Source of the DNA: a virus
DNA length: 61,712 nucleotides
IMG/VR virus record: IMGVR_UViG_3300027917_000003
Coordinates: 1 to 61,712 of that record
Strand: one strand, 5' to 3'
Under the pieces are notes generated by a model. That model searched no databases. It saw only the letters and a program-made list of their open reading frames with translations, and was not told the origin of the DNA. Made by a program: the position numbers and the translations under genes. Below, in pieces: positions 1-61,712 of the stretch (the first letter of the stretch is position 1; each line of letters starts with the position of its first letter).

Positions 1-99
1 TACTCCTTATTAGGTTCCAAGAACGCCGGACTTCATCGCCGTGTTGTTGAACGAGACGATGATGCGGTTGTACGCGGCGGTGTAGTCGTTGCCGGGGAT
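1..99. repeat. Terminal direct repeat, left copy (circular junction)
   Basis: The first 99 bases are identical to 61614-61712. The repeat lies inside the coding end of the 229-aa gene and the short gap before the capsid gene. A repeat of exactly this sort is what an assembler leaves on a circular or terminally redundant molecule, so it is read as a contig overlap and not as a biological terminal repeat. The unit genome is then 61,613 bp. Confidence 0.95.
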
Positions 100-699
100 G
101 GACTGGAGCGGGTTCGAGCCATCCGGGGCATAGTTGGCGAGGCCAACGATGCGGAAGGGATAGGTCGCCGCAGTGCCCATCACGCTGGTGCTGTCAGCGT
201 AGGCGGTCGAGATGCCGGTGGACACGTTGCCCGGCGTGGTGCCGAGGGTGTTCGTGTTGGTGCCGGTGCCCGTGCCGTAGGCCACGCCGATGTTCTCGCC
301 GATGTTGGCGACGCCAACGGCGGTGGAACCGGCCTGAACGATGAACTTCGCGTTCGGGTCGGTGATGACGTAAGCCTCAACGCCCGCGTTGGAGTTCACG
401 TCGCCGACGCCGGGGAAGTAGTTGGACCACACGGGGCGCTTCTGCGACACCGAGAGGTACTTGCAGCCGATGAACACGCCGACGAGGTAGCCGGAGCCAG
501 CCGCAGGGGTGTTGGTGGTGCTGTTGGTGCCGAGCTGGCAAATATAGCCAGTGCTCAACTGGGCGACGGGATCGCCAGAGAAGATCTGGGGATTGGTCGA
601 GCTGGAGGGAGAAATGGAGAGCGCGACCTGCTCATAGGTCGGGGCCGAACCAGTGCCCTGATACTGCTGGAAACCGTTGGGCGCATTGGTATTCGCCAT
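10..699 (-). CDS. Probable head decoration / capsid-associated protein (229 aa)
   Basis: The 229-aa protein is rich in Ser, Thr, Gly and Asn with short beta-like stretches, and has no signal peptide or membrane segment. Its ATG follows a GGAGA ribosome site. It is transcribed immediately before the major capsid gene across the circular junction, and the two form a unit bounded by hairpin terminators at 849-868 and 60673-60695. Position and composition suggest an abundant capsid decoration or stabilising protein. No family motif is recognised, so the role is inferred from context. Confidence 0.6.
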   Translation of the reverse strand: MANTNAPNGFQQYQGTGSAPTYEQVALSISPSSSTNPQIFSGDPVAQLSTGYICQLGTNSTTNTPAAGSGYLVGVFIGCKYLSVSQKRPVWSNYFPGVGDVNSNAGVEAYVITDPNAKFIVQAGSTAVGVANIGENIGVAYGTGTGTNTNTLGTTPGNVSTGISTAYADSTSVMGTAATYPFRIVGLANYAPDGSNPLQSIPGNDYTAAYNRIIVSFNNTAMKSGVLGT

Positions 700-840
700 G
701 ACGGGTTCTCCTTTTTACGGGAAAAGCTCGTCACTTCACACCGGGGAAGCTCAGAAGCCGGGGGTAGGCGAACCTCCCACGCCGGGGGGAGGTAAGGCAC
801 AGAGTGACCTTGAAGACGCAGCATATACACATTTGAAACA

Positions 841-868
841 AAAGAAAAGGGGGCCCGTTACGGCCCCC
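841..868 (-). terminator. Intrinsic terminator upstream of the capsid unit
   Basis: Read leftward, the stem GGGGGCC/GGCCCCC (849-868) closes a short GTAACG-type loop and is followed by a T-rich tract (TTTTCTTTTG). It lies just beyond the stop of the 181-aa gene. The remaining gap (700-840) holds no gene and must carry any separate promoter for the decoration/capsid pair, but I see no good -35/-10 match there. Confidence 0.8.
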
Positions 869-878
869 TGATCGGTGC

Positions 879-1424
879 TTAGAGATCCTCGGGGATCGGC
901 ATGTCGAACGTCTTCTTGATGTTCGGGCGGACGCGGGGATCGTCGCGAGTGAAGGTGCCCTCGGGGGCGCCAGCGATCTGGGCCTCCTTGATGCGCACCT
1001 GCTCGCGGGCCTTGCGCAAGTCAATCCGGCGCACCTCCTCCGAGATCTCGGACGGGCGCTCCATGAGGACCATGCCTTTGCGCTCAATGGTGCCCTTGTC
1101 CCAATTGGAGGGCATCATTTGCGGGTGGCGTTTGGCCGGGACGGGCTCCCACCCCTCGCGGGCGAGCTGCACCGCGTAGGCGGGGTCCTCTTGGTTCCAA
1201 ATCGTGTGGCGCTTCCACTCGTAGGTCCAGCCGTCAGGAATGATGTCCTTCGGGATGTAGAACTCGTCGGTGCCCTCGTCCATGCCGCCGTTGTCGTTGC
1301 GGATTTGGGCCGCGCGGGCTGCGGCGCGGGCGCGGGGGTCTTCATCACGCAGTTCGGGTCTCATTGGGGTGCGCTCCGTGTTTGCCGACTTTTCGGCGAG
1401 GACTCGTTGGAATTTGTTGGTCAT
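879..1424 (-). CDS. Conserved virion-module protein of unknown function (181 aa)
   Basis: This is a hydrophilic, charged 181-aa protein with a central block around residues 60-120 (DPAYAVQLAREGWEPVPAKR, then GMVLMERP) that I recognise as recurrent in podovirus-type phages near the capsid gene. The C-terminal third is helical and charged. Its ATG overlaps the stop of the scaffold-like gene (ATGA), which indicates translational coupling. Transcription probably ends at the terminator just downstream. Its role in head assembly is inferred from position only. Confidence 0.6.
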   Translation of the reverse strand: MTNKFQRVLAEKSANTERTPMRPELRDEDPRARAAARAAQIRNDNGGMDEGTDEFYIPKDIIPDGWTYEWKRHTIWNQEDPAYAVQLAREGWEPVPAKRHPQMMPSNWDKGTIERKGMVLMERPSEISEEVRRIDLRKAREQVRIKEAQIAGAPEGTFTRDDPRVRPNIKKTFDMPIPEDL

Positions 1425-2302
1425 TGCAGGCGCCCTTCCTTTTTGAGGAGCATCTTGTTGTCGTAGTAGGCCTTCTCGGACATGCCCATCGCGGCGGCAT
1501 GCTCCTTTTCAGCCGGGCTGAGGATGTAACCGTTGGACCGTGACCCAGTCCCGTTACCGCCGCGCGACACGGGCGCCGCCGGAGGAGCGTAGCGGCGCTG
1601 GGTCACCTTGGCGGCGCTGGACATGGCGTCGTCGTCCTGCTCCACCGGGGCGCGGCTGCGCAGGCGCAGGGTGTCCTCGATGGTGGCGAAATACTCGTCC
1701 GTGTCCGGCTGGAGCCCGTCGGCGACGGCCAGATTGTGGGCGGCGACCATCTTCTGGTACATGCGCGGGTCCGTTACGCACTGCGGATTGCGCCGGACCC
1801 AGTCAGCCGACCGGGGCGAGAGCTGCGAGGCCAGCTCCTCCACCGGGTCAGACCGGCGCGCAGGCTCCTGCGGCACGATCTTGGGCGCATTTTCCATGTG
1901 CGCCCGGCCCCTCTCCAGCTCCATGAGCTTCGCCGAGTTCATCGACAGGCTCTCTTGGATCTCCGCCGCCTTGGCGTAGTCGCCAACCGACAGGGCCTCG
2001 CTGTAGCTGTACTTGAGGATGTCGTTGTTGCGCTTCACCGTGTCGATGGCGTTCTTCACGAGCTGCAAGTTGGTGTCCTGCACCTCATTTTTGGCCTCGG
2101 CGGCGGTGTTGTAGGCCATTTTGGCCTGTTTTTCGGCCTCAATTCGGGCCATCCGCTCCTGTTCGAGCTTCAATTTCAGCTCTTGGATGCCCTCTTCGGG
2201 CTCAATTGCGTCAATTTGGGCCTTTTCGGGCGCGTCTTCGGCCTTCACGACCTCAACGGGGTCAATTTTGTCGTCTTCTGGCTTGTTTTCAGTGTCTGAC
2301 AT
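1421..2302 (-). CDS. Scaffolding-like protein (293 aa)
   Basis: The start is placed at MSDTENKPEDD (2302), because the upstream in-frame extension reads through the GroES-like gene. The protein is acidic, with a long predicted coiled coil (about residues 35-135), then a loop and a conserved segment with DPRMYQKMVAAHNLAVADG, and a C-terminal helix ending KKEGRLQ. Acidic, helical organisation between portal and capsid genes is typical of phage scaffolds. No protease gene was recognised nearby. Confidence 0.65.
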   Translation of the reverse strand: MSDTENKPEDDKIDPVEVVKAEDAPEKAQIDAIEPEEGIQELKLKLEQERMARIEAEKQAKMAYNTAAEAKNEVQDTNLQLVKNAIDTVKRNNDILKYSYSEALSVGDYAKAAEIQESLSMNSAKLMELERGRAHMENAPKIVPQEPARRSDPVEELASQLSPRSADWVRRNPQCVTDPRMYQKMVAAHNLAVADGLQPDTDEYFATIEDTLRLRSRAPVEQDDDAMSSAAKVTQRRYAPPAAPVSRGGNGTGSRSNGYILSPAEKEHAAAMGMSEKAYYDNKMLLKKEGRLQ

Positions 2303-2312
2303 GGGATTTTCC

Positions 2313-2723
2313 TCAGTAGACGGTGTCAGGGTGCGGGATGCGGGCGCGAATGGCGGCGTCATCGAACATCCGGCACAGAACGCCGTTGACGGTGATGTTC
2401 CACCCATCGCTGGGGCGGAAGACAATCCAGTCACCGACCTTCAAATTGAGGCCGCTGAACCACTTGCCGTCGCTCTCGACGAAGGCGGAGGGGCCGGTCT
2501 TGATGATCAGACCCACTTTGGACTGGTGGCGGTCCTCATCGCGGGCCTTGGCCGCCATGATGATGCCGCCCTTGGTCTTTTCGGGGCGGATATAGACCGC
2601 CACGAGCACTTGCGTGTTCAGCAACTCGACCTTGCTGATGTCGCCAAGGTCCTGAAGGAGCGCCTCCTTCGGATCGCTCTCGTGGAGCATGGCGATGTTG
2701 TGGTGTGCAGAGATGTTAGACAT
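2313..2723 (-). CDS. GroES/Cpn10-like co-chaperonin (136 aa)
   Basis: The 136-aa protein has a Cpn10-type barrel: a start strand with VLVAVYIRPEKTKGGIIM at about residues 38-55, a KVGLIIKTG strand, LKVGDWIVFRPSDGW, and a closing strand with VNGVLCRMF. The GGI tripeptide sits where the GroES mobile loop ends. Phage GroES-like proteins help host GroEL fold capsid proteins, which fits its place among head genes. The C-terminal motif IPHPDTVY is shared with phage versions rather than with host GroES. Confidence 0.75.
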   Translation of the reverse strand: MSNISAHHNIAMLHESDPKEALLQDLGDISKVELLNTQVLVAVYIRPEKTKGGIIMAAKARDEDRHQSKVGLIIKTGPSAFVESDGKWFSGLNLKVGDWIVFRPSDGWNITVNGVLCRMFDDAAIRARIPHPDTVY

Positions 2724-2734
2724 GGACCCCCTCC

Positions 2735-2947
2735 TTACTGGCCGCGTTCCTTGCGGTTACAGATCGTTGTTGCCTCGCCGCAAAACTCAAGGGCCATGCG
2801 GAGACCGGCGATAATTCCTACTTGGTGTCGGTAGGTTGGGAAATCAATCGTTGCCAGACCTGTGGAAAGGTTTTCCTTCCGGTCGTCGATGGCGTCGTCG
2901 ATTAATTTCTTCAGTTCGCGCTCAAAGAGCGTGTTGAACGTAAGCAT
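2735..2947 (-). CDS. Small conserved hypothetical protein (70 aa)
   Basis: The 70-aa soluble helical protein (MLTFNTLFERELKKLIDDA at the N-terminus) ends in a basic tail. It lies between the GroES-like gene and a strong intergenic hairpin. Similar short proteins occur in head modules of related phages, but I recognise no function. Confidence 0.55.
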   Translation of the reverse strand: MLTFNTLFERELKKLIDDAIDDRKENLSTGLATIDFPTYRHQVGIIAGLRMALEFCGEATTICNRKERGQ

Positions 2948-2978
2948 AGACCCCTCTTTGCTCCCCCTCGATGTAAGC

Positions 2979-3014
2979 GGGACGGCTGGTAGAGGGGGTC
3001 AAACCAGCCGTCCC
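2979..3014. terminator. Strong 12-bp intergenic hairpin
   Basis: GGGACGGCTGGT (2979-2990) pairs perfectly with ACCAGCCGTCCC (3003-3014) around a 12-nt loop. In the direction of the flanking genes (leftward) no T tract follows, so it may be a weak terminator, an RNA-processing site or an mRNA stabiliser. Confidence 0.55.
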
Positions 3015-3051
3015 TTTATCCGCAGGCAGTACCGATCTGCCCGCGAACTCT

Positions 3052-4272
3052 TTAGGCCCGGCGCTTCTGGATCTCGGTCTTCTCAAGGCGACCGACCCCA
3101 GAACCAGCGCCAGCGTCCATGTCCTTGTAGGAGCGATAGACCTTGCCACCGGCCTTGCGGCCCATCGGGGCGCCGCCAGCGGGCATGGGCATCGGCATGG
3201 GCATCGGCATGGGCATGGGGGCCGCAGCGGCGGGGGCGCCGCCCGGAGGCATGCCCATCGGCACGGGGACGCCGCCGGGACCGGCAGGACCGCCGGGAGC
3301 GCCGGGGCCAGTGGGCGGCACAGCGTCCATGCCGGGCTGCTTCTGGCCACCGTTGATGACAATGGCGATGTGGGTGCCCTTGGCCTTGCCGCCGGACTTG
3401 TAGCCCATCGGCTTACCGGCGCCCATGTTTGGCATCATCGGAGGCGCGGGCATGGCGGGGGCGGCGGCGACAGGCATCGCGTCGGGGCCGCCGAGGCCAC
3501 CGCCGTAATACTTGCCGGGGCGGTTCAGGCCCTTGAGCGTCTCGGCGAGGCGGGCGCGCTTGGCCAGCTTCGGGTCCTTGGAGTGCTCGGCCTTCTCCAG
3601 CTTCTTCTCGGGGATCTTCTTGCCCTCGGGGACGCCCAGCTCCTTGTGGAGCGCGCCCTTGTGCTTGATGGCCCCGGCGATCCACTTCTCGCCGCCTTCG
3701 GCCTTGCCGGTGCGGGCGGAAGGCTTCACCATCTTTTTGATGAGGGCCTTGTCCTCGGCCACGTCCTCGTGGACCTTGCCGCCCTTCTTGTAGACCTCTG
3801 CCTTGCCGCGCTTGGGCTTGGACAGGTCCTGATCGTGCTTGGCGATCTTCTTCTGTTCACCAAGGCTTACGCCGGGCTTGCCCGCAGGCATTTCCATCGG
3901 GCCGAACTTGACGTTGCCGCCAGCCTTGCGCTCGGCGCGGCCACCCGACTTCAGGGCGCCAATGTGCTTCTTGCCGGGGCGCTCGGCGTTCGCTTCCTTC
4001 TGGTCGCGATTGATGAGGCTGTCGGCGGTGATGGCGCGGCCACCGGACTTGCGGGGCTTGCGGCCCGCGTGGCAGTCCTCCTTCATGCCCTCAATCTTGC
4101 CGCCCGACTTGTAGGCGCGCTTGGAGATCGGGCGCATGCCCGTCTTCACGTCCGCATTCAGCGGCTCGGCGGGCGACCAGTCGGAGCTGTCCACCTTGCT
4201 GTCCTTCTCGCCGGACAGGCGCTTGGCCTTGCCCTTCATGGCCTCGCGGGCCTTTTTCGCCATCTCATACAT
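3052..4272 (-). CDS. Basic low-complexity virion protein with repeated K-x-GG motifs (406 aa)
   Basis: This Lys/Gly/Pro-rich 406-aa protein carries at least eight copies of a short motif such as YKSGGK, RKSGGR, LKSGGR, RKAGGN, YKKGGK and RKAGGK. A Met-Pro repeat (about residues 350-365) sits near the C-terminus. ATG 4272 is preceded by a GAGGAG ribosome site. The same motif recurs in the 81-aa protein at 59.9 kb and in the ejection-type proteins. It is probably a virion or packaging-associated protein, but its function is unknown. Confidence 0.6.
   Translation of the reverse strand: MYEMAKKAREAMKGKAKRLSGEKDSKVDSSDWSPAEPLNADVKTGMRPISKRAYKSGGKIEGMKEDCHAGRKPRKSGGRAITADSLINRDQKEANAERPGKKHIGALKSGGRAERKAGGNVKFGPMEMPAGKPGVSLGEQKKIAKHDQDLSKPKRGKAEVYKKGGKVHEDVAEDKALIKKMVKPSARTGKAEGGEKWIAGAIKHKGALHKELGVPEGKKIPEKKLEKAEHSKDPKLAKRARLAETLKGLNRPGKYYGGGLGGPDAMPVAAAPAMPAPPMMPNMGAGKPMGYKSGGKAKGTHIAIVINGGQKQPGMDAVPPTGPGAPGGPAGPGGVPVPMGMPPGGAPAAAAPMPMPMPMPMPMPAGGAPMGRKAGGKVYRSYKDMDAGAGSGVGRLEKTEIQKRRA
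3179..3227. repeat. Hexanucleotide tandem repeat (ATGCCC/ATGCCG on the coding strand)
   Basis: About seven copies of GGGCAT/CGGCAT in tandem encode the Met-Pro run near the C-terminus of the 406-aa protein. Such repeats change length easily by slippage, here in whole codon pairs. Confidence 0.75.
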
Positions 4273-4335
4273 GCTTTCGCTCCTCGGAGGTTACGGGCGT
4301 CCCCGTTGCTGCCTGAATGGATAGCTTGGGCAACA

Positions 4336-7300
4336 TCAAGCTTGCCGGGATACTAACATAAGGGCGCGATCAACGACAGAGCCGCCATGCTTGCGTCCCT
4401 CGGCGGCAGGAGAAGGTTCTTCGCCACCTTCTCGCATAAGCTCAGGAGCCATTGATCCCGCAGCCGTAACGCCTGCGGCGCCGTAGAGCGGGATCTCGCT
4501 GCGAACGAGGCCGCGACGGACGATCTCGTCTTTCGGCATGCCGGTGATGCGATGAGTGCGCTCAATGGCCTCGTTGACGATGCCAATCATTGGCTGCGCC
4601 TTGAAGCCGCCGGGCGTTTTCATGTCTTTAATGCCTGCCCAACCCACTTCTTGGAAGTAACGAGGATCGTAACCCATAGATCCGGCAAGATCGCTTAAAG
4701 CCCCTTCGTAATGACCGTAGCTTCCCGTGGGAGGCATACTCATTTTTGGGTCCCATGCGCCGCTCATCTGCTCGTCAATGGTCGGTGTTTTTTTGCCGAG
4801 GAAGTTGGCGGAAAAGTTGTACCTTTTGGGGTTTTCATAGGTCAGGCCTTCGCCCTCCATGATCATCTTGCGATACTGGTCCATGTTGTTTTGGATGCCG
4901 TATTTCCCGCCCGCGACCGGGAAAGGATACTCATAGGCCTTCGTCGGCATTGGCTCGCCGCGAGCGTGGAGATAGTTGCCGAAATGAGCCATCATCAAAT
5001 TAGATGTAGGATCTGCGCCGCCAGTGGTCGCTGCCATTGCGTCAGGGAATTTCTCCTTGAACATTTTGCGGCCCAACTCTGGGCCGTATTCATTGATAAA
5101 TTCACGCTCAAGCTGGCCCATGAAGTACCAATTTTCGGCCATCTCCTTTTGTTTCAAGCCGTGCTCGAAGCCCGCTTGGAGATTTTCCATTGCCTGCGGG
5201 TCGCGAGCTTTTTCCTCATAAGCAGCAATCGCCTTCGGCGACTTCATTTGCACAAGTTCGCGCGTGTTTGGCTGGATCTCAGGATAATGAGAGGGATCAA
5301 CGTCAAAACGCTCTGACAGCGGGAAGTAGGGCTCATAGTTCCCGGCGTTGATTTCCTTTTGAGCCGCGATGCGCGCCTTCTGAACAGCAATTGCTTCAGG
5401 GCTCAAGGTCTTAGCCAAGAACTCTTTGCCGGTTTTCTTGTCGATGGCCGGAACGGGCGGCACCATTTCAGGATAGCGTTCTGCAACTTGGGGGAAAACG
5501 CCGACTTTAGCCGGAGATTTTTCTGCCGCTTTGCGAACAAGCTTCAGCGCGGCGCCGGTCAACCCGCCGCCTTCAAAATGATCACGCATGTCTTCGCCTT
5601 TCATTACCTCGCCCCCACGGGCATGGGCGGACTGGCCGCGCAGGATGCTCTCGCGCATGGCGGGGGTGATGGTGATTTCGTGGACCGGCTGATTGTAGCC
5701 CTGATAGAGCAGGTCACGCGCCTTGTCAGCCTCGCGGAAGCTGCCAAACCTCGGCGACAATTCCGTAATGCCTTCGCGGTCTGGATGGCGCCCGGACACC
5801 CAATACTGGCCGCCCTCGTTTTCAATTTGGGCCGAGTAGGGCCATGAGTCGCCGGGAGCGAGGTTGCTCACATAGCCTCGGCCAACCTTGACGCTCGGAT
5901 CATGCTTTTTGGTCAGCAACTGGAGCCGCTTGGGAACCATCTCGTCGTAATAGCCGAGCATACCTTGGCCGCCGACAGTGAGGTCGAGGCCTTCGATGCT
6001 CTTGTGATTGCGTCCGCGATAGGACTTGCCCTCGTCGTTGACGATCTTGTTCGCCACGTCCTTGCCGAGGTATTGTTCCAGCTCTTTGGCGGTGAATACG
6101 TCTTGCGGAAGATCGACGCTGTCGCCTTCTTTGTTCACAATCCCCAAGCGGTAGGCGTCGTCGCCTTCTTTCATGTAGTCAATTGAGTTCACTTGATTGC
6201 TCAGGCTGTACCGCTTTGCCTGATCAGCGCCCTGCGTGAAGGCGACCTTGTCATAGCCATTGTCCACCGCGTCCTTGAGAATGCGCTTCAGGGTCAGGTC
6301 AGTCCATTGCTGGGTGTTGCCGACATACGGCCCCATAGGAACGCCAGTATCCTGCATTGCCTCTTGCTGCCTGCGAACGTCAATTAGACCTTGCAGGTCT
6401 TGGCTGGTCTGGCGCACTCGATTGACCGACGCTTCAAAGTCGGGGTGCGTCCTCAGTACCTCTTGGCGCATGGCCTCATGCGCTTGCTGGGCGCGATTGT
6501 ACTCACCGGGGGACATTGTCCTTGGGTCAGGCATCTTTTCAATAGATTGGTTGATCTGTTTGAGCAGTTCCTGATGGCTGTTCGCGGCCTCATTGTAGGC
6601 GTCCTCGGCGGCGCCAAGTTTGGCCTCGAACGCCGGATCTGCGGGCTTTATAAATCCAAAATCGGACGGCACAACTTTGGTGGCCTCTTCTTTTGAAAGG
6701 CCCCGCTCTTTCATCACGCGCTTGACTTCGTCGTTGCGGATGTCGCGAGCCGCCTGCGCCCAGTCGCTTTGCAGCTCATCCACAAGCATGATTTTTTCGC
6801 CGTTCGGGCCGATCTTGGTCTTCCGGCGGTAATGCGCGACGACGTTCTCGTCACCGGGCCAGTGGGAAGATCGGAACACAGGATTGCGTTCGGCGATCTC
6901 GCGTGGCGATACTATTGCACCTTCAGGAGCGGCGGCTTGCGCCTCTTCCCGTGTAGCAAACGTGCTCTTGCTGTTAGTTTGTGTAGCAGGGTCAAACCAT
7001 TCAAATGCAAAATCGCGTTCTTGCCTATTGGGCGCCATCAGCCGGACTTCGCGGTAGTCCTCGCCGCCGGGGGTGGAGTACCGCTCAAAGCGCGTCGGAG
7101 ACCCAGCAGATCCCTGCCAATTTTCGGCCCACAGGCGCAATTGGGTGTCGTTTTGGGGATGGCCGCCCTGCTCGACGATATACTTGTCGTAGAGGTCGTC
7201 GTAGTTGGCCCTAAACTCGGCGTCAGACATTTTCTTGCGGGAACCGCCCGATACGCGCTCGGTGATTTGCGGCATCGTGTCCATAAAGTGCTGGGCGATC

Positions 7301-8316
7301 TCCTCGCGGGTCACAATCGGGCGCCCGCCGAAGGTCTGGAGATAGCTCTCCATCTCAGGCCCCTTTACGCCCGCCTTCTCAAGCATCGAGCGGAATTGCT
7401 GCGGCGAGCCCTTGGCCTGCGACAACCCACGCGCCGCCTCGGCCCCGTGGCTGTAGAAGCCCAGCGGCGACAGTTCGCGGGGGATCGCCATGCGGGCGAC
7501 TTCCATCGCCTTGGACAGTTTGCTCGCCTCGGCGTCTTCGGGCGCCAGCATGGCTCCGGCTGCGGTGGCGGCGCCTGCGGCTCCGGGCGATGGCATGCGC
7601 ACCCTGTCCCACGGCTGCGTGGCCATCCGCTCCAGACTGCCCGCCCTAGCGAACGGCGTGACCATGCCCCGGACGCCGCCGGTCAGGGCCGCGTCGGCCA
7701 CCATCTCAGCCGCCTGCGCGTCCTTCAGGTTTCCCGTGATGCGCAGATATGGGTCGCGCACCAGAACGCGCTCCAAGGCCGTCAGCGGGGCCATGCCAGC
7801 GCCCAGAAACCCTCCGGCCATGCCGAGAGCCCCGGCGCCGTAGTTGCCCTCCTTGGCCGCTTTCCAGCCCTCCCTGATGGCTTCGGAGTTTTCGTCCATC
7901 GCCTCGCCCCAACGCTTCCAGTAGCTACCGGGGACGCGCTGCGGCATGTATTTGTCCCAGCCCGTGGGGGCGGCGGACATGAAGGTCTCGCCCTTCGGCA
8001 ACTCGCCCTCTACGCCCAAGGCGCGCGTCAGGCGCTCGCCCTCGGTCGATCCGGCGTCGGACCATGTGCGTTCGGCGGGATTGTAGGCGGGCTGGCGCGC
8101 GGCCTGCCGGACCACGCTCTCTGGCATTGGCATGTAGGAGAAGGTCGGTGGCGCGGGCGTGGGCTCCCTGCCCGACCCGCCAGCCTCGTCGGCGACGGGG
8201 ACCTTGCCACGGTAGATCGTCAGCGGGCGGGGCTGGTCAGGATCGACGTAGCTTCCGTCCTCGCCGTCGAAGTGGCGGCGGAGCATGTGGAGGGCATGAT
8301 CGACCGGGTCATCCAT
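4336..8316 (-). CDS. Giant polyvalent-type protein, probably delivered with DNA (1326 aa)
   Basis: The 1326-aa soluble multidomain protein lies directly after the portal gene (1-nt gap). The N-terminus has RRHFDGEDGSYV, a motif shared with the 1446-aa ejection protein. Around residues 490-525 is VVAHYRR..MLVDELQSDWAQ, around 670-700 ILKDAVDNGYDKVAFTQGAD, and around 780 GMLGYYDEMVPKRL. Together these resemble a domain of large phage polyvalent proteins, which are typically injected and act on host components. A GG-rich linker (about 895-915) leads to a second, unrecognised region (920-1326) ending GRKHGGSVVDRAL. The enzymatic role is not established. Confidence 0.55.
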   Translation of the reverse strand: MDDPVDHALHMLRRHFDGEDGSYVDPDQPRPLTIYRGKVPVADEAGGSGREPTPAPPTFSYMPMPESVVRQAARQPAYNPAERTWSDAGSTEGERLTRALGVEGELPKGETFMSAAPTGWDKYMPQRVPGSYWKRWGEAMDENSEAIREGWKAAKEGNYGAGALGMAGGFLGAGMAPLTALERVLVRDPYLRITGNLKDAQAAEMVADAALTGGVRGMVTPFARAGSLERMATQPWDRVRMPSPGAAGAATAAGAMLAPEDAEASKLSKAMEVARMAIPRELSPLGFYSHGAEAARGLSQAKGSPQQFRSMLEKAGVKGPEMESYLQTFGGRPIVTREEIAQHFMDTMPQITERVSGGSRKKMSDAEFRANYDDLYDKYIVEQGGHPQNDTQLRLWAENWQGSAGSPTRFERYSTPGGEDYREVRLMAPNRQERDFAFEWFDPATQTNSKSTFATREEAQAAAPEGAIVSPREIAERNPVFRSSHWPGDENVVAHYRRKTKIGPNGEKIMLVDELQSDWAQAARDIRNDEVKRVMKERGLSKEEATKVVPSDFGFIKPADPAFEAKLGAAEDAYNEAANSHQELLKQINQSIEKMPDPRTMSPGEYNRAQQAHEAMRQEVLRTHPDFEASVNRVRQTSQDLQGLIDVRRQQEAMQDTGVPMGPYVGNTQQWTDLTLKRILKDAVDNGYDKVAFTQGADQAKRYSLSNQVNSIDYMKEGDDAYRLGIVNKEGDSVDLPQDVFTAKELEQYLGKDVANKIVNDEGKSYRGRNHKSIEGLDLTVGGQGMLGYYDEMVPKRLQLLTKKHDPSVKVGRGYVSNLAPGDSWPYSAQIENEGGQYWVSGRHPDREGITELSPRFGSFREADKARDLLYQGYNQPVHEITITPAMRESILRGQSAHARGGEVMKGEDMRDHFEGGGLTGAALKLVRKAAEKSPAKVGVFPQVAERYPEMVPPVPAIDKKTGKEFLAKTLSPEAIAVQKARIAAQKEINAGNYEPYFPLSERFDVDPSHYPEIQPNTRELVQMKSPKAIAAYEEKARDPQAMENLQAGFEHGLKQKEMAENWYFMGQLEREFINEYGPELGRKMFKEKFPDAMAATTGGADPTSNLMMAHFGNYLHARGEPMPTKAYEYPFPVAGGKYGIQNNMDQYRKMIMEGEGLTYENPKRYNFSANFLGKKTPTIDEQMSGAWDPKMSMPPTGSYGHYEGALSDLAGSMGYDPRYFQEVGWAGIKDMKTPGGFKAQPMIGIVNEAIERTHRITGMPKDEIVRRGLVRSEIPLYGAAGVTAAGSMAPELMREGGEEPSPAAEGRKHGGSVVDRALMLVSRQA

Positions 8317-8317
8317 C

Positions 8318-10612
8318 TCACTGCTCCGTCAGCGGCTGCTCGTTGCTCTCAAGGCGCTGGATCATGCCGGGCTCAATCAGGCTCTGCATGATCGGGAGGC
8401 CCTGCGGGTTCTTGGCCATGTCCTCGGCCAGCCGCACAGCCGCCAAACGCTCGCGGCTCTCGCGGTCGCGCTTGCGGTTCATGGCGTCCATCAGGCTGTC
8501 TTGCTGCTTTTCCTGAAGCTCCTGCTCCTTCAGCTTCAGTTCCGCCATCTTGATCTGGTCCTCAATGCTCGGGGGAGCATTAGGGTCGGCCTGCGGCTTG
8601 TCGCCCTGCGCCTTGGCCATCGCCTCAGCGGCCTTGACCTTGACCATCTCGGTCTTGGCGTCGGCCTCCTGCTTCTTGATGCCGACCATCGCCTTGGCGT
8701 ACTCGACCTCTGGCGGGGGCTTGGACGACAGCGCCGAGGGCGGCACCATGAACTGTTGCGGGTTGCTCCAGCCCATCGCCTGCAAGGCCGCAGTGTCGAT
8801 GGCGATGGGGTCATAGAGCGATGGGTTGCCCTGTTGGAGCTGCTTCAGGCCCATGATCTTCATCATGCGCTGCGCTTGGCTGGCCGTGTTCGGGTCGGCC
8901 TGCGGGGTCAACTCGCAGTTGTTGATGGCGGCCAAGAACGTCTGCTCGTCCCACTGGTAGGCAGGCTGGCGGTTGCGCTGCCAGAAGCTCTCGGGGTGCT
9001 CCCTGAAACACTGGACGAGCAGGCGGAACTCCTCGGCCTGCGCCGAGTGCATCCGCTTGTGGACGGCGTTCAGGACCTTCGTGGCTTGGTCGATCATGGC
9101 CAGCGTCGTGCCCACCGGGGCGTCGGCGCGGCCCTCGCCCACCTGCATCTCGCTCGTGCCGCCGACGCGCATGCCCGTCTCGGCCATGTTGCTGACGAGG
9201 TTCATCAGGGACTGGCCGGGCTCCTTGTAGGGCAGGGGCATGATGGCGTCGCGCAGCGGGGCGCCGCCGGTCTTGACCAGCGCGCCGCCGCCGGGCGGGA
9301 CGCGGAAGATGTTGGTGTTCTGGCGCCCGCCAGCGTCCGAGTACAAGAAGCCGGGGAAGTTGGCGTACATGCCCGCGTCGAGCATCTCGCGCCACGCCGC
9401 CGTGATGGCGTTGGTGGTGTTGCCGAGGATGTGGAGCAGGCCGATGTCGTAGAACCCGAGGCCGGGCACGAAGGTGTACTTGACGAAGTTTGTCCGCGCC
9501 TCGGGGAGGTCGTCGGTGTCCTCGTCATAGTTGCGGACGATGGACAGGATCTCGCGGGACGAGAGGTCAATGGTGACGCGGTAGGGCACTTCGAGGCCAC
9601 TGACCTTGCCCTTGTACTTGTGCTCGAAGCCGGGGATGTCCAGCTCGCAGTAGCACTCGTAGATCTCGCGGTCGCGGTCCTCGGGACGGAAGGAGCCCGC
9701 CGCAATCCCCTGCACCGAACGCTCCTCGCGCTGGGCGGAGTCGAGGTCCTGCTCCTTGGCCATCGGCAGGTCGATGTCGCGGTAGACCCCGAGGATCTGG
9801 AGGCGCCGCACGGTCGATGACCGCATCATCGAGCGGTGCGTGATCCGCTTGGCGTTCTTCAGGTCGGTCGCGGCGTTGTTGACGATCAGGTCATCGGCGT
9901 CAACGCTCTCGGACACCGGGCGCCCGCGCAGGGGGCAGAAGTAGACCTTCTTGAAGCTGGTGCCGCCGAAGCCGAGCATGAGCAGCATGCGGTCGGTGTC
10001 AGGGTAATACTCGGCGGCGGTCGTCGTCAGGTAGTGGTTGAGGTCCAACTCAAGCGCGTCGGCGAGCCGGTCCTCCTGAAGGTTGCTGTTGTTGTTGTCG
10101 TCCCGGATCTTCACCGGCCCATCGGTCGGGAGCAACTCTGACCGGGCATTGGCCTGAAAGCGCAGGACGGCCTCAAGCAGGAGCGGGTGGCGGACGCGGC
10201 TCATGCCCTCGACCGGGGCGCCGTCAGCCGAGCCACCGAGGCCGGGGATCTCCAGCTTCAGGCCGAGCAGCTTGATGCCCGTCGCCCGGCCCTCAATCCA
10301 CTCCTTGCGGCTCTCCAGATCGTCAGAGATCCCGCGCAGGAGGTCGTCGGCGATCTGGCCGAGCGCGCCTTGGTCGATGTCCTCGACCAAGTTCTCAAAC
10401 CAGCCGGTGGGCCTGCGGCTGGGCTCGCCGAGCAGGCTCTTGCCGTCGATGCTGATCTCGACCGAGCCGTCGGGGTACTCGATGCGCAGGACCGGCTCGT
10501 CGCTCTCGGCGGCCTCGGGGAGCTGATCGTCCTCAGCGGCGGCCACGTCGGGCATCCGCGTCTCCAGTCCGGGGAGGCGGATGTTGGGGTTTACGAGGCC
10601 GGGCAGTGGCAT
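8318..10612 (-). CDS. Portal protein (764 aa)
   Basis: The 764-aa protein has the pattern of podovirus portals in this gene neighbourhood. A conserved core around residues 380-540 includes GFYDIGLLHILGNTTNAITA, the FPGFLYSDAG block and a helix with SEMQVGEGRADAPVGTTLAM, followed by a long charged coiled coil (about 640-740). Length is near that of P22 gp1 (725 aa). It lies two genes after the large terminase. It should form the dodecameric DNA channel at one capsid vertex. Confidence 0.85.
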   Translation of the reverse strand: MPLPGLVNPNIRLPGLETRMPDVAAAEDDQLPEAAESDEPVLRIEYPDGSVEISIDGKSLLGEPSRRPTGWFENLVEDIDQGALGQIADDLLRGISDDLESRKEWIEGRATGIKLLGLKLEIPGLGGSADGAPVEGMSRVRHPLLLEAVLRFQANARSELLPTDGPVKIRDDNNNSNLQEDRLADALELDLNHYLTTTAAEYYPDTDRMLLMLGFGGTSFKKVYFCPLRGRPVSESVDADDLIVNNAATDLKNAKRITHRSMMRSSTVRRLQILGVYRDIDLPMAKEQDLDSAQREERSVQGIAAGSFRPEDRDREIYECYCELDIPGFEHKYKGKVSGLEVPYRVTIDLSSREILSIVRNYDEDTDDLPEARTNFVKYTFVPGLGFYDIGLLHILGNTTNAITAAWREMLDAGMYANFPGFLYSDAGGRQNTNIFRVPPGGGALVKTGGAPLRDAIMPLPYKEPGQSLMNLVSNMAETGMRVGGTSEMQVGEGRADAPVGTTLAMIDQATKVLNAVHKRMHSAQAEEFRLLVQCFREHPESFWQRNRQPAYQWDEQTFLAAINNCELTPQADPNTASQAQRMMKIMGLKQLQQGNPSLYDPIAIDTAALQAMGWSNPQQFMVPPSALSSKPPPEVEYAKAMVGIKKQEADAKTEMVKVKAAEAMAKAQGDKPQADPNAPPSIEDQIKMAELKLKEQELQEKQQDSLMDAMNRKRDRESRERLAAVRLAEDMAKNPQGLPIMQSLIEPGMIQRLESNEQPLTEQ

Positions 10613-10614
10613 GG

Positions 10615-10821
10615 TCAGCCCTCTTTGGACAGCAACAGTTCGATCTCGTCGCTGAAGCGGCGCAGACCTTCTTGGGCCGCGAGTGTATCAGACATGGCGT
10701 CTATCGTATAGACACGCACAAAATCGTTGGGCTCGTCGCCCCAGACCTCGACGCGGAAGCTGCCCATGCCGATGGCGGTGGGGTCGCGGAGGGGATCGAC
10801 GATGGCGCGGGCGGGGATCAT
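10615..10821 (-). CDS. Small conserved protein between terminase and portal (68 aa)
   Basis: The 68-aa protein (MIPARAIVDPLRDPTAIGMG at the N-terminus) fits tightly between terL and the portal gene with 2- and 8-nt gaps. It contains a beta segment (FRVEVWGDEPNDFVRVYTID) and an acidic helix. No function is recognised. Confidence 0.6.
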   Translation of the reverse strand: MIPARAIVDPLRDPTAIGMGSFRVEVWGDEPNDFVRVYTIDAMSDTLAAQEGLRRFSDEIELLLSKEG

Positions 10822-10829
10822 GGCGGGCC

Positions 10830-12515
10830 TCAGATTGGATAGAGCGGGGCGGGTGCCTTGCCGACGTGGCGGCGCCCGGCGTCGATCTCAGCCATACGCT
10901 CTGGCGCCCGGACGAGCAAGCCCGTCTCGCGCAGGTGGCGCAGGGCCTGACTGACGGTGTCCACCAGATCGTCGTTCTTCCCCTTCGGGAAGACCTCGCA
11001 CTGGCGGATGACCTTGTCGGCCCACGTCCGGTCGGGGGCGTAGATCATGCCCTCGCTGAACAGGTGCTGGATGCTGTAGACGCGCGCCAGCTTGTCGAGG
11101 GCGCCGGGGTTGATGATCTGGACGGCCCAGTCCTCGTTCCCGTGCAGGCGTCGGATCTCCTGCGCCACGCTCAGGCCCGAGGCCTTGCCCTCGACGAGGA
11201 GCTTGTCCACCCGGAAGTTCCGGCAGGATTGAGCGACCTTGTCCACCAGCGCCGCCAGCTCCAGCTTCTCCTGCCACGCGCCCATCAGGAACACGCGGGG
11301 GACGCTCTCGGGGTTGTGGTCGAGTAGGTCGCGGATGCGGACGCCCTCGTCAAAGCTGGCGGCCTCCTCGGAGTTGTTCTTGAAGCGGCCACGGGCGTTG
11401 ACGAAGTTGTTGGCCCGGATGGCCGAGTAGTCGCTGGAGAAGATCCCCCAGACCGTGAGCGCCGAGAAGTCGTTCTCCTGCTTGGACGTGTAGGCCGTGT
11501 CCAAGCTGGCGATGATGTAGTCGAAGGGAGGATAATCTTCCTCGGCCCAGAGTTCCCACCAAGCGGCCTTGATGACCTCGCCGCCCCGAGGCGCTGGCTC
11601 TTGCTGGTGCTGCCCGGCGGTCGCGTAGGGGCCCATCGACTTCTCGTCGCGGTCCACGACCTCCATCGGGAAGCGGGCCGGGAAGAGCAGCTCGCCCTCG
11701 GACTGGCGCGGGTCTTCGATCCCGAGCATCGTGGGACGGGCCCGGACGGGGTCGTAGCGCATCGGGAGCATGACGTGGTCGTAGCCAAGCTGCTTATCGA
11801 GGATGACGCCTGACACGTCGTTCTCGTGCAGGCGCTGCATGATGACGATGATCGCGCTCTCGATGGGGCTTGTCAGGCGGCTCGGGATGGCCTCAAGGAA
11901 CGTCGTGACCTCGTTCTCGCGCATGGCCTCGGACGAGGCGCTGTCCACGCTGTGGGGGTCGTCGATGATGACCCTGTCGCCACGGATACCCGTCAGGCTC
12001 GTGATAGCCGTGGCGATGCGGAAGCCGCTCGCGCTGTTCACGAAGTTCAGCTTCTCGTTTTGGTCGCGGGCGAGGCGCACCCGACTGCCCCAGCGGCGCT
12101 GATACCACTCGGACGTGATCAGCTCGCGCATGCGGCGGCTGTCGCGGGCCGAAAGGTTCTCAATCTTGTGCGCCGCACAAACGTATCGCAGGTGCGGCAT
12201 GTTCCTCGGGCCCCACTCCCACGCTGGCCAGAAGACGTTGGTGATGAGCGACTTCATCGTGCCCGGCGGTACGTTGATCAGGAGGCGGTTGTAGAGGCGC
12301 CCGTCCTCCAGCTCGACGCCATCGGTGATGGCCATGAGGTGGGCGGCGATGAAGTCGATGTGCCACCCGTGGATGTAGGGCGCGCCGGGCTCAATGATGT
12401 GCCACGCTTGCTTGATGAACTCAACCAAGTCCTCCTCGGCCTCGGCGACCGAGATCTCGTAGAGCTGGCGCTCCACGTCGATCTTCTGCCCCTCAAACTC
12501 AATGACGCGGCCCAT
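10830..12515 (-). CDS. terL: Terminase large subunit (561 aa)
   Basis: This ATP-driven DNA-packaging motor and nuclease shows a Walker A-like NVPPGTMKS at about residues 79-87 and a Walker B VIIDDPH near 178. The C-terminal nuclease has the first acid in IIASLDTAY (about 340), EGKASG near 450 and a late DDLVDTV around 525. Full length for the family. Its start overlaps the previous stop by one base (TGATG). The motor docks on the portal encoded just downstream. Confidence 0.95.
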   Translation of the reverse strand: MGRVIEFEGQKIDVERQLYEISVAEAEEDLVEFIKQAWHIIEPGAPYIHGWHIDFIAAHLMAITDGVELEDGRLYNRLLINVPPGTMKSLITNVFWPAWEWGPRNMPHLRYVCAAHKIENLSARDSRRMRELITSEWYQRRWGSRVRLARDQNEKLNFVNSASGFRIATAITSLTGIRGDRVIIDDPHSVDSASSEAMRENEVTTFLEAIPSRLTSPIESAIIVIMQRLHENDVSGVILDKQLGYDHVMLPMRYDPVRARPTMLGIEDPRQSEGELLFPARFPMEVVDRDEKSMGPYATAGQHQQEPAPRGGEVIKAAWWELWAEEDYPPFDYIIASLDTAYTSKQENDFSALTVWGIFSSDYSAIRANNFVNARGRFKNNSEEAASFDEGVRIRDLLDHNPESVPRVFLMGAWQEKLELAALVDKVAQSCRNFRVDKLLVEGKASGLSVAQEIRRLHGNEDWAVQIINPGALDKLARVYSIQHLFSEGMIYAPDRTWADKVIRQCEVFPKGKNDDLVDTVSQALRHLRETGLLVRAPERMAEIDAGRRHVGKAPAPLYPI

Positions 12516-12739
12516 CAGTAATCCGATCCCACCTGATCGACGAGGTAATGGTCGCCGGTCTCGGCGTCCACCAGCTCATACAATAGCATGGCCTTCTCGT
12601 GCGTGAACATCGCCGAGTAGATCAGGTCACCGTCCGGTGCCTCATAGCAGTAGCCGTCCCGGTTATCGAGTTCTCGGCGCCTGAGCCACCCGAACGTGTG
12701 GTGGAAGCCGCAGCGGACGATCATGGGCAAGTTGCTCAT
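12515..12739 (-). CDS. Small hypothetical protein (74 aa)
   Basis: The 74-aa protein starts at MSNLPMIVRCGFHHTFGW (12739), since the longer reading upstream lies on top of the 62-aa gene. Its ATGA overlaps that gene's stop, and its own stop overlaps the terL ATG, so the set is translationally coupled. Unknown function; it belongs to the packaging cluster. Confidence 0.6.
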   Translation of the reverse strand: MSNLPMIVRCGFHHTFGWLRRRELDNRDGYCYEAPDGDLIYSAMFTHEKAMLLYELVDAETGDHYLVDQVGSDY

Positions 12740-12924
12740 TGCTTTCTCCCCATCGTGATGTTGATCTGGGCCCGGATGTCCTGATTGCGCCACGACCAGC
12801 ACTCGCCATCGTGCTGGAAGACGACCCAGACCAGATCCATCTCGACGCCATAGTCGATGACGATATGGGCCAGACCGGGGCCACGGGGCGTCTGGACGGG
12901 CAGGGGCGGGTTGAGCTGTAGCAT
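12736..12924 (-). CDS. Small conserved hypothetical protein (62 aa)
   Basis: The 62-aa protein has a Trp-rich second half (LVWVVFQHDGECWSWRN, ending NITMGRKQ). I recognise this as a recurring tiny protein between small and large terminase genes of alphaproteobacterial phages. Its start overlaps the small terminase stop. Role unknown. Confidence 0.65.
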   Translation of the reverse strand: MLQLNPPLPVQTPRGPGLAHIVIDYGVEMDLVWVVFQHDGECWSWRNQDIRAQINITMGRKQ

Positions 12925-13454
12925 CAGCCCTGCCCCTCCTTTGGGTCGTGCTCGATGATCTGCGCCTTGGCGGCCAGTAGGGCCTGCTTAAAGGCCTCAC
13001 GGGCCTCGGGCGACAGGACGCGCACGTCCACGGTCGTGTGCTGGACGTGGACCGTGGCGTCCCCGGTGATCTCGGTGTTGACGCGCGGGCCGAGGGTGCG
13101 CGGCGCCATCTTCTCCGCCCGCCACTGCGCGGTCGAGATCTTGAGGCGCTGCGAGTTCACGTTCTCCTCGGTCGTCGCGTCGGCCATCGCCTCGATCTTG
13201 TCGAGCAGGAAGTCGGCGAGCGCCTCCCTCGCGCGCGCGCACCGTGCATCGAAATCGGGGCGGGCCGCTCTCCACCGATACAACGCCGCACGGCTCGGCA
13301 TCATCGGATCAGAGCAGATCTGCGAAAAATTCTCGCCATTCATCATGCGCTCGCAGATGATGTCGCCGATCTCGTCAGTGTACGACGATGGACGGCCCAC
13401 CGGGCGCGCAGTGACGCTCGGTGGCTTGTTCGCGGGGACTGGTTTCTTGACCAT
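12924..13454 (-). CDS. Terminase small subunit (176 aa)
   Basis: The 176-aa protein begins with a basic tail and GRPSSYTDEIGDIICERMMNG, followed by a helix-turn-helix-like block (PSRAALYRWRAARPDFDARC) at about residues 50-75 and a helical region with NSQRLKISTAQWRAEKM. This is the usual layout of DNA-recognising small terminase subunits, and the large subunit lies two genes downstream. One-base overlap (TAATG) with the GapR gene. Confidence 0.8.
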   Translation of the reverse strand: MVKKPVPANKPPSVTARPVGRPSSYTDEIGDIICERMMNGENFSQICSDPMMPSRAALYRWRAARPDFDARCARAREALADFLLDKIEAMADATTEENVNSQRLKISTAQWRAEKMAPRTLGPRVNTEITGDATVHVQHTTVDVRVLSPEAREAFKQALLAAKAQIIEHDPKEGQG

Positions 13455-13732
13455 TACAGCTTGACCTCGACGGTCGCGGCGTAAGATCCGAGGGGCGTCT
13501 TATCGAAGCTCTCGATGGCGCTCATGTAGAGGTCGAAGATCTCCTGCGCCTGAGCGCGCTCGTGCTGGGGCTTCTTGCGCTCCGCGATGACCTTTTTCAG
13601 GATCTTCACGTCGAAGCCGTTTCCCTTCGCCTCCTTGTAAATCTCTGAAATGTCGAGCGAAATGGCTGTTTTTTCGTCCTCCATCTTCTCGATGCGCTGG
13701 ACGATGGTGGCGATCTGATTGTTCGTGGACAT
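13454..13732 (-). CDS. gapR: GapR (DUF2312) nucleoid-associated protein homologue (92 aa)
   Basis: The start is MSTNNQIATIV (13732), preceded by AGGAGG. Residues about 8-65 match the GapR signature: an IVQRIEKMEDEKTAISLDI helix, then EAKGNGFDVKILKKVI, then a final helix with FDLYMSAIE. In Caulobacter, GapR clamps overtwisted AT-rich DNA and supports topoisomerase action during replication. As the first gene of the long leftward late block, it may handle supercoiling ahead of late transcription or packaging, or modulate the host nucleoid. Confidence 0.88.
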   Translation of the reverse strand: MSTNNQIATIVQRIEKMEDEKTAISLDISEIYKEAKGNGFDVKILKKVIAERKKPQHERAQAQEIFDLYMSAIESFDKTPLGSYAATVEVKL

Positions 13733-13944
13733 GCTTACCCCTCCTAATATCAACAAGGCGGTCAGTGTCTCGCAATTCGCTGACCCGGTCAATGCGCCGG
13801 ATTTCTAGGCGCTCCGAAGCCCACCGAAATTATTTTTCAAAAAAGTTATCCACAGGGCTCAAACGCTGTAGACAGGCGAAATTATTTCGTCTACAAGTTT
13901 AATCACGGTCGCTGATGACCTGACTGATTGATATGGAGACTGAC
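13733..13944. promoter_or_regulatory. Divergent promoter region between late and early blocks
   Basis: This region separates the leftward GapR/terminase block from the rightward early block. It holds a DnaA box at 13846-13854, the P1 promoter at 13869-13897 and an AT-rich patch (13826-13850). Leftward, TTGACC lies about 60 bp before the GapR start with a poor -10, so the late promoter is uncertain. Confidence 0.6.
13846..13897 (+). promoter_or_regulatory. DnaA box plus early promoter P1 (repeat copy 1)
   Basis: A perfect DnaA box TTATCCACA (13846-13854) stands 23 bp, start to start, before a -35 TAGACA (13869-13874), with 17 bp to TACAAG (13892-13897). Downstream is the shared leader CACGGTCGCTGATGACCTGA. 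Unlike copies 2-4 this copy has no hairpin between box and -35, consistent with no rightward gene preceding it. Confidence 0.7.
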
Positions 13945-14259
13945 ATGACCAAGATCCTCAACGTGACCACCGGCCCCGCCAACGAACTGTTCCCCGGCTG
14001 CAAGGGTTTTGTCGTTGTCGCCGAGACCCGCAAGGGCGAGGTGTTCATCCACGAGCGCAGCGACCTTTCTCTGGCCCAGTGCAAGCGCCTTGCTGATCGC
14101 GTTCAGGTCGCTGGCGAGATTGATGAAAGCCGTTGGGTTTTCTGGCGCACTGTTTACGGCTCTGACGCCTTCCTCGCAGAAGAGGCGGACGTTCACTTCA
14201 TCCTCGGCGGCGGGGGTCGTTACGAAGATCTCCCCGATAGCCTTCGCTCTCTCGCTTAA
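13945..14259 (+). CDS. Early small protein, unit 1 gene A (104 aa)
   Basis: The second ATG of the ATGGAGACTGACATG initiation box is chosen, because the GGAG within it serves as ribosome site. The 104-aa soluble protein has a beta-rich first half (GFVVVAETRKGEVFIHERS) and an acidic C-terminus. It is the first gene after P1 and is followed by a UUCG hairpin. No function recognised. Confidence 0.6.
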   Translation: MTKILNVTTGPANELFPGCKGFVVVAETRKGEVFIHERSDLSLAQCKRLADRVQVAGEIDESRWVFWRTVYGSDAFLAEEADVHFILGGGGRYEDLPDSLRSLA

Positions 14260-14266
14260 TCCAACC

Positions 14267-14282
14267 GGGGGCTTCGGCCCCC
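14267..14282 (+). terminator. UUCG-tetraloop intercistronic hairpin 1
   Basis: GGGGGC-TTCG-GCCCCC is a very stable hairpin without a T tract, placed between genes A and B of early unit 1. It is more likely a processing or stability element, or a partial terminator, than a full stop. Confidence 0.6.
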
Positions 14283-14309
14283 GCCCACCCCAACCGAATG
14301 GAGATTGAT

Positions 14310-14573
14310 ATGCAACGCCAAGTCCCCACCAAAGACACCACTATCCTCGGCATCATGCGCACCGCCGCCTTCTCGACGGGCTTCCGGGAGGCGCAGGCTG
14401 GCAAGCCTATCCGCTATGACGCCTATGAGCATGACGCCAATGGCCAGTGGAACTATGAGCGCGGGCGCATGCTGGGCCTGATGTTTGGCGGCCCCCTGAA
14501 GGTGGGGCGGGCGATCAGTCGGGCCGCAGCCCTTCACTTCGCGATGGCTATTAAGCAGAAGGTCATCCTGTAA
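14310..14573 (+). CDS. Early small protein with RMF-like motif, unit 1 gene B (87 aa)
   Basis: The start is the second ATG of ATGGAGATTGATATG. The 87-aa basic protein has FSTGFREAQAGKPIRYDAY followed by QWNYERGRMLGL, which is weakly reminiscent of ribosome modulation factor (a G..A..G block, then a QW..G.R block). The resemblance is by eye only. The stop runs straight into the next DnaA-box/promoter repeat. Confidence 0.55.
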   Translation: MQRQVPTKDTTILGIMRTAAFSTGFREAQAGKPIRYDAYEHDANGQWNYERGRMLGLMFGGPLKVGRAISRAAALHFAMAIKQKVIL

Positions 14574-14578
14574 AAAAG

Positions 14579-14641
14579 TTATCCACAGGGTGCGAAAATG
14601 CTTCGCACCCTGTTGACAGGCGAAATTTCTTCGTGCTAAGA
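14579..14641 (+). promoter_or_regulatory. DnaA box, hairpin and early promoter P2 (repeat copy 2)
   Basis: DnaA box TTATCCACA at 14579-14587; hairpin GGGTGCGAA/TTCGCACCC at 14588-14610; -35 TTGACA at 14613-14618; 17 bp; -10-like CTAAGA at 14636-14641. The box-to-minus-35 distance is 34 bp, which is 11 bp (one turn) more than in copy 1. The hairpin probably ends transcription of the preceding gene. Confidence 0.75.
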
Positions 14642-14683
14642 GTTATGCACGGTCGCTGATGACCTGACCTGATGGAGATTGAT

Positions 14684-15295
14684 ATGCCCCTGTTCATCGA
14701 AAACGAAGCCGCCTACGAAGCCGCCATCGAGCGCAACATCGCCAACAACCGCCGCAAGACCGGCGCCCGCAAGTTCGCTGCGCTGTTCGAGGACGCGACC
14801 GCCATCATCGACTTCGTCGAGACCCGCGTGTCCGACGCTCAGGTGGCGCACTGGGCTCGCTTCGGTCGCGGCATGGAGGAGGCCTCCTTCATCGACGCAT
14901 GCTGGGCTGGCCTTCAGACTTTCGGCGGCCTGACCGAAAAGCAGGGTCTGGCGGTGCGCTCGATCATCGCCAAGAACGCCGAGCGCAAGGCTCAGTATCG
15001 CGCCGAGGCCCTCACCAAGGTCCATGTGGGCACGGTCGGCGAGCGCCGCGACTTCGACCTGACCGTGCGCTTCGTGACTGACTTCGAGACCCAGTTCGGC
15101 ATCACCAACGTGTTCGTCATGGAGGACGCCGAGGGCAATGTGGTCGTCTACAAGGGCGCTGGGAGCCTCTACAACGCCGATGGCCAGTTCGCGGTGAAGG
15201 GCGACAAGATCTCGGTCAAGGCGACCGTGAAGGAGCATGGCGAGCGCGATGGCGTGAAGCAGACCATCATCGCCCGCCCGAAGCAGAAGATCTGA
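14684..15295 (+). CDS. Early protein, unit 2 gene A (203 aa)
   Basis: The start is the second ATG of the MEIDM-type box. The first half is helical (MPLFIENEAAYEAAIERNIA). The second half begins LTEKQGLAVRSIIAK and continues as a beta-rich domain with VVVYKGAGSLYNADG and GDKISVKATVKEH. It resembles a beta-barrel domain seen in phage proteins of unknown function and could bind nucleic acid. It is the largest protein of the early block. Confidence 0.65.
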   Translation: MPLFIENEAAYEAAIERNIANNRRKTGARKFAALFEDATAIIDFVETRVSDAQVAHWARFGRGMEEASFIDACWAGLQTFGGLTEKQGLAVRSIIAKNAERKAQYRAEALTKVHVGTVGERRDFDLTVRFVTDFETQFGITNVFVMEDAEGNVVVYKGAGSLYNADGQFAVKGDKISVKATVKEHGERDGVKQTIIARPKQKI

Positions 15296-15310
15296 GGGGC
15301 TTCGGCCCCT
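15295..15310 (+). terminator. UUCG-tetraloop intercistronic hairpin 2
   Basis: AGGGGC-TTCG-GCCCCT directly follows the stop of unit 2 gene A. It has no T tract and the same geometry as hairpins 1, 3 and 4. Confidence 0.6.
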
Positions 15311-15338
15311 CCCCACCCCTATCCTGATGGAGATTGAT

Positions 15339-15686
15339 ATGAACACCGTAGCTATCAAAGCCGCTCTTACCTATCCCAAGACCAAGAAAGGTGATGTCGT
15401 CGTCATCGAGCTGACGAGCAGCTATACGACCGCCAAGCTCAAGACGGTAAAAACATCGTCTTATTTCCTCGCCAAGGTCACCAAGACCCGCAATGGGCTT
15501 GCAGTGGACTATACGAAAGCCGATGGCGCCAAGGGGATCGTAGACACACGCCACCGCGTCATGGTGATCAGCCAAGCCGAGACGCAGGCTGCGGCGCGAG
15601 ACATGTTCGGCGCCAGTTTGGCAGACTTCGACAACGTCGATCAGGCGAAAGAGGCGATCCTTCAAAGGGTGAAAGACCTGAGCTGA
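15339..15686 (+). CDS. Early small protein, unit 2 gene B (115 aa)
   Basis: The start is the second ATG of ATGGAGATTGATATG. The 115-aa Lys/Thr-rich protein is predicted to be beta-rich up to residue 75 (KGDVVVIELTSSYTTAKLKT), followed by an acidic helix. No family recognised. The stop abuts repeat copy 3. Confidence 0.6.
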   Translation: MNTVAIKAALTYPKTKKGDVVVIELTSSYTTAKLKTVKTSSYFLAKVTKTRNGLAVDYTKADGAKGIVDTRHRVMVISQAETQAAARDMFGASLADFDNVDQAKEAILQRVKDLS

Positions 15687-15692
15687 AAATAG

Positions 15693-15755
15693 TTATCCAC
15701 AGGGTGCGAAAATGCTTCGCACCCTGTTGACAGGCGAAATTTCTTCGTGCTAAGG
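15693..15755 (+). promoter_or_regulatory. DnaA box, hairpin and early promoter P3 (repeat copy 3)
   Basis: DnaA box at 15693-15701; hairpin at 15702-15724; TTGACA at 15727-15732; 17 bp; CTAAGG at 15750-15755. It is nearly identical to copy 2 over more than 60 bp, with the same 34-bp box-to-minus-35 spacing and the same leader. Confidence 0.75.
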
Positions 15756-15798
15756 TTCAATCACGGTCGCTGATGACCTGAACTGATGGAGATTAGAG

Positions 15799-16026
15799 AT
15801 GACCAACCGCTTCCCCTACGCCACCAAGATGCTCAACCTCGGCAAGCATGGCTACATGCTCCGCATCACCATTTCTCTCGCCAAGATTGAAGAGACGAAG
15901 GCGGAGATGATGTTGGATAGCGATATGATCAACTCAGCGGAAGAGCTGATCCGCTACCTCAATGCGGAAATCATCCGCGAAGAGGCCGACGCCGAAGAGT
16001 GTTATACCGACTGGGCCTCCGACTAA
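15799..16026 (+). CDS. Early small protein, unit 3 gene A (75 aa)
   Basis: The 75-aa acidic protein (MTNRFPYATKMLNLGKHGYM at the N-terminus) has its ATG after GGAGATTAGAG, a variant of the common initiation box. A helix-rich C-terminus ends CYTDWASD. Function unknown. Confidence 0.6.
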   Translation: MTNRFPYATKMLNLGKHGYMLRITISLAKIEETKAEMMLDSDMINSAEELIRYLNAEIIREEADAEECYTDWASD

Positions 16027-16028
16027 CC

Positions 16029-16044
16029 GGGGGCTTCGGCCCCC
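16029..16044 (+). terminator. UUCG-tetraloop intercistronic hairpin 3
   Basis: GGGGGC-TTCG-GCCCCC lies between unit 3 genes A and B and has the same sequence as hairpins 1 and 4. Confidence 0.6.
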
Positions 16045-16072
16045 TTCCACCTCAACCCTGATGGAGATTGAT

Positions 16073-16351
16073 ATGACCTTCGACTTCTACAACCTCGGCG
16101 AGAACAGCGTAAGCTTCACCTTCTCGGCCTCCGGCGAGACCCTCTGGGACCAGATGTGCGAGGCCATCGCCGATCACATCTTCGGCGCTGACCCTTACGC
16201 CGAGACGCCCGCCCGCGACTTCGTGGAGATCGTCGAGATGCAGACGCCTGACGAGGCCGAGTACGTCGAGGCCGTCTTCGTGAAGGGCAAGCTGGTCGGC
16301 TCCCTCGGCGGCCCCTTCTGGCTGGACCCCAGCGAGTATGTGAAGATCTAA
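16073..16351 (+). CDS. Early small protein, unit 3 gene B (92 aa)
   Basis: The start is the second ATG of ATGGAGATTGATATG (16073). A longer in-frame reading overlaps the upstream gene and is rejected. The 92-aa protein is strongly acidic (MTFDFYNLGENSVSF, then repeated Glu/Asp), so a DNA-mimic or protein-binding role is possible but unproven. Confidence 0.6.
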   Translation: MTFDFYNLGENSVSFTFSASGETLWDQMCEAIADHIFGADPYAETPARDFVEIVEMQTPDEAEYVEAVFVKGKLVGSLGGPFWLDPSEYVKI

Positions 16352-16358
16352 AAAAAAG

Positions 16359-16421
16359 TTATCCACAGGATGCGAAAATGCTTCGCACCCTGTTGACAGG
16401 CGAAAATAGTTCGCGTAAGTT
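16359..16421 (+). promoter_or_regulatory. DnaA box, hairpin and early promoter P4 (repeat copy 4)
   Basis: DnaA box at 16359-16367; hairpin at 16368-16390 with one A-C mismatch; TTGACA at 16393-16398; 17 bp; TAAGTT at 16416-16421. The downstream leader is the most diverged of the four, but the 34-bp box-to-minus-35 distance is kept. Confidence 0.7.
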
Positions 16422-16465
16422 CAAACCACGGTCGAGATAGAGACCGCAACCTGATGGAGATTGAT

Positions 16466-16765
16466 ATGACCGCTCTTAACACCGTCGCCGCCACCGAAGT
16501 CTACCTCGCCGCCAAGGCCCAGTTCGACGCTGCCGAGACCGTCCTCAAGGCCGCCAAGAAGGATGTCGTGGACATCGTCGGCGGTTACGGTTTCCTCGAA
16601 GGCGAGACCGCCGACCTCGACATCGCCTTGCAGGCCCGCAAGTCCATCGACGAGAAGCTCCTCCTCCAGTTCCTGACGCAGGAGCAGATCGACGCCTGCA
16701 AGGTCGAGGGCGCCGCCTTCCCGGTCGTGCGCATCAAGGCCAAGAAGGTCAAGAAGGCGGCCTAA
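16466..16765 (+). CDS. Early small helical protein, unit 4 gene A (99 aa)
   Basis: The start is the second ATG of the initiation box. It is a 99-aa Ala/Lys/Glu-rich helical protein (VYLAAKAQFDAAETVLKAAK) with a basic C-terminus KAKKVKKAA. It may be a coiled-coil or nucleic-acid associated protein; no family recognised. Confidence 0.6.
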   Translation: MTALNTVAATEVYLAAKAQFDAAETVLKAAKKDVVDIVGGYGFLEGETADLDIALQARKSIDEKLLLQFLTQEQIDACKVEGAAFPVVRIKAKKVKKAA

Positions 16766-16774
16766 TCATCAACC

Positions 16775-16790
16775 GGGGGCTTCGGCCCCC
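16775..16790 (+). terminator. UUCG-tetraloop intercistronic hairpin 4
   Basis: GGGGGC-TTCG-GCCCCC stands between unit 4 genes A and B and lacks a T tract. Confidence 0.6.
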
Positions 16791-16814
16791 ACCCACCCCT
16801 GAAGGAGAATTGAT

Positions 16815-17024
16815 ATGTACTACGTTGTCCCCAAAGATCGCTCCGTCCTCAAGAGCCTCAAGACCTTCGAGACCCTCTACGAAGCCCGCCGCTTCGCGGA
16901 AGACACCAAGCTGGTGACCAGCGAAAACTACGACATCATCCGCATGGACCGGGTCTGGACCACCCAGACCTTCGACGAGGCCCACCTCGCCTCGCTCGAC
17001 ATCCCCCACATGGCCCGCGATTAA
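16815..17024 (+). CDS. Early small protein, unit 4 gene B (69 aa)
   Basis: The 69-aa protein (MYYVVPKDRSVLKSLKTFET) follows GGAGAATTGAT. It has a compact alpha/beta look, with YEARRFAEDTKL and YDIIRMDRVWTT. Function unknown. Confidence 0.6.
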   Translation: MYYVVPKDRSVLKSLKTFETLYEARRFAEDTKLVTSENYDIIRMDRVWTTQTFDEAHLASLDIPHMARD

Positions 17025-17032
17025 TATCCCTT

Positions 17033-17054
17033 GGGGAGGGCTCAGGCTCTCCCC
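17033..17054 (+). terminator. Intercistronic hairpin 5
   Basis: GGGGAG (17033-17038) pairs with CTCCCC (17049-17054). It has no UUCG loop and no T tract, and stands between the 69-aa and 65-aa genes. Confidence 0.5.
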
Positions 17055-17077
17055 AGTCCCACGCAATGGAGATTGAA

Positions 17078-17275
17078 ATGCAAAGCTTCCTCGACGCCTA
17101 TCGCGCCAACCCCACGGATATGAACGCCCTCAAGCTGGCGCATCATGCCAAGAAACACCCCCGCACTGCTGACGCCTTGCCTATGGTCGAGGCCGTTCTG
17201 ATCGAAAGGGCGCGTGAACAGCTCGCGCCCTTTGTCGCCAAGCTCAACGCCATCGTGATCGGGGAGTTCATCTAA
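17078..17275 (+). CDS. Early small helical protein (65 aa)
   Basis: The start is the second ATG of ATGGAGATTGAAATG. The 65-aa helical protein begins MQSFLDAYRANPTDMNALKL. Its stop overlaps the next start (TAATG). Function unknown. Confidence 0.55.
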   Translation: MQSFLDAYRANPTDMNALKLAHHAKKHPRTADALPMVEAVLIERAREQLAPFVAKLNAIVIGEFI

Positions 17276-17610
17276 TGAGCGAGTTTGAAAAGATGATGAA
17301 GAACCTCAGAGAGATGGCGGAAGACGCCGAGGCGGGCGATGGCATCGACTACCTCCTCAACATCGAGGATTATGACGGTGATCGTTTCACCATTGCAAAG
17401 CCCTATCATGACGACACGCTTATGCTGCGCATTGAGAACGATGACCTGATCGCAGGGTTCATCGTTAACGCACCGCGCGCGATGGCCATCGTCGGATGCC
17501 TGATGAAGCTCATCGAGGAGTGGGATTTCAAAAAAGACATCCAAGAGCTGAAGAAAGACGCGGATTACCTCGACGGGATCTTTGATGACGAGGAAGGGGA
17601 GGACAAGTGA
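17275..17610 (+). CDS. Early acidic protein (111 aa)
   Basis: This 111-aa acidic protein has a helical N-terminus, a beta segment (YLLNIEDYDGDRFTIAKPYH) and a very acidic C-terminus (IFDDEEGEDK). It is coupled by TAATG and TGATG overlaps to its neighbours. Function unknown. Confidence 0.6.
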   Translation: MSEFEKMMKNLREMAEDAEAGDGIDYLLNIEDYDGDRFTIAKPYHDDTLMLRIENDDLIAGFIVNAPRAMAIVGCLMKLIEEWDFKKDIQELKKDADYLDGIFDDEEGEDK

Positions 17611-17813
17611 TGCCTCACCCCGTCCACACGTCCATGAACCCTGACGGCACCTTCTCCGTCTTCTACTTCGACCGCCTGATAGGCTGGATCGCCAAGGGCG
17701 CCATGAAGCGCAGGGGCAAACCTATCTGGCGAGCCCTCACCACCCACGGCGACCTTCGCCACGCCCACTCACAGGCCTCTGCGCGGGCCGCACTACTGGA
17801 GATGATGCATTGA
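17610..17813 (+). CDS. Early small basic protein (67 aa)
   Basis: ATG 17610 overlaps the previous TGA and is preferred over the GTG one codon upstream. The 67-aa basic protein has a FYFDRLIGWIAKGAMKRRGK core. Its stop overlaps the TTG start of the HTH gene. Confidence 0.55.
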   Translation: MPHPVHTSMNPDGTFSVFYFDRLIGWIAKGAMKRRGKPIWRALTTHGDLRHAHSQASARAALLEMMH

Positions 17814-18031
17814 CCCCTGACCAACTGAAAGACATCATGCACAAGCTTGACTTCACAACGGCTGATGTGGCGACCGTCATGGGCGTCACCCGCCGCACCG
17901 TCCAGCTCTGGCTGGCGGGGACCAGTCCCGTGCCCCTCTCCGCCGCGCTCGTGCTGGAAGGGATTTTCGAGGGCCTGCTCTCAATGGAATGGGTCGAGGA
18001 CAAGATCGTCCTCGCACTGCGGATCGCCTGA
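17810..18031 (+). CDS. Small helix-turn-helix regulator (73 aa)
   Basis: The TTG start at 17810 overlaps the upstream TGA. The 73-aa protein is almost only a Cro/XRE-type fold: FTTADVATVMGVTRRTVQLW forms the HTH at about residues 14-33, followed by a helix with SAALVLEGIFEGLL. It may repress an early promoter; the operator-like dyads at 25958-26001 are one candidate target. It is the last gene of the block before a terminator. Confidence 0.7.
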   Translation: MTPDQLKDIMHKLDFTTADVATVMGVTRRTVQLWLAGTSPVPLSAALVLEGIFEGLLSMEWVEDKIVLALRIA

Positions 18032-18058
18032 CGCCTAGAGGGGGTCGTCAGGCATAGG

Positions 18059-18102
18059 GGGCCGGGGGGCAGGTTCTGCGTTCCCCCGGCCCTTTTCTGT
18101 TT
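18059..18102 (+). terminator. Intrinsic terminator of the rightward early block
   Basis: GGGCCGGGGG (18059-18068) pairs with CCCCCGGCCC (18083-18092) and is followed by TTTTCTGTTT. A second stem, GCCTGACG/CGTCAGGC (18026-18053), precedes it. It separates two convergent operons. Confidence 0.9.
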
Positions 18103-18767
18103 CAGGCCCCCGAAGGGGCCAACTCAAAAGGGACAGGGTCGTCTATGTGCGCCTTGCTGTCAGGGATGGCGTCCAGCGGATCTCTGGGAGGCCCTGAGAC
18201 CCGCTCCACCTGAGCGCCGGGGAAGGACGCCTTCACCGCCGCCAGCGTGGGATAGTTAGCCAGAAGCCTTCCCACCTCTGACATCGTGTAGACTTCGACG
18301 TGCCTGCCCTGCGCCACGACCAGACGTGCGTCCACGTCGTTTTTAACGACCGCCACGACCGTCCCGTCAGGCGTGACGGTCTCCCATACCTCGGGCGCCA
18401 ATAGATGGGCTCCAGCGGCCTCCGCAGCCCTGTCCAGAGCCCTCCAAGCCTTGATCATCCGGTCGGCCTCGGTCTTCACGTCCTGAAGGTTGCCGCGCCA
18501 GATCGCCTGATTGGTCTTGTAGCGTTGCCTGTCAAACCTTTCACGCAATTCACGATCTACAAGGAGGCGCAGGCGGTCCCGGCCCCACTTCTCCTCCATC
18601 GCCACGGCGACCATGTCGAGGTCGTCGAGATGCTCACGACCGGCGATGTAGGTGCCGGGCGTCATGTGCCAGTCCGGGAAGTCCCGGTCGGTCGTGGGGA
18701 CGCCGAAGTGGGTCCGGGTGCCCGGAGGCCACGGCTTGAAGTCATGCTTCTTGGGCGCCTTAGCCAT
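18102..18767 (-). CDS. Conserved hypothetical protein (221 aa)
   Basis: This 221-aa soluble protein is last in the leftward replication block. The N-terminus is Pro-rich (DFKPWPPGTRTHFGVPTT) and the middle is helical with RLRLLVDRELRERFDRQRYK. A beta-type region follows (VWETVTPDGTVVAVVKND) and then VEVYTMSEVGRLL. I recognise no function. It overlaps the upstream gene by 8 nt. Confidence 0.6.
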   Translation of the reverse strand: MAKAPKKHDFKPWPPGTRTHFGVPTTDRDFPDWHMTPGTYIAGREHLDDLDMVAVAMEEKWGRDRLRLLVDRELRERFDRQRYKTNQAIWRGNLQDVKTEADRMIKAWRALDRAAEAAGAHLLAPEVWETVTPDGTVVAVVKNDVDARLVVAQGRHVEVYTMSEVGRLLANYPTLAAVKASFPGAQVERVSGPPRDPLDAIPDSKAHIDDPVPFELAPSGA

Positions 18768-19374
18768 TGGCCGCCTCCTTTTTCACGAGGCGCAGGCCGC
18801 TAATGCGCTTGTGCGTGTCGATCAGGGCGAACTCAATGACGCCGCAATCAATCAGGGCCGTGACGTATGACTTCGCCTTGGCGGCTGACACATTGAACTC
18901 CTCGGCGATCATATCGACGATGTAGCGCCCCAGCTTCTTGGTCTGAGACTTGTGCGAGAGCGGGAGCATGCCAGACGCCTTGCGCTCCAAGATGCTCTCA
19001 ATAACAAACTCCCTGACCTTCGGGGGGATATATATCGCCCTCGGGGGCGCCCCATCGTCTGCCGGGAGCGCCACGTCCCTGCCATTGGCCTGCGCCACGA
19101 CCCACTCGCGCATCTCGGGGTAAAACTCGACAAGCAGGACACTGTCGCTCGTCCCGGCCATGTATTCGCCCTTCACGCCGAGGCGCCACACGTTCTTCTT
19201 CGCCGGGCGGTCGAGGTACAGCTTGAGGCTCTTCCAGCCATCCTTCGAGTAGGCCGTACACTCGACCAGCCGCCAGTCACCCGCCTGCCTGATCGTCACC
19301 TCATGCGAGTGGACCCTCAACGTCGCGCCGCCCACCTTCACTAGCTCATAGTCCATTCTGACCCCCATCTTCAT
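18760..19374 (-). CDS. Protein with a winged-helix C-terminus shared with the primase-helicase (204 aa)
   Basis: The N-terminal 100 residues are beta-rich and unrecognised. The C-terminal 70 residues (LGRYIVDMIAEEFNVSAAKA and on to KRISGLRLV) align by eye with the C-terminus of the 723-aa primase-helicase (QGRYVAAVLGQQF to KMQGLKVIG). This suggests a shared winged-helix DNA-binding domain. The start could also be at 19356, where GGGGG precedes the ATG. It lies immediately downstream of the iteron region, so it is a candidate origin- or operator-binding protein. Confidence 0.65.
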   Translation of the reverse strand: MKMGVRMDYELVKVGGATLRVHSHEVTIRQAGDWRLVECTAYSKDGWKSLKLYLDRPAKKNVWRLGVKGEYMAGTSDSVLLVEFYPEMREWVVAQANGRDVALPADDGAPPRAIYIPPKVREFVIESILERKASGMLPLSHKSQTKKLGRYIVDMIAEEFNVSAAKAKSYVTALIDCGVIEFALIDTHKRISGLRLVKKEAANG

Positions 19375-19730
19375 TGCTAAGGTTAAAACGCTAACTCACA
19401 GTCTTCAGCGCGTCAATCCCGCACCAACTGCACCAACGCGGGCGAGGCCCGGAGCGGCAGCGCAGGGCCGACCCCGCCCCCTCCACAATGTCCGGTCTCT
19501 TAGAGGGGGCCGCGAAGCGCGCCCCTAGACCCTCCATTGACCCTTGCGGAACTCACACCCCGCCGAAGCGGGGGGTGTTAATGTAATACATTACACCCCA
19601 ACTCCACGCACAACCTCCGCAAGATTTTTTTCCTTTGCGGAAGATGTGCGGAGGTTGTGCGGAGGTTGTGCGGAGGTTGTCCATTTTCTCCCAGTTTTCT
19701 GGGGTTTTTAACCTCCGCACAAGTTCCGCA
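19375..19730. other. Non-coding iteron region, candidate origin or operator
   Basis: This 356-bp gap without a gene is the only long one in the genome. It holds three perfect tandem 11-mers TGTGCGGAGGT at 19645-19677, preceded by a degenerate fourth copy. Inverted copies lie at 19609-19622 and 19710-19723, with an AT-rich patch at 19623-19636. It also holds a large dyad around TGTAATACATTACA (19571-19599) and a CACCCCGC/GCGGGG hairpin just before it. Iterons plus an AT-rich patch and dyads resemble plasmid-type origins; multiple operator sites are the alternative. Confidence 0.55.
19645..19677 (+). repeat. Three tandem 11-bp iterons (TGTGCGGAGGT)
   Basis: Three perfect copies at 19645-19655, 19656-19666 and 19667-19677 are spaced by one helical turn. 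The core TGCGGAGGTTG also appears once in the divergent promoter at 25945-25955. Confidence 0.85.
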
Positions 19731-19946
19731 TCATTCCCACGCCCTTTTCGTGTCGTCGGGGTGGTAAGGGCGGTATTCCTGAAGGTCTCCCGGCACCAGC
19801 ATGAGGAAGTCCTCGGTGTGGTGCCAGACCAATTTCATGCCCTCTGGGGCGGTCAGGGAGTAGTCCTCAATGACCATGCAGGGTATCCACAGCCCCTTCA
19901 TCAGGCGGGTCTTCCAGCGGCGCTTGGAGATCTGTTTGAGGCGCAT
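19731..19946 (-). CDS. Small basic hypothetical protein (71 aa)
   Basis: The 71-aa protein has a basic N-terminus (MRLKQISKRRWKTRLMKGLW) and an EGMKLVWHHTEDFLMLVPGD core. It is coupled to the Tat-type gene upstream by an overlapping stop/start. Function unknown. Confidence 0.55.
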   Translation of the reverse strand: MRLKQISKRRWKTRLMKGLWIPCMVIEDYSLTAPEGMKLVWHHTEDFLMLVPGDLQEYRPYHPDDTKRAWE

Positions 19947-20434
19947 CAGACCTTCCTCCGGGGATCTTGATAGTAGGCGTAAGTGTCCGGCGGCTGGGAC
20001 ATGAAGACGACATCGTCGGGGCCGTAGACGCGGTTGTCGGCGCCCTTGCCGATTGTCTGAACGGCGAAGGGAGCCGCTTCATGGTGCAGGCGGAAGGCCT
20101 GCGGCTCCGGGTGCTGGAAGAACCGCATGGCCTTCTCATCCGCCCGGCTCTCAATGGCCGCCGTCTGAAGGCCGGACATGGACAGGCGGTTGGTGGCGAG
20201 GCCGAGGCGCATATAGAAGCCCTCGCTCAGGAAGGCGAAGGGGTCGCCAGCCGTCTCCATGAGCTTCGTCTCGACCCACTCGCCGGTGACGAGGTCGCGG
20301 CCCCTGACGAGCATGTATGGCTCGAACGGGATGACCTTCACGGGCATCAGGTTCTGGGCGCTGACGATGGCGGGCGCCGCAAACAGGGACGCCATGCCGG
20401 TGAGGAAGCCCCTGCGTGATGATGTTAAGCTCAT
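19946..20434 (-). CDS. Small protein with twin-arginine-type signal (162 aa)
   Basis: The start at MSLTSSRRGFL (20434) overlaps the upstream stop (ATGA). SSRRGFLTGMASLFAAPAIV is a twin-arginine motif with a hydrophobic stretch and an A-x-A-like site, followed by NLMPVK. The rest is an unrecognised 130-residue soluble domain. The same N-terminal design occurs in the 94-aa protein at 31.4 kb. Export or membrane association is likely, but the role is unknown. Confidence 0.65.
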   Translation of the reverse strand: MSLTSSRRGFLTGMASLFAAPAIVSAQNLMPVKVIPFEPYMLVRGRDLVTGEWVETKLMETAGDPFAFLSEGFYMRLGLATNRLSMSGLQTAAIESRADEKAMRFFQHPEPQAFRLHHEAAPFAVQTIGKGADNRVYGPDDVVFMSQPPDTYAYYQDPRRKV

Positions 20435-20652
20435 GCTATCTTCTCCCATCTCAGGTCAAGGGAATGTTCGGGCCAGACGTGATTGACCGTCCCGCAATGC
20501 TCACACGGAGCATATTCGTTGGTATACTCATGCTCGACGTGGATGCGCCACGGCCAGCGGTCGCGGATCTCGGCCTTGTAGCGGAAGTCCAGCTCGCCCG
20601 CCGAGGTCTTCGTGCAGGCGTTGCACTTGAAGCTGATGGGCTCAAGGGGCAT
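20431..20652 (-). CDS. Small zinc-ribbon protein (73 aa)
   Basis: The 73-aa protein has two Cys pairs, FKCNACTK and APCEHCGTVNHVW, forming a likely zinc ribbon. Its start overlaps the upstream 59-aa gene's stop. Partner unknown. Confidence 0.6.
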   Translation of the reverse strand: MPLEPISFKCNACTKTSAGELDFRYKAEIRDRWPWRIHVEHEYTNEYAPCEHCGTVNHVWPEHSLDLRWEKIA

Positions 20653-20831
20653 CAGTCATCTTTCCAATCCAGTACATTGCGGGCATGTTCCCCATTGCCG
20701 TTGAAGCCATTGTATTCTTCTTCAGCGTACTTTCGCAGCGCCGCCTCCAGCTTCTCAATGCGTGCTTTAAGGCGGTCAATCTCCGCGTTCTGCTCGTTGA
20801 GCAGCTTCTGGACCCGCGATGCTTCAGTCAT
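20652..20831 (-). CDS. Short coiled-coil protein (59 aa)
   Basis: The 59-aa protein starts MTEASRVQKLLNEQNAEIDR at 20831 and ends at 20652. The central heptads contain ARIEKLEAALRK, closely matching DRIEKLEAALRE in the 100-aa protein encoded just upstream, so the two look like paralogues sharing a coiled coil. Overlapping starts and stops on both sides support it as a real gene. Confidence 0.65.
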   Translation of the reverse strand: MTEASRVQKLLNEQNAEIDRLKARIEKLEAALRKYAEEEYNGFNGNGEHARNVLDWKDD

Positions 20832-21126
20832 CTTTCCCCTCCAGTGCTTTGCGGGCGATGAGTTTCATATTTTTAGATACGACGCAGCAATCCCAATCTG
20901 TAGACAGTTCCCGCAGCGCCGCCTCCAACTTCTCGATGCGGTCACGATAATGATCGCAATCAAGATCAGCACGGCTGTTCAACCGGACATTGGCCGCGAA
21001 AAGAACGCCGTTTTCTTCCACCAGCTTCTTGATGCGGTCGGCGCATTCCTTATAAACCCACGGGTGATAAACGGCGTCATTCAAATCGGCATAGCATTCC
21101 AGCCGCCTCACAAGATCATCAGACAT
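20824..21126 (-). CDS. Coiled-coil protein (100 aa)
   Basis: The 100-aa protein begins MSDDLVRRLECYADLNDAVY, has a predicted coiled coil in residues 30-75, and ends ARKALEGKDD. Its DRIEKLEAALRE segment is shared with the following 59-aa protein. Function unknown. Confidence 0.6.
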   Translation of the reverse strand: MSDDLVRRLECYADLNDAVYHPWVYKECADRIKKLVEENGVLFAANVRLNSRADLDCDHYRDRIEKLEAALRELSTDWDCCVVSKNMKLIARKALEGKDD

Positions 21127-21187
21127 CCAAGGTCTCCATCAGGGCTTTGACGACTTCCGCCGCGAGGGGCGGGACGATATGGGCCAT
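21119..21187 (-). CDS. Possible 22-aa peptide gene
   Basis: ATG 21187 overlaps the DUF551 gene's stop (ATGA) and the stop overlaps the next start. The peptide begins MAHIVPPLAAEVVKALMETL. Its perfect fit between two genes is the only support. Confidence 0.35.
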   Translation of the reverse strand: MAHIVPPLAAEVVKALMETLDV

Positions 21188-21483
21188 CAGACCTTCTCCG
21201 GCCCGTCAGGAAGAGGCATCCAATGGGTTGGCTCCGGCTCGAACATGTCCTCGCCATCATGGGTCGAGCCCCAACGCTCGACGACGACGCACCAGTCCAC
21301 GATCATGCACTCACCATCCCACCAGCCGAGGATAGCGGTCCCGTCCTTGGGGGCGGTTTCAATCGGTTGCCACGGGCTTCCGGCATAGCGCCGCTCGTCC
21401 GCCACCATCTTGTTGAGGGCAGTGGAGACTTCCGCCTCCACCTCCTCGCTGATCTCGGCAGGGATCACCTCACGCGGCGTCAT
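21187..21483 (-). CDS. DUF551-type protein (98 aa)
   Basis: The diagnostic blocks are WQPIETAPKDGTAILGWW in the middle and PTHWMPLPDGP at the C-terminus. A short helical extension (residues 1-35) precedes the domain. DUF551 proteins are common in phages and prophages and have no assigned function. Two other copies are in this genome (21.5 and 31.2 kb). Confidence 0.8.
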   Translation of the reverse strand: MTPREVIPAEISEEVEAEVSTALNKMVADERRYAGSPWQPIETAPKDGTAILGWWDGECMIVDWCVVVERWGSTHDGEDMFEPEPTHWMPLPDGPEKV

Positions 21484-21958
21484 TAGCCACCTCCGGCGGA
21501 TCGGGAAGATGCATCCAGTGGGTCGGGGTCGTGTCCTCTGACCAGCTCCAGCCCGGCGTCATTTCTTCGTCGCCCTGCCAGAAATTATATGTCTCCCAGT
21601 GGCCGGGCTCGACAGTCCACTCACCATTCCCGTCCTTACCGGCCAAGATGATGATGGTGTTGTCCTTTGGCGCTGTGCTGATCGGCTTCCAGCACATCAT
21701 AAAGTATTTTCTTTCCTTCTTAACGGGCTCCTTCACAGGCTTCTCCGCCAGCGTCAAATTGAACCCGGCAAGGATATTTTTAAGCTCTTTCAAGCTCTTG
21801 GCGGCAAAGCCCGGAACGCGCATCCATTCAGCTTCGGTCCACTTCACGATGTCGCCAAGCGTCTCCATGTCTTCGCAAGCAACTCGATTTTTAATTCGGG
21901 CATGCAGTAGAGTGTCGGGAAGCTTGATGTCTTCAAAGCGAATATCCAAGGGGTTCAT
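21470..21958 (-). CDS. RNA polymerase alpha-CTD-like domain fused to DUF551 (162 aa)
   Basis: Residues about 3-70 follow the alpha C-terminal domain fold: IRFEDIKLPDTLLHARIKNR, then METLGDIVKWTEAEWMRVPG, then FAAKSLKELKNIL. By eye, counterparts of E. coli R265, N268, K298, S299 and E302 are kept, while C269 and G296 are not. Residues 90-160 form a DUF551 domain (WKPISTAPKDNTIIIL and PTHWMHLPDPP). It could bind UP-element-like DNA or displace host alpha at promoters; the fusion's purpose is unknown. Confidence 0.7.
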   Translation of the reverse strand: MNPLDIRFEDIKLPDTLLHARIKNRVACEDMETLGDIVKWTEAEWMRVPGFAAKSLKELKNILAGFNLTLAEKPVKEPVKKERKYFMMCWKPISTAPKDNTIIILAGKDGNGEWTVEPGHWETYNFWQGDEEMTPGWSWSEDTTPTHWMHLPDPPEVANDAA

Positions 21959-22206
21959 TGTGCTTCTCCCTCGGTCACCTTCGCAGCCTCGGTAGCGAAC
22001 TCCTCCAGATGCTCTTCAACGGCCTTGAAGACATGCTTCAAGTTGCCTGCCCAATTAGGCTGGCTGCTGGTGTTGAACATCGCCTCGGCCAAGATGAAGG
22101 CGAGACTGTTCATAATGACCGGGCCACCCTTGTCCTTGAGGATGATGCGAACCCGGCTCACCACTTTCTCGCATTCGCGCGCGAGACGCTCGTTATCAAA
22201 TTCCAT
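21955..22206 (-). CDS. Small helical hypothetical protein (83 aa)
   Basis: The 83-aa helical protein (MEFDNERLARECEKVVSRVR) starts after a GGGGAAAG site. It is coupled by a 4-nt overlap to the alpha-CTD-like gene and lies after the primase-helicase. Function unknown. Confidence 0.55.
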   Translation of the reverse strand: MEFDNERLARECEKVVSRVRIILKDKGGPVIMNSLAFILAEAMFNTSSQPNWAGNLKHVFKAVEEHLEEFATEAAKVTEGEAQ

Positions 22207-22218
22207 GAACTTTCCCCT

Positions 22219-24390
22219 CTAGTCGATTGATCCGATTACCTTAAGGCCTTGCATCTTCGTGTTCTTGTCCACGACCTCATAAGACAGAACTTGGTTAGAG
22301 AGCCACGTCTCCACCATCATATCGACCAGCTTTTCAGGCAGATCGAATTGCTGACCCAGAACCGCCGCCACATAGCGCCCCTGCTTGCGGGTCTGGGAAT
22401 AGCTTGAGAGCGGGCGCCCCGAGAACCACGCGACCCTAATCACATTGATCATGTCGCGGCAGACTTGTTTCTCGGGCCAGACGCTCTTGGGCGCCGCCTT
22501 CTCGTTCGCCTGCGCGGCGTAGAGACTGCCCTCGCCGGTGATGTCATTGACGACGACCTTCTTCAGTTCGAAGGGCAGGCGCCAGCCATCCTCGGCGCTC
22601 TTGATCTTGCGGGCGTGGATCTCGCCGACGCTCTCGCCCTCCTCGCGCTCGATGCCGAGCAGGAAGTCACCGGCGCCGTCGAAGACGGTCGAGCCGCGAA
22701 GGTTGCCAGCCCGGCTCGTGTGGTGGACGCCGACGACTGTCGCCCCGAAGGTCGTGCGGACGGCGTCGCAGGCGCCAATGAAGAGGGTCATGTCCTTCTG
22801 GAGGTTCTCGTCTGCGCCCGGCAAGACGCGGCTGACCGTGTCCACGAAGACCGTGACAGGCATCTCTCCCGCCAGCTTGCCAGCCTTGGCCACCGTGCGC
22901 AGGAGCCGCTCCACGTCCGCCTGAGCCATGAAATTGATGTTCTGGCGGATCAGGTAGAAGGGCAGGCCACGAACCTGAACGCCAGCCTCCCTCTCCCACG
23001 CGAGAATGCGGTTGCCGATGTCGCCAACGCCCTCGGACGAGATGTAGACGACCGGGCCAGACTTGTTGATCTTGCGTCCAAACCAGTCTGCGCGCTGGGC
23101 GCAGATCGACAGGCCCATGCCGATTGTGATGAAGCTCTTGCCGCATCCCGGAGGCCCGTAAACGAAACCGAGCGCGGTTTCGATCATCAGCTTGTCGATC
23201 AGGTACTTGGGCTTGGGGAGGGACAGGATGCCCTCCACGTCGAGCAGCTCATACTCGTCCTCGACTGTCGGTTTTACGACATCCACGAACAGCTCGCCCG
23301 TTTCCTCATCGACCTTGTAGAACTTGACGGGCTGCGGCTCATCGGCCTGATCGAAAGGGCGGCTGGGGCGCTCCACCTTCGCATGCTCTGCTACCTTGCC
23401 GTCCCACTGCTCAATGGCCAAGGTCCATTTGTGGCGGAACAGGCTGAACCCGCGACCCTCCCGTTCGAGGAGGTCAAAGTTCGAGGCGCCGGGCATATGC
23501 AGGCGGCTCTTCACCTTGCGCTCGTAGGTGGCGAAGGCGTCATTCATGGCCGTTTCGCTCTCCACCTTCGAGGGCGGAATGGGCGCGTCCCGATAGAGAT
23601 CGACGACCGCAGCCCACACGAGCTTGGTCATATAGTCCTCGCGGCCATCGACGATGTTGCCAAAGTTATCCACAGCTTTATTTGGTGACGCAGTTTTTTC
23701 GCCTGTTACACGGTTCACGCCACTTGACCCGCCATGCTCGATGGCGAGCTTCGTGATCTCGTCACAGAACCATTGTGGCGCTGTGGCGATCTCCATTTCC
23801 CACGGCTCGTGGCCCTCCTTCCAGCGGTAGGACTTGCCGCTCTCGTGGGTGCTGGGGGGCATCATGGCGAAGCCACCCTGCCCCCTGATGTCCACCCCGA
23901 TGCTTGTCTTGCATGTCGGGGGAACCCAGCCCAGAGGGGCGCGGAAGAAGAGCTGAACGCCTCCGCCGCCGGTGGCCTGCTCGACCGTGTCCAGCTCACC
24001 GGCGTTCTGTTTCATGTGAAACATGTCGTCCCACCACGCCTGCGCACGGACATCCTTGTGCAGGTCGAGATCCACGACGAAGATCCCATTGGAGCAGGCG
24101 CCCGCGATCAGGCCCATGTTGTTGCGGCGGGCATGCTCGCCATCCTCGCCATACCAACGCTCGAAGGTGAAGTCAGGGATCAGCTCGTTTTCCAATTCGC
24201 GCCACTTCGGCAACGCCGGGCGCTTCCATTGGTTCTTGTTTTCCCTGTGACTCATGGCCGGGACGACCTGCATCCCGTTGCCACGATACATGCGGGCCCA
24301 CTCTGCCGGATCAGCGAAGTCTGGGTCAAACGAAGCGTTCATATTAATTGTTCCATCATTTCCATCTGAAGGCAGCGACATCACGTCCAT
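22219..24390 (-). CDS. Primase-polymerase / RepA-type helicase (723 aa)
   Basis: The N-terminal 220 residues form a bifunctional primase-polymerase domain: NNMGLIAGACSNGIFVVDLD with the catalytic DLD, TGGGGVQLFFRAP where a His is often found but Gln is present, and VDIRGQGGFAMMPPSTH. From about residue 390 comes a RecA/RepA-type ATPase with Walker A YGPPGCGKS, Walker B VFVDTVSR and GVHHTSRAGNLRGST. The C-terminal 70 residues form a winged-helix-like domain. It is the central replication protein. Start codon 24381 is equally possible. A DnaA box lies inside it at 23666-23674. Confidence 0.88.
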   Translation of the reverse strand: MDVMSLPSDGNDGTINMNASFDPDFADPAEWARMYRGNGMQVVPAMSHRENKNQWKRPALPKWRELENELIPDFTFERWYGEDGEHARRNNMGLIAGACSNGIFVVDLDLHKDVRAQAWWDDMFHMKQNAGELDTVEQATGGGGVQLFFRAPLGWVPPTCKTSIGVDIRGQGGFAMMPPSTHESGKSYRWKEGHEPWEMEIATAPQWFCDEITKLAIEHGGSSGVNRVTGEKTASPNKAVDNFGNIVDGREDYMTKLVWAAVVDLYRDAPIPPSKVESETAMNDAFATYERKVKSRLHMPGASNFDLLEREGRGFSLFRHKWTLAIEQWDGKVAEHAKVERPSRPFDQADEPQPVKFYKVDEETGELFVDVVKPTVEDEYELLDVEGILSLPKPKYLIDKLMIETALGFVYGPPGCGKSFITIGMGLSICAQRADWFGRKINKSGPVVYISSEGVGDIGNRILAWEREAGVQVRGLPFYLIRQNINFMAQADVERLLRTVAKAGKLAGEMPVTVFVDTVSRVLPGADENLQKDMTLFIGACDAVRTTFGATVVGVHHTSRAGNLRGSTVFDGAGDFLLGIEREEGESVGEIHARKIKSAEDGWRLPFELKKVVVNDITGEGSLYAAQANEKAAPKSVWPEKQVCRDMINVIRVAWFSGRPLSSYSQTRKQGRYVAAVLGQQFDLPEKLVDMMVETWLSNQVLSYEVVDKNTKMQGLKVIGSID
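23666..23674 (+). promoter_or_regulatory. Perfect DnaA box inside the primase-helicase gene
   Basis: TTATCCACA with flanks AAAG and GC matches the four promoter-linked boxes. It sits in coding sequence with no visible promoter, so it may be incidental. Confidence 0.4.
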
Positions 24391-24393
24391 CCC

Positions 24394-25125
24394 TTATGCG
24401 ACGACCCGGTATTCTCTTTGCGCGTCAATCCAGCCCTGATCCGCATTGACGAAGACGGGCTGGATAAAGATCTTCTTTACCTCCGCATTGCCCTTGCCAT
24501 AATGCTGGTGCCGAATGTGGCCACGGCGCAGGTGTGGGCGGACAGGACTTCCATTGCCAGACGAACGCATGGTCTCATTAATTTTGCCGATGCGAATTGT
24601 CGTGACTGAGGAATATTTTGAAATTGTTTTTTCGCGGCGGTTCCGCGAATTTGGTTTATTGCATGTCTCAACATCTTTCCTAATATTTTTTGTGGCCAAC
24701 AAAACTATCAATAAAGTTACGCAATCGCGCCCATAATCCTCGAACTCTTCAATCACCTCCATTCCACCGATATATGCAAAATGCGATTGTTCAACAGGGA
24801 TAAATTCGCTGCCTTTGTCAGATACTGAACATTTAACAGTTAATTTTCCGCTTTCCTCATGCGGCTTGTAATGAAACATAAAGTCGAGCCTGTTGTTTGT
24901 CTTATCAGACAAAACTTTTTGAAAATTTTCGCCTGACATTCCAGAAATAGCAGCGTCGAGGTTTTCCAAAAACTTCGGCTTTGCTTGAATACAAAATTCT
25001 TTGAAGGGCGGCAAAAACATACCAAGCTCGTGCATGTCTTTTGCCGTGCGGGTTATATCAAACATCGAAATTGAATTGAAAATTTCAGCCGAAAGTTTGA
25101 ACAGGGGGATACGCTTGTCGATCAT
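24394..25125 (-). CDS. AT-rich orphan protein (243 aa)
   Basis: The start is the second ATG of ATGGAGATTGATATG (25125). The 243-aa protein is visibly more AT-rich and Lys/Asn/Phe-rich than its neighbours. The C-terminus has a conserved-looking block SPVRPHLRRGHIRHQHYGKG followed by KKIFIQPVFVN, which I have seen at the ends of phage and mobile-element proteins of unknown role. It is inserted between the RuvC-like and primase-helicase genes. Recent acquisition is likely. Confidence 0.6.
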   Translation of the reverse strand: MIDKRIPLFKLSAEIFNSISMFDITRTAKDMHELGMFLPPFKEFCIQAKPKFLENLDAAISGMSGENFQKVLSDKTNNRLDFMFHYKPHEESGKLTVKCSVSDKGSEFIPVEQSHFAYIGGMEVIEEFEDYGRDCVTLLIVLLATKNIRKDVETCNKPNSRNRREKTISKYSSVTTIRIGKINETMRSSGNGSPVRPHLRRGHIRHQHYGKGNAEVKKIFIQPVFVNADQGWIDAQREYRVVA

Positions 25126-25138
25126 ATCAATCTCCATT

Positions 25139-25609
25139 TCAACGTGTTGCAGCATACCAAGCCATGCAGGCCGCATCGGCGCGGCCATCATCTTTCTTCC
25201 GGGCGAACAGGCCCGCGTAATTGGGAAACAGCTCACAGGCGCGCTGACGGGCGCCGTCCTTGCCCCCACGCACCGCCGCCGCCTTCTGCCACGCCTGCGG
25301 CTGCACGATGGTGACGGGGATCTTGTTGGCGGCGAGAACGCCCTCGACGAGGCCGACGCTGCGCCCGAAGGAGAAAACAGAACTGACGCCCTGCCCCGGC
25401 ATCGCCCCGACACGCTCCAGAACGGCGTGGGTGACGCCCTCGGCAATGTTGATGACGCTGGCGAGGCCGTGAGGGCTCACCTCTTTCTTGGTCTTTCCGT
25501 TCCGCTGGACCTCAAGGACAGGCATGTCGATGACGGACAGGTGGCCCTTCTCGGTGTCGAGGAAGGCGATGGCGCCATTCAGTCCGGGGTCGATGCCAAT
25601 GTAAATCAC
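25139..25609 (-). CDS. RuvC-like Holliday junction resolvase (156 aa)
   Basis: The GTG start at 25609 overlaps the upstream stop (GTGA). The protein has the RNase H-fold nuclease pattern: IYIGIDPGLNGAIAFLD with the first Asp, a central VGLVEGVLAANKIPV with the second acid, and KKDDGRADAACMAWY with the final Asp residues. Length fits RuvC-type resolvases. It would cut branched DNA before packaging. Confidence 0.85.
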   Translation of the reverse strand: MIYIGIDPGLNGAIAFLDTEKGHLSVIDMPVLEVQRNGKTKKEVSPHGLASVINIAEGVTHAVLERVGAMPGQGVSSVFSFGRSVGLVEGVLAANKIPVTIVQPQAWQKAAAVRGGKDGARQRACELFPNYAGLFARKKDDGRADAACMAWYAATR

Positions 25610-25806
25610 GCTGCGGTCCTTGCTGCCTCGTCGAGGGCTGTGAAGTGATCCCAATTGACCACGCCGCGCGTGGCCTCAATGATCTGCGGGCGCCAACGGT
25701 GGGGCACCATCTGACGGTGCTTCCACTTCATGCGGGCGTGGCGGCTGACGCCGAGCCTCTCCGCAGCGCGCAGGATCAGATCCCACTCGTAGTCAGTCTT
25801 CCTCAT
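25606..25806 (-). CDS. Small HTH protein, Cro-like candidate (66 aa)
   Basis: The start is the second of two adjacent ATGs, spaced 6 nt from GGAAGG. The 66-aa protein carries ILRAAERLGVSRHARMKWKH, then VPHRWRPQIIEATRGVV, which looks like a helix-turn-helix with a basic recognition segment. Near the divergent promoter, it is a candidate binder of the GACA-N3-TGTC dyads. Confidence 0.65.
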   Translation of the reverse strand: MRKTDYEWDLILRAAERLGVSRHARMKWKHRQMVPHRWRPQIIEATRGVVNWDHFTALDEAARTAA

Positions 25807-25927
25807 CATGCACCTTCCAGAAGAAGTGGTAGATGGCCACCACAGCCCACGCACCATAAACAGCCAGCATGGCCACCGCAGAGATCGCGGCCATGCAGAG
25901 AAGCAGTATGGTGATGAACTCGGCCAC
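25793..25927 (-). CDS. Small membrane protein (44 aa)
   Basis: The GTG start at 25927 follows GGAGGGGGCC. The 44-aa protein is one long hydrophobic segment (FITILLLCMAAISAVAML and AWAVVAIYHFF) with a charged tail KVHDEED. It is the first gene of the leftward replication block. Function unknown. Confidence 0.6.
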   Translation of the reverse strand: MAEFITILLLCMAAISAVAMLAVYGAWAVVAIYHFFWKVHDEED

Positions 25928-26058
25928 GGCCCCCTCCAAGTGATTTGCGGAGGTTGAGACATTTTGTCTTCGAAGTCAACTAGGGGAAAAGACAAATTGT
26001 CCGTTGACATGGTTTCGCAAATCAGCCTACCCTGCAAACAGTTGAAATTGAGGTACAC
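25928..26058. promoter_or_regulatory. Divergent promoter/operator region with two phased dyads
   Basis: Two dyads of the form GACA-N3-TGTC stand at 25958-25968 and 25991-26001, centres 33 bp apart (three turns). A rightward TTGACA (26005-26010) with 17-bp spacing to CTACCC leads to the nuclease gene. Leftward, TTGACT (complement of 25974-25979) is a -35 candidate. One iteron core, TGCGGAGGTTG, lies at 25945-25955. Confidence 0.7.
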
Positions 26059-26811
26059 ATGAAAAATCCATTCGAGGTCCACGACCTCCAGCACCTCTCC
26101 CCATCCGCCTGCAATCTCTTCGTCAACAGCCCGGCGATGTTCGTGCTTGAGAAATGCATGAAGAAGCGCAGCCCTGTCGGCGCCGCAGCCTATCGAGGCA
26201 CTGCCGTCGAGGCAGGGATCGTCGAGGGTCTTCTCAACGGCTCTGATGACGCCACCTGCGTGAAGCTGGCCGAGGCCGAGTTTGATAAGCTCACTGCGCT
26301 CTCGGGCGACAGCCGCCGCGAGAAAGAGGCGGCCGCCATTGGCGACATGGTCAAAATGGGCCTGTCCGAGCTGCGCGCCTATGGGAAGCCCACCTCGACG
26401 CAGGGCAAGATCGAATATCACATTGAGGGCCTGATGGTCCCGATGATCGGCTACTATGACTTGGAGTGGGCCAATCATGGCATCCTCACTGATATTAAAA
26501 CTACTCACGCACTCCCGTCGAAAATATCCACCAGCCACGCGAGGCAAGTTGCTCTCTATGTCGCTGCACGGGGCAACAATCTCGATGCGCGTCTCACCTA
26601 CGTCACCTCCAAAAAGGTGGCTACTTACCACTTGGAGAATGTGGAGCAGCATGTGCTGGCTCTGGAAAAGATTGCGCTGACGATCCAGCGTTTCCTGTCG
26701 ATCTCGAACGACCCCGCCGAACTGGCGGCCATCGTCGTGCCGGAGGTGGACAGCTTCTACTTTGCAGATCCGATGGCCCGTAAGGCAGCGTTTGACGTGT
26801 GGGGGCTGTGA
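26059..26811 (+). CDS. RecB/Cas4-like PD-(D/E)XK exonuclease (250 aa)
   Basis: The core is GYYDLEW...GILTDIKTTHALPSKI at about residues 130-155, giving the D...D-x-K catalytic set, followed by SHARQVALYVAA, which matches the Q-x-x-x-Y motif. The N-terminus LSPSACNLFVNSPAMFVLEK resembles the start of Cas4/AddB-type nucleases. It is probably the recombination exonuclease, paired with the SSB-like protein two genes downstream. First gene of the rightward block. Confidence 0.85.
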   Translation: MKNPFEVHDLQHLSPSACNLFVNSPAMFVLEKCMKKRSPVGAAAYRGTAVEAGIVEGLLNGSDDATCVKLAEAEFDKLTALSGDSRREKEAAAIGDMVKMGLSELRAYGKPTSTQGKIEYHIEGLMVPMIGYYDLEWANHGILTDIKTTHALPSKISTSHARQVALYVAARGNNLDARLTYVTSKKVATYHLENVEQHVLALEKIALTIQRFLSISNDPAELAAIVVPEVDSFYFADPMARKAAFDVWGL

Positions 26812-27062
26812 TGGAAGATATTGAAATTCTGTGGAATGAAGACCTTCAATGCGGGCTTGAAGCGGTTCACTATCTCTTCAAAGAGAAGATAGTGTTTCTT
26901 GATCTGATGCCGCAAAACAGCACGGACATGAATGGGACAATTAAGTACTGCACAAAATTGTTCCCTGACGTTGCCCGCATTGATGTCAGGTCAAAGCTTC
27001 GCGAGCCCTACGTCTATTTCCTTGATGGAGGAGAATGGAAGGTGGGCCGTTACGCGGCATAA
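26811..27062 (+). CDS. Small hypothetical protein (83 aa)
   Basis: ATG 26811 overlaps the exonuclease stop (TGATG). The 83-aa protein begins MEDIEILWNEDLQCGLEAVH and is probably alpha/beta. Function unknown. Confidence 0.55.
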   Translation: MEDIEILWNEDLQCGLEAVHYLFKEKIVFLDLMPQNSTDMNGTIKYCTKLFPDVARIDVRSKLREPYVYFLDGGEWKVGRYAA

Positions 27063-27125
27063 AGTTTCGCCCATGTGGGCAAAGGCAAGGGGCCAGCCAT
27101 ATGGCCCCATCATGGAGTATGGAAA

Positions 27126-27800
27126 ATGGCACTTGGTTTCTCTTACGGCGGCACCGGCGGTGGCGCTGACTTCCTTCCCATCGTGAAGTTCGACGCCCGT
27201 GCGGGTCGTTTCTTCCGTGTGGACCGTGAGGATGGCGTATCTACGCCTCACGACATTACTCGTAACTTCAAGGCGGTCTTTGACTTCGAGAACCTCGAAG
27301 TGGGCTGGATCTCCTTCAACGCCGGGTCGGCGCCCGACTTCCAGATGGTCCCCTTCGGGTCGGCCTTCGGTGAGCGTCCCTCCGACGCCCACAAGCGCGG
27401 CATCCGCATGGCCGTCAAACTGTCTGGTGAGTGCGGCGGCGACTGTCGCGAGCTTGCAGGCACGTCTGCGGCCATGATGAAGGGCATCGACCTTCTGCAC
27501 GACGACTACATCGCTGGCGCCAGCGCCAACGCAGGCAAGCTGCCTGTCGTCGTCCTTGAGGACACGATCCCGATTGAGAGTGGTTCGGGGGCGAAGAAGT
27601 CCACGAACTATCAGCCTGTCTTCAAGATCGCTGGTTGGGTAAAGCGTCCCAGCGGCCTGAACGACAGCGCCCCGCAGGCTGACAAGTTCATTCAGCCTCA
27701 GATGTCGGCGCCCAAGGCCCCGCCGTCCACCGGATCGACCCGTGCCGCGCCTCCCAAGGCCAAGGCCGCAGTCGTCGATGACGATGAGGACTTCGGCTAA
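27126..27800 (+). CDS. Single-strand DNA-binding-like protein (224 aa)
   Basis: The start is MALGFSYGGTGGGADFLPIV (27126). A beta-rich body (VGWISFNAGSAPDFQMVPFG, VFKIAGWVKRP) is followed by a Pro/Ala-rich linker and an acidic tail VVDDDEDFG. That tail is like those SSB proteins use to recruit partners. Similar proteins accompany exonucleases in alphaproteobacterial phages. No recombinase of RecT type was seen. Confidence 0.65.
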   Translation: MALGFSYGGTGGGADFLPIVKFDARAGRFFRVDREDGVSTPHDITRNFKAVFDFENLEVGWISFNAGSAPDFQMVPFGSAFGERPSDAHKRGIRMAVKLSGECGGDCRELAGTSAAMMKGIDLLHDDYIAGASANAGKLPVVVLEDTIPIESGSGAKKSTNYQPVFKIAGWVKRPSGLNDSAPQADKFIQPQMSAPKAPPSTGSTRAAPPKAKAAVVDDDEDFG

Positions 27801-27807
27801 TCAAACC

Positions 27808-27829
27808 GGGGCGGGCTTCGGCTCGCCCC
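27808..27829 (+). terminator. UUCG-loop intercistronic hairpin 6
   Basis: GGGGCGGGC-TTCG-GCTCGCCCC (one G-T pair) follows the SSB-like gene. No T tract; same style as the early-block hairpins. Confidence 0.6.
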
Positions 27830-27850
27830 ATCACCAACTGGAGAGTGACA

Positions 27851-28165
27851 TTGAAGTTTCTGCTCACGATGAACATGCCAGCCCACCGAGGTGGCCCCAT
27901 TCACCAAATCACCTGTGAGCATCCCGCAAAGAACCTCACCGAGTTCTGCGACGCCCTAGAAAAGAGCGAGTTCATCCTTGTCGAAGAGTTCTATCGAGAT
28001 ACCGAAGCGCCGGAAGGCTCAGACCCCTACTATTCGGTCGGTTTTACTGCGCTCAACTATCGTGTCATCGGCAAGATTAAAGAGCTGGGGACTGTCACGA
28101 CCGCCAAAAAGTCCATTAAATTTGGAGATAGATATGAACAGAACCTTCGAAAGGGTAACCTTTAA
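27851..28165 (+). CDS. Small hypothetical protein, TTG start (104 aa)
   Basis: TTG 27851 lies 7 nt after GGAG, mimicking the common initiation box. A GTG six bases upstream is too close to the ribosome site. The 104-aa protein begins MKFLLTMNMPAHRGGPIHQI and contains AKNLTEFCDALEKSEFILVE. It overlaps the next gene by 32 nt. Function unknown. Confidence 0.55.
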   Translation: MKFLLTMNMPAHRGGPIHQITCEHPAKNLTEFCDALEKSEFILVEEFYRDTEAPEGSDPYYSVGFTALNYRVIGKIKELGTVTTAKKSIKFGDRYEQNLRKGNL

Positions 28166-29123
28166 CGGTGAAGCCCACACCGCAGGGTACAAGGTAACGT
28201 GCTGCCGCTGCCAGAGTGTAGATAACATCGGCGCCGGTTCTCACTCCGGCAACTTACCGCCCGAGGTGATCAGTAAAAAGTTCACGCAGCGCGGGTGGCG
28301 CCTCGGCAAGCGTTTGAATTTGGACGTCTGCCCCCAGTGCATCACCAAAGAAAAAATCTCTCGCAAGTCGATCAAGCTCGGCGACTTGTCGAAGAATGAC
28401 GTGCAGGTGCTCGGCCTTGGGGCGGCGCCACCCCATCCCGTCGAAGAGAAGACCCTGACGATCATTGAGGCCATCAGGTTCGGATGGGCGAGCAAGCCCA
28501 CAATCTACCGTTACATCGCAGACGGCAGGCTTCCCTGCATAAAGGAGGACGGAAAAATGCTCCGCGTGAAAGAAAGTGACTTAGAGAGCGCCTTTAAAGA
28601 CATGCGCAGATCTGCTCCCCGGCCAGTCATTCACTTGAAGACCAAGCAGTCAGTGAATGAACCGGCACCGCCAGTTAATGACCCCAAGCCCCTATTGAAT
28701 GAAGGAGACGCCCCAGTGGCCACCATACCCATAGCCCCCATGACAAAGGAAGACCGGCGCATCATCTTCAGCGAGATTGACAGCCACTACCTCGACGAGC
28801 TGCGCGGCTATGCCAAGGACTGGGACGACCTGAAAGTGGCCACCGGGCTGAAGGTCCCCGTTGAGTGGGTCCGCGTCATCCGAGAAGATAATTTTGGCGC
28901 TGAGAAGGGAGACCAAATTGGCATTGAAATTGAGAAGCTCAAAGCGTCCAGCGCCGAGGCCGAGAAGCTGATCCAGACCATGCGCACTCTGTGGGAGGCG
29001 ATGGATAAGACTCTTGAAGAGTTTGAGGCCAAGCAGGCCGCCCTTTCCGAAGAGGCCACCAAAGTCCACGCCGCCATCGCGGACGCGAGGGGCAAGATCG
29101 ACGCCTACACCAACGGCAAATGA
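28134..29123 (+). CDS. Zinc-finger / excisionase-type HTH / coiled-coil protein (329 aa)
   Basis: The start is MNRTFERVTFNGEAHTAGYK after GGAGATAGAT. A first domain has two Cys pairs (TCCRCQS and VCPQC), probably zinc-binding. Then a MerR/excisionase-like HTH, IIEAIRFGWASKPTIYRYIA followed by GRLPCIKEDGKMLRV, stands at about residues 110-155. A Pro-rich linker, an EWVRVIREDNFG segment and a C-terminal coiled coil (about 270-325) complete it. It is probably a DNA-binding regulator or replication accessory protein. Confidence 0.65.
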   Translation: MNRTFERVTFNGEAHTAGYKVTCCRCQSVDNIGAGSHSGNLPPEVISKKFTQRGWRLGKRLNLDVCPQCITKEKISRKSIKLGDLSKNDVQVLGLGAAPPHPVEEKTLTIIEAIRFGWASKPTIYRYIADGRLPCIKEDGKMLRVKESDLESAFKDMRRSAPRPVIHLKTKQSVNEPAPPVNDPKPLLNEGDAPVATIPIAPMTKEDRRIIFSEIDSHYLDELRGYAKDWDDLKVATGLKVPVEWVRVIREDNFGAEKGDQIGIEIEKLKASSAEAEKLIQTMRTLWEAMDKTLEEFEAKQAALSEEATKVHAAIADARGKIDAYTNGK

Positions 29124-29134
29124 GGAGTGCAGAA

Positions 29135-29467
29135 ATGAACCACACTGATATTTTGACCCAGTCCGTTCTCACGCTCCGCGACCGTGACGCCCAGTATGGC
29201 AGCATGCAGGACACCATGATCCGTGCATGTGAGATCTTCGAGATGATCACTGGCAAGGAGCTGTCACCCTATCACGCCAACATCTTCATGCATGCTCTGA
29301 AGCTGGCGCGTGTCAGGACATCTCCCGGCAAGCTCGACAACTACATTGACGGCATCAACTATCTGGCCTTCGCTGGCGAGTTTGCCGTGCCCACGGGCAG
29401 CGCCGAAGAGATCGTCAACGCCGGGATGCGTGACCTCGTCGATCAGCTCAACACGCAGGAGGGCTAG
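29135..29467 (+). CDS. DUF6378-like protein (110 aa)
   Basis: The start is MNHTDILTQSVLTLRDRDAQ (29135). The pattern RDAQYG...EIFEMITGKELSPYHANIF...KLARV...KLDNYIDGINYLAFAGE matches a small helical phage family that I know as DUF6378. Function unknown. Found in early regions of many phages. Confidence 0.65.
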   Translation: MNHTDILTQSVLTLRDRDAQYGSMQDTMIRACEIFEMITGKELSPYHANIFMHALKLARVRTSPGKLDNYIDGINYLAFAGEFAVPTGSAEEIVNAGMRDLVDQLNTQEG

Positions 29468-29746
29468 ATGGAGATGGAGTTAAACGACAAGCATCTGACG
29501 ATGCTGCTCGCGGCGATTGGTCAGAAGCTCTCCAATTCTGAAGAGGAGGCATATGGGCCGAGCCTCGCCTGTGTCGCCAGCTTCGCCACGAAGCTCATCA
29601 CGACTGTCGTCGTCGGCCATGCTGACAGTCGCGAGGAGGCCCTTGAGGGCGTCCGCAGCGCCCTCGCAGACTGCGAGATAATGGTCAACAAGGCCTATGA
29701 CGTTATCGAACCGTTGTTGGCTATGAGAGATGGAAAGGCTCACTAA
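29468..29746 (+). CDS. Small helical hypothetical protein (92 aa)
   Basis: ATG 29468 is spaced 5 nt from GGAGG. The 92-aa acidic helical protein (MEMELNDKHLTMLLAAIGQK) is coupled to the next gene by a 1-nt overlap. Function unknown. Confidence 0.55.
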   Translation: MEMELNDKHLTMLLAAIGQKLSNSEEEAYGPSLACVASFATKLITTVVVGHADSREEALEGVRSALADCEIMVNKAYDVIEPLLAMRDGKAH

Positions 29747-30015
29747 TGTCTTACGCAAAAGGCGATCTCACCTGTGACGAGAAGCTCAGGGCGGCCTATG
29801 CCTACCTGATCAACGGCATCCCGCAGCACCACATTGCCGCCCTCTACGGCGTCAATCAGGGCCGCATTAGTGAGGCCGTGGCGCTCGTGGCCAAGGCATG
29901 CGGGTTCCCCATCAAGGGAGGCGCCGTGCAGGACGTGTCGGACGAGTTCGGCATGCCGTACACCCCGGCGGACGCCAGCTTCCTCAAGAATAGGACCACC
30001 CCGGAAAACAGGTAG
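29746..30015 (+). CDS. Small HTH protein (89 aa)
   Basis: The protein contains YLINGIPQHHIAALYGVNQG followed by RISEAVALVAK, a homeodomain-like helix-turn-helix at about residues 23-50. The C-terminus is short and unstructured. It is a probable DNA-binding regulator. Confidence 0.65.
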   Translation: MSYAKGDLTCDEKLRAAYAYLINGIPQHHIAALYGVNQGRISEAVALVAKACGFPIKGGAVQDVSDEFGMPYTPADASFLKNRTTPENR

Positions 30016-30057
30016 TCCCAAATTGGTACAGCGTATGCGTGTCTGCGTTAATGAAAT

Positions 30058-30091
30058 GGCGACTTCTCTGCCCTAGAGTGGGGAAGTCGCC
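30058..30091 (+). terminator. Intergenic hairpin after the HTH gene
   Basis: GGCGACTTC (30058-30066) pairs with GAAGTCGCC (30083-30091). There is no T tract. It is placed before the next initiation box. Confidence 0.5.
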
Positions 30092-30112
30092 GCCATTGAT
30101 ATGGAGATTGAC

Positions 30113-30358
30113 ATGGCCCGCATACAGGACAAGTTGAGGAAGACCAACCTCTTCATCGACCCCGCCTACCCCGTCAGCAAGAGTGTGCTGATCAACCCGG
30201 ACGGCCCCGCCGCCGCCGACTACATCGACAACCTCGTCCAGAAACTGAGCCATATCGCCCACCTCGCGATCAACAACATTGACGACGAGGCCGTGAAGGC
30301 CGACATCTGGAAGTCTTATTATGAAGCAGTGGGAGTTAAATATGACATTGAATGCTGA
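30113..30358 (+). CDS. Small hypothetical protein (81 aa)
   Basis: The start is the second ATG of ATGGAGATTGACATG. The 81-aa protein (MARIQDKLRKTNLFIDPAYP) has a helical middle with NLVQKLSHIAHLAINNIDDE. It overlaps the tiny membrane peptide gene. Function unknown. Confidence 0.55.
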   Translation: MARIQDKLRKTNLFIDPAYPVSKSVLINPDGPAAADYIDNLVQKLSHIAHLAINNIDDEAVKADIWKSYYEAVGVKYDIEC

Positions 30359-30425
30359 GTTTCAGATCGTTGGAGCCCTGATGCTCCTTGTGGCCGTCAA
30401 CATCATCATCGCGTGGGGGATGTAA
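30342..30425 (+). CDS. Tiny membrane peptide (27 aa)
   Basis: The ATG after GGGAGTTAAAT starts a 27-aa peptide with a single hydrophobic segment (IVGALMLLVAVNIIIAW). It fits between the 81-aa and 82-aa genes. Real but of unknown role. Confidence 0.5.
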   Translation: MTLNAEFQIVGALMLLVAVNIIIAWGM

Positions 30426-30426
30426 C

Positions 30427-30675
30427 ATGAGAAAGCCGGAACGCTTTGCAGGCGAGGACTACCAAGGCGAGCGCCGCAAGGGCACACGCTTTGGAACCCT
30501 GTGGGCCAACTATGAGACAGGCGAAGCCGACGTGACGCTGACGCTTGAGTTCTGCGACGAGGACTGGCTGATGCGGGCCGATCTCTTGCAGGATGTCATT
30601 GGCCTGCTCAATCGCGAGTATGAAAAAGCCCTCAATGATATTGAGAGGGCTTTCCCGGTCAAAAAAAATGACTGA
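30427..30675 (+). CDS. Small hypothetical protein (82 aa)
   Basis: The start is MRKPERFAGEDYQGERRKGT, two bases after the previous stop. The protein has a beta region (ADVTLTLEFCDEDWLM) and a C-terminal helix, and ends in a Lys-rich tail. Function unknown. Confidence 0.55.
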   Translation: MRKPERFAGEDYQGERRKGTRFGTLWANYETGEADVTLTLEFCDEDWLMRADLLQDVIGLLNREYEKALNDIERAFPVKKND

Positions 30676-31048
30676 CCTCGTTCAACAATTACGCGACCGG
30701 ATTGCGGAGCTGGAGGAAGAGATCCGCCAGATCCGCAACGACATGTTGCAGGACAGCAATGCCTTCACCCGCATCCTGTCGAAGCAGCAATCGGCATTGC
30801 TGGCGGCGATCTGTAAGAGGCCGACCGCCAACTATGCCTATCTCGACAACGTCACCGAGCATTTCGGTCTCTACAATCGATATGAGGGCGAGATGCACAT
30901 TACGCTCAGGACGCGGGTCGCTGTGTGGAAGCTTCGCAAGAAGCTGAAGCAGTACGGCATTGAGGTCCAGATCCTGCGCGGCACCGGCTACTACATTGAT
31001 GATGAGAACAGAGAGAAATTAAAGAAGCTGATGGAGGTGAAGGAATGA
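30668..31048 (+). CDS. Coiled-coil plus OmpR/PhoB-type winged-helix protein (126 aa)
   Basis: The start is MTDLVQQLRDRIAELEEEIR. Residues 1-35 are coiled coil. Residues 40-125 match an OmpR-type effector domain: LLAAICKRPTANYAYLDNV, then LRTRVAVWKLRKKLKQYGIE and RGTGYYID. There is no receiver domain, so activity would not depend on phosphorylation. Similar domain-only proteins occur in rhizobial phages. It may compete at host response-regulator sites or regulate phage promoters. Confidence 0.75.
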   Translation: MTDLVQQLRDRIAELEEEIRQIRNDMLQDSNAFTRILSKQQSALLAAICKRPTANYAYLDNVTEHFGLYNRYEGEMHITLRTRVAVWKLRKKLKQYGIEVQILRGTGYYIDDENREKLKKLMEVKE

Positions 31049-31149
31049 TCGCAATCATTGAGATCCTGCTCGTGGTATTGGCCTGCATGATACTGGCAGG
31101 CATCATCCTCTTCGTCGCTCGTATGATCGGAACCTTGTGGGGGAAGTGA
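31045..31149 (+). CDS. Small membrane protein (34 aa)
   Basis: ATG 31045 overlaps the previous stop (ATGA) and follows GGAGGTGAAGG. The peptide is one transmembrane segment (IIEILLVVLACMILAGIILF) with a basic end. Function unknown. Confidence 0.55.
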   Translation: MIAIIEILLVVLACMILAGIILFVARMIGTLWGK

Positions 31150-31150
31150 G

Positions 31151-31435
31151 ATGACTGAATGGCAACCAATCGAAACCGCGCCAAAGGATGGAACACATTT
31201 TCTGTCAACATCCAGATATTTGGGTGGTGAAATTTTTATCTGCACTTGGAGCGACAGAACATTGGTTCACAGTGATGGAAAAGAGCATCACAGTGGTTGG
31301 TGGGTGGTTGGTATTCCTAAACGGTATTATGCTGGTTGGGGGCCATTTTATTCTCCAATCAAGCAAGATGACCTGATGCCTACCCACTGGATGCCTTTGC
31401 CTGCGCCGCCTAAAAGGGGGAAGAAAAATGGCTGA
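31151..31435 (+). CDS. DUF551-type protein (94 aa)
   Basis: MTEWQPIETAPKDGTHFLST at the N-terminus and PTHWMPLPAPPK at the C-terminus define the domain. It is the third DUF551 copy in the genome, here without extra domains. It overlaps the Tat-type gene by 8 nt. Confidence 0.8.
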   Translation: MTEWQPIETAPKDGTHFLSTSRYLGGEIFICTWSDRTLVHSDGKEHHSGWWVVGIPKRYYAGWGPFYSPIKQDDLMPTHWMPLPAPPKRGKKNG

Positions 31436-31712
31436 TCTCATCATGCCGCGCCGCAAGTTCCTCACGGGTCTCATGGGCCTTGTGGCGGCGCCTGCGGTCG
31501 TGAAGGCCGTCAACATCATGCCGGTGAAGTCCTTTGTTGAGCCGCAGCTCTATACGTTCCCGAATAGGGTGTGGGTGGCGCCTAGCAGCGGCGTCAACCT
31601 TGCCCAGATCCGCGAGCTGCTCATGCCCGGCCTTCGAAAGATGGTGGATGACATGTACACAGAGCATCCCGGCCAATGGAAGTCGATATTTTCGGGAGAG
31701 ACAGATGGTTAA
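31428..31712 (+). CDS. Small protein with twin-arginine-type signal (94 aa)
   Basis: The N-terminus PRRKFLTGLMGLVAAPAVVK leads into VNIMPVK. This is closely parallel to the leader of the 162-aa protein at 20.4 kb (RRGFLTG...AAPAIV...NLMPVK). The mature part is only about 60 residues (IRELLMPGLRKMVDDMYTEH). Possible Tat export; function unknown. Confidence 0.6.
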   Translation: MADLIMPRRKFLTGLMGLVAAPAVVKAVNIMPVKSFVEPQLYTFPNRVWVAPSSGVNLAQIRELLMPGLRKMVDDMYTEHPGQWKSIFSGETDG

Positions 31713-31893
31713 AAAACGCGAGCCTTTCATCGTCCACTGCGGCGAATGCAAACACGAATGGACGGCGCTCTATTCACCCATGCTGCTTGATAAGGTCGTC
31801 ACGATCACGATGTCGCTGCACTGCCCCACATGCGCCGCAGGCCCCATGCAGATCTTCTGCGGCCCCGCGCCGAAGGAGAAGGCCGATGGCTGA
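31705..31893 (+). CDS. Small zinc-ribbon protein (62 aa)
   Basis: HCGECKHEW near the N-terminus and HCPTCAAGP in the second half form two Cys pairs, a likely zinc ribbon. It overlaps both neighbours by 8 nt, so expression is coupled. Confidence 0.6.
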   Translation: MVKKREPFIVHCGECKHEWTALYSPMLLDKVVTITMSLHCPTCAAGPMQIFCGPAPKEKADG

Positions 31894-32185
31894 CCTTCAA
31901 GAAAAGTCCATTGAGCTGTGGCGTGAAGAGGCTTGGAAGCTTCACGCCGAGCTTCGAAAGATGGAAGACAAGGTCGCGGGTCTGATACGCCTTGCAGCGC
32001 AGCATATGGACGAGGAGAACAAGGCCCTCGCGCGCGTCGTGATGCTGGAGCAGGCCCTTGATGACGCCCTCGGGGAGTGGGAATACAACGCCACGACCTA
32101 CAAGAGTGATCCGCTTATCAAAAAACACGCGGATCTCGAACAGATCGCCCACTATCGCAAGTTGCTCAACGACAGGCTAAAGTAG
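31886..32185 (+). CDS. Coiled-coil hypothetical protein (99 aa)
   Basis: The start is MADLQEKSIELWREEAWKLH. It is helical throughout with a likely coiled coil over residues 5-65. Function unknown. Confidence 0.55.
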   Translation: MADLQEKSIELWREEAWKLHAELRKMEDKVAGLIRLAAQHMDEENKALARVVMLEQALDDALGEWEYNATTYKSDPLIKKHADLEQIAHYRKLLNDRLK

Positions 32186-32244
32186 GCGTCCCGAAACCGC
32201 ATGGCCGATGGAGAGAATGGTCCTGCCCGCAACAGGAGTTGAGT

Positions 32245-32814
32245 ATGAACAAGATCGCGCTGGCCCTTGTGGCCTTCACCTTGGCGCTGCCCGCCGCCGC
32301 AGACGAAATGACTGCGGCAGAGTTCTTCGCCAGAGATAAGGCAAACAAATGGACCGGCGAGCTGGTCGCCCCGAGAAACCCCTATGGGAAGCTGGTGAAG
32401 CCGTCCAAGATGACGGCGGATAAGCAGAAGGTGATCGACGCCATTGCGCTTCACGTCACCGCCCAGATCGGCTCAAAGTGGGTGGACACGGCCATGCGGA
32501 TCGCGAAGCTGGAGAGCGGCTTTAGTTGCCGTGCGAAGGGTCCAAAGACCCGCCACGGCCACGCCAAGGGCGTCTTCCAGCTCATCGACAGTTCAGCGCG
32601 AACTTTAGGCTTTGACCCGGCGCAGATGTACGACTGCGATCAGAACATCCTCGCGGGGATTGCGCACATGAAGGCCTGCATTGATCTGGGCCATGTGAGC
32701 GAACCTCGCGAGATGGCGGCCTGTCATGTGGCGGGCTGGGCTAAATGGAATGTGAGGCTGGCTCGGCGCCCAGAGCTGTACAAGAGACGGTACGTTGCCC
32801 TCGCAATGAAATGA
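32245..32814 (+). CDS. Secreted lytic transglycosylase-like protein (189 aa)
   Basis: The start is MNKIALALVAFTLALPAAAD (32245, after AGGAGTTGAGT), a Sec signal peptide with likely cleavage near AAA-DE. An SLT-type domain follows: AMRIAKLESGF with the catalytic Glu at about residue 85, HAKGVFQLIDSSARTLGF, and a late AGIAHMKACIDLG. It cleaves peptidoglycan in the periplasm. Lying in the early-type block, away from the lysis genes, it may condition the wall rather than lyse the cell. Confidence 0.8.
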   Translation: MNKIALALVAFTLALPAAADEMTAAEFFARDKANKWTGELVAPRNPYGKLVKPSKMTADKQKVIDAIALHVTAQIGSKWVDTAMRIAKLESGFSCRAKGPKTRHGHAKGVFQLIDSSARTLGFDPAQMYDCDQNILAGIAHMKACIDLGHVSEPREMAACHVAGWAKWNVRLARRPELYKRRYVALAMK

Positions 32815-32830
32815 TCAAATGGAGAATAAA

Positions 32831-33334
32831 ATGAGGACGCTTGAGGAACTCCACGCACATTACAAGGCCGTTCGCGCCAGATTAGATAACCCCGTTAAGA
32901 AGGAACCCGCAGTCCGCCTCATTTACCCGGAACCAGAACCGGCGCCGTACCCAGACCCCCTCGACGTTGTGGAAGTTGTTGAAGCCCTGCCGGAGGAGCC
33001 CATTGCCGCCCCTCCGGTGGCCACTGAGACCCCTGCAAGAAAGATCCTGTCAGAGGTAGCCGAGAAGCATGGAATGCCTCCCACGGTCTTCCGCAGCAAG
33101 AGCAGGGACGCAACCTATGTGCTGTGCCGTCAGGAGGCGGCTTATCGGCTCAAGACCGAGCTGTCTTTTTCCCTGAGCCAGATTGGCCGCCTGATGGGCC
33201 ACCGGGACCACACGACCGTCCTCCACGCCATCCGTCGATACGAAAAAAATCTCGCCCTCGGCTTGGGGCCTTGGGCGAGCAAGTGCGTCTCGAACGCCTG
33301 TGTCACTCAGGTGGAACCCACAGGCGCGACATGA
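32831..33334 (+). CDS. DnaA domain IV-like DNA-binding protein (167 aa)
   Basis: The start is the second ATG of ATGGAGAATAAAATG. Residues 1-70 are a helix (MRTLEELHAHYKAVRARLDN) and a Pro/Glu-rich linker. Residues about 70-145 match DnaA domain IV: a VLCRQEAAYRLK helix, FSLSQIGRLMGHRDHTTVLH and AIRRYE, including the RDHTTV signature that contacts DnaA boxes. The AAA+ ATPase domain III is absent. Its stop overlaps the start of the GcrA-like gene (ATGA). It is expected to bind TTATCCACA, five copies of which are in this genome. Confidence 0.85.
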   Translation: MRTLEELHAHYKAVRARLDNPVKKEPAVRLIYPEPEPAPYPDPLDVVEVVEALPEEPIAAPPVATETPARKILSEVAEKHGMPPTVFRSKSRDATYVLCRQEAAYRLKTELSFSLSQIGRLMGHRDHTTVLHAIRRYEKNLALGLGPWASKCVSNACVTQVEPTGAT

Positions 33335-33561
33335 TCATGGATGATCTCAGCTCATCATGCAAGGAGGCCCTTCCCCAGTCGGGGGAGGGTCAACCCATAT
33401 TAGGGGTGACGATATTGGAGCTTCGGCTCTTTTCGTGCCGCTACATAATTGGCTCCGACGAAAACGTCGGGGCCATTTTTTGTGGGAGCCAGACGGCCAA
33501 GGGCTCCTACTGCCAGACCCACTACAGCCTGTGCTACATCAAGACCAAGCCGCTCACTTGA
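33331..33561 (+). CDS. GcrA C-terminal (sigma70-interacting) domain-like mini-protein (76 aa)
   Basis: ATG 33331 overlaps the DnaA-like stop. After a short leader, TILELRLFSCRYIIGSDENV, IFCGSQ, then GSYCQTHYSLCYIK follows the GcrA C-terminal pattern (LLELR..CRWPIG, then FCG, then YC..H...AY), with Cys/His spacing kept. The N-terminal DNA-binding domain of GcrA is missing. In Caulobacter this C-terminal domain binds sigma70. A terminator hairpin lies within the gene, and its end overlaps the convergent oxygenase gene by 8 nt. Confidence 0.7.
   Translation: MIMDDLSSSCKEALPQSGEGQPILGVTILELRLFSCRYIIGSDENVGAIFCGSQTAKGSYCQTHYSLCYIKTKPLT
33451..33481 (+). terminator. Intrinsic terminator inside the GcrA-like gene
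   Basis: GGCTCCGACG-AAAA-CGTCGGGGCC (33451-33474, one G-T pair) is followed by ATTTTTTG. It is a textbook rightward terminator but lies within codons of the GcrA-like reading frame. Confidence 0.75.
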
Positions 33562-34150
33562 TATTCATAAAGCTGCTCAGGCAATAGCGCCCGAGGCCCT
33601 TCCACGGCTCGACGCCGTCCTTCATTTTGACTTGCGTGACGCCGTGGCGCAGGCAGGACGGGAAGATGATCAACATATTGTTCTCGACCAAAATTGTTTC
33701 GTCGAGGTCCGAGAAGACCAGATCGCCGCCCTCGAAATTCCGTGGCTCTTTGAAATGCCAAGAGAGCGCGGTGACCGTCGCTGTATCCGAGTGCGGTTTG
33801 TAGTGATCCGTGGCCTCGTAATAGCTCAACAAGGTCGTGTCTGCGTTCACCGCATTGATGCACTTGGTGAGCGGGTGCAGATCCGCAAAAGCCTTGAACA
33901 CGGGCGCCGAGAAAATTTTCCGGTTGACCTTCAGGATGTTTGACATCGAACGGTCGGCATAGATGTTGTCGAGGAAGACGCCCCTGTTCTTCTTCATCAT
34001 CGGATTGAGCTGGCCGGTGGCCTGCGGTGGCTGGAGCTTGTGCTTGTGCGTCAAGAACTCCAGCTCTTGCCAGATCAGGGCCTGTTCCTCATCGGTGTAG
34101 AAGTTTCGCACGAGTAGGTAGTAGGGGTGCGGCGTTTTAAGGATCTCCAT
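33554..34150 (-). CDS. 2OG-Fe(II) oxygenase (198 aa)
   Basis: The start is MEILKTPHPYYLLVRNFYTD (34150), overlapping the upstream stop. The iron-binding motif is HSD in DHYKPHSDTATV (about residue 130), with the distal His in CLRHGVTQ and the 2-oxoglutarate Arg in GRYCLSSF. This is a prolyl-hydroxylase-like fold. The substrate is unknown. Last gene of the late block. Confidence 0.85.
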   Translation of the reverse strand: MEILKTPHPYYLLVRNFYTDEEQALIWQELEFLTHKHKLQPPQATGQLNPMMKKNRGVFLDNIYADRSMSNILKVNRKIFSAPVFKAFADLHPLTKCINAVNADTTLLSYYEATDHYKPHSDTATVTALSWHFKEPRNFEGGDLVFSDLDETILVENNMLIIFPSCLRHGVTQVKMKDGVEPWKGLGRYCLSSFMNIK

Positions 34151-34662
34151 TACAGGATCTCCTTCAACTTGAAGGCGACGGTGACGCGCAGATCGGTACA
34201 AAAGCGCGATGGATCAGCGCCAAAGTGATAGAGGGTGCTGTTGAACATGCATGCGCAGTTCCGTTTTGGATAGGCCGTGTGGGTCTGGCCGTCCTCAAAC
34301 ACAACAGTCTGGCCGCCCCACCTGACGTCCCACTCGGGGTTCACATAGAAGACGAAGGTCTTGTAAAGCTCTGGCGCATAAGTCTCGGGGTCAACGTCTG
34401 TATGGGCGTCGCCGGGGAGGCCGTGCGTCTGGCCATTGGCGTAGACGCGCTCAATCTCAAACTTCTTGCCGGTCAGTTCTTCAATCCGAAGGAGAAATTT
34501 GTCGTGGAAAAAAGGATCTGCGGAAAGGTCCATATACCAGAACTGGATCTGCGCCGGGCTCAGTTTGCTGAAGCCGCTGAACTTCCACTCGTTCCCGTGA
34601 AGGGTTTTGGCGACGACATAAGCGTAATCGTCCTCGGAGAGGACATCCTCAAACCACTGCAT
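34150..34662 (-). CDS. 2OG-Fe(II) oxygenase (170 aa)
   Basis: The HTD motif is in GDAHTDVDPETY (about residues 84-95), with WDVRWGGQTVVFEDG next, a distal His in STLYHFGADP and an Arg in TDLRVTVAFKL. It is a second dioxygenase adjacent to the first, with only modest similarity between them. The pair follows the adhesin gene and may modify virion or host proteins. Confidence 0.85.
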   Translation of the reverse strand: MQWFEDVLSEDDYAYVVAKTLHGNEWKFSGFSKLSPAQIQFWYMDLSADPFFHDKFLLRIEELTGKKFEIERVYANGQTHGLPGDAHTDVDPETYAPELYKTFVFYVNPEWDVRWGGQTVVFEDGQTHTAYPKRNCACMFNSTLYHFGADPSRFCTDLRVTVAFKLKEIL

Positions 34663-34676
34663 ATTGACCCCCTCGG

Positions 34677-35552
34677 TCAGCTAGTCGTGGTCGAACCATA
34701 CACTGTGCCGGACACCCCGCCAACAAACCAGTTGGACCCAACCACTGAATAACCGGGGGCGCCACCGCTTGAGCCCGCCGAGCTTCCGTAATTTCCAAGC
34801 GAGCCGCCACTGGCGCCTGCCTGCGCGCCTTGGCCACCGCCACTGCCACCAGACCCTCCGCTGCTGACGCTGCCAGCCTGACCGTTCGCGGCCCCATAAT
34901 ATCCTGTCTGCCCGGCGGCGCCGCCTGCTCCGCCAACGTAGCCAGCGCCACCGCCGCCTCCGCCACCGGGTATGGGCCAGCGATTTTGGTTCTGCGTGTC
35001 CTGCGCCCAATTGCCGCCACTGCCCCCGCCGCCGCCGCTCCCGATCACGCCGGAGTTTTGCATTTGGATGAAGGCCTGCCCTTGGCCGATAGCGTAAATC
35101 GCATTTCCGCCGTTGAAGCCGCCCTGAAGGGTAAAGGCGCCGTGGCCACCGTCGCCGCCAGCGCCGACAATGTAGCCGGAATTTTGAATAACGAGAATGT
35201 CGCCATTGGAGAACGATGCGTTGAGGGCGTATGCGCCTGTGCTGCTCGCGCCAATCGTCCCGCTGTTGGTCACGACGCCATAGGTCTTGCCAGCCGCGTA
35301 ATGCCCCGAGCTGGTAAACGCCGAGACAAGATTGACGTCAGCGACCGTCCCGCCGTTTTGGTATTGAGCGTAGGCGTGGCCCTGAAGCTGGTTCATGGCG
35401 ATAGTCGTGCCAGACGTCGTCTGGACGCCCGTGTTCCCCGCAGACGCCACTCGGCGCACCAGATTGGCGTCCAGCGTGAGGGGCGCGGTCGCCTGCAACC
35501 CAAGCTCGGTATTGATGTCCGAAAAGCTGATGGCGCCAGTGGGGAGTGTCAT
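34677..35552 (-). CDS. Glycine-rich tail-tip adhesin (291 aa)
   Basis: The N-terminus MTLPTGAISFSDINTELGLQ is a familiar phage fibre start. Residues about 60-170 are beta-rich with repeated N-S-G-x-I turns. From about 170 to 270 come long glycine runs (GSGGGGGSGG, PGGGGGGGAGYVGGAGGAAG), then a small C-terminal cap. Polyglycine-rich receptor-binding adhesins of the T-even gp38 type look like this. It probably recognises the host receptor. Confidence 0.7.
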   Translation of the reverse strand: MTLPTGAISFSDINTELGLQATAPLTLDANLVRRVASAGNTGVQTTSGTTIAMNQLQGHAYAQYQNGGTVADVNLVSAFTSSGHYAAGKTYGVVTNSGTIGASSTGAYALNASFSNGDILVIQNSGYIVGAGGDGGHGAFTLQGGFNGGNAIYAIGQGQAFIQMQNSGVIGSGGGGGSGGNWAQDTQNQNRWPIPGGGGGGGAGYVGGAGGAAGQTGYYGAANGQAGSVSSGGSGGSGGGQGAQAGASGGSLGNYGSSAGSSGGAPGYSVVGSNWFVGGVSGTVYGSTTTS

Positions 35553-36454
35553 TACTTGCTCTCCAGAGCCTCGACCCGAGCGGCCAGTTCCTTGACGGCC
35601 TCAATCAGGACGCCCACGAGATTGCCGTAGGCGACGGACAGGACGCCATTGTTGTCCTGCACGACCTGCGGCACAACCTCTTGCACTTCCTGCGCGACGA
35701 CGCCGATGCCGGGCTGGCCGGTGTTGATCATCTCGAACGTCACGCCGCGCATTTTTTTGACGAGGCCGAGCGCATGCTCAATCGTCTGGATGTCGCGCTT
35801 CAGGCTGCGGTCAGAGAAGGCCGTAATGTTGCCAGCGGCAGTGATGGTGGTGCCTGCGGTGATGGCGGTCGTCGCCGCGATGGTCGTGCTGGAAGTTATG
35901 GCATTGGCCGCCATAGTGGCAGTCACGGTGACTGCATTCGCCGTCAGCGTCGTGCCGTTGAACGTCAGGTTGGACGAGCCGGTCAGGACGTTGGCCGAGT
36001 TGTAGATGACCTGACCGCTGGTGCCAGCCGCCGAAGTCACGGCGGCGATGTTGGTGCCGTCCGAATAAATGAAGGAGCGCGTTCCCTGCGCGACTGACAC
36101 TGAGGAGCCGCCGCCACTGACGGGCGAGAAAGTGACGGTGAAGGCGCCGCTGGTATTATTGTAAACGATCCAGCTCCCGCCCACGATGCCAGTGGATGCG
36201 GCGTTCAAAGGCAGCGTATAGACGGCGTTGCCGGTCATCGCGCCCGTGATGTTGATAATCAGGCTCTGGGTCTGCGTGATCGACAGGGCGACGGTGCCGA
36301 CCGAGCCCACCGCACTGAGGGACAGGACGCCGCCCAAGGCCGCGTCGATGATGTCCCAGTCGGAGTTGATTGGCCCAGACCAGCCCGTGGGGTTCGAGGC
36401 GTACTCGTTGTAGATGGGCTTTTCGATCTTCTTGTTGGGCGTATAGTTGGGCAT
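35552..36454 (-). CDS. Tail fibre with C-terminal S74 intramolecular chaperone (300 aa)
   Basis: The N-terminus (GWSGPINSDWDIIDAALGG) is a virion-attachment type sequence and the middle is Ser/Thr/Ala-rich beta structure. From about residue 212 is a peptidase S74 domain, FSDRSLKRDIQTIEHALGLV followed by IGVVAQEVQEVVPQVV. These domains trimerise the fibre and self-cleave before the Ser of the FSD motif. It lies just before the adhesin in the operon. Confidence 0.85.
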   Translation of the reverse strand: MPNYTPNKKIEKPIYNEYASNPTGWSGPINSDWDIIDAALGGVLSLSAVGSVGTVALSITQTQSLIINITGAMTGNAVYTLPLNAASTGIVGGSWIVYNNTSGAFTVTFSPVSGGGSSVSVAQGTRSFIYSDGTNIAAVTSAAGTSGQVIYNSANVLTGSSNLTFNGTTLTANAVTVTATMAANAITSSTTIAATTAITAGTTITAAGNITAFSDRSLKRDIQTIEHALGLVKKMRGVTFEMINTGQPGIGVVAQEVQEVVPQVVQDNNGVLSVAYGNLVGVLIEAVKELAARVEALESK

Positions 36455-36464
36455 CGAGGGCTCC

Positions 36465-38942
36465 TCAGATGTGCTTGTTGGCGACTTCCAGAGCGCGGGC
36501 GACCGTGTCGTCGCTCTCGTTCAGAAGGGCCTCGGTGCTTTGGGTGACCTGCTTTTTCGCGGCCTTGGACAATGCCATGAGGTTGACGGCGCCGCCAGTG
36601 GCGCGGCCCTCGCGGTTGCCGGGGCCTCGAATAGTCAACGGGCGGTCAGAGTAGGCATCTCTGAGCTGGCCACCAATGTCCTTAACATTTTCCTCAAGGC
36701 TTGGCTCCGCAGTCGCGGCGAGGGGTAGCGCCGTGCGCCCTGCGGGGAAGCGATAAGGACGGGCCACGTTCGCGGGCGGGCGATTGGCGAGGTAAGTCTG
36801 GACCGGCGCAGTGCCCTTGATCATGCGGACGCCGCCGGGAATGGACCCAACCGCGCTGAGGACGGCGGCAAGTTTGGGGTCAATTTCAGCGAGCTGCGTC
36901 ATGGCCACGCCAACGACTGAAGGCGCGGCGGCGAGCGCAGCATTTCCCCAAAAGCCCAAACGGCTCGCCGCTTCCTCTGGCGGCATCTGGCCCGCACGGC
37001 GCATGACATCGGCGTAGCGGGTCATGGCGCCGCGCTCGGCGGGCGTCAGGAAGCGGCGAGAGAACTCAGCCCCTTTGCCGGTCAACATTTGGTCAATGTT
37101 GGCCGCCACACGGGCGAAGTCACCAGCCCCAGTGGCCGCTTCGCCCACCGCTGTCGGCATGCGCGGCGTCATCACTTGCTGCATGTAGGACCGCTTGATC
37201 GTGTCCAACTCCGGGGAGTTGGGGCCGAGCGCCCGGCGCAGTTGCAGCATGGTCTTGATGGCCTGCCGCTTCAGATCCGCGTCGCCCGAGGAGGCGAAAT
37301 TAAACATGGCGTTGCCGACGTCGTCGGCGCTCTTTGTCCCGTCGAGGACGCTGCGCATCAGCCTGCCCGCGTCCTCGCCGGTCTTTCTGATGCCAAAGCG
37401 GCCCTGATATTCGGCATAAAGCCTGCGGGCGTTGCGCCAGTCATTGACAACATTCGGGTTGCCCGAGAAGGCGCCGTTGTTGATGTTCTGTTCGATCCGC
37501 CGGTCAAACTCGTCAATCAAACGACGGACGGCCCGGCGGTCGGCGTCGCTTGTCGCTGCCCCGAGCGCCTCATTGAGAAGCTTGCGGCCCGCCTCGACGC
37601 CCTGAAACGTCCGGTGGATCACAGACACGCCGGGCGCTACTTGAATGGGAGCGCCGAGCACGGTGTCCAGCTTTGAGGCTGCGGCCCGCGCGGCGTCGTT
37701 CCCGACGATGGACAAGTTCCTTGGATCAACCGCGAGCCCCTGCATGATCTTGTCGCCAAGATTGGAGATGGACTCACGGGTAAATGTGCCGGGCGTGTTC
37801 TCGGCCACGGCGTAGGCCTGCCCATAGGCGCGGCGCAGGGCGTCCGCCTCGCGATTGCCAGCCTCGACGGCGGCGGTCACGGCGTCCCTGACGGACGGCT
37901 GCGCGCCACCGGCGACCGTCTGGGCGGCCTCCGCCGCTTGTTGGGCCTGCGGCGCGTAGTTGCCGTGCTGGGCCTCGCGCTCCAACTGTGCCGCCTCGCC
38001 GGTGACCATGCCGCGCTTGGGCGTGATGCCGAACTCACGGAAGGGCGCCTCTGCGGCGGCTGCGGGCGTCACTCCGCGCTGTTCAAAGGTCTGGCGCAGT
38101 TGCGGGGCCAGTGTGGCGATCTCCTGATCAGTGAGGCCCGCAGCCCGCGCAGCGGCCATTGCCTCGTCAGTGAGTGCTCCCGACCGGTCCACGACGGGCT
38201 TTCCGCCAAACAAAAGGCGAGTGATGCCGGACGTGGCCCGCTCAAGAATGGGGGCCGCCACGGCGCCGCCAAGGGTTCCAACGACGGCGCCCTTCACGGC
38301 GTCACCAATGTCGCCCTCCGCCGCGCCACCGGAAATGCCGCCATATACGCCCCCAGTGAGGCCGCCAGAGACCGCAGGGCCATATTGTGTCCCCACGGCG
38401 GGCAAAGTCTTTGCGCCGAGCAGGATGCCGCCAGCGGTGCCCGCAGCCCCGTAGCCGGGCTCAATGGTGCTGGCCGCCGCCACCTTGCGCTCGGCCTCCT
38501 TTTTGGCCTCAACGAGCGGCATGTCGGCGTAACGCTCGTAGCCGGAAATGCCGAGTTTGCCAGCGCCCTTGGCGAGGGCGGCGGGGATGTAGGGGAACAC
38601 GCCAGCGGTCATGGCGTCGGCTGCGGAGCCAGAGGCCGCCAGAGCCTTCTGCATCCACGGCTCCATGTGGCCGAGTTCCATTTTGGCGCCCGCCAGCTTG
38701 CTCAGGCGCTCGTCCTCGGCCCGCTTCTGCTCGCCCTCAATCGCGGGCAACATTTTCTTTTCGAGGACGTCGCCCATGCGCCGAGGCGTCAGGGGGCGGA
38801 CCACTTGGGCGTGGACGGCCTCCCCGACAGGAATTTCGGGGATGGCGGCTGGGGCCGCTCCCAGATCAAACGAGAACGGCTCCTGCTTTTTGGGCTCTGG
38901 CCCAAACGGATCGTAGGGGGTGCCGAGGTCGAGTTCCGCCAT
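36465..38942 (-). CDS. Ejection / internal virion protein (825 aa)
   Basis: The start is MAELDLGTPYDPFG (38942), one base after the previous stop. The 825-aa Ala/Gly-rich helical protein has glycine-rich hydrophobic stretches (about 165-240) that could insert in membranes, and long helices in the middle. It ends with a K-GG-type motif and RATGGAVNLMALSKAAKKQV followed by DDTVARALEVA. Size, composition and place after the 1446-aa protein fit DNA-ejection proteins of podoviruses. Confidence 0.7.
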   Translation of the reverse strand: MAELDLGTPYDPFGPEPKKQEPFSFDLGAAPAAIPEIPVGEAVHAQVVRPLTPRRMGDVLEKKMLPAIEGEQKRAEDERLSKLAGAKMELGHMEPWMQKALAASGSAADAMTAGVFPYIPAALAKGAGKLGISGYERYADMPLVEAKKEAERKVAAASTIEPGYGAAGTAGGILLGAKTLPAVGTQYGPAVSGGLTGGVYGGISGGAAEGDIGDAVKGAVVGTLGGAVAAPILERATSGITRLLFGGKPVVDRSGALTDEAMAAARAAGLTDQEIATLAPQLRQTFEQRGVTPAAAAEAPFREFGITPKRGMVTGEAAQLEREAQHGNYAPQAQQAAEAAQTVAGGAQPSVRDAVTAAVEAGNREADALRRAYGQAYAVAENTPGTFTRESISNLGDKIMQGLAVDPRNLSIVGNDAARAAASKLDTVLGAPIQVAPGVSVIHRTFQGVEAGRKLLNEALGAATSDADRRAVRRLIDEFDRRIEQNINNGAFSGNPNVVNDWRNARRLYAEYQGRFGIRKTGEDAGRLMRSVLDGTKSADDVGNAMFNFASSGDADLKRQAIKTMLQLRRALGPNSPELDTIKRSYMQQVMTPRMPTAVGEAATGAGDFARVAANIDQMLTGKGAEFSRRFLTPAERGAMTRYADVMRRAGQMPPEEAASRLGFWGNAALAAAPSVVGVAMTQLAEIDPKLAAVLSAVGSIPGGVRMIKGTAPVQTYLANRPPANVARPYRFPAGRTALPLAATAEPSLEENVKDIGGQLRDAYSDRPLTIRGPGNREGRATGGAVNLMALSKAAKKQVTQSTEALLNESDDTVARALEVANKHI

Positions 38943-38943
38943 A

Positions 38944-41900
38944 TTAGCCCCCAAGTCCGAAGTAGCGCAGCGAGCGCGGCCCGTAGTGGCTGACGACCCA
39001 CTTCTTCTCCGCGTCAGACAGTTTGGCGCCGTCGCGCAGGAGCCACTCGCCGACAGTCATTGGCTGCGCCCTGCCAGCGGCGATGTCCTCCCGACTGACC
39101 TTCTTGCCATCACGGGAAAGCCAGAACTGCTTGCCGTCCTCTTTGACGGGAATGCCTTCGAGGTACATGCGCTCCAAGGCCTTCTTGTCGTCTTGATAGA
39201 TGGGGTCGCGGGTTTTGTCGAAGCGGGCGTTTAGGTCCGCCCAAGACCCGCTCCTGTTCGCAGAAATGGCGTCTTTTGTGCCACTCTCGGCCCGGTCCTT
39301 AAACGCTTGGAAGTAGTCGTTCTTGTCGATTTCGCGCTGGGTTTCAACGCTCATACCGGCGAGGAGCTTGGCGATGCCTTTGGCTGAATTGGCATCAGAC
39401 ACATAGCCCTTTCCAATGGCGTCCAATGCGCTGACAGCTTTGTAGTCTTTTTTGTCCACTGCGACTTCGCGCAGGCGACTGACGTACTTGCGAGCCTCTT
39501 CAGCGTCAGCCAATTTTGCAGCATCAAACGGCCCTTCATTGAATTGAAGAACTCTGGCGATGTTGTCGAGATACCGCCCGAGCGGCACAAAAATGTCGCG
39601 CAGGGGGCCGGGCGCCAGCGGGCCGGTGCGAGGCGCTCCGGCCAAAGAAGCTGCCATAGGCATGAATTGCGACTTGAACTCAGACGCGCCCTTCGCAGCC
39701 TCTTGCTGTGGCGTGTAGATGTCCTTGTTTTCCGCATGCCAAGCCGGAGCCTTATCCTTCGACTCTTCGCGCCATTTAGCGGCAAGCTTGACGTCTTCCT
39801 CGCTCAATTGTCCGGGAGCGGCGGCGGGCGTAGTCGTAGCCGCTGGGGGTGCGCCGGGGGCTTCAGGAGCGGCGGGAGCGGGCCTTTCTTCCGTCTTTGC
39901 GGTGGTGGTTGTGGTCTGATCGGGCGCGGGAGCGCCCGGCTCACGCTTGACTGCCCCCTCAGTCTTCTTGGCGCCCTCGCCATACCCGGCGGCTTCTTGC
40001 CGAATTTCGGCAATTCTGCCCGGTTCAAGGCCGAAGGTCTCGCCCTTCTCAATACGGTCCAGAGCCTCGGACAGGCGGATGGCGCGCTCCTCGCCCGTCT
40101 TGGGGTCACTGTAGAAGAACAGGCGCGTGTTGGTTGTGGGCTCAATGAAGATGCGGGCGCGTGTCGTCTGGGCCTTCGTGAGGCCCGTCTCCGCCTTCGC
40201 CTTCTCAATGTCCGCCTGTTGCTTCTGCAAGCTTGTGTAGGCGCTCGCGCCGCCCACAAGGCCCTCGCCAATGGCGCCGCCAAGAGTGGGCCGCTGTGAG
40301 GCCAGCATCGAGCCGATGCCAGCCAGCGCGGGAACCCAGAGGTTCTCGGAGGACAGAGCCGCCTTGGTGCTCGGGCTCATGCTCTCGGGGAACAGGCCGG
40401 AAGTGAGGTGCTGGATCGGGGAGCGGTCTGCGCCGCCAGCGACGCCAGCGGCACGGGCTGCGGGAGGCTTGCCGCCAGCGACACCGGCGCCAGCGCCATT
40501 GACGGACATGACTTTCATGGCCTCGGCGGCAGTGCGCGGGTTACCCTTTGCGTCAAAGAACCAAGTCGGGTTTGCCTCCACCGCCGCCGGTGACGCCAGC
40601 GTGTGGGCCGGGACGTCAGGGTTCTTGGCGAGCGTCTTCGCGAACGCAGGACCACCGCTCACCCCCAGCTTCCACCCGAGCGTCAGGGCGTCGGGCGTCA
40701 CAGGGATCTCGTTCGCCTGCATCTTTTCAGCGAGTGTGCGCGCGTGATACGGGATCGCGCGCATTTGCGCCTCGGCGTTAAAGCGGTCAGCCGGGGTCAG
40801 GTCGCGAAGCTCGGGGTGCTTGATGATGTCCTCCCAAGTCCCCTTGGTGATTTGACCGGGGCCAAACGCACTGCTCGCACCGGCGGCGTTTGGAACATTG
40901 CGCCCGCCACTCTCGGCCTGAATGTTCTTGGGCATCCACTCCTTGATCAATGCCTCAATTTCTTCAGGCGACTTGCGGACAAATCCCTCATTCGCGTACC
41001 CGTGGCGGGCCTCAATGCGGCCACCCTTGGCCGCGAACAATGTGGCCAGACCCAGCAACGGCAGAGCGACGGGCGCGGCGGCCATTAGGCCAGCGCCAGC
41101 GCCCCCAAGAGCGCCCATGAGCCCCGCGCCCTCAGCGGCGGCGCCAGCCGCCCCGAGGCCCGCCGCAGCCTCACCAGCGCCCGCAGCGGTGGCTGCGGCC
41201 TCTCCGGCCCCGCCCAGAAGGCCGGGTATTTTGGAGGCGCCCTGAAGGGCAGAGCCTGCGGAGAGGAGCTTAGACGCGGGCGATGGGCCTGACGAGCTGG
41301 GCAACGAGGCGGGCTGGAGGCCCTTGGAGGGCTCGTGCTTGATGGCCGCAGCCTTGGCCAAGGGGTCTTCGTCCTTGTCGCCCGCATAGGGCATGACATA
41401 GCTGCCGTCGCTGCCATCGTAGTGGCCACGGATCAACCCGCCGTGCGCGGCCCTTGAGAGGAGGCCCGCGTCTTCGGCCTGTTTGATTTTAAGGAGGCGA
41501 TCAGCCTCTTGCGCCCGCGCGAGTGTTTTTTCTTGATCAAGGGTCGCCTGCGACTTTGCAAAGTCGGGCCGATTTTCCCACGCCGATTTTCCCAAGCCAG
41601 CCAGTTTGGAGCCCGTTTCAGCCGCGCTGATTGTCTGGGCCAGCCCAGAAGGCTGTTGCTTCATAATGTTTTCTTGCTTGGGCAGACCAGTCGAGCCGCT
41701 GCGGGGCTGCATGGCGTAACCATACGGGCCAGCGAGCCCCTTCGCCGCCATCTGTTGATAGTAGGCGATGGCCGGATTGACGTAGCTGCCCATCTCGCCG
41801 TTGAAACCGTGACGCTCGCCGTCGGCCAGTCCGCCCGCGCTGAAGCTCTCAGTGTAGGGAGTGGCGCTCAAGTTGGGCGCGGCGCTGGCCATTTGCACGG

Positions 41901-43284
41901 GCTGTCCGCCAGCCGCAGCGATTTTGGTGTCCAAGTCCTTCATCAGCCAGTCGCGGTAGGCGGGGTCGCCTCCGGGGCCGCTGCCGGGCAGACTGGCGCG
42001 TTGGGCGCGCATTCCCTCAAGGGCGCCGAGCGTCAGGCCCGTGGCCTTGGGCGCCATCATGCCGCTGACGTCATAGGCCTGCGCCATGATCGGCAGGCCC
42101 TCGGACCCGGCGAACTTGTGGACGGCGCCGAGCCCCTGAAGGCCGATGGGCAGCGCGCTGCGCTTGGCGGTCGGGCCCGCAATGTCCCACTTCTCTCCGC
42201 CAATGGGCATGGCCTGATCGCCCTGCACGGGGCCACCGTCGTCCTTGTGAATGGCGTCGTCGGTGGCCTTCTTGTAGTCCACGGTCTTGTAGCCGCCCGC
42301 GAGGCCCACGGCCTCGGGGTGGTGCTTCTCGACGTCCTGCGCCAAGAGGCCGATCTGGGTGCGGTGATCGCCCTTGTAGTTGTAGCGGTAGATCGGCTGG
42401 CCGTCGTCCGTCTCGCCGACGCGCTGGACGTTTTCCTTGAGGCGCTCGTCCGAGAAGAACCCGGCGGGCTGCGTCCCGGTGACCGTCTGGCCAGAGATGG
42501 GGCCGGTGCCCTCGGCGATGCCCGCCAGCATCTGCGCCATCTGAATGGGGTAGGCGCGCTCTTGTTGGAACTGGTTGTAGAGCGCCTGCAAGCCAGCCTG
42601 TTGGGTTTGCTGCTCGGTGGCGCCAGCGCCCAATTGGGCCTGCGCACCGGCGAGGCCCGCCGCCTGAGCGCCCGTGCCGAGCGCCCCAAACTGGGCGCCA
42701 GCGGACATGAGGCGCTGGAGATTGGCCTGCTCCGCCGTCAGGCCCAAGCCCTGTTGCTGAATGGCCGTCTGGAGGGCCTGATTGTAGGCCTGTTGGTAAA
42801 TCGGGGCCATCGCCTGCGACGTGCCGAGCGCCTGTTGGCGGGCCAGATTGGCCGCCACGATGCCCGAGCGGTCGCCGCCATAGGAGCGCATTGACTGCGG
42901 GTTCATCAGGCCGGAGCGTTCTGTGGCCTGTTGCTGTTGCAGGGCCTGAAGGGTCGGCGCGGCGACGGCCTGCGTGTAGGGGTTGTAGTATTGACCGACG
43001 TTAAGATTGCCGGGGGTGACGCCCTGCGCGCCGAGGCCTGTCAGGGCGGCGGCGGCGCCATAGTAGGGCTGCGCGGCCCCGGCCATTGCATTGACGTTCT
43101 GGATGCCCGCCTGTTGCGTGGCCGTCAGGGGAGCCACGAAGGCGTTCGGGTTCTGGCTGTATTGCTGGAAGGGCGTATTGGCGACCGTCTCGGCGCGGGC
43201 ATTGACGGCGTTGTAGCGCGCCATGACCTCCGGTGGGATCTCGGTCTTCTGTGTGGTCTGTTGTGTCTTGCCGCCGCCGCCCAT
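38944..43284 (-). CDS. Ejection protein with internal S74 and transglycosylase domains (1446 aa)
   Basis: The N-terminal 275 residues are Gln/Ala-rich helices. At about 278 an S74-type segment, GFFSDERLKENV followed by IGLLAQDVEKHHPEAV, appears unusually in mid-protein. HGFNGEMGSYVNP and HYDGSDGSYVMP motifs follow, then an Ala/Gly hydrophobic stretch (about 690-755). An SLT-like transglycosylase domain comes next (QAESGGRNVPNAAGASSAFG at about 790, with FGPGQITKGTW). The C-terminus is helical. It probably enters the cell envelope and cuts peptidoglycan for DNA entry. Confidence 0.78.
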   Translation of the reverse strand: MGGGGKTQQTTQKTEIPPEVMARYNAVNARAETVANTPFQQYSQNPNAFVAPLTATQQAGIQNVNAMAGAAQPYYGAAAALTGLGAQGVTPGNLNVGQYYNPYTQAVAAPTLQALQQQQATERSGLMNPQSMRSYGGDRSGIVAANLARQQALGTSQAMAPIYQQAYNQALQTAIQQQGLGLTAEQANLQRLMSAGAQFGALGTGAQAAGLAGAQAQLGAGATEQQTQQAGLQALYNQFQQERAYPIQMAQMLAGIAEGTGPISGQTVTGTQPAGFFSDERLKENVQRVGETDDGQPIYRYNYKGDHRTQIGLLAQDVEKHHPEAVGLAGGYKTVDYKKATDDAIHKDDGGPVQGDQAMPIGGEKWDIAGPTAKRSALPIGLQGLGAVHKFAGSEGLPIMAQAYDVSGMMAPKATGLTLGALEGMRAQRASLPGSGPGGDPAYRDWLMKDLDTKIAAAGGQPVQMASAAPNLSATPYTESFSAGGLADGERHGFNGEMGSYVNPAIAYYQQMAAKGLAGPYGYAMQPRSGSTGLPKQENIMKQQPSGLAQTISAAETGSKLAGLGKSAWENRPDFAKSQATLDQEKTLARAQEADRLLKIKQAEDAGLLSRAAHGGLIRGHYDGSDGSYVMPYAGDKDEDPLAKAAAIKHEPSKGLQPASLPSSSGPSPASKLLSAGSALQGASKIPGLLGGAGEAAATAAGAGEAAAGLGAAGAAAEGAGLMGALGGAGAGLMAAAPVALPLLGLATLFAAKGGRIEARHGYANEGFVRKSPEEIEALIKEWMPKNIQAESGGRNVPNAAGASSAFGPGQITKGTWEDIIKHPELRDLTPADRFNAEAQMRAIPYHARTLAEKMQANEIPVTPDALTLGWKLGVSGGPAFAKTLAKNPDVPAHTLASPAAVEANPTWFFDAKGNPRTAAEAMKVMSVNGAGAGVAGGKPPAARAAGVAGGADRSPIQHLTSGLFPESMSPSTKAALSSENLWVPALAGIGSMLASQRPTLGGAIGEGLVGGASAYTSLQKQQADIEKAKAETGLTKAQTTRARIFIEPTTNTRLFFYSDPKTGEERAIRLSEALDRIEKGETFGLEPGRIAEIRQEAAGYGEGAKKTEGAVKREPGAPAPDQTTTTTAKTEERPAPAAPEAPGAPPAATTTPAAAPGQLSEEDVKLAAKWREESKDKAPAWHAENKDIYTPQQEAAKGASEFKSQFMPMAASLAGAPRTGPLAPGPLRDIFVPLGRYLDNIARVLQFNEGPFDAAKLADAEEARKYVSRLREVAVDKKDYKAVSALDAIGKGYVSDANSAKGIAKLLAGMSVETQREIDKNDYFQAFKDRAESGTKDAISANRSGSWADLNARFDKTRDPIYQDDKKALERMYLEGIPVKEDGKQFWLSRDGKKVSREDIAAGRAQPMTVGEWLLRDGAKLSDAEKKWVVSHYGPRSLRYFGLGG

Positions 43285-43298
43285 ATTATACCTCGACT

Positions 43299-43790
43299 TT
43301 ATTCAGCGGCGTGTTTCCACTCGCCAGTTTGGACGCCATAGAGGAAGTAGGCGCCCGACGGTTGGCCGAAAATGCGCTCATACATGCGGACCTTGCCAGC
43401 CGTTCGCTGACTGGACAGGACGCCAATGGTGAGGGGCATTTTAAGCTCATCGGCCACTTTCTTCGCGAACTCGCACAGTTTCCTAGCGCGCCCACCCTTC
43501 GCGGCCCTGAAGTCCGGGTGGATGAAGACGGCGCGCTCTTCCAGCATGTCTTGGTCACTATACCAGATGTTGCCAATCCTCAAAAGGATGGCCCCCTGCG
43601 GCTTCTCGCCGGGAACCCCGACGATGCCCATAATGCCCCGGTCGCGGTTCAGGGCGGGCCAGATCTCGTGCAGGAGACGGATGGGGTTTGGCTCCACAAA
43701 TCCGTTCTCGTCGCAGGCGGCCATCGCCAAGTCCATCATGTCGTGGACGTCTTCTGGTTTACCGACCCATACTTTCAGTTCGTCAGACAT
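43299..43790 (-). CDS. GNAT-like acetyltransferase (163 aa)
   Basis: The start is MSDELKVWVGKPEDVHDMMD. A GNAT-type layout is visible: N-terminal helix pair, PQGAILLRIGNIWYSDQD, ERAVFIHPDFRAAKGGRARK with a plausible acetyl-CoA loop, and a C-terminal YERIFGQPSGAYFLYG. GNAT proteins occur in the virion modules of several podoviruses. The substrate is unknown. Confidence 0.7.
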   Translation of the reverse strand: MSDELKVWVGKPEDVHDMMDLAMAACDENGFVEPNPIRLLHEIWPALNRDRGIMGIVGVPGEKPQGAILLRIGNIWYSDQDMLEERAVFIHPDFRAAKGGRARKLCEFAKKVADELKMPLTIGVLSSQRTAGKVRMYERIFGQPSGAYFLYGVQTGEWKHAAE

Positions 43791-43801
43791 TGAGATCCCC
43801 C

Positions 43802-44365
43802 TCAGTCTTTCTTCGGACCCGGCAGCTTCTTGAGCGTGTCGATCAGTTCCTTGCGCGTGTCCGTGATCCACTTGTCGAGCGCACGGTGGCCCGCGTCAAT
43901 GTCTCCGCCGCCCGCCCAGATCACTTCGTCGGGCGAGAGGACGTATTCTCCACCGGCGGCGACAATAGGGACGGGTTCTCCGACGGGCGCCCCGGTGATG
44001 CCGCCCTCGGCGTATGAGCCCTTGGGGGCGCCACGGAACATGTGTTTGACGGCCCGGAAGCCCGCCATCGTGTTGCCCTCGCCCAGTGACGACACGATGT
44101 CGGCGGGGATGACGTAGGCGCCCGACGGCACGTTCATGGGGAGGTGGTCGGTGCGCCCGGCCACGGGGCTGTGAATGGGGCCGAGGTGGACGCCGGAGGC
44201 CGCAGGAGTGGCCTTGGGCTTCTGCATGGGGCCACCCTCCGCCTTGGAGTTGCGGGCGGTGTTGAGGGCCGCAGCGACGGCCTGCGCCTGCGGGTGACCG
44301 GCGTGGACCATCTCGGCGATGTTGTGGCTGATCGTGGCCTGCGAGGAACCCTTAGTCAGTGGCAT
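43802..44365 (-). CDS. Virion-module protein of unknown function (187 aa)
   Basis: The start is set at [20 protein letters not shown] (44365), since the longer frame overlaps the 133-aa gene. The N-terminal [17 protein letters not shown] resembles a short motif common in phage small proteins. A later part has [17 protein letters not shown], a phrase seen in virion proteins, and a [11 protein letters not shown] helix. Function unknown. Confidence 0.6.
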
Positions 44366-44372
44366 GGCGTCC

Positions 44373-44774
44373 TCATGGGTTGGGGCTATATGAGACGCAG
44401 AATTGCAAGCCCGCTGCACCGCCCACGAGGACAATTCCGTTGGAGTAAGTGAGGGCCAATGGATAGAAGCCTGCGGGAGATGACGGTGTCACATACAGGA
44501 GATTGGTTGCGGCGATGCCGCCAGTTGTCGCGGAGTCATAAATTGAAGCGGTTGAAGAGCCTGAGTGAACAACAACAGAAATACCATAAATTTTGCCAGA
44601 TCCAGCGATAACCAAAACAGGTGAGGTCGCGACGGTTGCAGATGTTTCCGATGGCCCCGACCATCCAGAAATTGTAACGATATTATCGGAGATGGCCTGA
44701 AGGATGCGGTTCAGGCCGTTGATCGCCACGACGCCGTTTTTTTGCGTAGTGAGGATGTCATCAAGACTAGCCAT
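44373..44774 (-). CDS. Small virion-associated beta-rich protein (133 aa)
   Basis: The 133-aa protein begins with a helix ([20 protein letters not shown]) and continues with beta-rich sequence ([20 protein letters not shown] and onward). This type often lies after gp10-like genes in podoviruses. Function unknown. Confidence 0.6.
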
Positions 44775-47080
44775 CAGTACTTTCCATCTTGCTGGACGCG
44801 GTAGCGGATGTTGCCTATGCGCCAGAACGAGCCGAGGTCATCGCTCTCGACCTTGATCGACACAAGGCGCCCGCGCATTCTCGGCGTAACGAAGGTCGTG
44901 GCCTGCGTCAATGAGAAGGGCCCATAGGCGGTGGGGGTCTGGCCGGGGTAATCTGTGGCGTAGAAGGTCAGACTCACCGTGGCGTTTTGGGCGCCGCCGT
45001 AATAGCCCCACTTCATGTCGGGCCAGACCTGATCGACAAACATCTTCACGTCCGCGTCGCTCAAAGCGAAGTAGCCGGTCTCGAAGCTGGCGTTGATGGG
45101 CTGGCCGTTGGCGTCGGGCGAGGTCTCGTGCTGGTAGATATTGGTGTCCGTACCGGCGCCAATGGGCGGCCCAAGAACGCTCTGATTGATCCACGCCGTA
45201 CGGGCCAGCGAGCCAAAGTCCCACTGGTCGAGCGTGATGTTGTACTTCACATAGGCGTTGATCTCGCCGCCATTGCTATTGGTCGGGTAGTACCAAGCGA
45301 TCTCGTTGAACTGGGAGTTTGCGGCCACGCGGATCTTGTCGAGATTGTCCGTGTCGAGGTCTTGGAAAATGACGTCCCACACGGGGCACTTCACCGTCTC
45401 GACGCCGTTGGGCGACAGCCTGAAGAACTGGCTCTGACCCATCCAGTAGACGATGCCGCCGACCGAAGTCGCCGCCTTGCGGCCAATGAGGCCGCAGCCA
45501 GTGCCAAGCTCGTTGAATTGGTAGACATAGGGCTGGCCGACGTATTGCATGGCCCAGACGCCGAGGTCGGTCCAGATCAGGCCCTGTTGCGGGCCTTGGA
45601 TGCACTGCACAATCCGCGAGCCCTTGGGGATGCGGAAGGACCCGGCCTGATTGGTCGTCTGCGCGATCCAGTCGCCATAATTATCAACGTCGCACCAGCG
45701 CAAGAGGAGCTGGTCCTGAATGCCGTTGAAGGTCGAGCCCCAAGCAATGATTTGCCGCTGAGGCATGGCGACGAAGATGCCGCTGTTGAGTACGGGCGCA
45801 GTCGGGATGATCGTAGCGACCGGATTGTTGGTCGTGGGCGACCACTGATAAATGCCGCCGCCCGAGGCCGTTGCCGTCACCGGCTGGCCCGGAGGGATCA
45901 TCAGGGGACACGACAAGAGGGTCTCGCCCCAGTTGTCGAGCGTCCAGTCCACGACACTAATGGGCGTCCCGGTCCCGGATGAGGGCGGGATGCCGGAGCC
46001 AAAGCCACCGCTCCCGTAGCCGCCGACGCCATAGCCCGAATTGGCCGCGAGGGGGCCAATTCCGTTGTAGTAGACGTATTGGGCGAGGCCGCCGTTTTCT
46101 GACGCCACTTGAACGAAGATCGTGCCTGCCTGCGTTTGCGGGCCGTATGTTCCGGCGGCTATGGCATAGGAGACCGTCCCAGCACCTGACGCCGTGACCG
46201 TAAAGGTTCCGTTAAATACGGCAGGCAAAACATTGGCGACCACAATCGTGCTGCCGACCGGGATCGTGTAGGACGTTGAATAGGTCAGGGTCGCCACGCC
46301 AGCGGCGCCGGTCGCCGACAGAGTCGGCGTTGTGGTCGCTGACGACGCCGCCGAAATTGTGAAGATGTTAGCGGGCGTCGTGGGGTCGAGGGCAGAGATT
46401 GTGTAATTGCCGAAGAGGGTAATTGTCCCGGCAGTCGTGGAGACGAGGATCGGGAACGTATCGCCGACCTGATACCCGTGATTGGCGAGCGTCACGTTGA
46501 CAGTGGAGGCGCCGCTGACAAAAGTGAACGATGGGATGGTCGCGGTCGTCGAAGTTGACGTCGCATAGACCGGGGCACCGAGGGCGTCAACGGCCTGAAT
46601 TTGGAACTGGCTCGTGCTGACAGGCGTGACGGCGTAGACGCCGAAGAGGATCAGGCCACCGACGCTGATCTGCGTCTGGATGTCCACCGTGTCGTAGGCG
46701 TCGAGATTGCTGCCAGACGCCGTGATTGTGACGGTGCTACTGCCGAGAGTGGTCGAGGCGGCGACGGCGACATCCGCCTCGGTCGTCTGAGGCGTAATCG
46801 TCCGAAGGCCGCCCTGCGTGATGACGCTAAGGGACGCCTCGGCGCCGGACGCCAGCCACGCATTGCCGTTGATGTCTTCCCACGCGAGCAGGCAGCGAAC
46901 GATTGAGCCAATTGAGCTGGGATAGAATTGGGTCCAGCCGCCGAGCTTCTGCACCAGCCCCAAACCCTGCCGGTCGGGGATGAACCGGATCAGGTTCGTG
47001 ATCGAGATCGCGGCCTCGTTGAGGGCGAGGGTCCGGTTCTGATCGACGCCGGGAATGAGCTTCAGCGAGCTGTGGGGCAT
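44774..47080 (-). CDS. gp10-like packaged-DNA stabilisation / tail hub protein (768 aa)
   Basis: The 768-aa beta-rich protein begins SLKLIPGVDQNRTLALNEAA with ITNLIRFIPDRQG. It contains Ig-like inserted repeats (about 130-330) and a C-terminal half with VYWMGQSQFFRLSPNGVETV and IAWYYPTNSNGGEINAYVKY. This is the pattern of P22 gp10-type proteins, which close the portal channel. It follows the adaptor gene in the operon, as expected. Confidence 0.7.
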   Translation of the reverse strand: MPHSSLKLIPGVDQNRTLALNEAAISITNLIRFIPDRQGLGLVQKLGGWTQFYPSSIGSIVRCLLAWEDINGNAWLASGAEASLSVITQGGLRTITPQTTEADVAVAASTTLGSSTVTITASGSNLDAYDTVDIQTQISVGGLILFGVYAVTPVSTSQFQIQAVDALGAPVYATSTSTTATIPSFTFVSGASTVNVTLANHGYQVGDTFPILVSTTAGTITLFGNYTISALDPTTPANIFTISAASSATTTPTLSATGAAGVATLTYSTSYTIPVGSTIVVANVLPAVFNGTFTVTASGAGTVSYAIAAGTYGPQTQAGTIFVQVASENGGLAQYVYYNGIGPLAANSGYGVGGYGSGGFGSGIPPSSGTGTPISVVDWTLDNWGETLLSCPLMIPPGQPVTATASGGGIYQWSPTTNNPVATIIPTAPVLNSGIFVAMPQRQIIAWGSTFNGIQDQLLLRWCDVDNYGDWIAQTTNQAGSFRIPKGSRIVQCIQGPQQGLIWTDLGVWAMQYVGQPYVYQFNELGTGCGLIGRKAATSVGGIVYWMGQSQFFRLSPNGVETVKCPVWDVIFQDLDTDNLDKIRVAANSQFNEIAWYYPTNSNGGEINAYVKYNITLDQWDFGSLARTAWINQSVLGPPIGAGTDTNIYQHETSPDANGQPINASFETGYFALSDADVKMFVDQVWPDMKWGYYGGAQNATVSLTFYATDYPGQTPTAYGPFSLTQATTFVTPRMRGRLVSIKVESDDLGSFWRIGNIRYRVQQDGKY

Positions 47081-47083
47081 GGG

Positions 47084-48061
47084 TTAGCCCCTCGATGGCG
47101 TGGCGGCTGTGGCGGGGCCCTGCGACGACCAGCCCGATGACTCGAACTGTTTGCGGGCCTCCTCGACGAGGGCGCTCTTCAGGAGGGCCTGATACTGGCT
47201 CTCGTAGGTCACGGCCATTTGCGGGTCGTCATTGGCGCGGCCAAAGTTGCGCTGGTAGGCGCTGATGTAAATCATCGAGGCCATGATGAAGACGTCGGGC
47301 AGGTAGAGGCTGATGAATGTCGTCGAGGCTCCATTCGCCACCGTGCCAATCGTCGTGGCGGTCGTGGCCGTGATCGGGATCGTGATGGTCGTGGAACCGG
47401 TCACAGTTATCTGGTACGCGCCATTCCAGCCCGAGGGCGAGAAGCCCGCCACCCAGACGGTCTGGCCAGACGTCAGGCCGTGCGCCGAGGCGAAGGTGAT
47501 ATTGCCGCCGGTCGTCGCCGAGGTGACGGCGGGCAGATAGCCCAGCGAGTTCGGACGATAAGTGCCAACGACCTCGACCGGATAGGCCTGATCTGGCACG
47601 GGCCCGACGAAGAAGAGGGTCTCGTTGAAGGGCACGAAATACTTGGGCTGGCCTCGGTTGGCGCTCAAGGACGAGCCATAGACGGCGTCGAGGAACTCTT
47701 TCGTCGTCGGCAAGAGCGGGACGCGGACGCAGGCGTCTGGGTCAGTCGTGGCCGCAGGGTCACCATTGGCGTCCGTCAGGAGATTGATCTGGTCGCTGAC
47801 GACGAATGTGCCCTGCGCCGGGTCCGTGTTCGAGGACAGGTTGATGTTGAAATTGAGGTTCCTGTTGCCGGGCGTCAGGACGAAGCTGGCGCCGTGCAGG
47901 GACGTCGAAGTGAACATGAAGTTGATGTCACGGTACATCCGATTTTCGGCGTAGGTGATCATCTGGGGCAGGATGGCCTGAAAGGCGACGTCGCTGGACG
48001 CCACGACGGCCATCGTGGAGATCTGATCGACGTAGGTGGAGTAGGTAAGGCCAGTGGTCAT
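47084..48061 (-). CDS. Head-tail adaptor-like protein with Ig-like insert (325 aa)
   Basis: The N-terminal FQAILPQMITYAENRMYRDI and the C-terminal SMIYISAYQRNFGRANDDPQ helices form an adaptor-type helical bundle. A beta-rich region (about 195-255, Thr-rich) is inserted before the last helices. It lies directly before the gp10-like gene. The 233-aa protein at 58 kb is a second adaptor-like protein. Confidence 0.65.
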   Translation of the reverse strand: MTTGLTYSTYVDQISTMAVVASSDVAFQAILPQMITYAENRMYRDINFMFTSTSLHGASFVLTPGNRNLNFNINLSSNTDPAQGTFVVSDQINLLTDANGDPAATTDPDACVRVPLLPTTKEFLDAVYGSSLSANRGQPKYFVPFNETLFFVGPVPDQAYPVEVVGTYRPNSLGYLPAVTSATTGGNITFASAHGLTSGQTVWVAGFSPSGWNGAYQITVTGSTTITIPITATTATTIGTVANGASTTFISLYLPDVFIMASMIYISAYQRNFGRANDDPQMAVTYESQYQALLKSALVEEARKQFESSGWSSQGPATAATPSRG

Positions 48062-48091
48062 GGGAGCCCCGCGTTGCCCGATTTATACCAT

Positions 48092-48289
48092 TTATTTCGA
48101 GCCGTGACACCACCCCTCGCGGCGCGCATTGTTTTGCTTGACCTCCGCAATCGTTTGATCGGTGTCCTTTTTGGACCAAGAGACGTCGCGCCAGACGGCG
48201 CAGACGGCGTCGTCATTTGCGCTCATTGGGATCGTCATCGCGCAGCCGCTCAGGGCTAACATCGACAGCACTGCCAGCATTGATCGCAT
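48092..48289 (-). CDS. Outer-membrane spanin lipoprotein (Rz1-like, 65 aa)
   Basis: The start is MRSMLAVLSMLALSGCAMTI, a lipoprotein signal with lipobox LSGC. The rest is a short soluble stretch with two Cys. The gene begins inside the 76-aa inner-spanin gene in another frame, the classic Rz/Rz1 overlap. It would bridge to the inner spanin and disrupt the outer membrane at lysis. Confidence 0.75.
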   Translation of the reverse strand: MRSMLAVLSMLALSGCAMTIPMSANDDAVCAVWRDVSWSKKDTDQTIAEVKQNNARREGWCHGSK

Positions 48290-48443
48290 TTTGAGTTCTC
48301 CTGAGCGCATCGGCCAAGGCGGCGGCCTCAAGTTCGGCCACCGCGTCCTGTTTGATTTTGTGAATGCCAAAGCCGATCAGGGCGAACACGAGAACGGCCA
48401 GAGCGGCGTACCGACCCACGGGCGTGAAGAGAAAACTAAACAC
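48213..48443 (-). CDS. Inner-membrane spanin-like protein (76 aa)
   Basis: The GTG start at 48443 follows GGAGAGGGAC and slightly overlaps the upstream lysozyme region. An N-terminal transmembrane segment (YAALAVLVFALIGFGI) is followed by a charged periplasmic helix (IKQDAVAELEAAALADALRR). Partner of the overlapping lipoprotein. Confidence 0.7.
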   Translation of the reverse strand: MFSFLFTPVGRYAALAVLVFALIGFGIHKIKQDAVAELEAAALADALRRTQNAINAGSAVDVSPERLRDDDPNERK

Positions 48444-49167
48444 CGTCCCTCTCCATGTTCTTGCTGCGCCAATACCAGATCGCAGCGCCGAGGCAAATGA
48501 TTGTGGCCATGATGAGGAAGTTTGGATTGCGGAGAAGAGTAGCGAATTGAGTTGCCACGTCAGCCGCGTCCTGCGCCTGCGCGACCACCTCCTTAGCCGC
48601 CCCAAGCCCCCCGAGGCCAGCCGTGACCAGCGCCGCATTACCCTGCTTGCTCTCTGCCATTGTTCGAGCAGGAACAGGATCGGGACTGGCGCGTTGTTCT
48701 TGTTCATCCTTCGGAGCATCTGCAATCCACCACGCGCCCTCGGCTTGGCGGCGGCGGACCAAGCCGGGGAGCGATTTTTTCTCGGGGCCACCCTTGGTCC
48801 ACTTCATCAATTCCGCCGGAACGTCATCGAACTGCGCGGCGTTGACCTTCTTGAGGAGGGTCGAAGATTGCAGCGCGCCGACGCCAGCATTGTAGGCAAA
48901 GTCCACAAGGACATCGAACTGGTTCTGAGTGACCGGCTGCTTCAGGAGCGCGGACACGGCCTGTTCAAATTTAATGAGGTCTGAGGCGAGAATTGTGTTG
49001 GCCTGCCCCTGCGTGATCCGCATGCCCTCGGTGACTTCGGGGGCGCCAGCCGCAGACGTGTGTCCGTAGCCAATCGTGAGCACATTCGCCGGGCAACGGT
49101 AGCTCGACAATTTGCAGCCTTCGAATGGCTTGAGGAGGGCGTCGATGCCGCCTTGGCTCATTTTCAT
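48436..49167 (-). CDS. GH24 endolysin with C-terminal membrane segment (243 aa)
   Basis: The T4-lysozyme-type catalytic set is Glu16, Cys25 in place of Asp, and Thr31 in KPFEGCKLSSYRCPANVLTI, followed by GYGHT. The spacing of 9 and 6 is as in the family, and the E-C-T variant is known. The muramidase body extends to about residue 145. A linker then leads to a transmembrane segment near the C-terminus (FLIMATIICLGAAIWYW). The anchor suggests the enzyme is held in the inner membrane until triggered. Confidence 0.88.
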   Translation of the reverse strand: MKMSQGGIDALLKPFEGCKLSSYRCPANVLTIGYGHTSAAGAPEVTEGMRITQGQANTILASDLIKFEQAVSALLKQPVTQNQFDVLVDFAYNAGVGALQSSTLLKKVNAAQFDDVPAELMKWTKGGPEKKSLPGLVRRRQAEGAWWIADAPKDEQEQRASPDPVPARTMAESKQGNAALVTAGLGGLGAAKEVVAQAQDAADVATQFATLLRNPNFLIMATIICLGAAIWYWRSKNMERDGV

Positions 49168-49176
49168 GGGAGCGCC

Positions 49177-49407
49177 CTATTTATCTTGTTTCGCGTCCAG
49201 CTTGTCATAGATCCGCTTGAACATGTCCTCAATGTGGTCCATGCGCTTGTCCATGTCGTCTTTGAGGACGTAGGACTTGGGCAGATCGGCCTCAATGCGG
49301 TGAAGGTCTTCCTTCAGCTTTTGGACGGCTTCCCAGAGCTGGCGGCCAAACCAACCGGCGACGGCGAGAGCGGCGCTAAGGGCCAAGTTGATGGTTGACT
49401 GGTCCAT
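49177..49407 (-). CDS. Membrane-anchored coiled-coil protein, holin-like candidate (76 aa)
   Basis: One N-terminal transmembrane segment (INLALSAALAVAGWFG) is followed by a coiled coil (LKEDLHRIEADLPKSYVLKD, MDKRMDHIEDMFKRIYDKL). Position directly before the endolysin suggests a holin or antiholin. The topology does not prove it. Confidence 0.6.
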   Translation of the reverse strand: MDQSTINLALSAALAVAGWFGRQLWEAVQKLKEDLHRIEADLPKSYVLKDDMDKRMDHIEDMFKRIYDKLDAKQDK

Positions 49408-49421
49408 AGCGCCGCCACTCC

Positions 49422-49595
49422 TTATTCGGCCTGCACGGGCTCGTCAGCGGCCTTGGGGGCCAGTTGCTCGTCCGCCTGCGCCTTGATGTTGGCGATGATG
49501 TCGGCGACCTCGGCGAACGGGCGCTGCCCGAGCGCAGTCATCACGATATTCCACTGCGCCACAGTCAAGGTAATCGACACGCTGATCTGTTCCAT
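49422..49595 (-). CDS. Small hypothetical protein (57 aa)
   Basis: The ATG at 49595 lies one base after the previous stop and follows AGAGGGGTGTAAA. The 57-aa protein begins MEQISVSITLTVAQWNIVMT and ends in an acidic Ala-rich tail. It lies between the fibre-assembly and lysis genes. Function unknown. Confidence 0.6.
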   Translation of the reverse strand: MEQISVSITLTVAQWNIVMTALGQRPFAEVADIIANIKAQADEQLAPKAADEPVQAE

Positions 49596-49596
49596 T

Positions 49597-50052
49597 TTAC
49601 ACCCCTCTGAAGTTTGGATCTGTGGGCCACTTCAGGCCCGTGACGACTGACACGAGAGCCTCGACGTCAGTCGCCTGCGTAATTAGATCCTTGTTCAGGC
49701 CGCAGTCAATGCGGACCTGATCGCGGTACGCAGACCAGTCGGCGGGGATGTCGGCGCCTGTCTCGATCTTGCGCGTCACCATCCAGTCGGACGGGGCGAG
49801 GAGCGTGTAGGCGATCTGATTGACGTTGGTGGTCCAGTTCGCCTTGAGCGTGTCGAGATCCTTTGGATTGCCCGGCCCCCAGTAGAAACGGTCGTCGTAC
49901 CAAGTCTGCGCCTCGTCAACTTCGGTGATGCCGATGGCGAGCTTCTCCTCAAGAGAGGTGAGCCGCAACCAGTTGGCCGGGTACTGAATGTCGCCCGCCG
50001 TGAAGGGCGTGTCGAGCGGGAGCGGTTGGCCGTTGAGCATGAACATGGTCAT
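49597..50052 (-). CDS. Tail-fibre assembly-like protein (151 aa)
   Basis: ATG 50052 overlaps the fibre stop (TGATG). It carries LNGQPLPLDTPFTAGDIQYP, then NWLRLTSLEEKLAIGI and DWMVTRKIETGADIPADWSA. Proteins with this pattern follow fibre genes in many phages and are probably chaperones or fibre accessories. Confidence 0.65.
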   Translation of the reverse strand: MTMFMLNGQPLPLDTPFTAGDIQYPANWLRLTSLEEKLAIGITEVDEAQTWYDDRFYWGPGNPKDLDTLKANWTTNVNQIAYTLLAPSDWMVTRKIETGADIPADWSAYRDQVRIDCGLNKDLITQATDVEALVSVVTGLKWPTDPNFRGV

Positions 50053-52925
50053 CACCGTGCTAGAGCGTATTTGAACGGATTTTCAGCGAAGGCGGCGTAG
50101 ATTTGCGTAGCCCCCGAGCTATTAAGATCAGAGGCTGTTGTGCGCAGTTTGAACCCGTTGGAAAGAAAATCAATAATTCCACCGGAACCACTTTCTGCGT
50201 TTGAAAGATTTGGGTACAAAGTTTCATTCATGACATTGTATGTAGCGCGAGACGAGTCCCAAACATACCAACTTGTTATTGCCGTTCCTTTTACCATCAC
50301 CCAGCGCGGCCTAAAGCCCGTGTAGATGAACGGCCCGTCAGTGCTGCCATTGCCGGTGTAGCTGCCAAATGCGGAGTAGCCACTTATCGGCGTCCAGCAA
50401 TAAGCGACATAAGTAGTCCCGTTCTGATTGCCGCCATTGTTTGATGTGCCGTCAGCAAGAGCCAGTGTGGAAGATGTCAACGATGATTGGCCGCTAAGCA
50501 AGTACGGGTCATTGCTCGCGGAAAGAGCGCCGGTAGTGTTTAAAAACAAGTGATAGGCATAATTTAAGCCCTGCGTGGCATAGGCGGCGACGTACCAATT
50601 TTCAGCGACATTACGTTTCTTGATGATAACGAATTGAGGGAGCGTCGAAAGTCCATGCCCAACACTCGCCCCGGAGGCTCCAGTTCCAGTCCACGTCACC
50701 ACACTAAACCCAGCCGTCGCGTTCACGGACACGGTGCTGGTGATGGTTCCGCTGGTGTTGGTGGACGTTGAACCACCTGCTTTCCACTGCCAAGCAATGT
50801 AAGTGTTGGTGTTGAAGTTAACACCCGCACTTGAACTGAGCGAAAACCCATTCGAATTAAATGCGGTTAGCGTGTTTCCGGCGGTGGCCTCTGCGGCGGT
50901 TGAGTCAGAAATCAAATAATTGGACACGCCACGAACTGCGTCGAAAAGATAATTGCTGGTCGCTGAATTGCGAGCCTTCAACCAAACCAGATCGGGCTGG
51001 AACGACACGGAAGTCGTCGTATTATTGCTGTTGAGGATGCTCTGCGTTGAGCCATTGCCCGTATACGTCGTCGCCGCCATGACCGTCGCGCCATTGGCGA
51101 TGGTGGGCGTCGGGAGGTTGTAGGCATTCAGCGCGACGAAGCCGGTGGGCGGTGTGTACACGAAACCTTGCTGCCCAAAATTAACGTATTGTGTTGTTGT
51201 ATTGGTGCCGCCAGAAGTCCTGAAGCACGGGAGATAAGTCCCCGCATTTGTGATTGTGTAAGTCGCCGATGTGCCGGTCGAGGGGTTGCCAGTGACCCAT
51301 GTGTTGTTAATTCCAAACCAGACCTTGCTATTAGTCAGGTCAACCGCAACTTGCAGCACAACAGGAGACGTAGGAGTTGTTCCCCGCGCAGTAGCTGTCG
51401 CGTTGTTGTAAGTGTATATTGTCGTGCTTCCGCCAATATAAATGCTATAGGAGTCGGCGGATTGGCCGGGGTATGTAGTTAAAGCTACGGTGTCTTTTGA
51501 TATACCAATCTGCGTTGACCCTTGAGTTGAGTCCCAGTTAGAAGTGATTTCCCAGTAAAACTTTCCAGAGGAAAAACCCATTGTGGCGGGTCTTTGCCCG
51601 GTCGATGCTGTTCCAGAAAGAACCAAATTTGCGGCAGAAACAGTACCTGCCGATGTGGGCGCAATGGGGTTCAGAACCGCATAATTCGCCACCGTCGCGC
51701 TGGTCAGCGTCGGCGAGTCCAGCATGGGGTCGTAGGTCGTGCCAGCGGTGGTGCTGATATTGAAAGGATTCCAGTTCTTTTTGTACCCGCCAAGCGCGAC
51801 GGACACTTGCGTAAAGTCCGCGCCAGTGGTGCCGGTGCCGACAACATCAACAAAGAGGACGATATAAGTGGTCGTCGCAGTCGCGACAAACGTGCCCTGC
51901 AAGCCGGTCGGCGCACCGGCCTGCGTTGTCGAAGCAAGAGTGACGGCATTCGTTCCGTTATAGGCGGCGGTATCCGCTTTGATGAGAGATATTGTCCTAG
52001 CTGTTCCGCCTATGCTCGCCGCCGTAAGATATGCCTGCGCATAGTACGTCTGCCCAACGACCGTAGTAATGGCCGTATAAGCACTAACGAGGTTGTTGGT
52101 AGAGTTTGCAACGCGGATGTTATGAGTGGACAGCCAAGTGACCGAAGGGCTACCAGCGCCCGTCGCAGTCCACCCAGTGACGTTGCTGACGAACATGCCG
52201 TTCGACACCAATTCCGGGTTGGTATTGGAGTAGTCGTAGGCGAGCGTCTCGGCGCTGGAAGTGCTGCTAAATGGCAGATAGAAGCCGTTGGTGCCATAGC
52301 TGCCGGTGTAGCGGGCGGGTTGCCAGACGCCATTGGTGCTGTACGCGCCGAAGCTGGAGGGCGTGAGTTGCTGGGCATTGATGACGTTTACTTCGGCAAG
52401 GTAAGCGTCAAGATAGTTGGTTGACGAGGCAGCGTCCTTTCCAATGTAATGCGCGTAGGCGCCGCCTACCGCTCCAGCGTTGAAGGAGTTTGTGTATACA
52501 GTTGTAACGAATGAGGTTATTTGGACCCCATTAACGTACATTTTTACGCCATTTGTGTATGAAGCCTGCGTAAGGTTAATCGCAATAACAATATGATACC
52601 ATGAGGACGGGTCACGGAAGACTTGAGTCGTTACGATATTTTGGCTGTCAGTTCCCCAAATATTGTAAAACCCAAGCCTGTCTGAAGAGTCAAAATAAAT
52701 TTCTTCATAGTATCCCGTCTGATAATAAGCGCCAAAAAGCACTTGAGTTGCGCCAAGCGCGCCACGCTTTACCCAGCCACTCCAAGTCCAAGTTGATTGA
52801 CTGCCACCACTCAAAAACGTCCGACTCAAGTAAGCACTTGCAGACGAGCGAAAGCGCAGCGAGTTGTTGATGTTATAACCGCCGGAGGCTTGCAGGAGCG
52901 GCGTGACTTGGTTCGGGAGGGTCAT
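50052..52925 (-). CDS. Large tail protein with LamG and SPRY-like domains (957 aa)
   Basis: Residues about 25-205 form a concanavalin/LamG-type domain (WTWSGWVKRGALGATQVLFG, SSWYHIVIAINLTQ). A carbohydrate-binding-like beta domain follows (about 235-375), then a SPRY-like segment (MGFSSGKFYWEITSN, about 455-580). From about 615 two repeat modules carry FQPDLVWLKARN with AWQWKAGG, and LPQFVIIKKRNVAENWYVAA. These are glycan-binding folds, so it is probably a receptor-recognising fibre or spike. Confidence 0.75.
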   Translation of the reverse strand: MTLPNQVTPLLQASGGYNINNSLRFRSSASAYLSRTFLSGGSQSTWTWSGWVKRGALGATQVLFGAYYQTGYYEEIYFDSSDRLGFYNIWGTDSQNIVTTQVFRDPSSWYHIVIAINLTQASYTNGVKMYVNGVQITSFVTTVYTNSFNAGAVGGAYAHYIGKDAASSTNYLDAYLAEVNVINAQQLTPSSFGAYSTNGVWQPARYTGSYGTNGFYLPFSSTSSAETLAYDYSNTNPELVSNGMFVSNVTGWTATGAGSPSVTWLSTHNIRVANSTNNLVSAYTAITTVVGQTYYAQAYLTAASIGGTARTISLIKADTAAYNGTNAVTLASTTQAGAPTGLQGTFVATATTTYIVLFVDVVGTGTTGADFTQVSVALGGYKKNWNPFNISTTAGTTYDPMLDSPTLTSATVANYAVLNPIAPTSAGTVSAANLVLSGTASTGQRPATMGFSSGKFYWEITSNWDSTQGSTQIGISKDTVALTTYPGQSADSYSIYIGGSTTIYTYNNATATARGTTPTSPVVLQVAVDLTNSKVWFGINNTWVTGNPSTGTSATYTITNAGTYLPCFRTSGGTNTTTQYVNFGQQGFVYTPPTGFVALNAYNLPTPTIANGATVMAATTYTGNGSTQSILNSNNTTTSVSFQPDLVWLKARNSATSNYLFDAVRGVSNYLISDSTAAEATAGNTLTAFNSNGFSLSSSAGVNFNTNTYIAWQWKAGGSTSTNTSGTITSTVSVNATAGFSVVTWTGTGASGASVGHGLSTLPQFVIIKKRNVAENWYVAAYATQGLNYAYHLFLNTTGALSASNDPYLLSGQSSLTSSTLALADGTSNNGGNQNGTTYVAYCWTPISGYSAFGSYTGNGSTDGPFIYTGFRPRWVMVKGTAITSWYVWDSSRATYNVMNETLYPNLSNAESGSGGIIDFLSNGFKLRTTASDLNSSGATQIYAAFAENPFKYALAR

Positions 52926-52928
52926 GGG

Positions 52929-55900
52929 TTACCCGATGTTCAGAATGGCGGTGACGGTGATGCTCGTCGAGGTGCGCACCGTGTAGACGAGAGCATCAGT
53001 CGCGCTGGCGGTCGTTGTCAAGGTCGGCGCGGTGCCGCCGGGGAATTTCCAGTAGGCGCCGTAGGCGAGCGTCCTGCTACCCGTGCCGTCCTGCGTGACG
53101 TAGATGATGCCGGACTGGCCGACAGTCATGTTCGTCGGATTGGCGAGCGTCCGGTTGCCACCCAGCGTCACCGAGAAGTTGTTGCCGGTGCTGAAGTCTG
53201 GCGTAATAGTCGTGCCGTCCGTGAGGGCGTAGATGTTGCTGGCCGAGTTGCCGTTGACGTAGAGCTTCGCCGACACGCCTGAAGTGGCGATGTTGAGGTT
53301 GCCGGTTGAGTCAATATTAACGAGGCTATATGTCCCGTTATTATAGGTGCGCAGGGCAAGGGACGAATTTCCTGAAGTGCTTGTTATGGCGTCAATGTAG
53401 CAGAGGCCGCTGGATGTCGGGTAGAGGTAAATTCCGAAGCTATTAGTAGTGCCTGACAGCGCCGTGGTCTGCTTGAGGATTGACAGCGATGCGGGGTTCA
53501 CAGGTGCGCTGGAGCCAATGTTGACGTTGCCGCTGGCGTCGATGCGCATACGTTCTGTTGCGCCGCCACTTAAAAACGCAAGCGCATTTGAAGAGCGAAT
53601 AGCAAAGTCAGAAGCTGTTGCAGTTCCAAGAGAAGAACCTTGCCCAATAAAGCCTGTGTAAGAAGCGTTATTGAATACAGAGTAATTTCCGTAAACTTGA
53701 AACTTTTCAGCAAAAGCTTGTGTCGTTGCCCCCACCAACAAACTGCCGCTGGCGTCGATGCGCATTGCTTCTGACCAAGAGATTGTGCCTCCTGCTGTTC
53801 CAGAAGCAGCGTAAGACCAAATATGCGTCCCGTTGTAGAATTGATACTTAGAAGCGCCGACACTGCTATACAGATATTTGCTTGTGCCTATGGCGCTGAT
53901 CCAAGCATTAGACGCAATTGAAGCATCGCCGCCAACAATGTTTACGCTGGCCGCATTTCCAATGCTGACTTCTAGGCCCTTATATGTTCCAGAAACCCAA
54001 GCTTGCGGAGTAACCCCAATCCCCACGTTGCCGCTGGAGTCGATGCGCATACGTTCGGTAAGAGACCCTGCATTTGGCCTAGTCTGAAAGAAAATTTCGC
54101 CAGCGTCATTGCTTCCAACAGATTGGCTGCGGATAGACGCGTTAACTGTGCCACCAGTTCGCTTAAAATCTACCGCTGCAACATTTCCTGAAGCGGTATT
54201 CCCAGTGATTGTGACAATAGAGTCTCCAGCATTTAAGACTTCTAATTTGCTGCTAGGCGAACCAGTTCCAATCCCCACGTTGCCGGACGTATTGATCGTC
54301 ATCGCGGTCGTAGCGCCAGCGTTGCCAACCTTGAAGAGGATGCTGTCGCTGGTGCCGACGCCGGAAGTGGATTGCAGCGTCAAGGAAGACGAGGCAGCCG
54401 TTCCGCCGTAAACAATCGGCGTCGTCACGGAAGTGGCGAAGGAGGGCGATCCAGAAGTAGCGATGCTGATCGACCCAGCGCCATTGGTGATGGCGATGTT
54501 GGTGCCCTGTGTCAGCGCGGCGAGCGTATAGCCCGCCCCTGCGGTGCTGCCGATCAGGAGCTGGCCGTCAGTCGGGGTCGTGGACAGATTGGTGCCGCCA
54601 TTGGCAATGGGCAGGACGCCGCTCACATGCGTCGTCAGGTCGATCTTGCCCCACGAGGGCGCAACACCGACGCCCCCGGAGATGAGAGCGTTGCCCGTAG
54701 CCACGTCCGCCAGCTTGGACAGGGTCGTCGTGCCCGAAGCGTAGATCAAATCGCCGATGGTGTAAGACGAGATGTTCGTGCCGCCGTTGGCGACGGGGAG
54801 GACGCCCGAGAGGCTCGTGGCGCTCACCTGCGACCATGTGGGGGCCGCAGACGCGCCCGCAGAGGTCAGGACGTAGCCGCTGGTGCCGTAGGTGGCGCCG
54901 CCGATGCCGAGCTGCCCGGACGGCCCAATCCTGAACCGCTCGACCGGGCTAGTCGCACCAAGCGCAGTCGTATGGAACGACATATACGTCCCTTGCGCCG
55001 TGTCGGTGAAGGCCTCCGCCGCCTCCATGTCGATGCGAACGACTGAGTTGCTGGAGAAGCCCGTCGCGCCGTAGCCGCGCCCGGTGACCTCGACGAGGAT
55101 GTCGTCGGTCTGGGAGGCTGTGGGGGCAGCGCCAGTGCCGCGAGCCTGACGGCCCGTGTAGGCGGCGTAGTTGCCCGTTCCGTAGGCGTCCTGCGTGATG
55201 CGGGTGTTGGCCGCATTCGCGCCCATGATGTAGAGGTCAGTGCCCGCAGGCAGGGACGCCGCCGAGGGCACCGCCGCCGTCTGCGTGTTCGACACAATCG
55301 TCATGTTCGCATTGGGAACAGCCGAGTTGATGCCGAGGCGGTTGTTGGTGTCGTCCCAGAACAGGTGCGCATTGTCCTGCGCATAGGTGCCAGACGGCCC
55401 AGCGAAGACCACAGAGCCCGCCGTAAAGGCGGTGGAGGTGCCGGTGCCGCCGTTGGCGACGGGCAGCGTCCCGGTCACGCCAGCGGTCAGGGAGAGTTGC
55501 CCAAAAGACGGATTGGCGCTCGCGCCATTCGAAAGCAGCGCATAACCGCTCGTGCCGGGCGAGGCGAAGGCGACGTTGCCAGTGCCGTTGCCGAGCATGA
55601 CGCCATACTGCGTCAGAGTCGTCAGGCCCGTGCCGCCGAAAGGCACAGTGACCGTGTTGAGGCTGATGACAGAGCCGACCTTGTTCAGGGGCGCGGTGAC
55701 CGTGACGCTGGACGAGGACGAGGTCTGCGCCCAAGTGAGGGCCGTGGACCCCACCGTGATGGTGCCGGTGGTGGTCATCACCCAGCCGGTCGAGGCGTTT
55801 ACCGAGCCGCTAGTGACAAAAGTAGCCGCGCCCGTCTCAATGTAATTGGGTCCGGTGCCGACCGTGTTGAAGTCGGCGGCGCGGGTCAATTGCCAATTTG

Positions 55901-57386
55901 CGGAGCCCGATCCCTGATTGGTGACAACATAAATGCCGTTCTGGAGGCCAGAGGACTGGTCTTTGACAAGGACACGAGTGGCGTTCGTAACGTCAGAGGC
56001 GAGGAACGTGTAGCCATCAACGACAAGGACAGACGCCGCCCCGGATTGAGTAATAGTCGCGTTAACGCCGCCAGTGCCGTTGCTATAGGTGACAGAGCCA
56101 AGATCAGCGGTCGTCGCGTAGCTTGATTGAGTGTGGTAGGTCGTGTTCGAAACTGTGGCGACCTGATTGTCCACATATTGCTTGGTGGACGCTTCAAGGG
56201 CCGCAGTCGGGTCCTGCGTCAGGGTGACAGTTGTCAGCCCTGCGAGTGTCGAGGTGGTGGCGCCCAGCGCCACAGTAGTGCTACCAATGGTGACGGTGCT
56301 GTTGGTCAGGCCAGCGTTCGGGATCGTGGACACGGCGGTGAAGGCGCCGACGCCGTTGCCAACGAGGTAGCCTGTCAGGCTCGTCGCGCCAGTACCGCCG
56401 TTGGCGACGCCGAGGGTGCCCGAGACGTGCGTGGTGAGGCCGATCTTGCCCCACGAGGGCGTGGCGCCCACGCCGCCGGAGATGAGGGCGTTGCCGGTGG
56501 CGACGTCATTGAGGCGCGCAAGCGTCGAAGAGCTGTCGGCGTAAAGGATGTCGCCGGTCGTGTAGGAAGCGAAGCCTGTGCCGCCCTGCGGGGCCGACAG
56601 GGGCGTCGTGAGGCCAGACAGGCTGGTGATGTCGCTATTGGCGCCAGAAGCCGCCGCGCCGAGGTTTGTGCGGGCTCCAGAGGCTGTTGAGGCCCCGGTG
56701 CCACCATAGGCCACCGCAATCGGGGTGCCCTGCCACGTCCCGCCCGAAATCGTGCCGAGCGTCACCGTGCCACTGGCGGACAGATCCGTGAACGCTCCCG
56801 TGGAGGGCGTCGTGGCCCCGATGGGCGTCTGATTGATCGTTGAGGTAGAAATCGCCACGCCGCTGATCGTGCCGCCCGTGATGGCGACTGCGTTGGCGTT
56901 CTGCGTGGCCATCGAGCCAAGGCTGAGGTTTGTCCAAGTGGGGGCGCCACCCGCACCGGCGCCGGTCAGGACATAGCCTAGTGGGCCAGCGCCAAGCTGC
57001 AACCAGTCGGACGCGCCACGGTACAGGAGGCCGCCCTGCGCCGAGCCAATGCTGTCGAGGGCGGTGCTGACGGTCGAGTAGACCGGCTGGGAGGAGCCGC
57101 CCGTGAAATTGCCCATGATTGTATTGTTGGGCATTGCCGCGAGGTAGGCATTGGTCACGCTGTTCAGGGGCAGCGAAATGGTGACGGCGTTGCTGACCGT
57201 GGTCGATGACAGGGGCGACGTGGCCGTGACGGAAGTAATCGTCGAGACCGGGTACTGGGCCTGTGTATAGGTGGCGATTTGAGCGGCTGTGACCCGGACG
57301 CTGGAACCGGCCTGAACTGCCTCAAGCTGTTCGCTCCCGTTGAGCGCAGTGGCCGGTGTGAGGTTCGGGATCTGTGAGACGCTCAT
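52929..57386 (-). CDS. Giant repetitive tail fibre (1485 aa)
   Basis: The N-terminus MSVSQIPNLTPATALNGSEQ probably attaches to the tail. Most of the protein consists of beta-helical repeats with the recurrent phrase VANGGTG or IANGGTN and HVSG, and later S-S-G-N-V-G-I-G-type repeats. It ends in a compact domain (GNRTLANPTNMTVGQSGIIY). The repeats are long and imperfect, consistent with expansion by duplication. It is the main side or central fibre. Confidence 0.8.
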   Translation of the reverse strand: MSVSQIPNLTPATALNGSEQLEAVQAGSSVRVTAAQIATYTQAQYPVSTITSVTATSPLSSTTVSNAVTISLPLNSVTNAYLAAMPNNTIMGNFTGGSSQPVYSTVSTALDSIGSAQGGLLYRGASDWLQLGAGPLGYVLTGAGAGGAPTWTNLSLGSMATQNANAVAITGGTISGVAISTSTINQTPIGATTPSTGAFTDLSASGTVTLGTISGGTWQGTPIAVAYGGTGASTASGARTNLGAAASGANSDITSLSGLTTPLSAPQGGTGFASYTTGDILYADSSSTLARLNDVATGNALISGGVGATPSWGKIGLTTHVSGTLGVANGGTGATSLTGYLVGNGVGAFTAVSTIPNAGLTNSTVTIGSTTVALGATTSTLAGLTTVTLTQDPTAALEASTKQYVDNQVATVSNTTYHTQSSYATTADLGSVTYSNGTGGVNATITQSGAASVLVVDGYTFLASDVTNATRVLVKDQSSGLQNGIYVVTNQGSGSANWQLTRAADFNTVGTGPNYIETGAATFVTSGSVNASTGWVMTTTGTITVGSTALTWAQTSSSSSVTVTAPLNKVGSVISLNTVTVPFGGTGLTTLTQYGVMLGNGTGNVAFASPGTSGYALLSNGASANPSFGQLSLTAGVTGTLPVANGGTGTSTAFTAGSVVFAGPSGTYAQDNAHLFWDDTNNRLGINSAVPNANMTIVSNTQTAAVPSAASLPAGTDLYIMGANAANTRITQDAYGTGNYAAYTGRQARGTGAAPTASQTDDILVEVTGRGYGATGFSSNSVVRIDMEAAEAFTDTAQGTYMSFHTTALGATSPVERFRIGPSGQLGIGGATYGTSGYVLTSAGASAAPTWSQVSATSLSGVLPVANGGTNISSYTIGDLIYASGTTTLSKLADVATGNALISGGVGVAPSWGKIDLTTHVSGVLPIANGGTNLSTTPTDGQLLIGSTAGAGYTLAALTQGTNIAITNGAGSISIATSGSPSFATSVTTPIVYGGTAASSSLTLQSTSGVGTSDSILFKVGNAGATTAMTINTSGNVGIGTGSPSSKLEVLNAGDSIVTITGNTASGNVAAVDFKRTGGTVNASIRSQSVGSNDAGEIFFQTRPNAGSLTERMRIDSSGNVGIGVTPQAWVSGTYKGLEVSIGNAASVNIVGGDASIASNAWISAIGTSKYLYSSVGASKYQFYNGTHIWSYAASGTAGGTISWSEAMRIDASGSLLVGATTQAFAEKFQVYGNYSVFNNASYTGFIGQGSSLGTATASDFAIRSSNALAFLSGGATERMRIDASGNVNIGSSAPVNPASLSILKQTTALSGTTNSFGIYLYPTSSGLCYIDAITSTSGNSSLALRTYNNGTYSLVNIDSTGNLNIATSGVSAKLYVNGNSASNIYALTDGTTITPDFSTGNNFSVTLGGNRTLANPTNMTVGQSGIIYVTQDGTGSRTLAYGAYWKFPGGTAPTLTTTASATDALVYTVRTSTSITVTAILNIG

Positions 57387-57886
57387 GTCAGCGGTCCTGT
57401 CTGCGGAACGGTCGTATTAGCATAAGGCAAGCCCGGATCGTTGTCACCGGGAGCATTAGGATCAGTGCCCGGCTGCGTGTTGAGGCCGCCCGGCGGCTCG
57501 CCAGTTTGCTGCGTGACGCGGGTCTGGTAAGTCTGCGTGATGCGCGTGGCGCCCCTGATCACCGGAATGCCCGTGATCGGATCGACCGTGTTCTGCCCCG
57601 AGGTCGTGCGCGTGTTCTGCTCCGCCGTGACGAAGTCCTGAATGCGCGGGTTCTGGATCGGCACGGGATCGGCGGGGATCACGATGGCGCGGAGCTGCTC
57701 CTGCGGCGTGTCATAGCAGGGGTTGCAGACAAGCAGGCGCTTGTTGATCAGTGAGGCGCCAGCCCAGTCAAACTGCCACTTGAGATCCACATGGTTGTAG
57801 CGGAAGCCGCAGCGGTCACATATCGCATGTGCCTGCGGCGACGTTGCGCTTGTTCTGGCCCGACCGGCTTGAGAGGCATATCCCAT
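57383..57886 (-). CDS. Conserved virion-module protein with zinc-ribbon (167 aa)
   Basis: The N-terminal half has ICDRCGFRYNHVDLKWQFDW and LLVCNPCYD, two Cys pairs likely to bind zinc. The C-terminal half is Thr/Pro/Gly-rich and disordered. I recognise it as common between adaptor and fibre genes of podovirus-like phages. Function unknown. Confidence 0.65.
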   Translation of the reverse strand: MGYASQAGRARTSATSPQAHAICDRCGFRYNHVDLKWQFDWAGASLINKRLLVCNPCYDTPQEQLRAIVIPADPVPIQNPRIQDFVTAEQNTRTTSGQNTVDPITGIPVIRGATRITQTYQTRVTQQTGEPPGGLNTQPGTDPNAPGDNDPGLPYANTTVPQTGPLT

Positions 57887-57895
57887 AGGGCCTCC

Positions 57896-58597
57896 TTACG
57901 GCCTGTAGTAGCCCGAAATCTGGGGTGAAATGTACTGCGCAGCCGTTTCCACGTTCTGCTCGGCGGCAATGTTGTAGGCCTCGTCGGCCATAGGCTTCAA
58001 GAGCTGGACCTTATCCGGCGCCCAGATGATGGCCAGCCGGGTCGCAAGATTATAGGCGAAAGCCTCCATCCAGAGATAGGGGATCTCGACCTGCGTCCCG
58101 TTCGACAGATTGGCGTCCTGCAACTGGCGGACGCGATAATACTTGAGATATTGCGCGCTCGTTCCGTCAGGGACGGGCCAGAGAGTGACGGTCGGGTTCG
58201 GCGAGATCAGGCGGTCAAACCAGAACGTCGTCGTGAAGCCCTGCGTCTCCTTGTTTGGGTAGCTCGCATATTCGGTGCGGCTCACCGGCAGGATGATGCG
58301 GTCGATAGGCTGTCCGTTGCCATTGTCGATGACCATGTAGGCGTCGAGCATGGTGACGGTGTTGAGTTCGACGTCATAAGTCGCCTGCCCGGCGACGAGC
58401 GGCTCGGTGACCAGATCCACGGCCCACAGGTTGACGCCTCTGTTGCTCCAGTTCGAGCACAGCATGTTGGCGGCCATGCGAGCCGCCTCCAGATGCTCCT
58501 GAAGCAGGGACGTGTTCCTGAGCCCGATGAGATTGTACGCATAGAGCGTGATCTCGCCGAGCGACGGATTAAAGTTCCAAGTGCCGCTCGTGGCCAT
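57896..58597 (-). CDS. Head-to-tail adaptor (P22 gp4/T7 gp11-like, 233 aa)
   Basis: Helical N-terminus with LGEITLYAYNLIGLRNTSLL, EHLEAARMAANMLCSNWSNR and GVNLW, then a beta region with TVTLWPVPDG, and a C-terminal helix pair (WMEAFAYNLATRLAIIWAPD). This is the layout of portal-binding adaptor proteins. It should form the ring under the portal. Confidence 0.75.
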   Translation of the reverse strand: MATSGTWNFNPSLGEITLYAYNLIGLRNTSLLQEHLEAARMAANMLCSNWSNRGVNLWAVDLVTEPLVAGQATYDVELNTVTMLDAYMVIDNGNGQPIDRIILPVSRTEYASYPNKETQGFTTTFWFDRLISPNPTVTLWPVPDGTSAQYLKYYRVRQLQDANLSNGTQVEIPYLWMEAFAYNLATRLAIIWAPDKVQLLKPMADEAYNIAAEQNVETAAQYISPQISGYYRP

Positions 58598-58607
58598 CTT
58601 CTATCCC

Positions 58608-58931
58608 TTAGACGGGGCCAGCTTGGACGATGTTGGCCGTGACTGCGCCGGTCCCGCTGGTGATGTTGATCGAAATGGCGCGGCAGGGGACCGTGATGGC
58701 GCCGCCGACAGACGTCGTCGCGGCGCTGAAGCCCGTGGCCACATACCAAGTCGCCGTCGCAGCCGAATAGCCGTCAGCGTTCGGATCATCAAGAGAATAC
58801 TCAATGTTGAACGTGGGGGCGCCGGAGGTGACCTTGGTGCCGACGCCGACATTAAAAGGCGTCTGGAAGTCGTCCACGACGCGGATGGCGCTGCGGCCAG
58901 AGTTCGTTTGGCTGATGCTACCAAGCTGCAT
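58608..58931 (-). CDS. Small virion protein (107 aa)
   Basis: The start is MQLGSISQTNSGRSAIRVVD (58931), within the tail end of the HNH gene region. It is beta-rich (PTFNIEYSLDDPNADGYSAA, TVPCRAISINITSGTGAVTA). Similar proteins lie beside adaptor genes. A head-completion or decoration role is possible. Confidence 0.55.
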   Translation of the reverse strand: MQLGSISQTNSGRSAIRVVDDFQTPFNVGVGTKVTSGAPTFNIEYSLDDPNADGYSAATATWYVATGFSAATTSVGGAITVPCRAISINITSGTGAVTANIVQAGPV

Positions 58932-58932
58932 G

Positions 58933-59403
58933 TTACTTCCCCTTGCTGCGAGCCGCAGCGGCATTATGGTATGATCCTTTTTCTTTCAGATAAGCTGATG
59001 CTTTTTCTAAAAGAATTTGACTGTCACGGGCCATTCCTAGCATTGAATTACATTTCAAACAAAGGATACCCCTAAATTTTCCAGTTTCGTGATTGTGGTC
59101 AATTGCATAACCACGACGCCTATTATTATACACTAAAAGATCAGGAAGAACCTCTTCGCAAATAGCGCAATTGCCATTTTGAGCCTCAAGAGCATCATTG
59201 AGTTCTTTAACGGTTAAATCGTATTTATATTTCAAATGTTGCTCCAGACGTTTCTTAGGTGTTCTGCTGCCCCATCTATTTTTCTGCCGTTCCTTGCTAC
59301 ACTCAATGCAAAGGCTCTGGCTTTTCCAAAACTCGCTTATGAGCTTAACAGAATTGCAGCCATTGCATCGTTTCAGAGAGGCGATAGCAAGAACTCCCGT
59401 CAT
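58933..59403 (-). CDS. HNH endonuclease VII-like, probable homing nuclease (156 aa)
   Basis: Two Cys pairs (CNGCNS, LCIECSKE) are followed by NGNCAICEE, AIDHNHETGKFRGILCLKCN and LGMARDS, the recombination endonuclease VII pattern with catalytic DHNH. The gene is clearly AT-rich compared with its neighbours. It starts at the overlapping stop of the 55-aa virion gene, and its C-terminus NAAAARSKGK mimics that gene's end. Such free-standing HNH genes usually spread by homing. Confidence 0.85.
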   Translation of the reverse strand: MTGVLAIASLKRCNGCNSVKLISEFWKSQSLCIECSKERQKNRWGSRTPKKRLEQHLKYKYDLTVKELNDALEAQNGNCAICEEVLPDLLVYNNRRRGYAIDHNHETGKFRGILCLKCNSMLGMARDSQILLEKASAYLKEKGSYHNAAAARSKGK

Positions 59404-59567
59404 TTCTTCTGGCCCGCTCTTGCTGCGGCAATATTGTCAACAGCGTTGGGATAGGGACGGCCTGCGGCGCGGGCGTTAGCCTTGGCAGACTGAACCTGTT
59501 TACGGTTCAGGTGCTTCACCTTCGCGTCCTTGGGAGCATCTTTCTCCCAGAAAGGCTTCTTTTCCAT
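59400..59567 (-). CDS. Small basic virion-module protein (55 aa)
   Basis: The ATG at 59567 starts MEKKPFWEKDAPKDAKVKHL and the protein ends NIAAARAGQKK, with the stop overlapping the HNH start (ATGA). It is Lys/Ala-rich and shorter than most annotated genes. Related proteins occur beside DUF6321 genes. Function unknown. Confidence 0.65.
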   Translation of the reverse strand: MEKKPFWEKDAPKDAKVKHLNRKQVQSAKANARAAGRPYPNAVDNIAAARAGQKK

Positions 59568-59568
59568 C

Positions 59569-59808
59569 TCAGCAATCCCACTTCCTGAGCGACTTGTTGA
59601 TGCGGCTGTTGGGATCTGCCGCCTTCGCGGAGCCCGTCAGCTTGCGCTTCATGCCGGTCATTCTAGCACAGAAGCTGTCCTTGCGAGAACCGCCTTCAGG
59701 CTGCGGGCGCTTGATGTCGTGGCCCTCGGCCTTCAACGAAGCGCGACCCTTGGCGTTCAAGCCGCCGTTGGGATTTTTACCCTCTTTGCGTGTCCAAGCA
59801 CCAGACAT
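59569..59808 (-). CDS. DUF6321-type protein (79 aa)
   Basis: The start is MSGAWTRKEGKNPNGGLNAK. The conserved run continues with PQPEGGSRKDSFCARMTGMK and ends PNSRINKSLRKWDC. This is a highly conserved small basic protein of tailed phages, near capsid genes, with no assigned function. It may be a DNA-associated virion component. Confidence 0.8.
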   Translation of the reverse strand: MSGAWTRKEGKNPNGGLNAKGRASLKAEGHDIKRPQPEGGSRKDSFCARMTGMKRKLTGSAKAADPNSRINKSLRKWDC

Positions 59809-59875
59809 CGTGACCTCCATGCGAATGCGGGGGCACGAATGCCCCCGCTGCTCTACCAAGACGGGGAGGACGCTC

Positions 59876-60121
59876 TTAGTAGTGCGAAGCCTTGCCACGG
59901 GGCGTACCAGCGCCCGAAGCGGAAGACATGACGCTGCCGCCGCTCTTGCGGGGCTTGCGACCGGCGTGGGCGGAGGACATAACGCCCTCGGCCTTCATGC
60001 CCACTTTGCCGCCCTTCTTGAAGGCGTCCTTGGTGTTCATGGCCTCAGAAGCAACATTGCTGTTACCGCCAGAGTAGGCCGTGTGCTTCATAGCACCAGT
60101 CTTTGCAGCTTTACCCTTCAT
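59876..60121 (-). CDS. Small basic K-x-GG protein (81 aa)
   Basis: The 81-aa Lys/Gly/Ser-rich protein contains FKKGGKVGMKAEGV and AHAGRKPRKSGGSV. The latter is nearly the same as CHAGRKPRKSGGRA in the 406-aa protein at 3-4 kb. Probably disordered and DNA- or capsid-associated. Confidence 0.65.
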   Translation of the reverse strand: MKGKAAKTGAMKHTAYSGGNSNVASEAMNTKDAFKKGGKVGMKAEGVMSSAHAGRKPRKSGGSVMSSASGAGTPRGKASHY

Positions 60122-60137
60122 GTGAGCCTCCTATGGC

Positions 60138-60590
60138 TTAGGCGTTTTCGGCTTGGATGTAGCGGACGATCAGATCGCCAACGCCAGCGCCAGTGTTTGC
60201 GGAAAGAGCGTAAATGATCACGTCAGACGTGCCGACATTGGACCAAACGCCCACGCGAGTTGCGCTGGCGCCGGGACCGGCAGAAGTCTGCCCGATGGTG
60301 CCGAGGCTCTGCGCAGAAACAAGCTCGTTGGAAGTCGCGCTCGTTCCGATGCTGATGGTTGCGGCGGCGCCGTTCCAAGCCGTAGACACCAAGAACTGGA
60401 CGTTCAAGATGTGGCTGTTGGCCGGGATGACGATAGACGTGGCGTAGGCCGAGGCAGTGCCAGCCTGCGTGATGGACGCAGTCTGCGCCATAGCTACGAA
60501 GCCGACGTTCTTGATGGTGCCGGGCGTAGTGCCGGTGGTGTCAAGGACATCGCCAGCCTTGATAGGGCCAGTGAAGGTTACAATCCCCAT
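60138..60590 (-). CDS. Capsid-proximal beta-rich protein (150 aa)
   Basis: The start is MGIVTFTGPIKAGDVLDTTG (60590). The protein is Ala/Thr/Ser-rich beta structure with no charge clusters (IVIPANSHILNVQFLVSTAW, DLIVRYIQAENA). It is placed just after the capsid gene and its terminator. It may be a second decoration or head-surface protein. Confidence 0.6.
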   Translation of the reverse strand: MGIVTFTGPIKAGDVLDTTGTTPGTIKNVGFVAMAQTASITQAGTASAYATSIVIPANSHILNVQFLVSTAWNGAAATISIGTSATSNELVSAQSLGTIGQTSAGPGASATRVGVWSNVGTSDVIIYALSANTGAGVGDLIVRYIQAENA

Positions 60591-60663
60591 GATGGGTCTC
60601 CTGCACGATGAGATCACGCCGTCTGTGCAGCGTCCGCTAGGCCGGTCTGCGTGATCGGATGCC

Positions 60664-60695
60664 TAGAAAGAAGGGCGGGACCGAAGCCCCGCCCC
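60664..60695 (-). terminator. Intrinsic terminator after the major capsid gene
   Basis: Read leftward, GGGGCGGGGC-TTCG-GTCCCGCCC (60673-60695) is followed by TTCTTTCT. It lies seven bases after the capsid stop and could limit readthrough from the highly expressed capsid unit. Confidence 0.75.
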
Positions 60696-60701
60696 AATGG
60701 C

Positions 60702-61607
60702 TTAGGTCGGGAACGCACCGTAGATAGCGCGCCAGTTGTAGTAGCCGAAGCTGTACCGCTCGTAGCCCTTGACCAACAGGTTGTCAGTCGTGAAGTCAAC
60801 CTGCATGTCTGTTTCAAACTTGATACGTTCCATATAGGAAAGGCCATCAATGTTAGTCAACAGGAACCATGCGCGGGCAGACGTAAGGTAATCGTTAACC
60901 ATGTAACCCTCCGGGAGACCTCCCGCAGTGGACATGATAGCGTTCACGTCATTATCTGCCGTGCCGGGGCGCAGTTCGGTCTTCGTCAGGCGGATCGCGA
61001 CCGGCTCAAGAGCGGGCGGGATCACCAGACGGCGACCGCGAGCAAACACCTTCAGACCGGCCTGATCACGGAAGTTCGTGCGGATGGCGATCATGCCAGC
61101 CAGCAACGTGCTCTCGTTGAGGTCGTTGGTGGTGTAGTTCGAGATCGTCGTGCCATCAATCGGGTGGGCCGAGTTGACGAGCGACACGCCGTCACCACCA
61201 ACCGCCGCGTTGTAGGTTGTCGCGGTATTGAGGATGTTGGCGCCGTAGATTTCCTTGGTCTGGGCAAAGGACTGCGTCAGGCCGAGGTTGGAGGGAGCAA
61301 ACTGGCTCTTGTAGAGGTTGTCGTCGATGGCTTTGCGAGTGATCGCATAGCCAAGGCCGATTTCCGTGTGCTCCTGATTGTACACGAAACGCTCGCCAGC
61401 GCCGTTGTCGAACGCGGTCTGGCCGCCTTCGGTCTTGAGCTGGGCGTAGCCCAAAAAGCGCATCTCAGCGGTGCGCTCCAGAGCCATCTTGGAGTCGTGC
61501 TTGGTGAAGATCTTGTCGTACTGCGACGGGATCTGCTCGTACTGACCTTCAACGCCCCGGAGGCCGGGGAGGAGAAGATCTTTGATCGCTGAAAGATTAA
61601 CAGCCAT
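60702..61607 (-). CDS. Major capsid protein (301 aa)
   Basis: The 301-aa protein has the Mu gpT / HK97-type major head pattern: MAVNLSAIKDLLLPGLRGVE, a central helix, SLVNSAHPIDGTTISNYTTN, RGRRLVIPPALEPVAIRL, and a C-terminal MERIKFETDMQVDFTTDNLL. There is no delta-domain extension. ATG 61607 follows AGGAGTAGGAT. It is co-transcribed with the 229-aa protein encoded just upstream across the junction. Confidence 0.85.
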   Translation of the reverse strand: MAVNLSAIKDLLLPGLRGVEGQYEQIPSQYDKIFTKHDSKMALERTAEMRFLGYAQLKTEGGQTAFDNGAGERFVYNQEHTEIGLGYAITRKAIDDNLYKSQFAPSNLGLTQSFAQTKEIYGANILNTATTYNAAVGGDGVSLVNSAHPIDGTTISNYTTNDLNESTLLAGMIAIRTNFRDQAGLKVFARGRRLVIPPALEPVAIRLTKTELRPGTADNDVNAIMSTAGGLPEGYMVNDYLTSARAWFLLTNIDGLSYMERIKFETDMQVDFTTDNLLVKGYERYSFGYYNWRAIYGAFPT

Positions 61608-61613
61608 TGATCC

Positions 61614-61712
61614 TACTCCTTATTAGGTTCCAAGAACGCCGGACTTCATCGCCGTGTTGTTGAACGAGACGATGATGCGGTTGTACGCGGCGGTGTAGTC
61701 GTTGCCGGGGAT
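61614..61712. repeat. Terminal direct repeat, right copy (circular junction)
   Basis: Identical to bases 1-99. See the left copy. Confidence 0.95.

Follow-up and report, generated by a model that had tools for sequence, protein, structure and literature searches.

Which protein reads the DnaA boxes that precede a set of repeated promoters in this phage genome? The window, the whole 61,712-nucleotide stretch that was analysed (IMG/VR record IMGVR_UViG_3300027917_000003), contains four promoter modules, each with a perfect DnaA box, TTATCCACA. Host DnaA, a phage-encoded DnaA domain IV protein, or both may control these promoters. The answer we prefer, at somewhat under an even chance (roughly 45%), is that they are read first by host DnaA and then by the phage domain IV factor, with an additional layer of operator control.

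Four promoter cassettes and their relatives

The cassette boxes start at 13846, 14579, 15693 and 16359 on the + strand; the fifth perfect TTATCCACA of the genome, at 23666, lies within the primase gene. These five perfect boxes compare with 0.12 expected per genome under a second-order Markov model (both strands), and TTATCCACAGG, confined to the four cassettes, was observed four times with 0.004 expected (same model, + strand). Counting one-mismatch boxes, as the first-pass annotation had proposed, gave 11 against 5.3 expected, a weaker test than the perfect boxes. Each cassette runs in the order A-tract, DnaA box, hairpin (internal copies), -35, spacer dyad, -10, dyad leader and strong ribosome-binding site.

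All features lie on the + strand. Copy 1 faces a divergent gene upstream. Its A-tract and box occupy 13839..13854 (box 13846-13854, kept in relatives), followed by a promoter at 13869..13897 (-35 TAGACA 13869-13874, dyad CGAAATTATTTCG 13877-13889, -10 TACAAG 13892-13897) and by the leader dyad GGTCgctgatGACC at 13907..13920; the distance from box start to -35 start is 23 bp. The internal boxes, copies 2-4, sit directly 3' of a stop codon, and each is 34 bp from its TTGACA. In copy 2 the box (14579..14587) is followed by a hairpin (14588..14610; dyad CGAA-N5-TTCG 14593-14605), which doubles as the preceding gene's gene-end hairpin, and by a promoter at 14613..14641 (-35 14613-14618, spacer dyad 14621-14633, -10 CTAAGA 14636-14641). 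Copy 3 has its box at 15693..15701, its hairpin at 15702..15724 (dyad 15707-15719) and its promoter at 15727..15755 (spacer dyad 15735-15747, -10 CTAAGG 15750-15755). Copy 4 follows with box 16359..16367, hairpin 16368..16390 (dyad 16373-16385), promoter 16393..16421 (spacer dyad 16401-16413, -10 TAAGTT 16416-16421) and leader dyad GGTCgagatagaGACC at 16430..16445.

The first-pass annotation had described four cassettes with a perfect box, TTGACA or TAGACA and a 17-bp spacer, and box-to-35 distances of 23 bp in copy 1 and 34 bp in the others; every element was present where it had been placed, and the distances were reproduced. Its "CTAAG-like" -10 describes two or three copies and not the rest, and the leader it held to be common is exact in copies 1-3 (GGTCgctgatGACC), copy 4 having a different dyad that is a variant of it. 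With a -35 and a weak -10 separated by 17 bp in all four, the promoters are of the sigma70 type (16-18 bp), and we infer early timing from these host-type promoters and from position. A generic promoter scan did not list the cassettes, because their -10s depart from TATAAT.

The cassette was found in more than 25 related IMG/VR contigs, giving 45 non-redundant copies; 32 are boxed and 13 are without a recognisable box, and in two clade members the box is inverted. Box-to-35 distances in the 32 boxed copies were 23 bp (16 copies), 24 (1), 34 (9), 39 (2), 40 (2), 41 (1) and 44 (1). Distances of 23, 34 and 44 bp fit whole helical turns, and the five copies at 39-41 bp are about half a turn off; the latter do not fit the helical phasing from which it had been argued that a box-bound protein acts from a fixed face. 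Moreover, the 34-bp copies have one homologous hairpin in common and therefore represent one event, not independent evidence of phasing. The nine box bases have a mean identity of 98% across the boxed copies, a figure that is partly circular since those copies were selected at ≤2 mismatches. Beyond an invariant GG and a mostly-G third base, identity in the linker of the same copies falls to 34-75%.

Cassettes have clearly been duplicated and shuffled among relatives (L005 carries modules g5 and g3 in exchanged order). Such shuffling is in keeping with boxes that are non-regulatory, serving as a replication origin or for DnaA titration, or being passengers of promoter-repeat duplication. We consider this very improbable: the boxes of the window lie 670-1110 bp apart, at a set promoter position and in one orientation, 28 of the 32 boxes are perfect although the contigs have diverged and the linker has changed over most of its length, and four boxes are insufficient for titration. 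The geometry of the boxes led us to reject the origin and titration versions.

Hairpins and a dyad in the promoter spacer

Copies 2-4 contain a hairpin, GGGTGCGAA-AATGC-TTCGCACCC, that is missing from copy 1; its energy is -14.8 kcal/mol (-8.5 in copy 4). Each of the four spacers has the dyad CGAA-N5-TTCG between its -35 and -10, and each of the three hairpins has it again; the rest of the 61.7 kb has no further copy. These seven occurrences compare with 1.6 expected, and none of 100 shuffles attained seven. In relatives, the spacer dyad was present in 13 of 13 promoter boxes located by the box alone. Covariation gave no statistical support for the spacer dyad, because its arms hardly vary and the search itself favoured copies that have them. 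The dyad looks like an operator, and would then form a second regulatory layer. The first-pass annotation had mentioned neither its spacer nor its hairpin copies.

We ruled out the hairpin as an intrinsic terminator: it has no T-run, being followed by TGTTGACA, and the hairpins were not among the terminator-like sites of a terminator scan. It had been claimed that the hairpin is absent only where no gene precedes. Relatives contradict this, since two cassettes directly after a stop codon lack it (L141-6160, L138+5201) and another (L012-8532) has a hairpin upstream of the box instead. In the window, the cassette hairpin replaces the GGGGGCTTCGGCCCCC hairpins with which other early genes end. 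This replacement, the position of the internal boxes right after stop codons, and a described case of termination by a DnaA roadblock (PMC11317965) would all suit boxes and hairpins that chiefly insulate, box-bound DnaA and the gene-end hairpin together halting transcription of the preceding gene. That reading is most improbable, as copy 1 retains its box despite a divergent upstream gene, first cassettes in relatives, when boxed, all have it at exactly 23-24 bp, and the hairpins lack a U-tract.

A phage-encoded DnaA domain IV protein

The first-pass annotation had guessed that a phage protein encoded at 32831-33334 might bind the boxes. This guess is now favoured, with binding itself inferred from the protein's predicted fold. 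The 171-aa product (32819..33334, + strand) has an N-terminal helix (residues 8-23, containing HYKAVR), a disordered linker and a C-terminal DnaA domain IV (residues 75-140; DNA 33041-33238). It matches Pfam Bac_DnaA_C (PF08299) with E 2.5e-16, and 3.5e-18 in another search, scoring 59.9 bits against a curated cut-off of 31.5. Its structure model superposes on the E. coli domain IV-DnaA box complex with an rmsd of 0.9 Å (Foldseek, PDB 1j1v). R96 (E. coli R399) and H131 (H434) are invariant in nine of nine family members, and in the window's protein the equivalents of E. coli T435, R442 and K443 are T, R and R. The protein is thus, by sequence and model, a stand-alone DnaA domain IV that retains box-contacting residues and follows a conserved HYxxVR helix. 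Neither an AAA+ domain nor DnaA domain I was found in it, and we rejected a role as DnaA replication initiator on that ground.

Boxes and protein tend to occur together. Among clade genomes >50 kb, three (the window, G019 and G013) combine the protein with a box or near-box linked to a promoter, and three (G018, G029, G030) have neither; in a further clade member, G022, the domain IV protein lacks the N-terminal motif and there is no promoter box. Outside the clade, three phage groups with A-tract, box, 23/24 bp and TTGACA (L100/L106/L218, L294 and L097) encode a DnaA domain IV protein, and the HYxxV motif is common to L100, L218 and L294, that is, to two of the three groups. Several other phages with a box at 23-25 bp, L198 and L217 among them, are without the protein. 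In one sample, it was encoded by none of 47 forward-box records of other spacings and none of 50 controls. A post hoc test of the association of protein with 23-24 bp spacing, with lineages counted by hand, gave Fisher 7e-4. L089/L111, with a domain IV protein lacking the N-terminal motif and a box that looks coding, were given no weight. DnaA domain IV is also encoded by phages in GenBank (Rhizobium RHph_N28_2, Bradyrhizobium ppBeUSDA76-2, MW202711), which showed no TTATCCACA in the parts examined; therefore the protein by itself does not imply boxes.

In a wider viral survey, box spacings formed a single strong peak, at 18-20 bp. Where unrelated phages have a box ahead of TTGACA-N17-TATAAT, this distance accounted for 31 of 87 oriented boxes and for 6 of 77 inverted ones (Fisher 2.4e-5). 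With this peak removed, the spacings across viral promoters showed no significant periodicity of 10 or 10.5 bp. These data suggest a second, larger class of phage promoter, likely read by host DnaA, and nearly all of the records sampled from it are without the phage protein (one 18-bp record of about 25 does encode it). By extension, host DnaA alone might read and activate the window's boxes, coupling early expression to host DnaA activity, with the phage protein doing another job such as blocking oriC or taking part in phage replication. Host DnaA does activate lambda pR/ori-lambda, E. coli nrdAB and Caulobacter genes (PMC8203912). However, the 23-24 bp class differs in spacing and is enriched for the phage protein, and the boxes are absent from clade genomes that do not encode it; we hold this explanation to be unlikely.

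Equally grounded in the structural evidence for domain IV is the converse, that the phage protein is a repressor which ousts host DnaA from the boxes and closes the early promoters when middle genes start. Its gene sits in a separate + strand block (about 27.8-33.6 kb), distant from the early cassettes, and the absence of AAA+ and domain I would suit such a role. Yet the box lies about 20-40 bp upstream of the -35, a typical activator site without overlap with polymerase core contacts, the spacer dyad is better positioned for repression, and in L100 and L218 the domain IV gene follows its own box promoter on the same strand, 2-3 kb beyond the box. We think repression through the boxes unlikely.

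No tRNAs were found in the genome, and Rfam gave no match. By terminase, Paracoccus and Roseobacter phages (36-38%) are the nearest isolates, an uncultured Manatee Spring phage reaching 59%; the terminase-closest phages had no cassettes in the parts examined. Among bacterial genomes the cassette occurred only in one 3.2-kb contig, binned as Opitutae. In 385 genomes of the class around a Phenylobacterium assembly no stand-alone domain IV relative was recognised; nearly all domain IV matches were in frames of 440-644 aa, read as host DnaA, and two were in short frames of 110 and 156 aa.

A proposed two-layer switch and its precedents

In our preferred reading, successive use of the boxes by host DnaA and the phage factor, the cassettes would be portable promoter modules, used by host RNA polymerase to express small phage genes, probably early ones. 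Host DnaA would first occupy the box upstream of polymerase (about -55 at 23-bp spacing). The phage domain IV protein, once made, would take its place, its N-terminal helix touching polymerase, and the promoters would thereby stay on regardless of the nucleotide state of host DnaA. A second protein at the spacer dyad, and at the hairpin dyad, would switch them off; a first candidate for it is the HTH_17 protein encoded at 27978-29123. That the phage protein binds the boxes, and that it activates and does not repress, are predictions of this reading. Against this explanation we counted the 13 boxless cassettes of 45, the two inverted boxes, the loose phasing, G022, L198/L217 and the 18-bp record. 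E. coli DnaA in vivo favours boxes that come in pairs with 2-3 bp between them, and many single consensus boxes stay free of it (PMC11317965); the boxes of the window are single, which also counts against it.

More tentatively, and with the odds against it, we propose that a widespread and unrecognised family of phage factors, in which a HYxxVR helix at the N-terminus is joined to DnaA domain IV, has taken over the DnaA box as its operator, 23-24 bp from the -35. During infection these factors would replace host DnaA at promoters of the virus, and perhaps also at sites under host DnaA control. If true, the virus has made a gene switch from the part of the cell's replication initiator that reads DNA and uses it on the host consensus site, and GafY-type gene transfer agent (GTA) activators are connected to virulent phages. 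Further cases could be sought by the signature of A-tract, box, 23-24 bp and TTGACA with a stand-alone domain IV gene. The system also makes activation from a single DnaA box, whose mechanism has been called poorly understood (PMC11317965), testable.

The nearest precedent for the phage factor is the pair of GTA activators GafA (Rhodobacter capsulatus) and GafY (Caulobacter), which are DnaA-domain-IV-like and touch omega or sigma70 (PMC9638019, PMC11150451). There too, a DnaA-domain-IV-like module serves as a transcription factor and not as a replication initiator, in phage-derived alphaproteobacterial elements that use the housekeeping RNA polymerase (PMC9638019, PMC11150451, PMC9632790). GafA, however, has E8 at the position of the DnaA minor-groove R399, where the phage family retains R, and GafY depends on IHF, recognises another element (-123 to -113) and acts at a degenerate -35, whereas the phage cassettes have perfect DnaA boxes at a distance of 23-34 bp from -35s that are close to consensus. 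Domain IV is N-terminal in GafA and C-terminal, after a short helix, in the phage protein. Given this difference in domain order, we would not assign the phage protein to GafA/GafY, with which it has the DnaA-IV-like domain in common. Host DnaA at lambda pR/ori-lambda, nrdAB and gcrA likewise has a DnaA box close to a sigma70-type promoter; unlike those promoters, the phage module is fourfold and comes with a putative dedicated spacer operator and a phage-encoded domain IV. Finally, the cassettes resemble the repeated early-promoter modules of other phages, near-identical promoter repeats across an early small-gene region, and differ from them in the conserved DnaA box and spacer dyad of every window copy and in their recombinable gene modules.

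DnaA-box promoter cassettes in the window and its relatives

The window record (61,712 bp, with a terminal direct repeat of 99 bp) carries four promoter cassettes ahead of short plus-strand genes at 13.8–16.5 kb, confirming in the sequence the DnaA-box promoters described in the first-pass annotation. In every copy an A-tract with a final G is followed by a perfect TTATCCACA and then GG; the -35 element is TTGACA in copies 2–4 and TAGACA in copy 1, the spacer to a weak -10 is exactly 17 bp, and downstream the leader contains a small dyad and the ribosome-binding site is of the GGAGATTGA type. When boxes were counted against chance, five perfect ones were found (four in the cassettes) versus 0.12 expected per genome. 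The fifth, at 23666–23674, is within the primase/helicase gene; in four relatives (G032, G033, G044 and G047) an additional box, which may be the same site, lies downstream of the cassettes.

Re-measuring the start-to-start distance from box to -35 reproduced the reported 34 bp in copies 2–4 and 23 bp in copy 1. The accompanying claim, that a bound protein acts from a fixed helical face, was not sustained in its strict form. Terminase relatives and pattern scans yielded 45 non-redundant cassettes across more than 25 contigs; the box was perfect in 28, had one or two mismatches in 4 and was missing from 13, and two phages with boxless cassettes have an inverted box. Spacings in boxed copies were 23 bp (16 copies), 24 (1), 34 (9), 39 (2), 40 (2), 41 (1) and 44 (1), and the 39–41 bp group contradicts a strict face. 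The 34-bp group reflects one homologous hairpin, missing from the internal cassettes L141-6160, L138+5201 and L012-8532. Among relatives, early gene content is mosaic and module order is changed in contig L005, indicating from sequence comparison that a cassette and its genes behave as a portable unit. Between L005 4600–7500 and window 13.9–17 kb, early gene modules are shuffled and the promoter cassette is the repeated unit.

The dyad CGAA-N5-TTCG occurs seven times in the window genome, once in each of four spacers and three hairpins, and it is present in the spacer at 13 of 13 promoter boxes of relatives found by box alone. Because the spacer is not transcribed, its dyad probably functions at the DNA level, forming an operator between the -35 and -10 elements. 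The cassette hairpin replaces the GGGGGCTTCGGCCCCC hairpins found after other early genes, and it is thus a gene-end structure as well as a possible second operator. At 14260–17060, exactly one hairpin follows every early gene, most of these hairpins having a CTTCGG-type loop and lacking a T-run. A candidate dyad binder is a 381-aa protein with an HTH_17 domain (27978–29123).

A phage protein with DnaA domain IV

The link to DnaA became stronger with a feature that the first-pass annotation could not identify: the phage encodes a DnaA domain IV protein (32819–33334; Bac_DnaA_C, 59.9 bits, cut-off 31.5). Its best solved relative is 1j1v, the E. coli domain IV–DnaA box complex. In the predicted structure an N-terminal helix (8–23) is joined by a disordered linker to domain IV, which is modelled with confidence and lies 0.9 Å from 1j1v over 75 columns. 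In E. coli DnaA, H434 carries an assigned role, as does R399. Equivalents of both are invariant in nine of nine aligned family members, and that of T435 is T or S. Residue roles of R399 (minor groove), T435, R442 and K443 follow PMC9638019. Domain IV matches also lie in short open frames of G244 and G352 (110 and 156 aa), two genomes of the bacterial class searched; these are either genes cut at contig ends or stand-alone proteins.

Among clade records longer than 50 kb, the protein is present in the window, in G019 with one TTATCCATA promoter box, in G013 with one inverted box at a promoter, and in G022, where it is shorter, the N-terminal motif is missing and the promoter box is absent. G018, G029 and G030 have neither the protein nor any TTATCCACA. 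Outside the clade, promoters with A-tract, box, 23/24 bp and TTGACA occur in contigs L097, L100/L106, L218 and L294, all encoding a domain IV protein (partial, at a contig end, in L097; sharing an N-terminal HYxxV motif in L100, L218 and L294); L198 and L217, which have the same spacing, lack one. Such a protein occurred in 0 of 47 records with other spacings and 0 of 50 controls (one search set each); a further set placed it in one 18-bp record and lacked it in several additional 23–25 bp records. A lineage-level Fisher test of protein versus spacing gave 7e-4, but because it was run post hoc, with the pattern already seen, the association is suggestive only.

Box spacing across IMG/VR

In an IMG/VR survey for TTATCCACA upstream of TTGACA-N17-TATAAT (loci L339–L440), box placement depended strongly on orientation and distance: 31 of 87 oriented boxes lay at 18–20 bp, in many unrelated phages, versus 6 of 77 inverted ones. 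An A-tract-anchored scan gave the same peak (at least 118 stretches versus 45 with a reversed-promoter control). The scans started at 18 bp, with shorter distances invisible, so the real optimum may be a smaller distance. Past this peak, periodicity was not significant in the survey. The window's 23/34 bp class differs from the 18–20 bp class, most phages of which lack domain IV proteins, an absence that fits reading by host DnaA.

In further viral contigs, tandem arrays of several DnaA boxes upstream of consensus promoters (L085 11875–11968, also L121, L127 and L248) are possible origins or DnaA-controlled promoters. In five phage contigs (L094, L095, L107, L116 and L117) DnaA boxes occur as pairs separated by 2 bp; several of these pairs precede TTGACA, and CCCGGGC motifs and GGAGTTTGGGAGTTT repeats lie close by.

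Proposed mechanism and known systems

From the observed cassette anatomy and conservation, the domain IV identity and its partial co-occurrence with the boxes, we infer binding at the boxes, an order of events, a sign and a polymerase contact: host DnaA would serve the box-dependent promoters first and the phage's own domain IV factor would take them over afterwards, probably as an activator acting through its N-terminal helix, with repression via the spacer dyad. We are cautious about host DnaA alone, mainly because single DnaA boxes in E. coli are often unbound in vivo (PMC11317965). In phage-derived elements, the gene-transfer-agent activators GafA (Rhodobacter capsulatus) and GafY (Caulobacter) activate transcription with a DnaA-IV-like module, contacting omega or sigma70 (PMC9638019, PMC11150451). 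At the level of this domain, the window protein resembles them. In contrast to the DnaA boxes of the window, GafA and GafY recognise other sites, and whereas GafA is without the R399 equivalent, the phage family keeps it.
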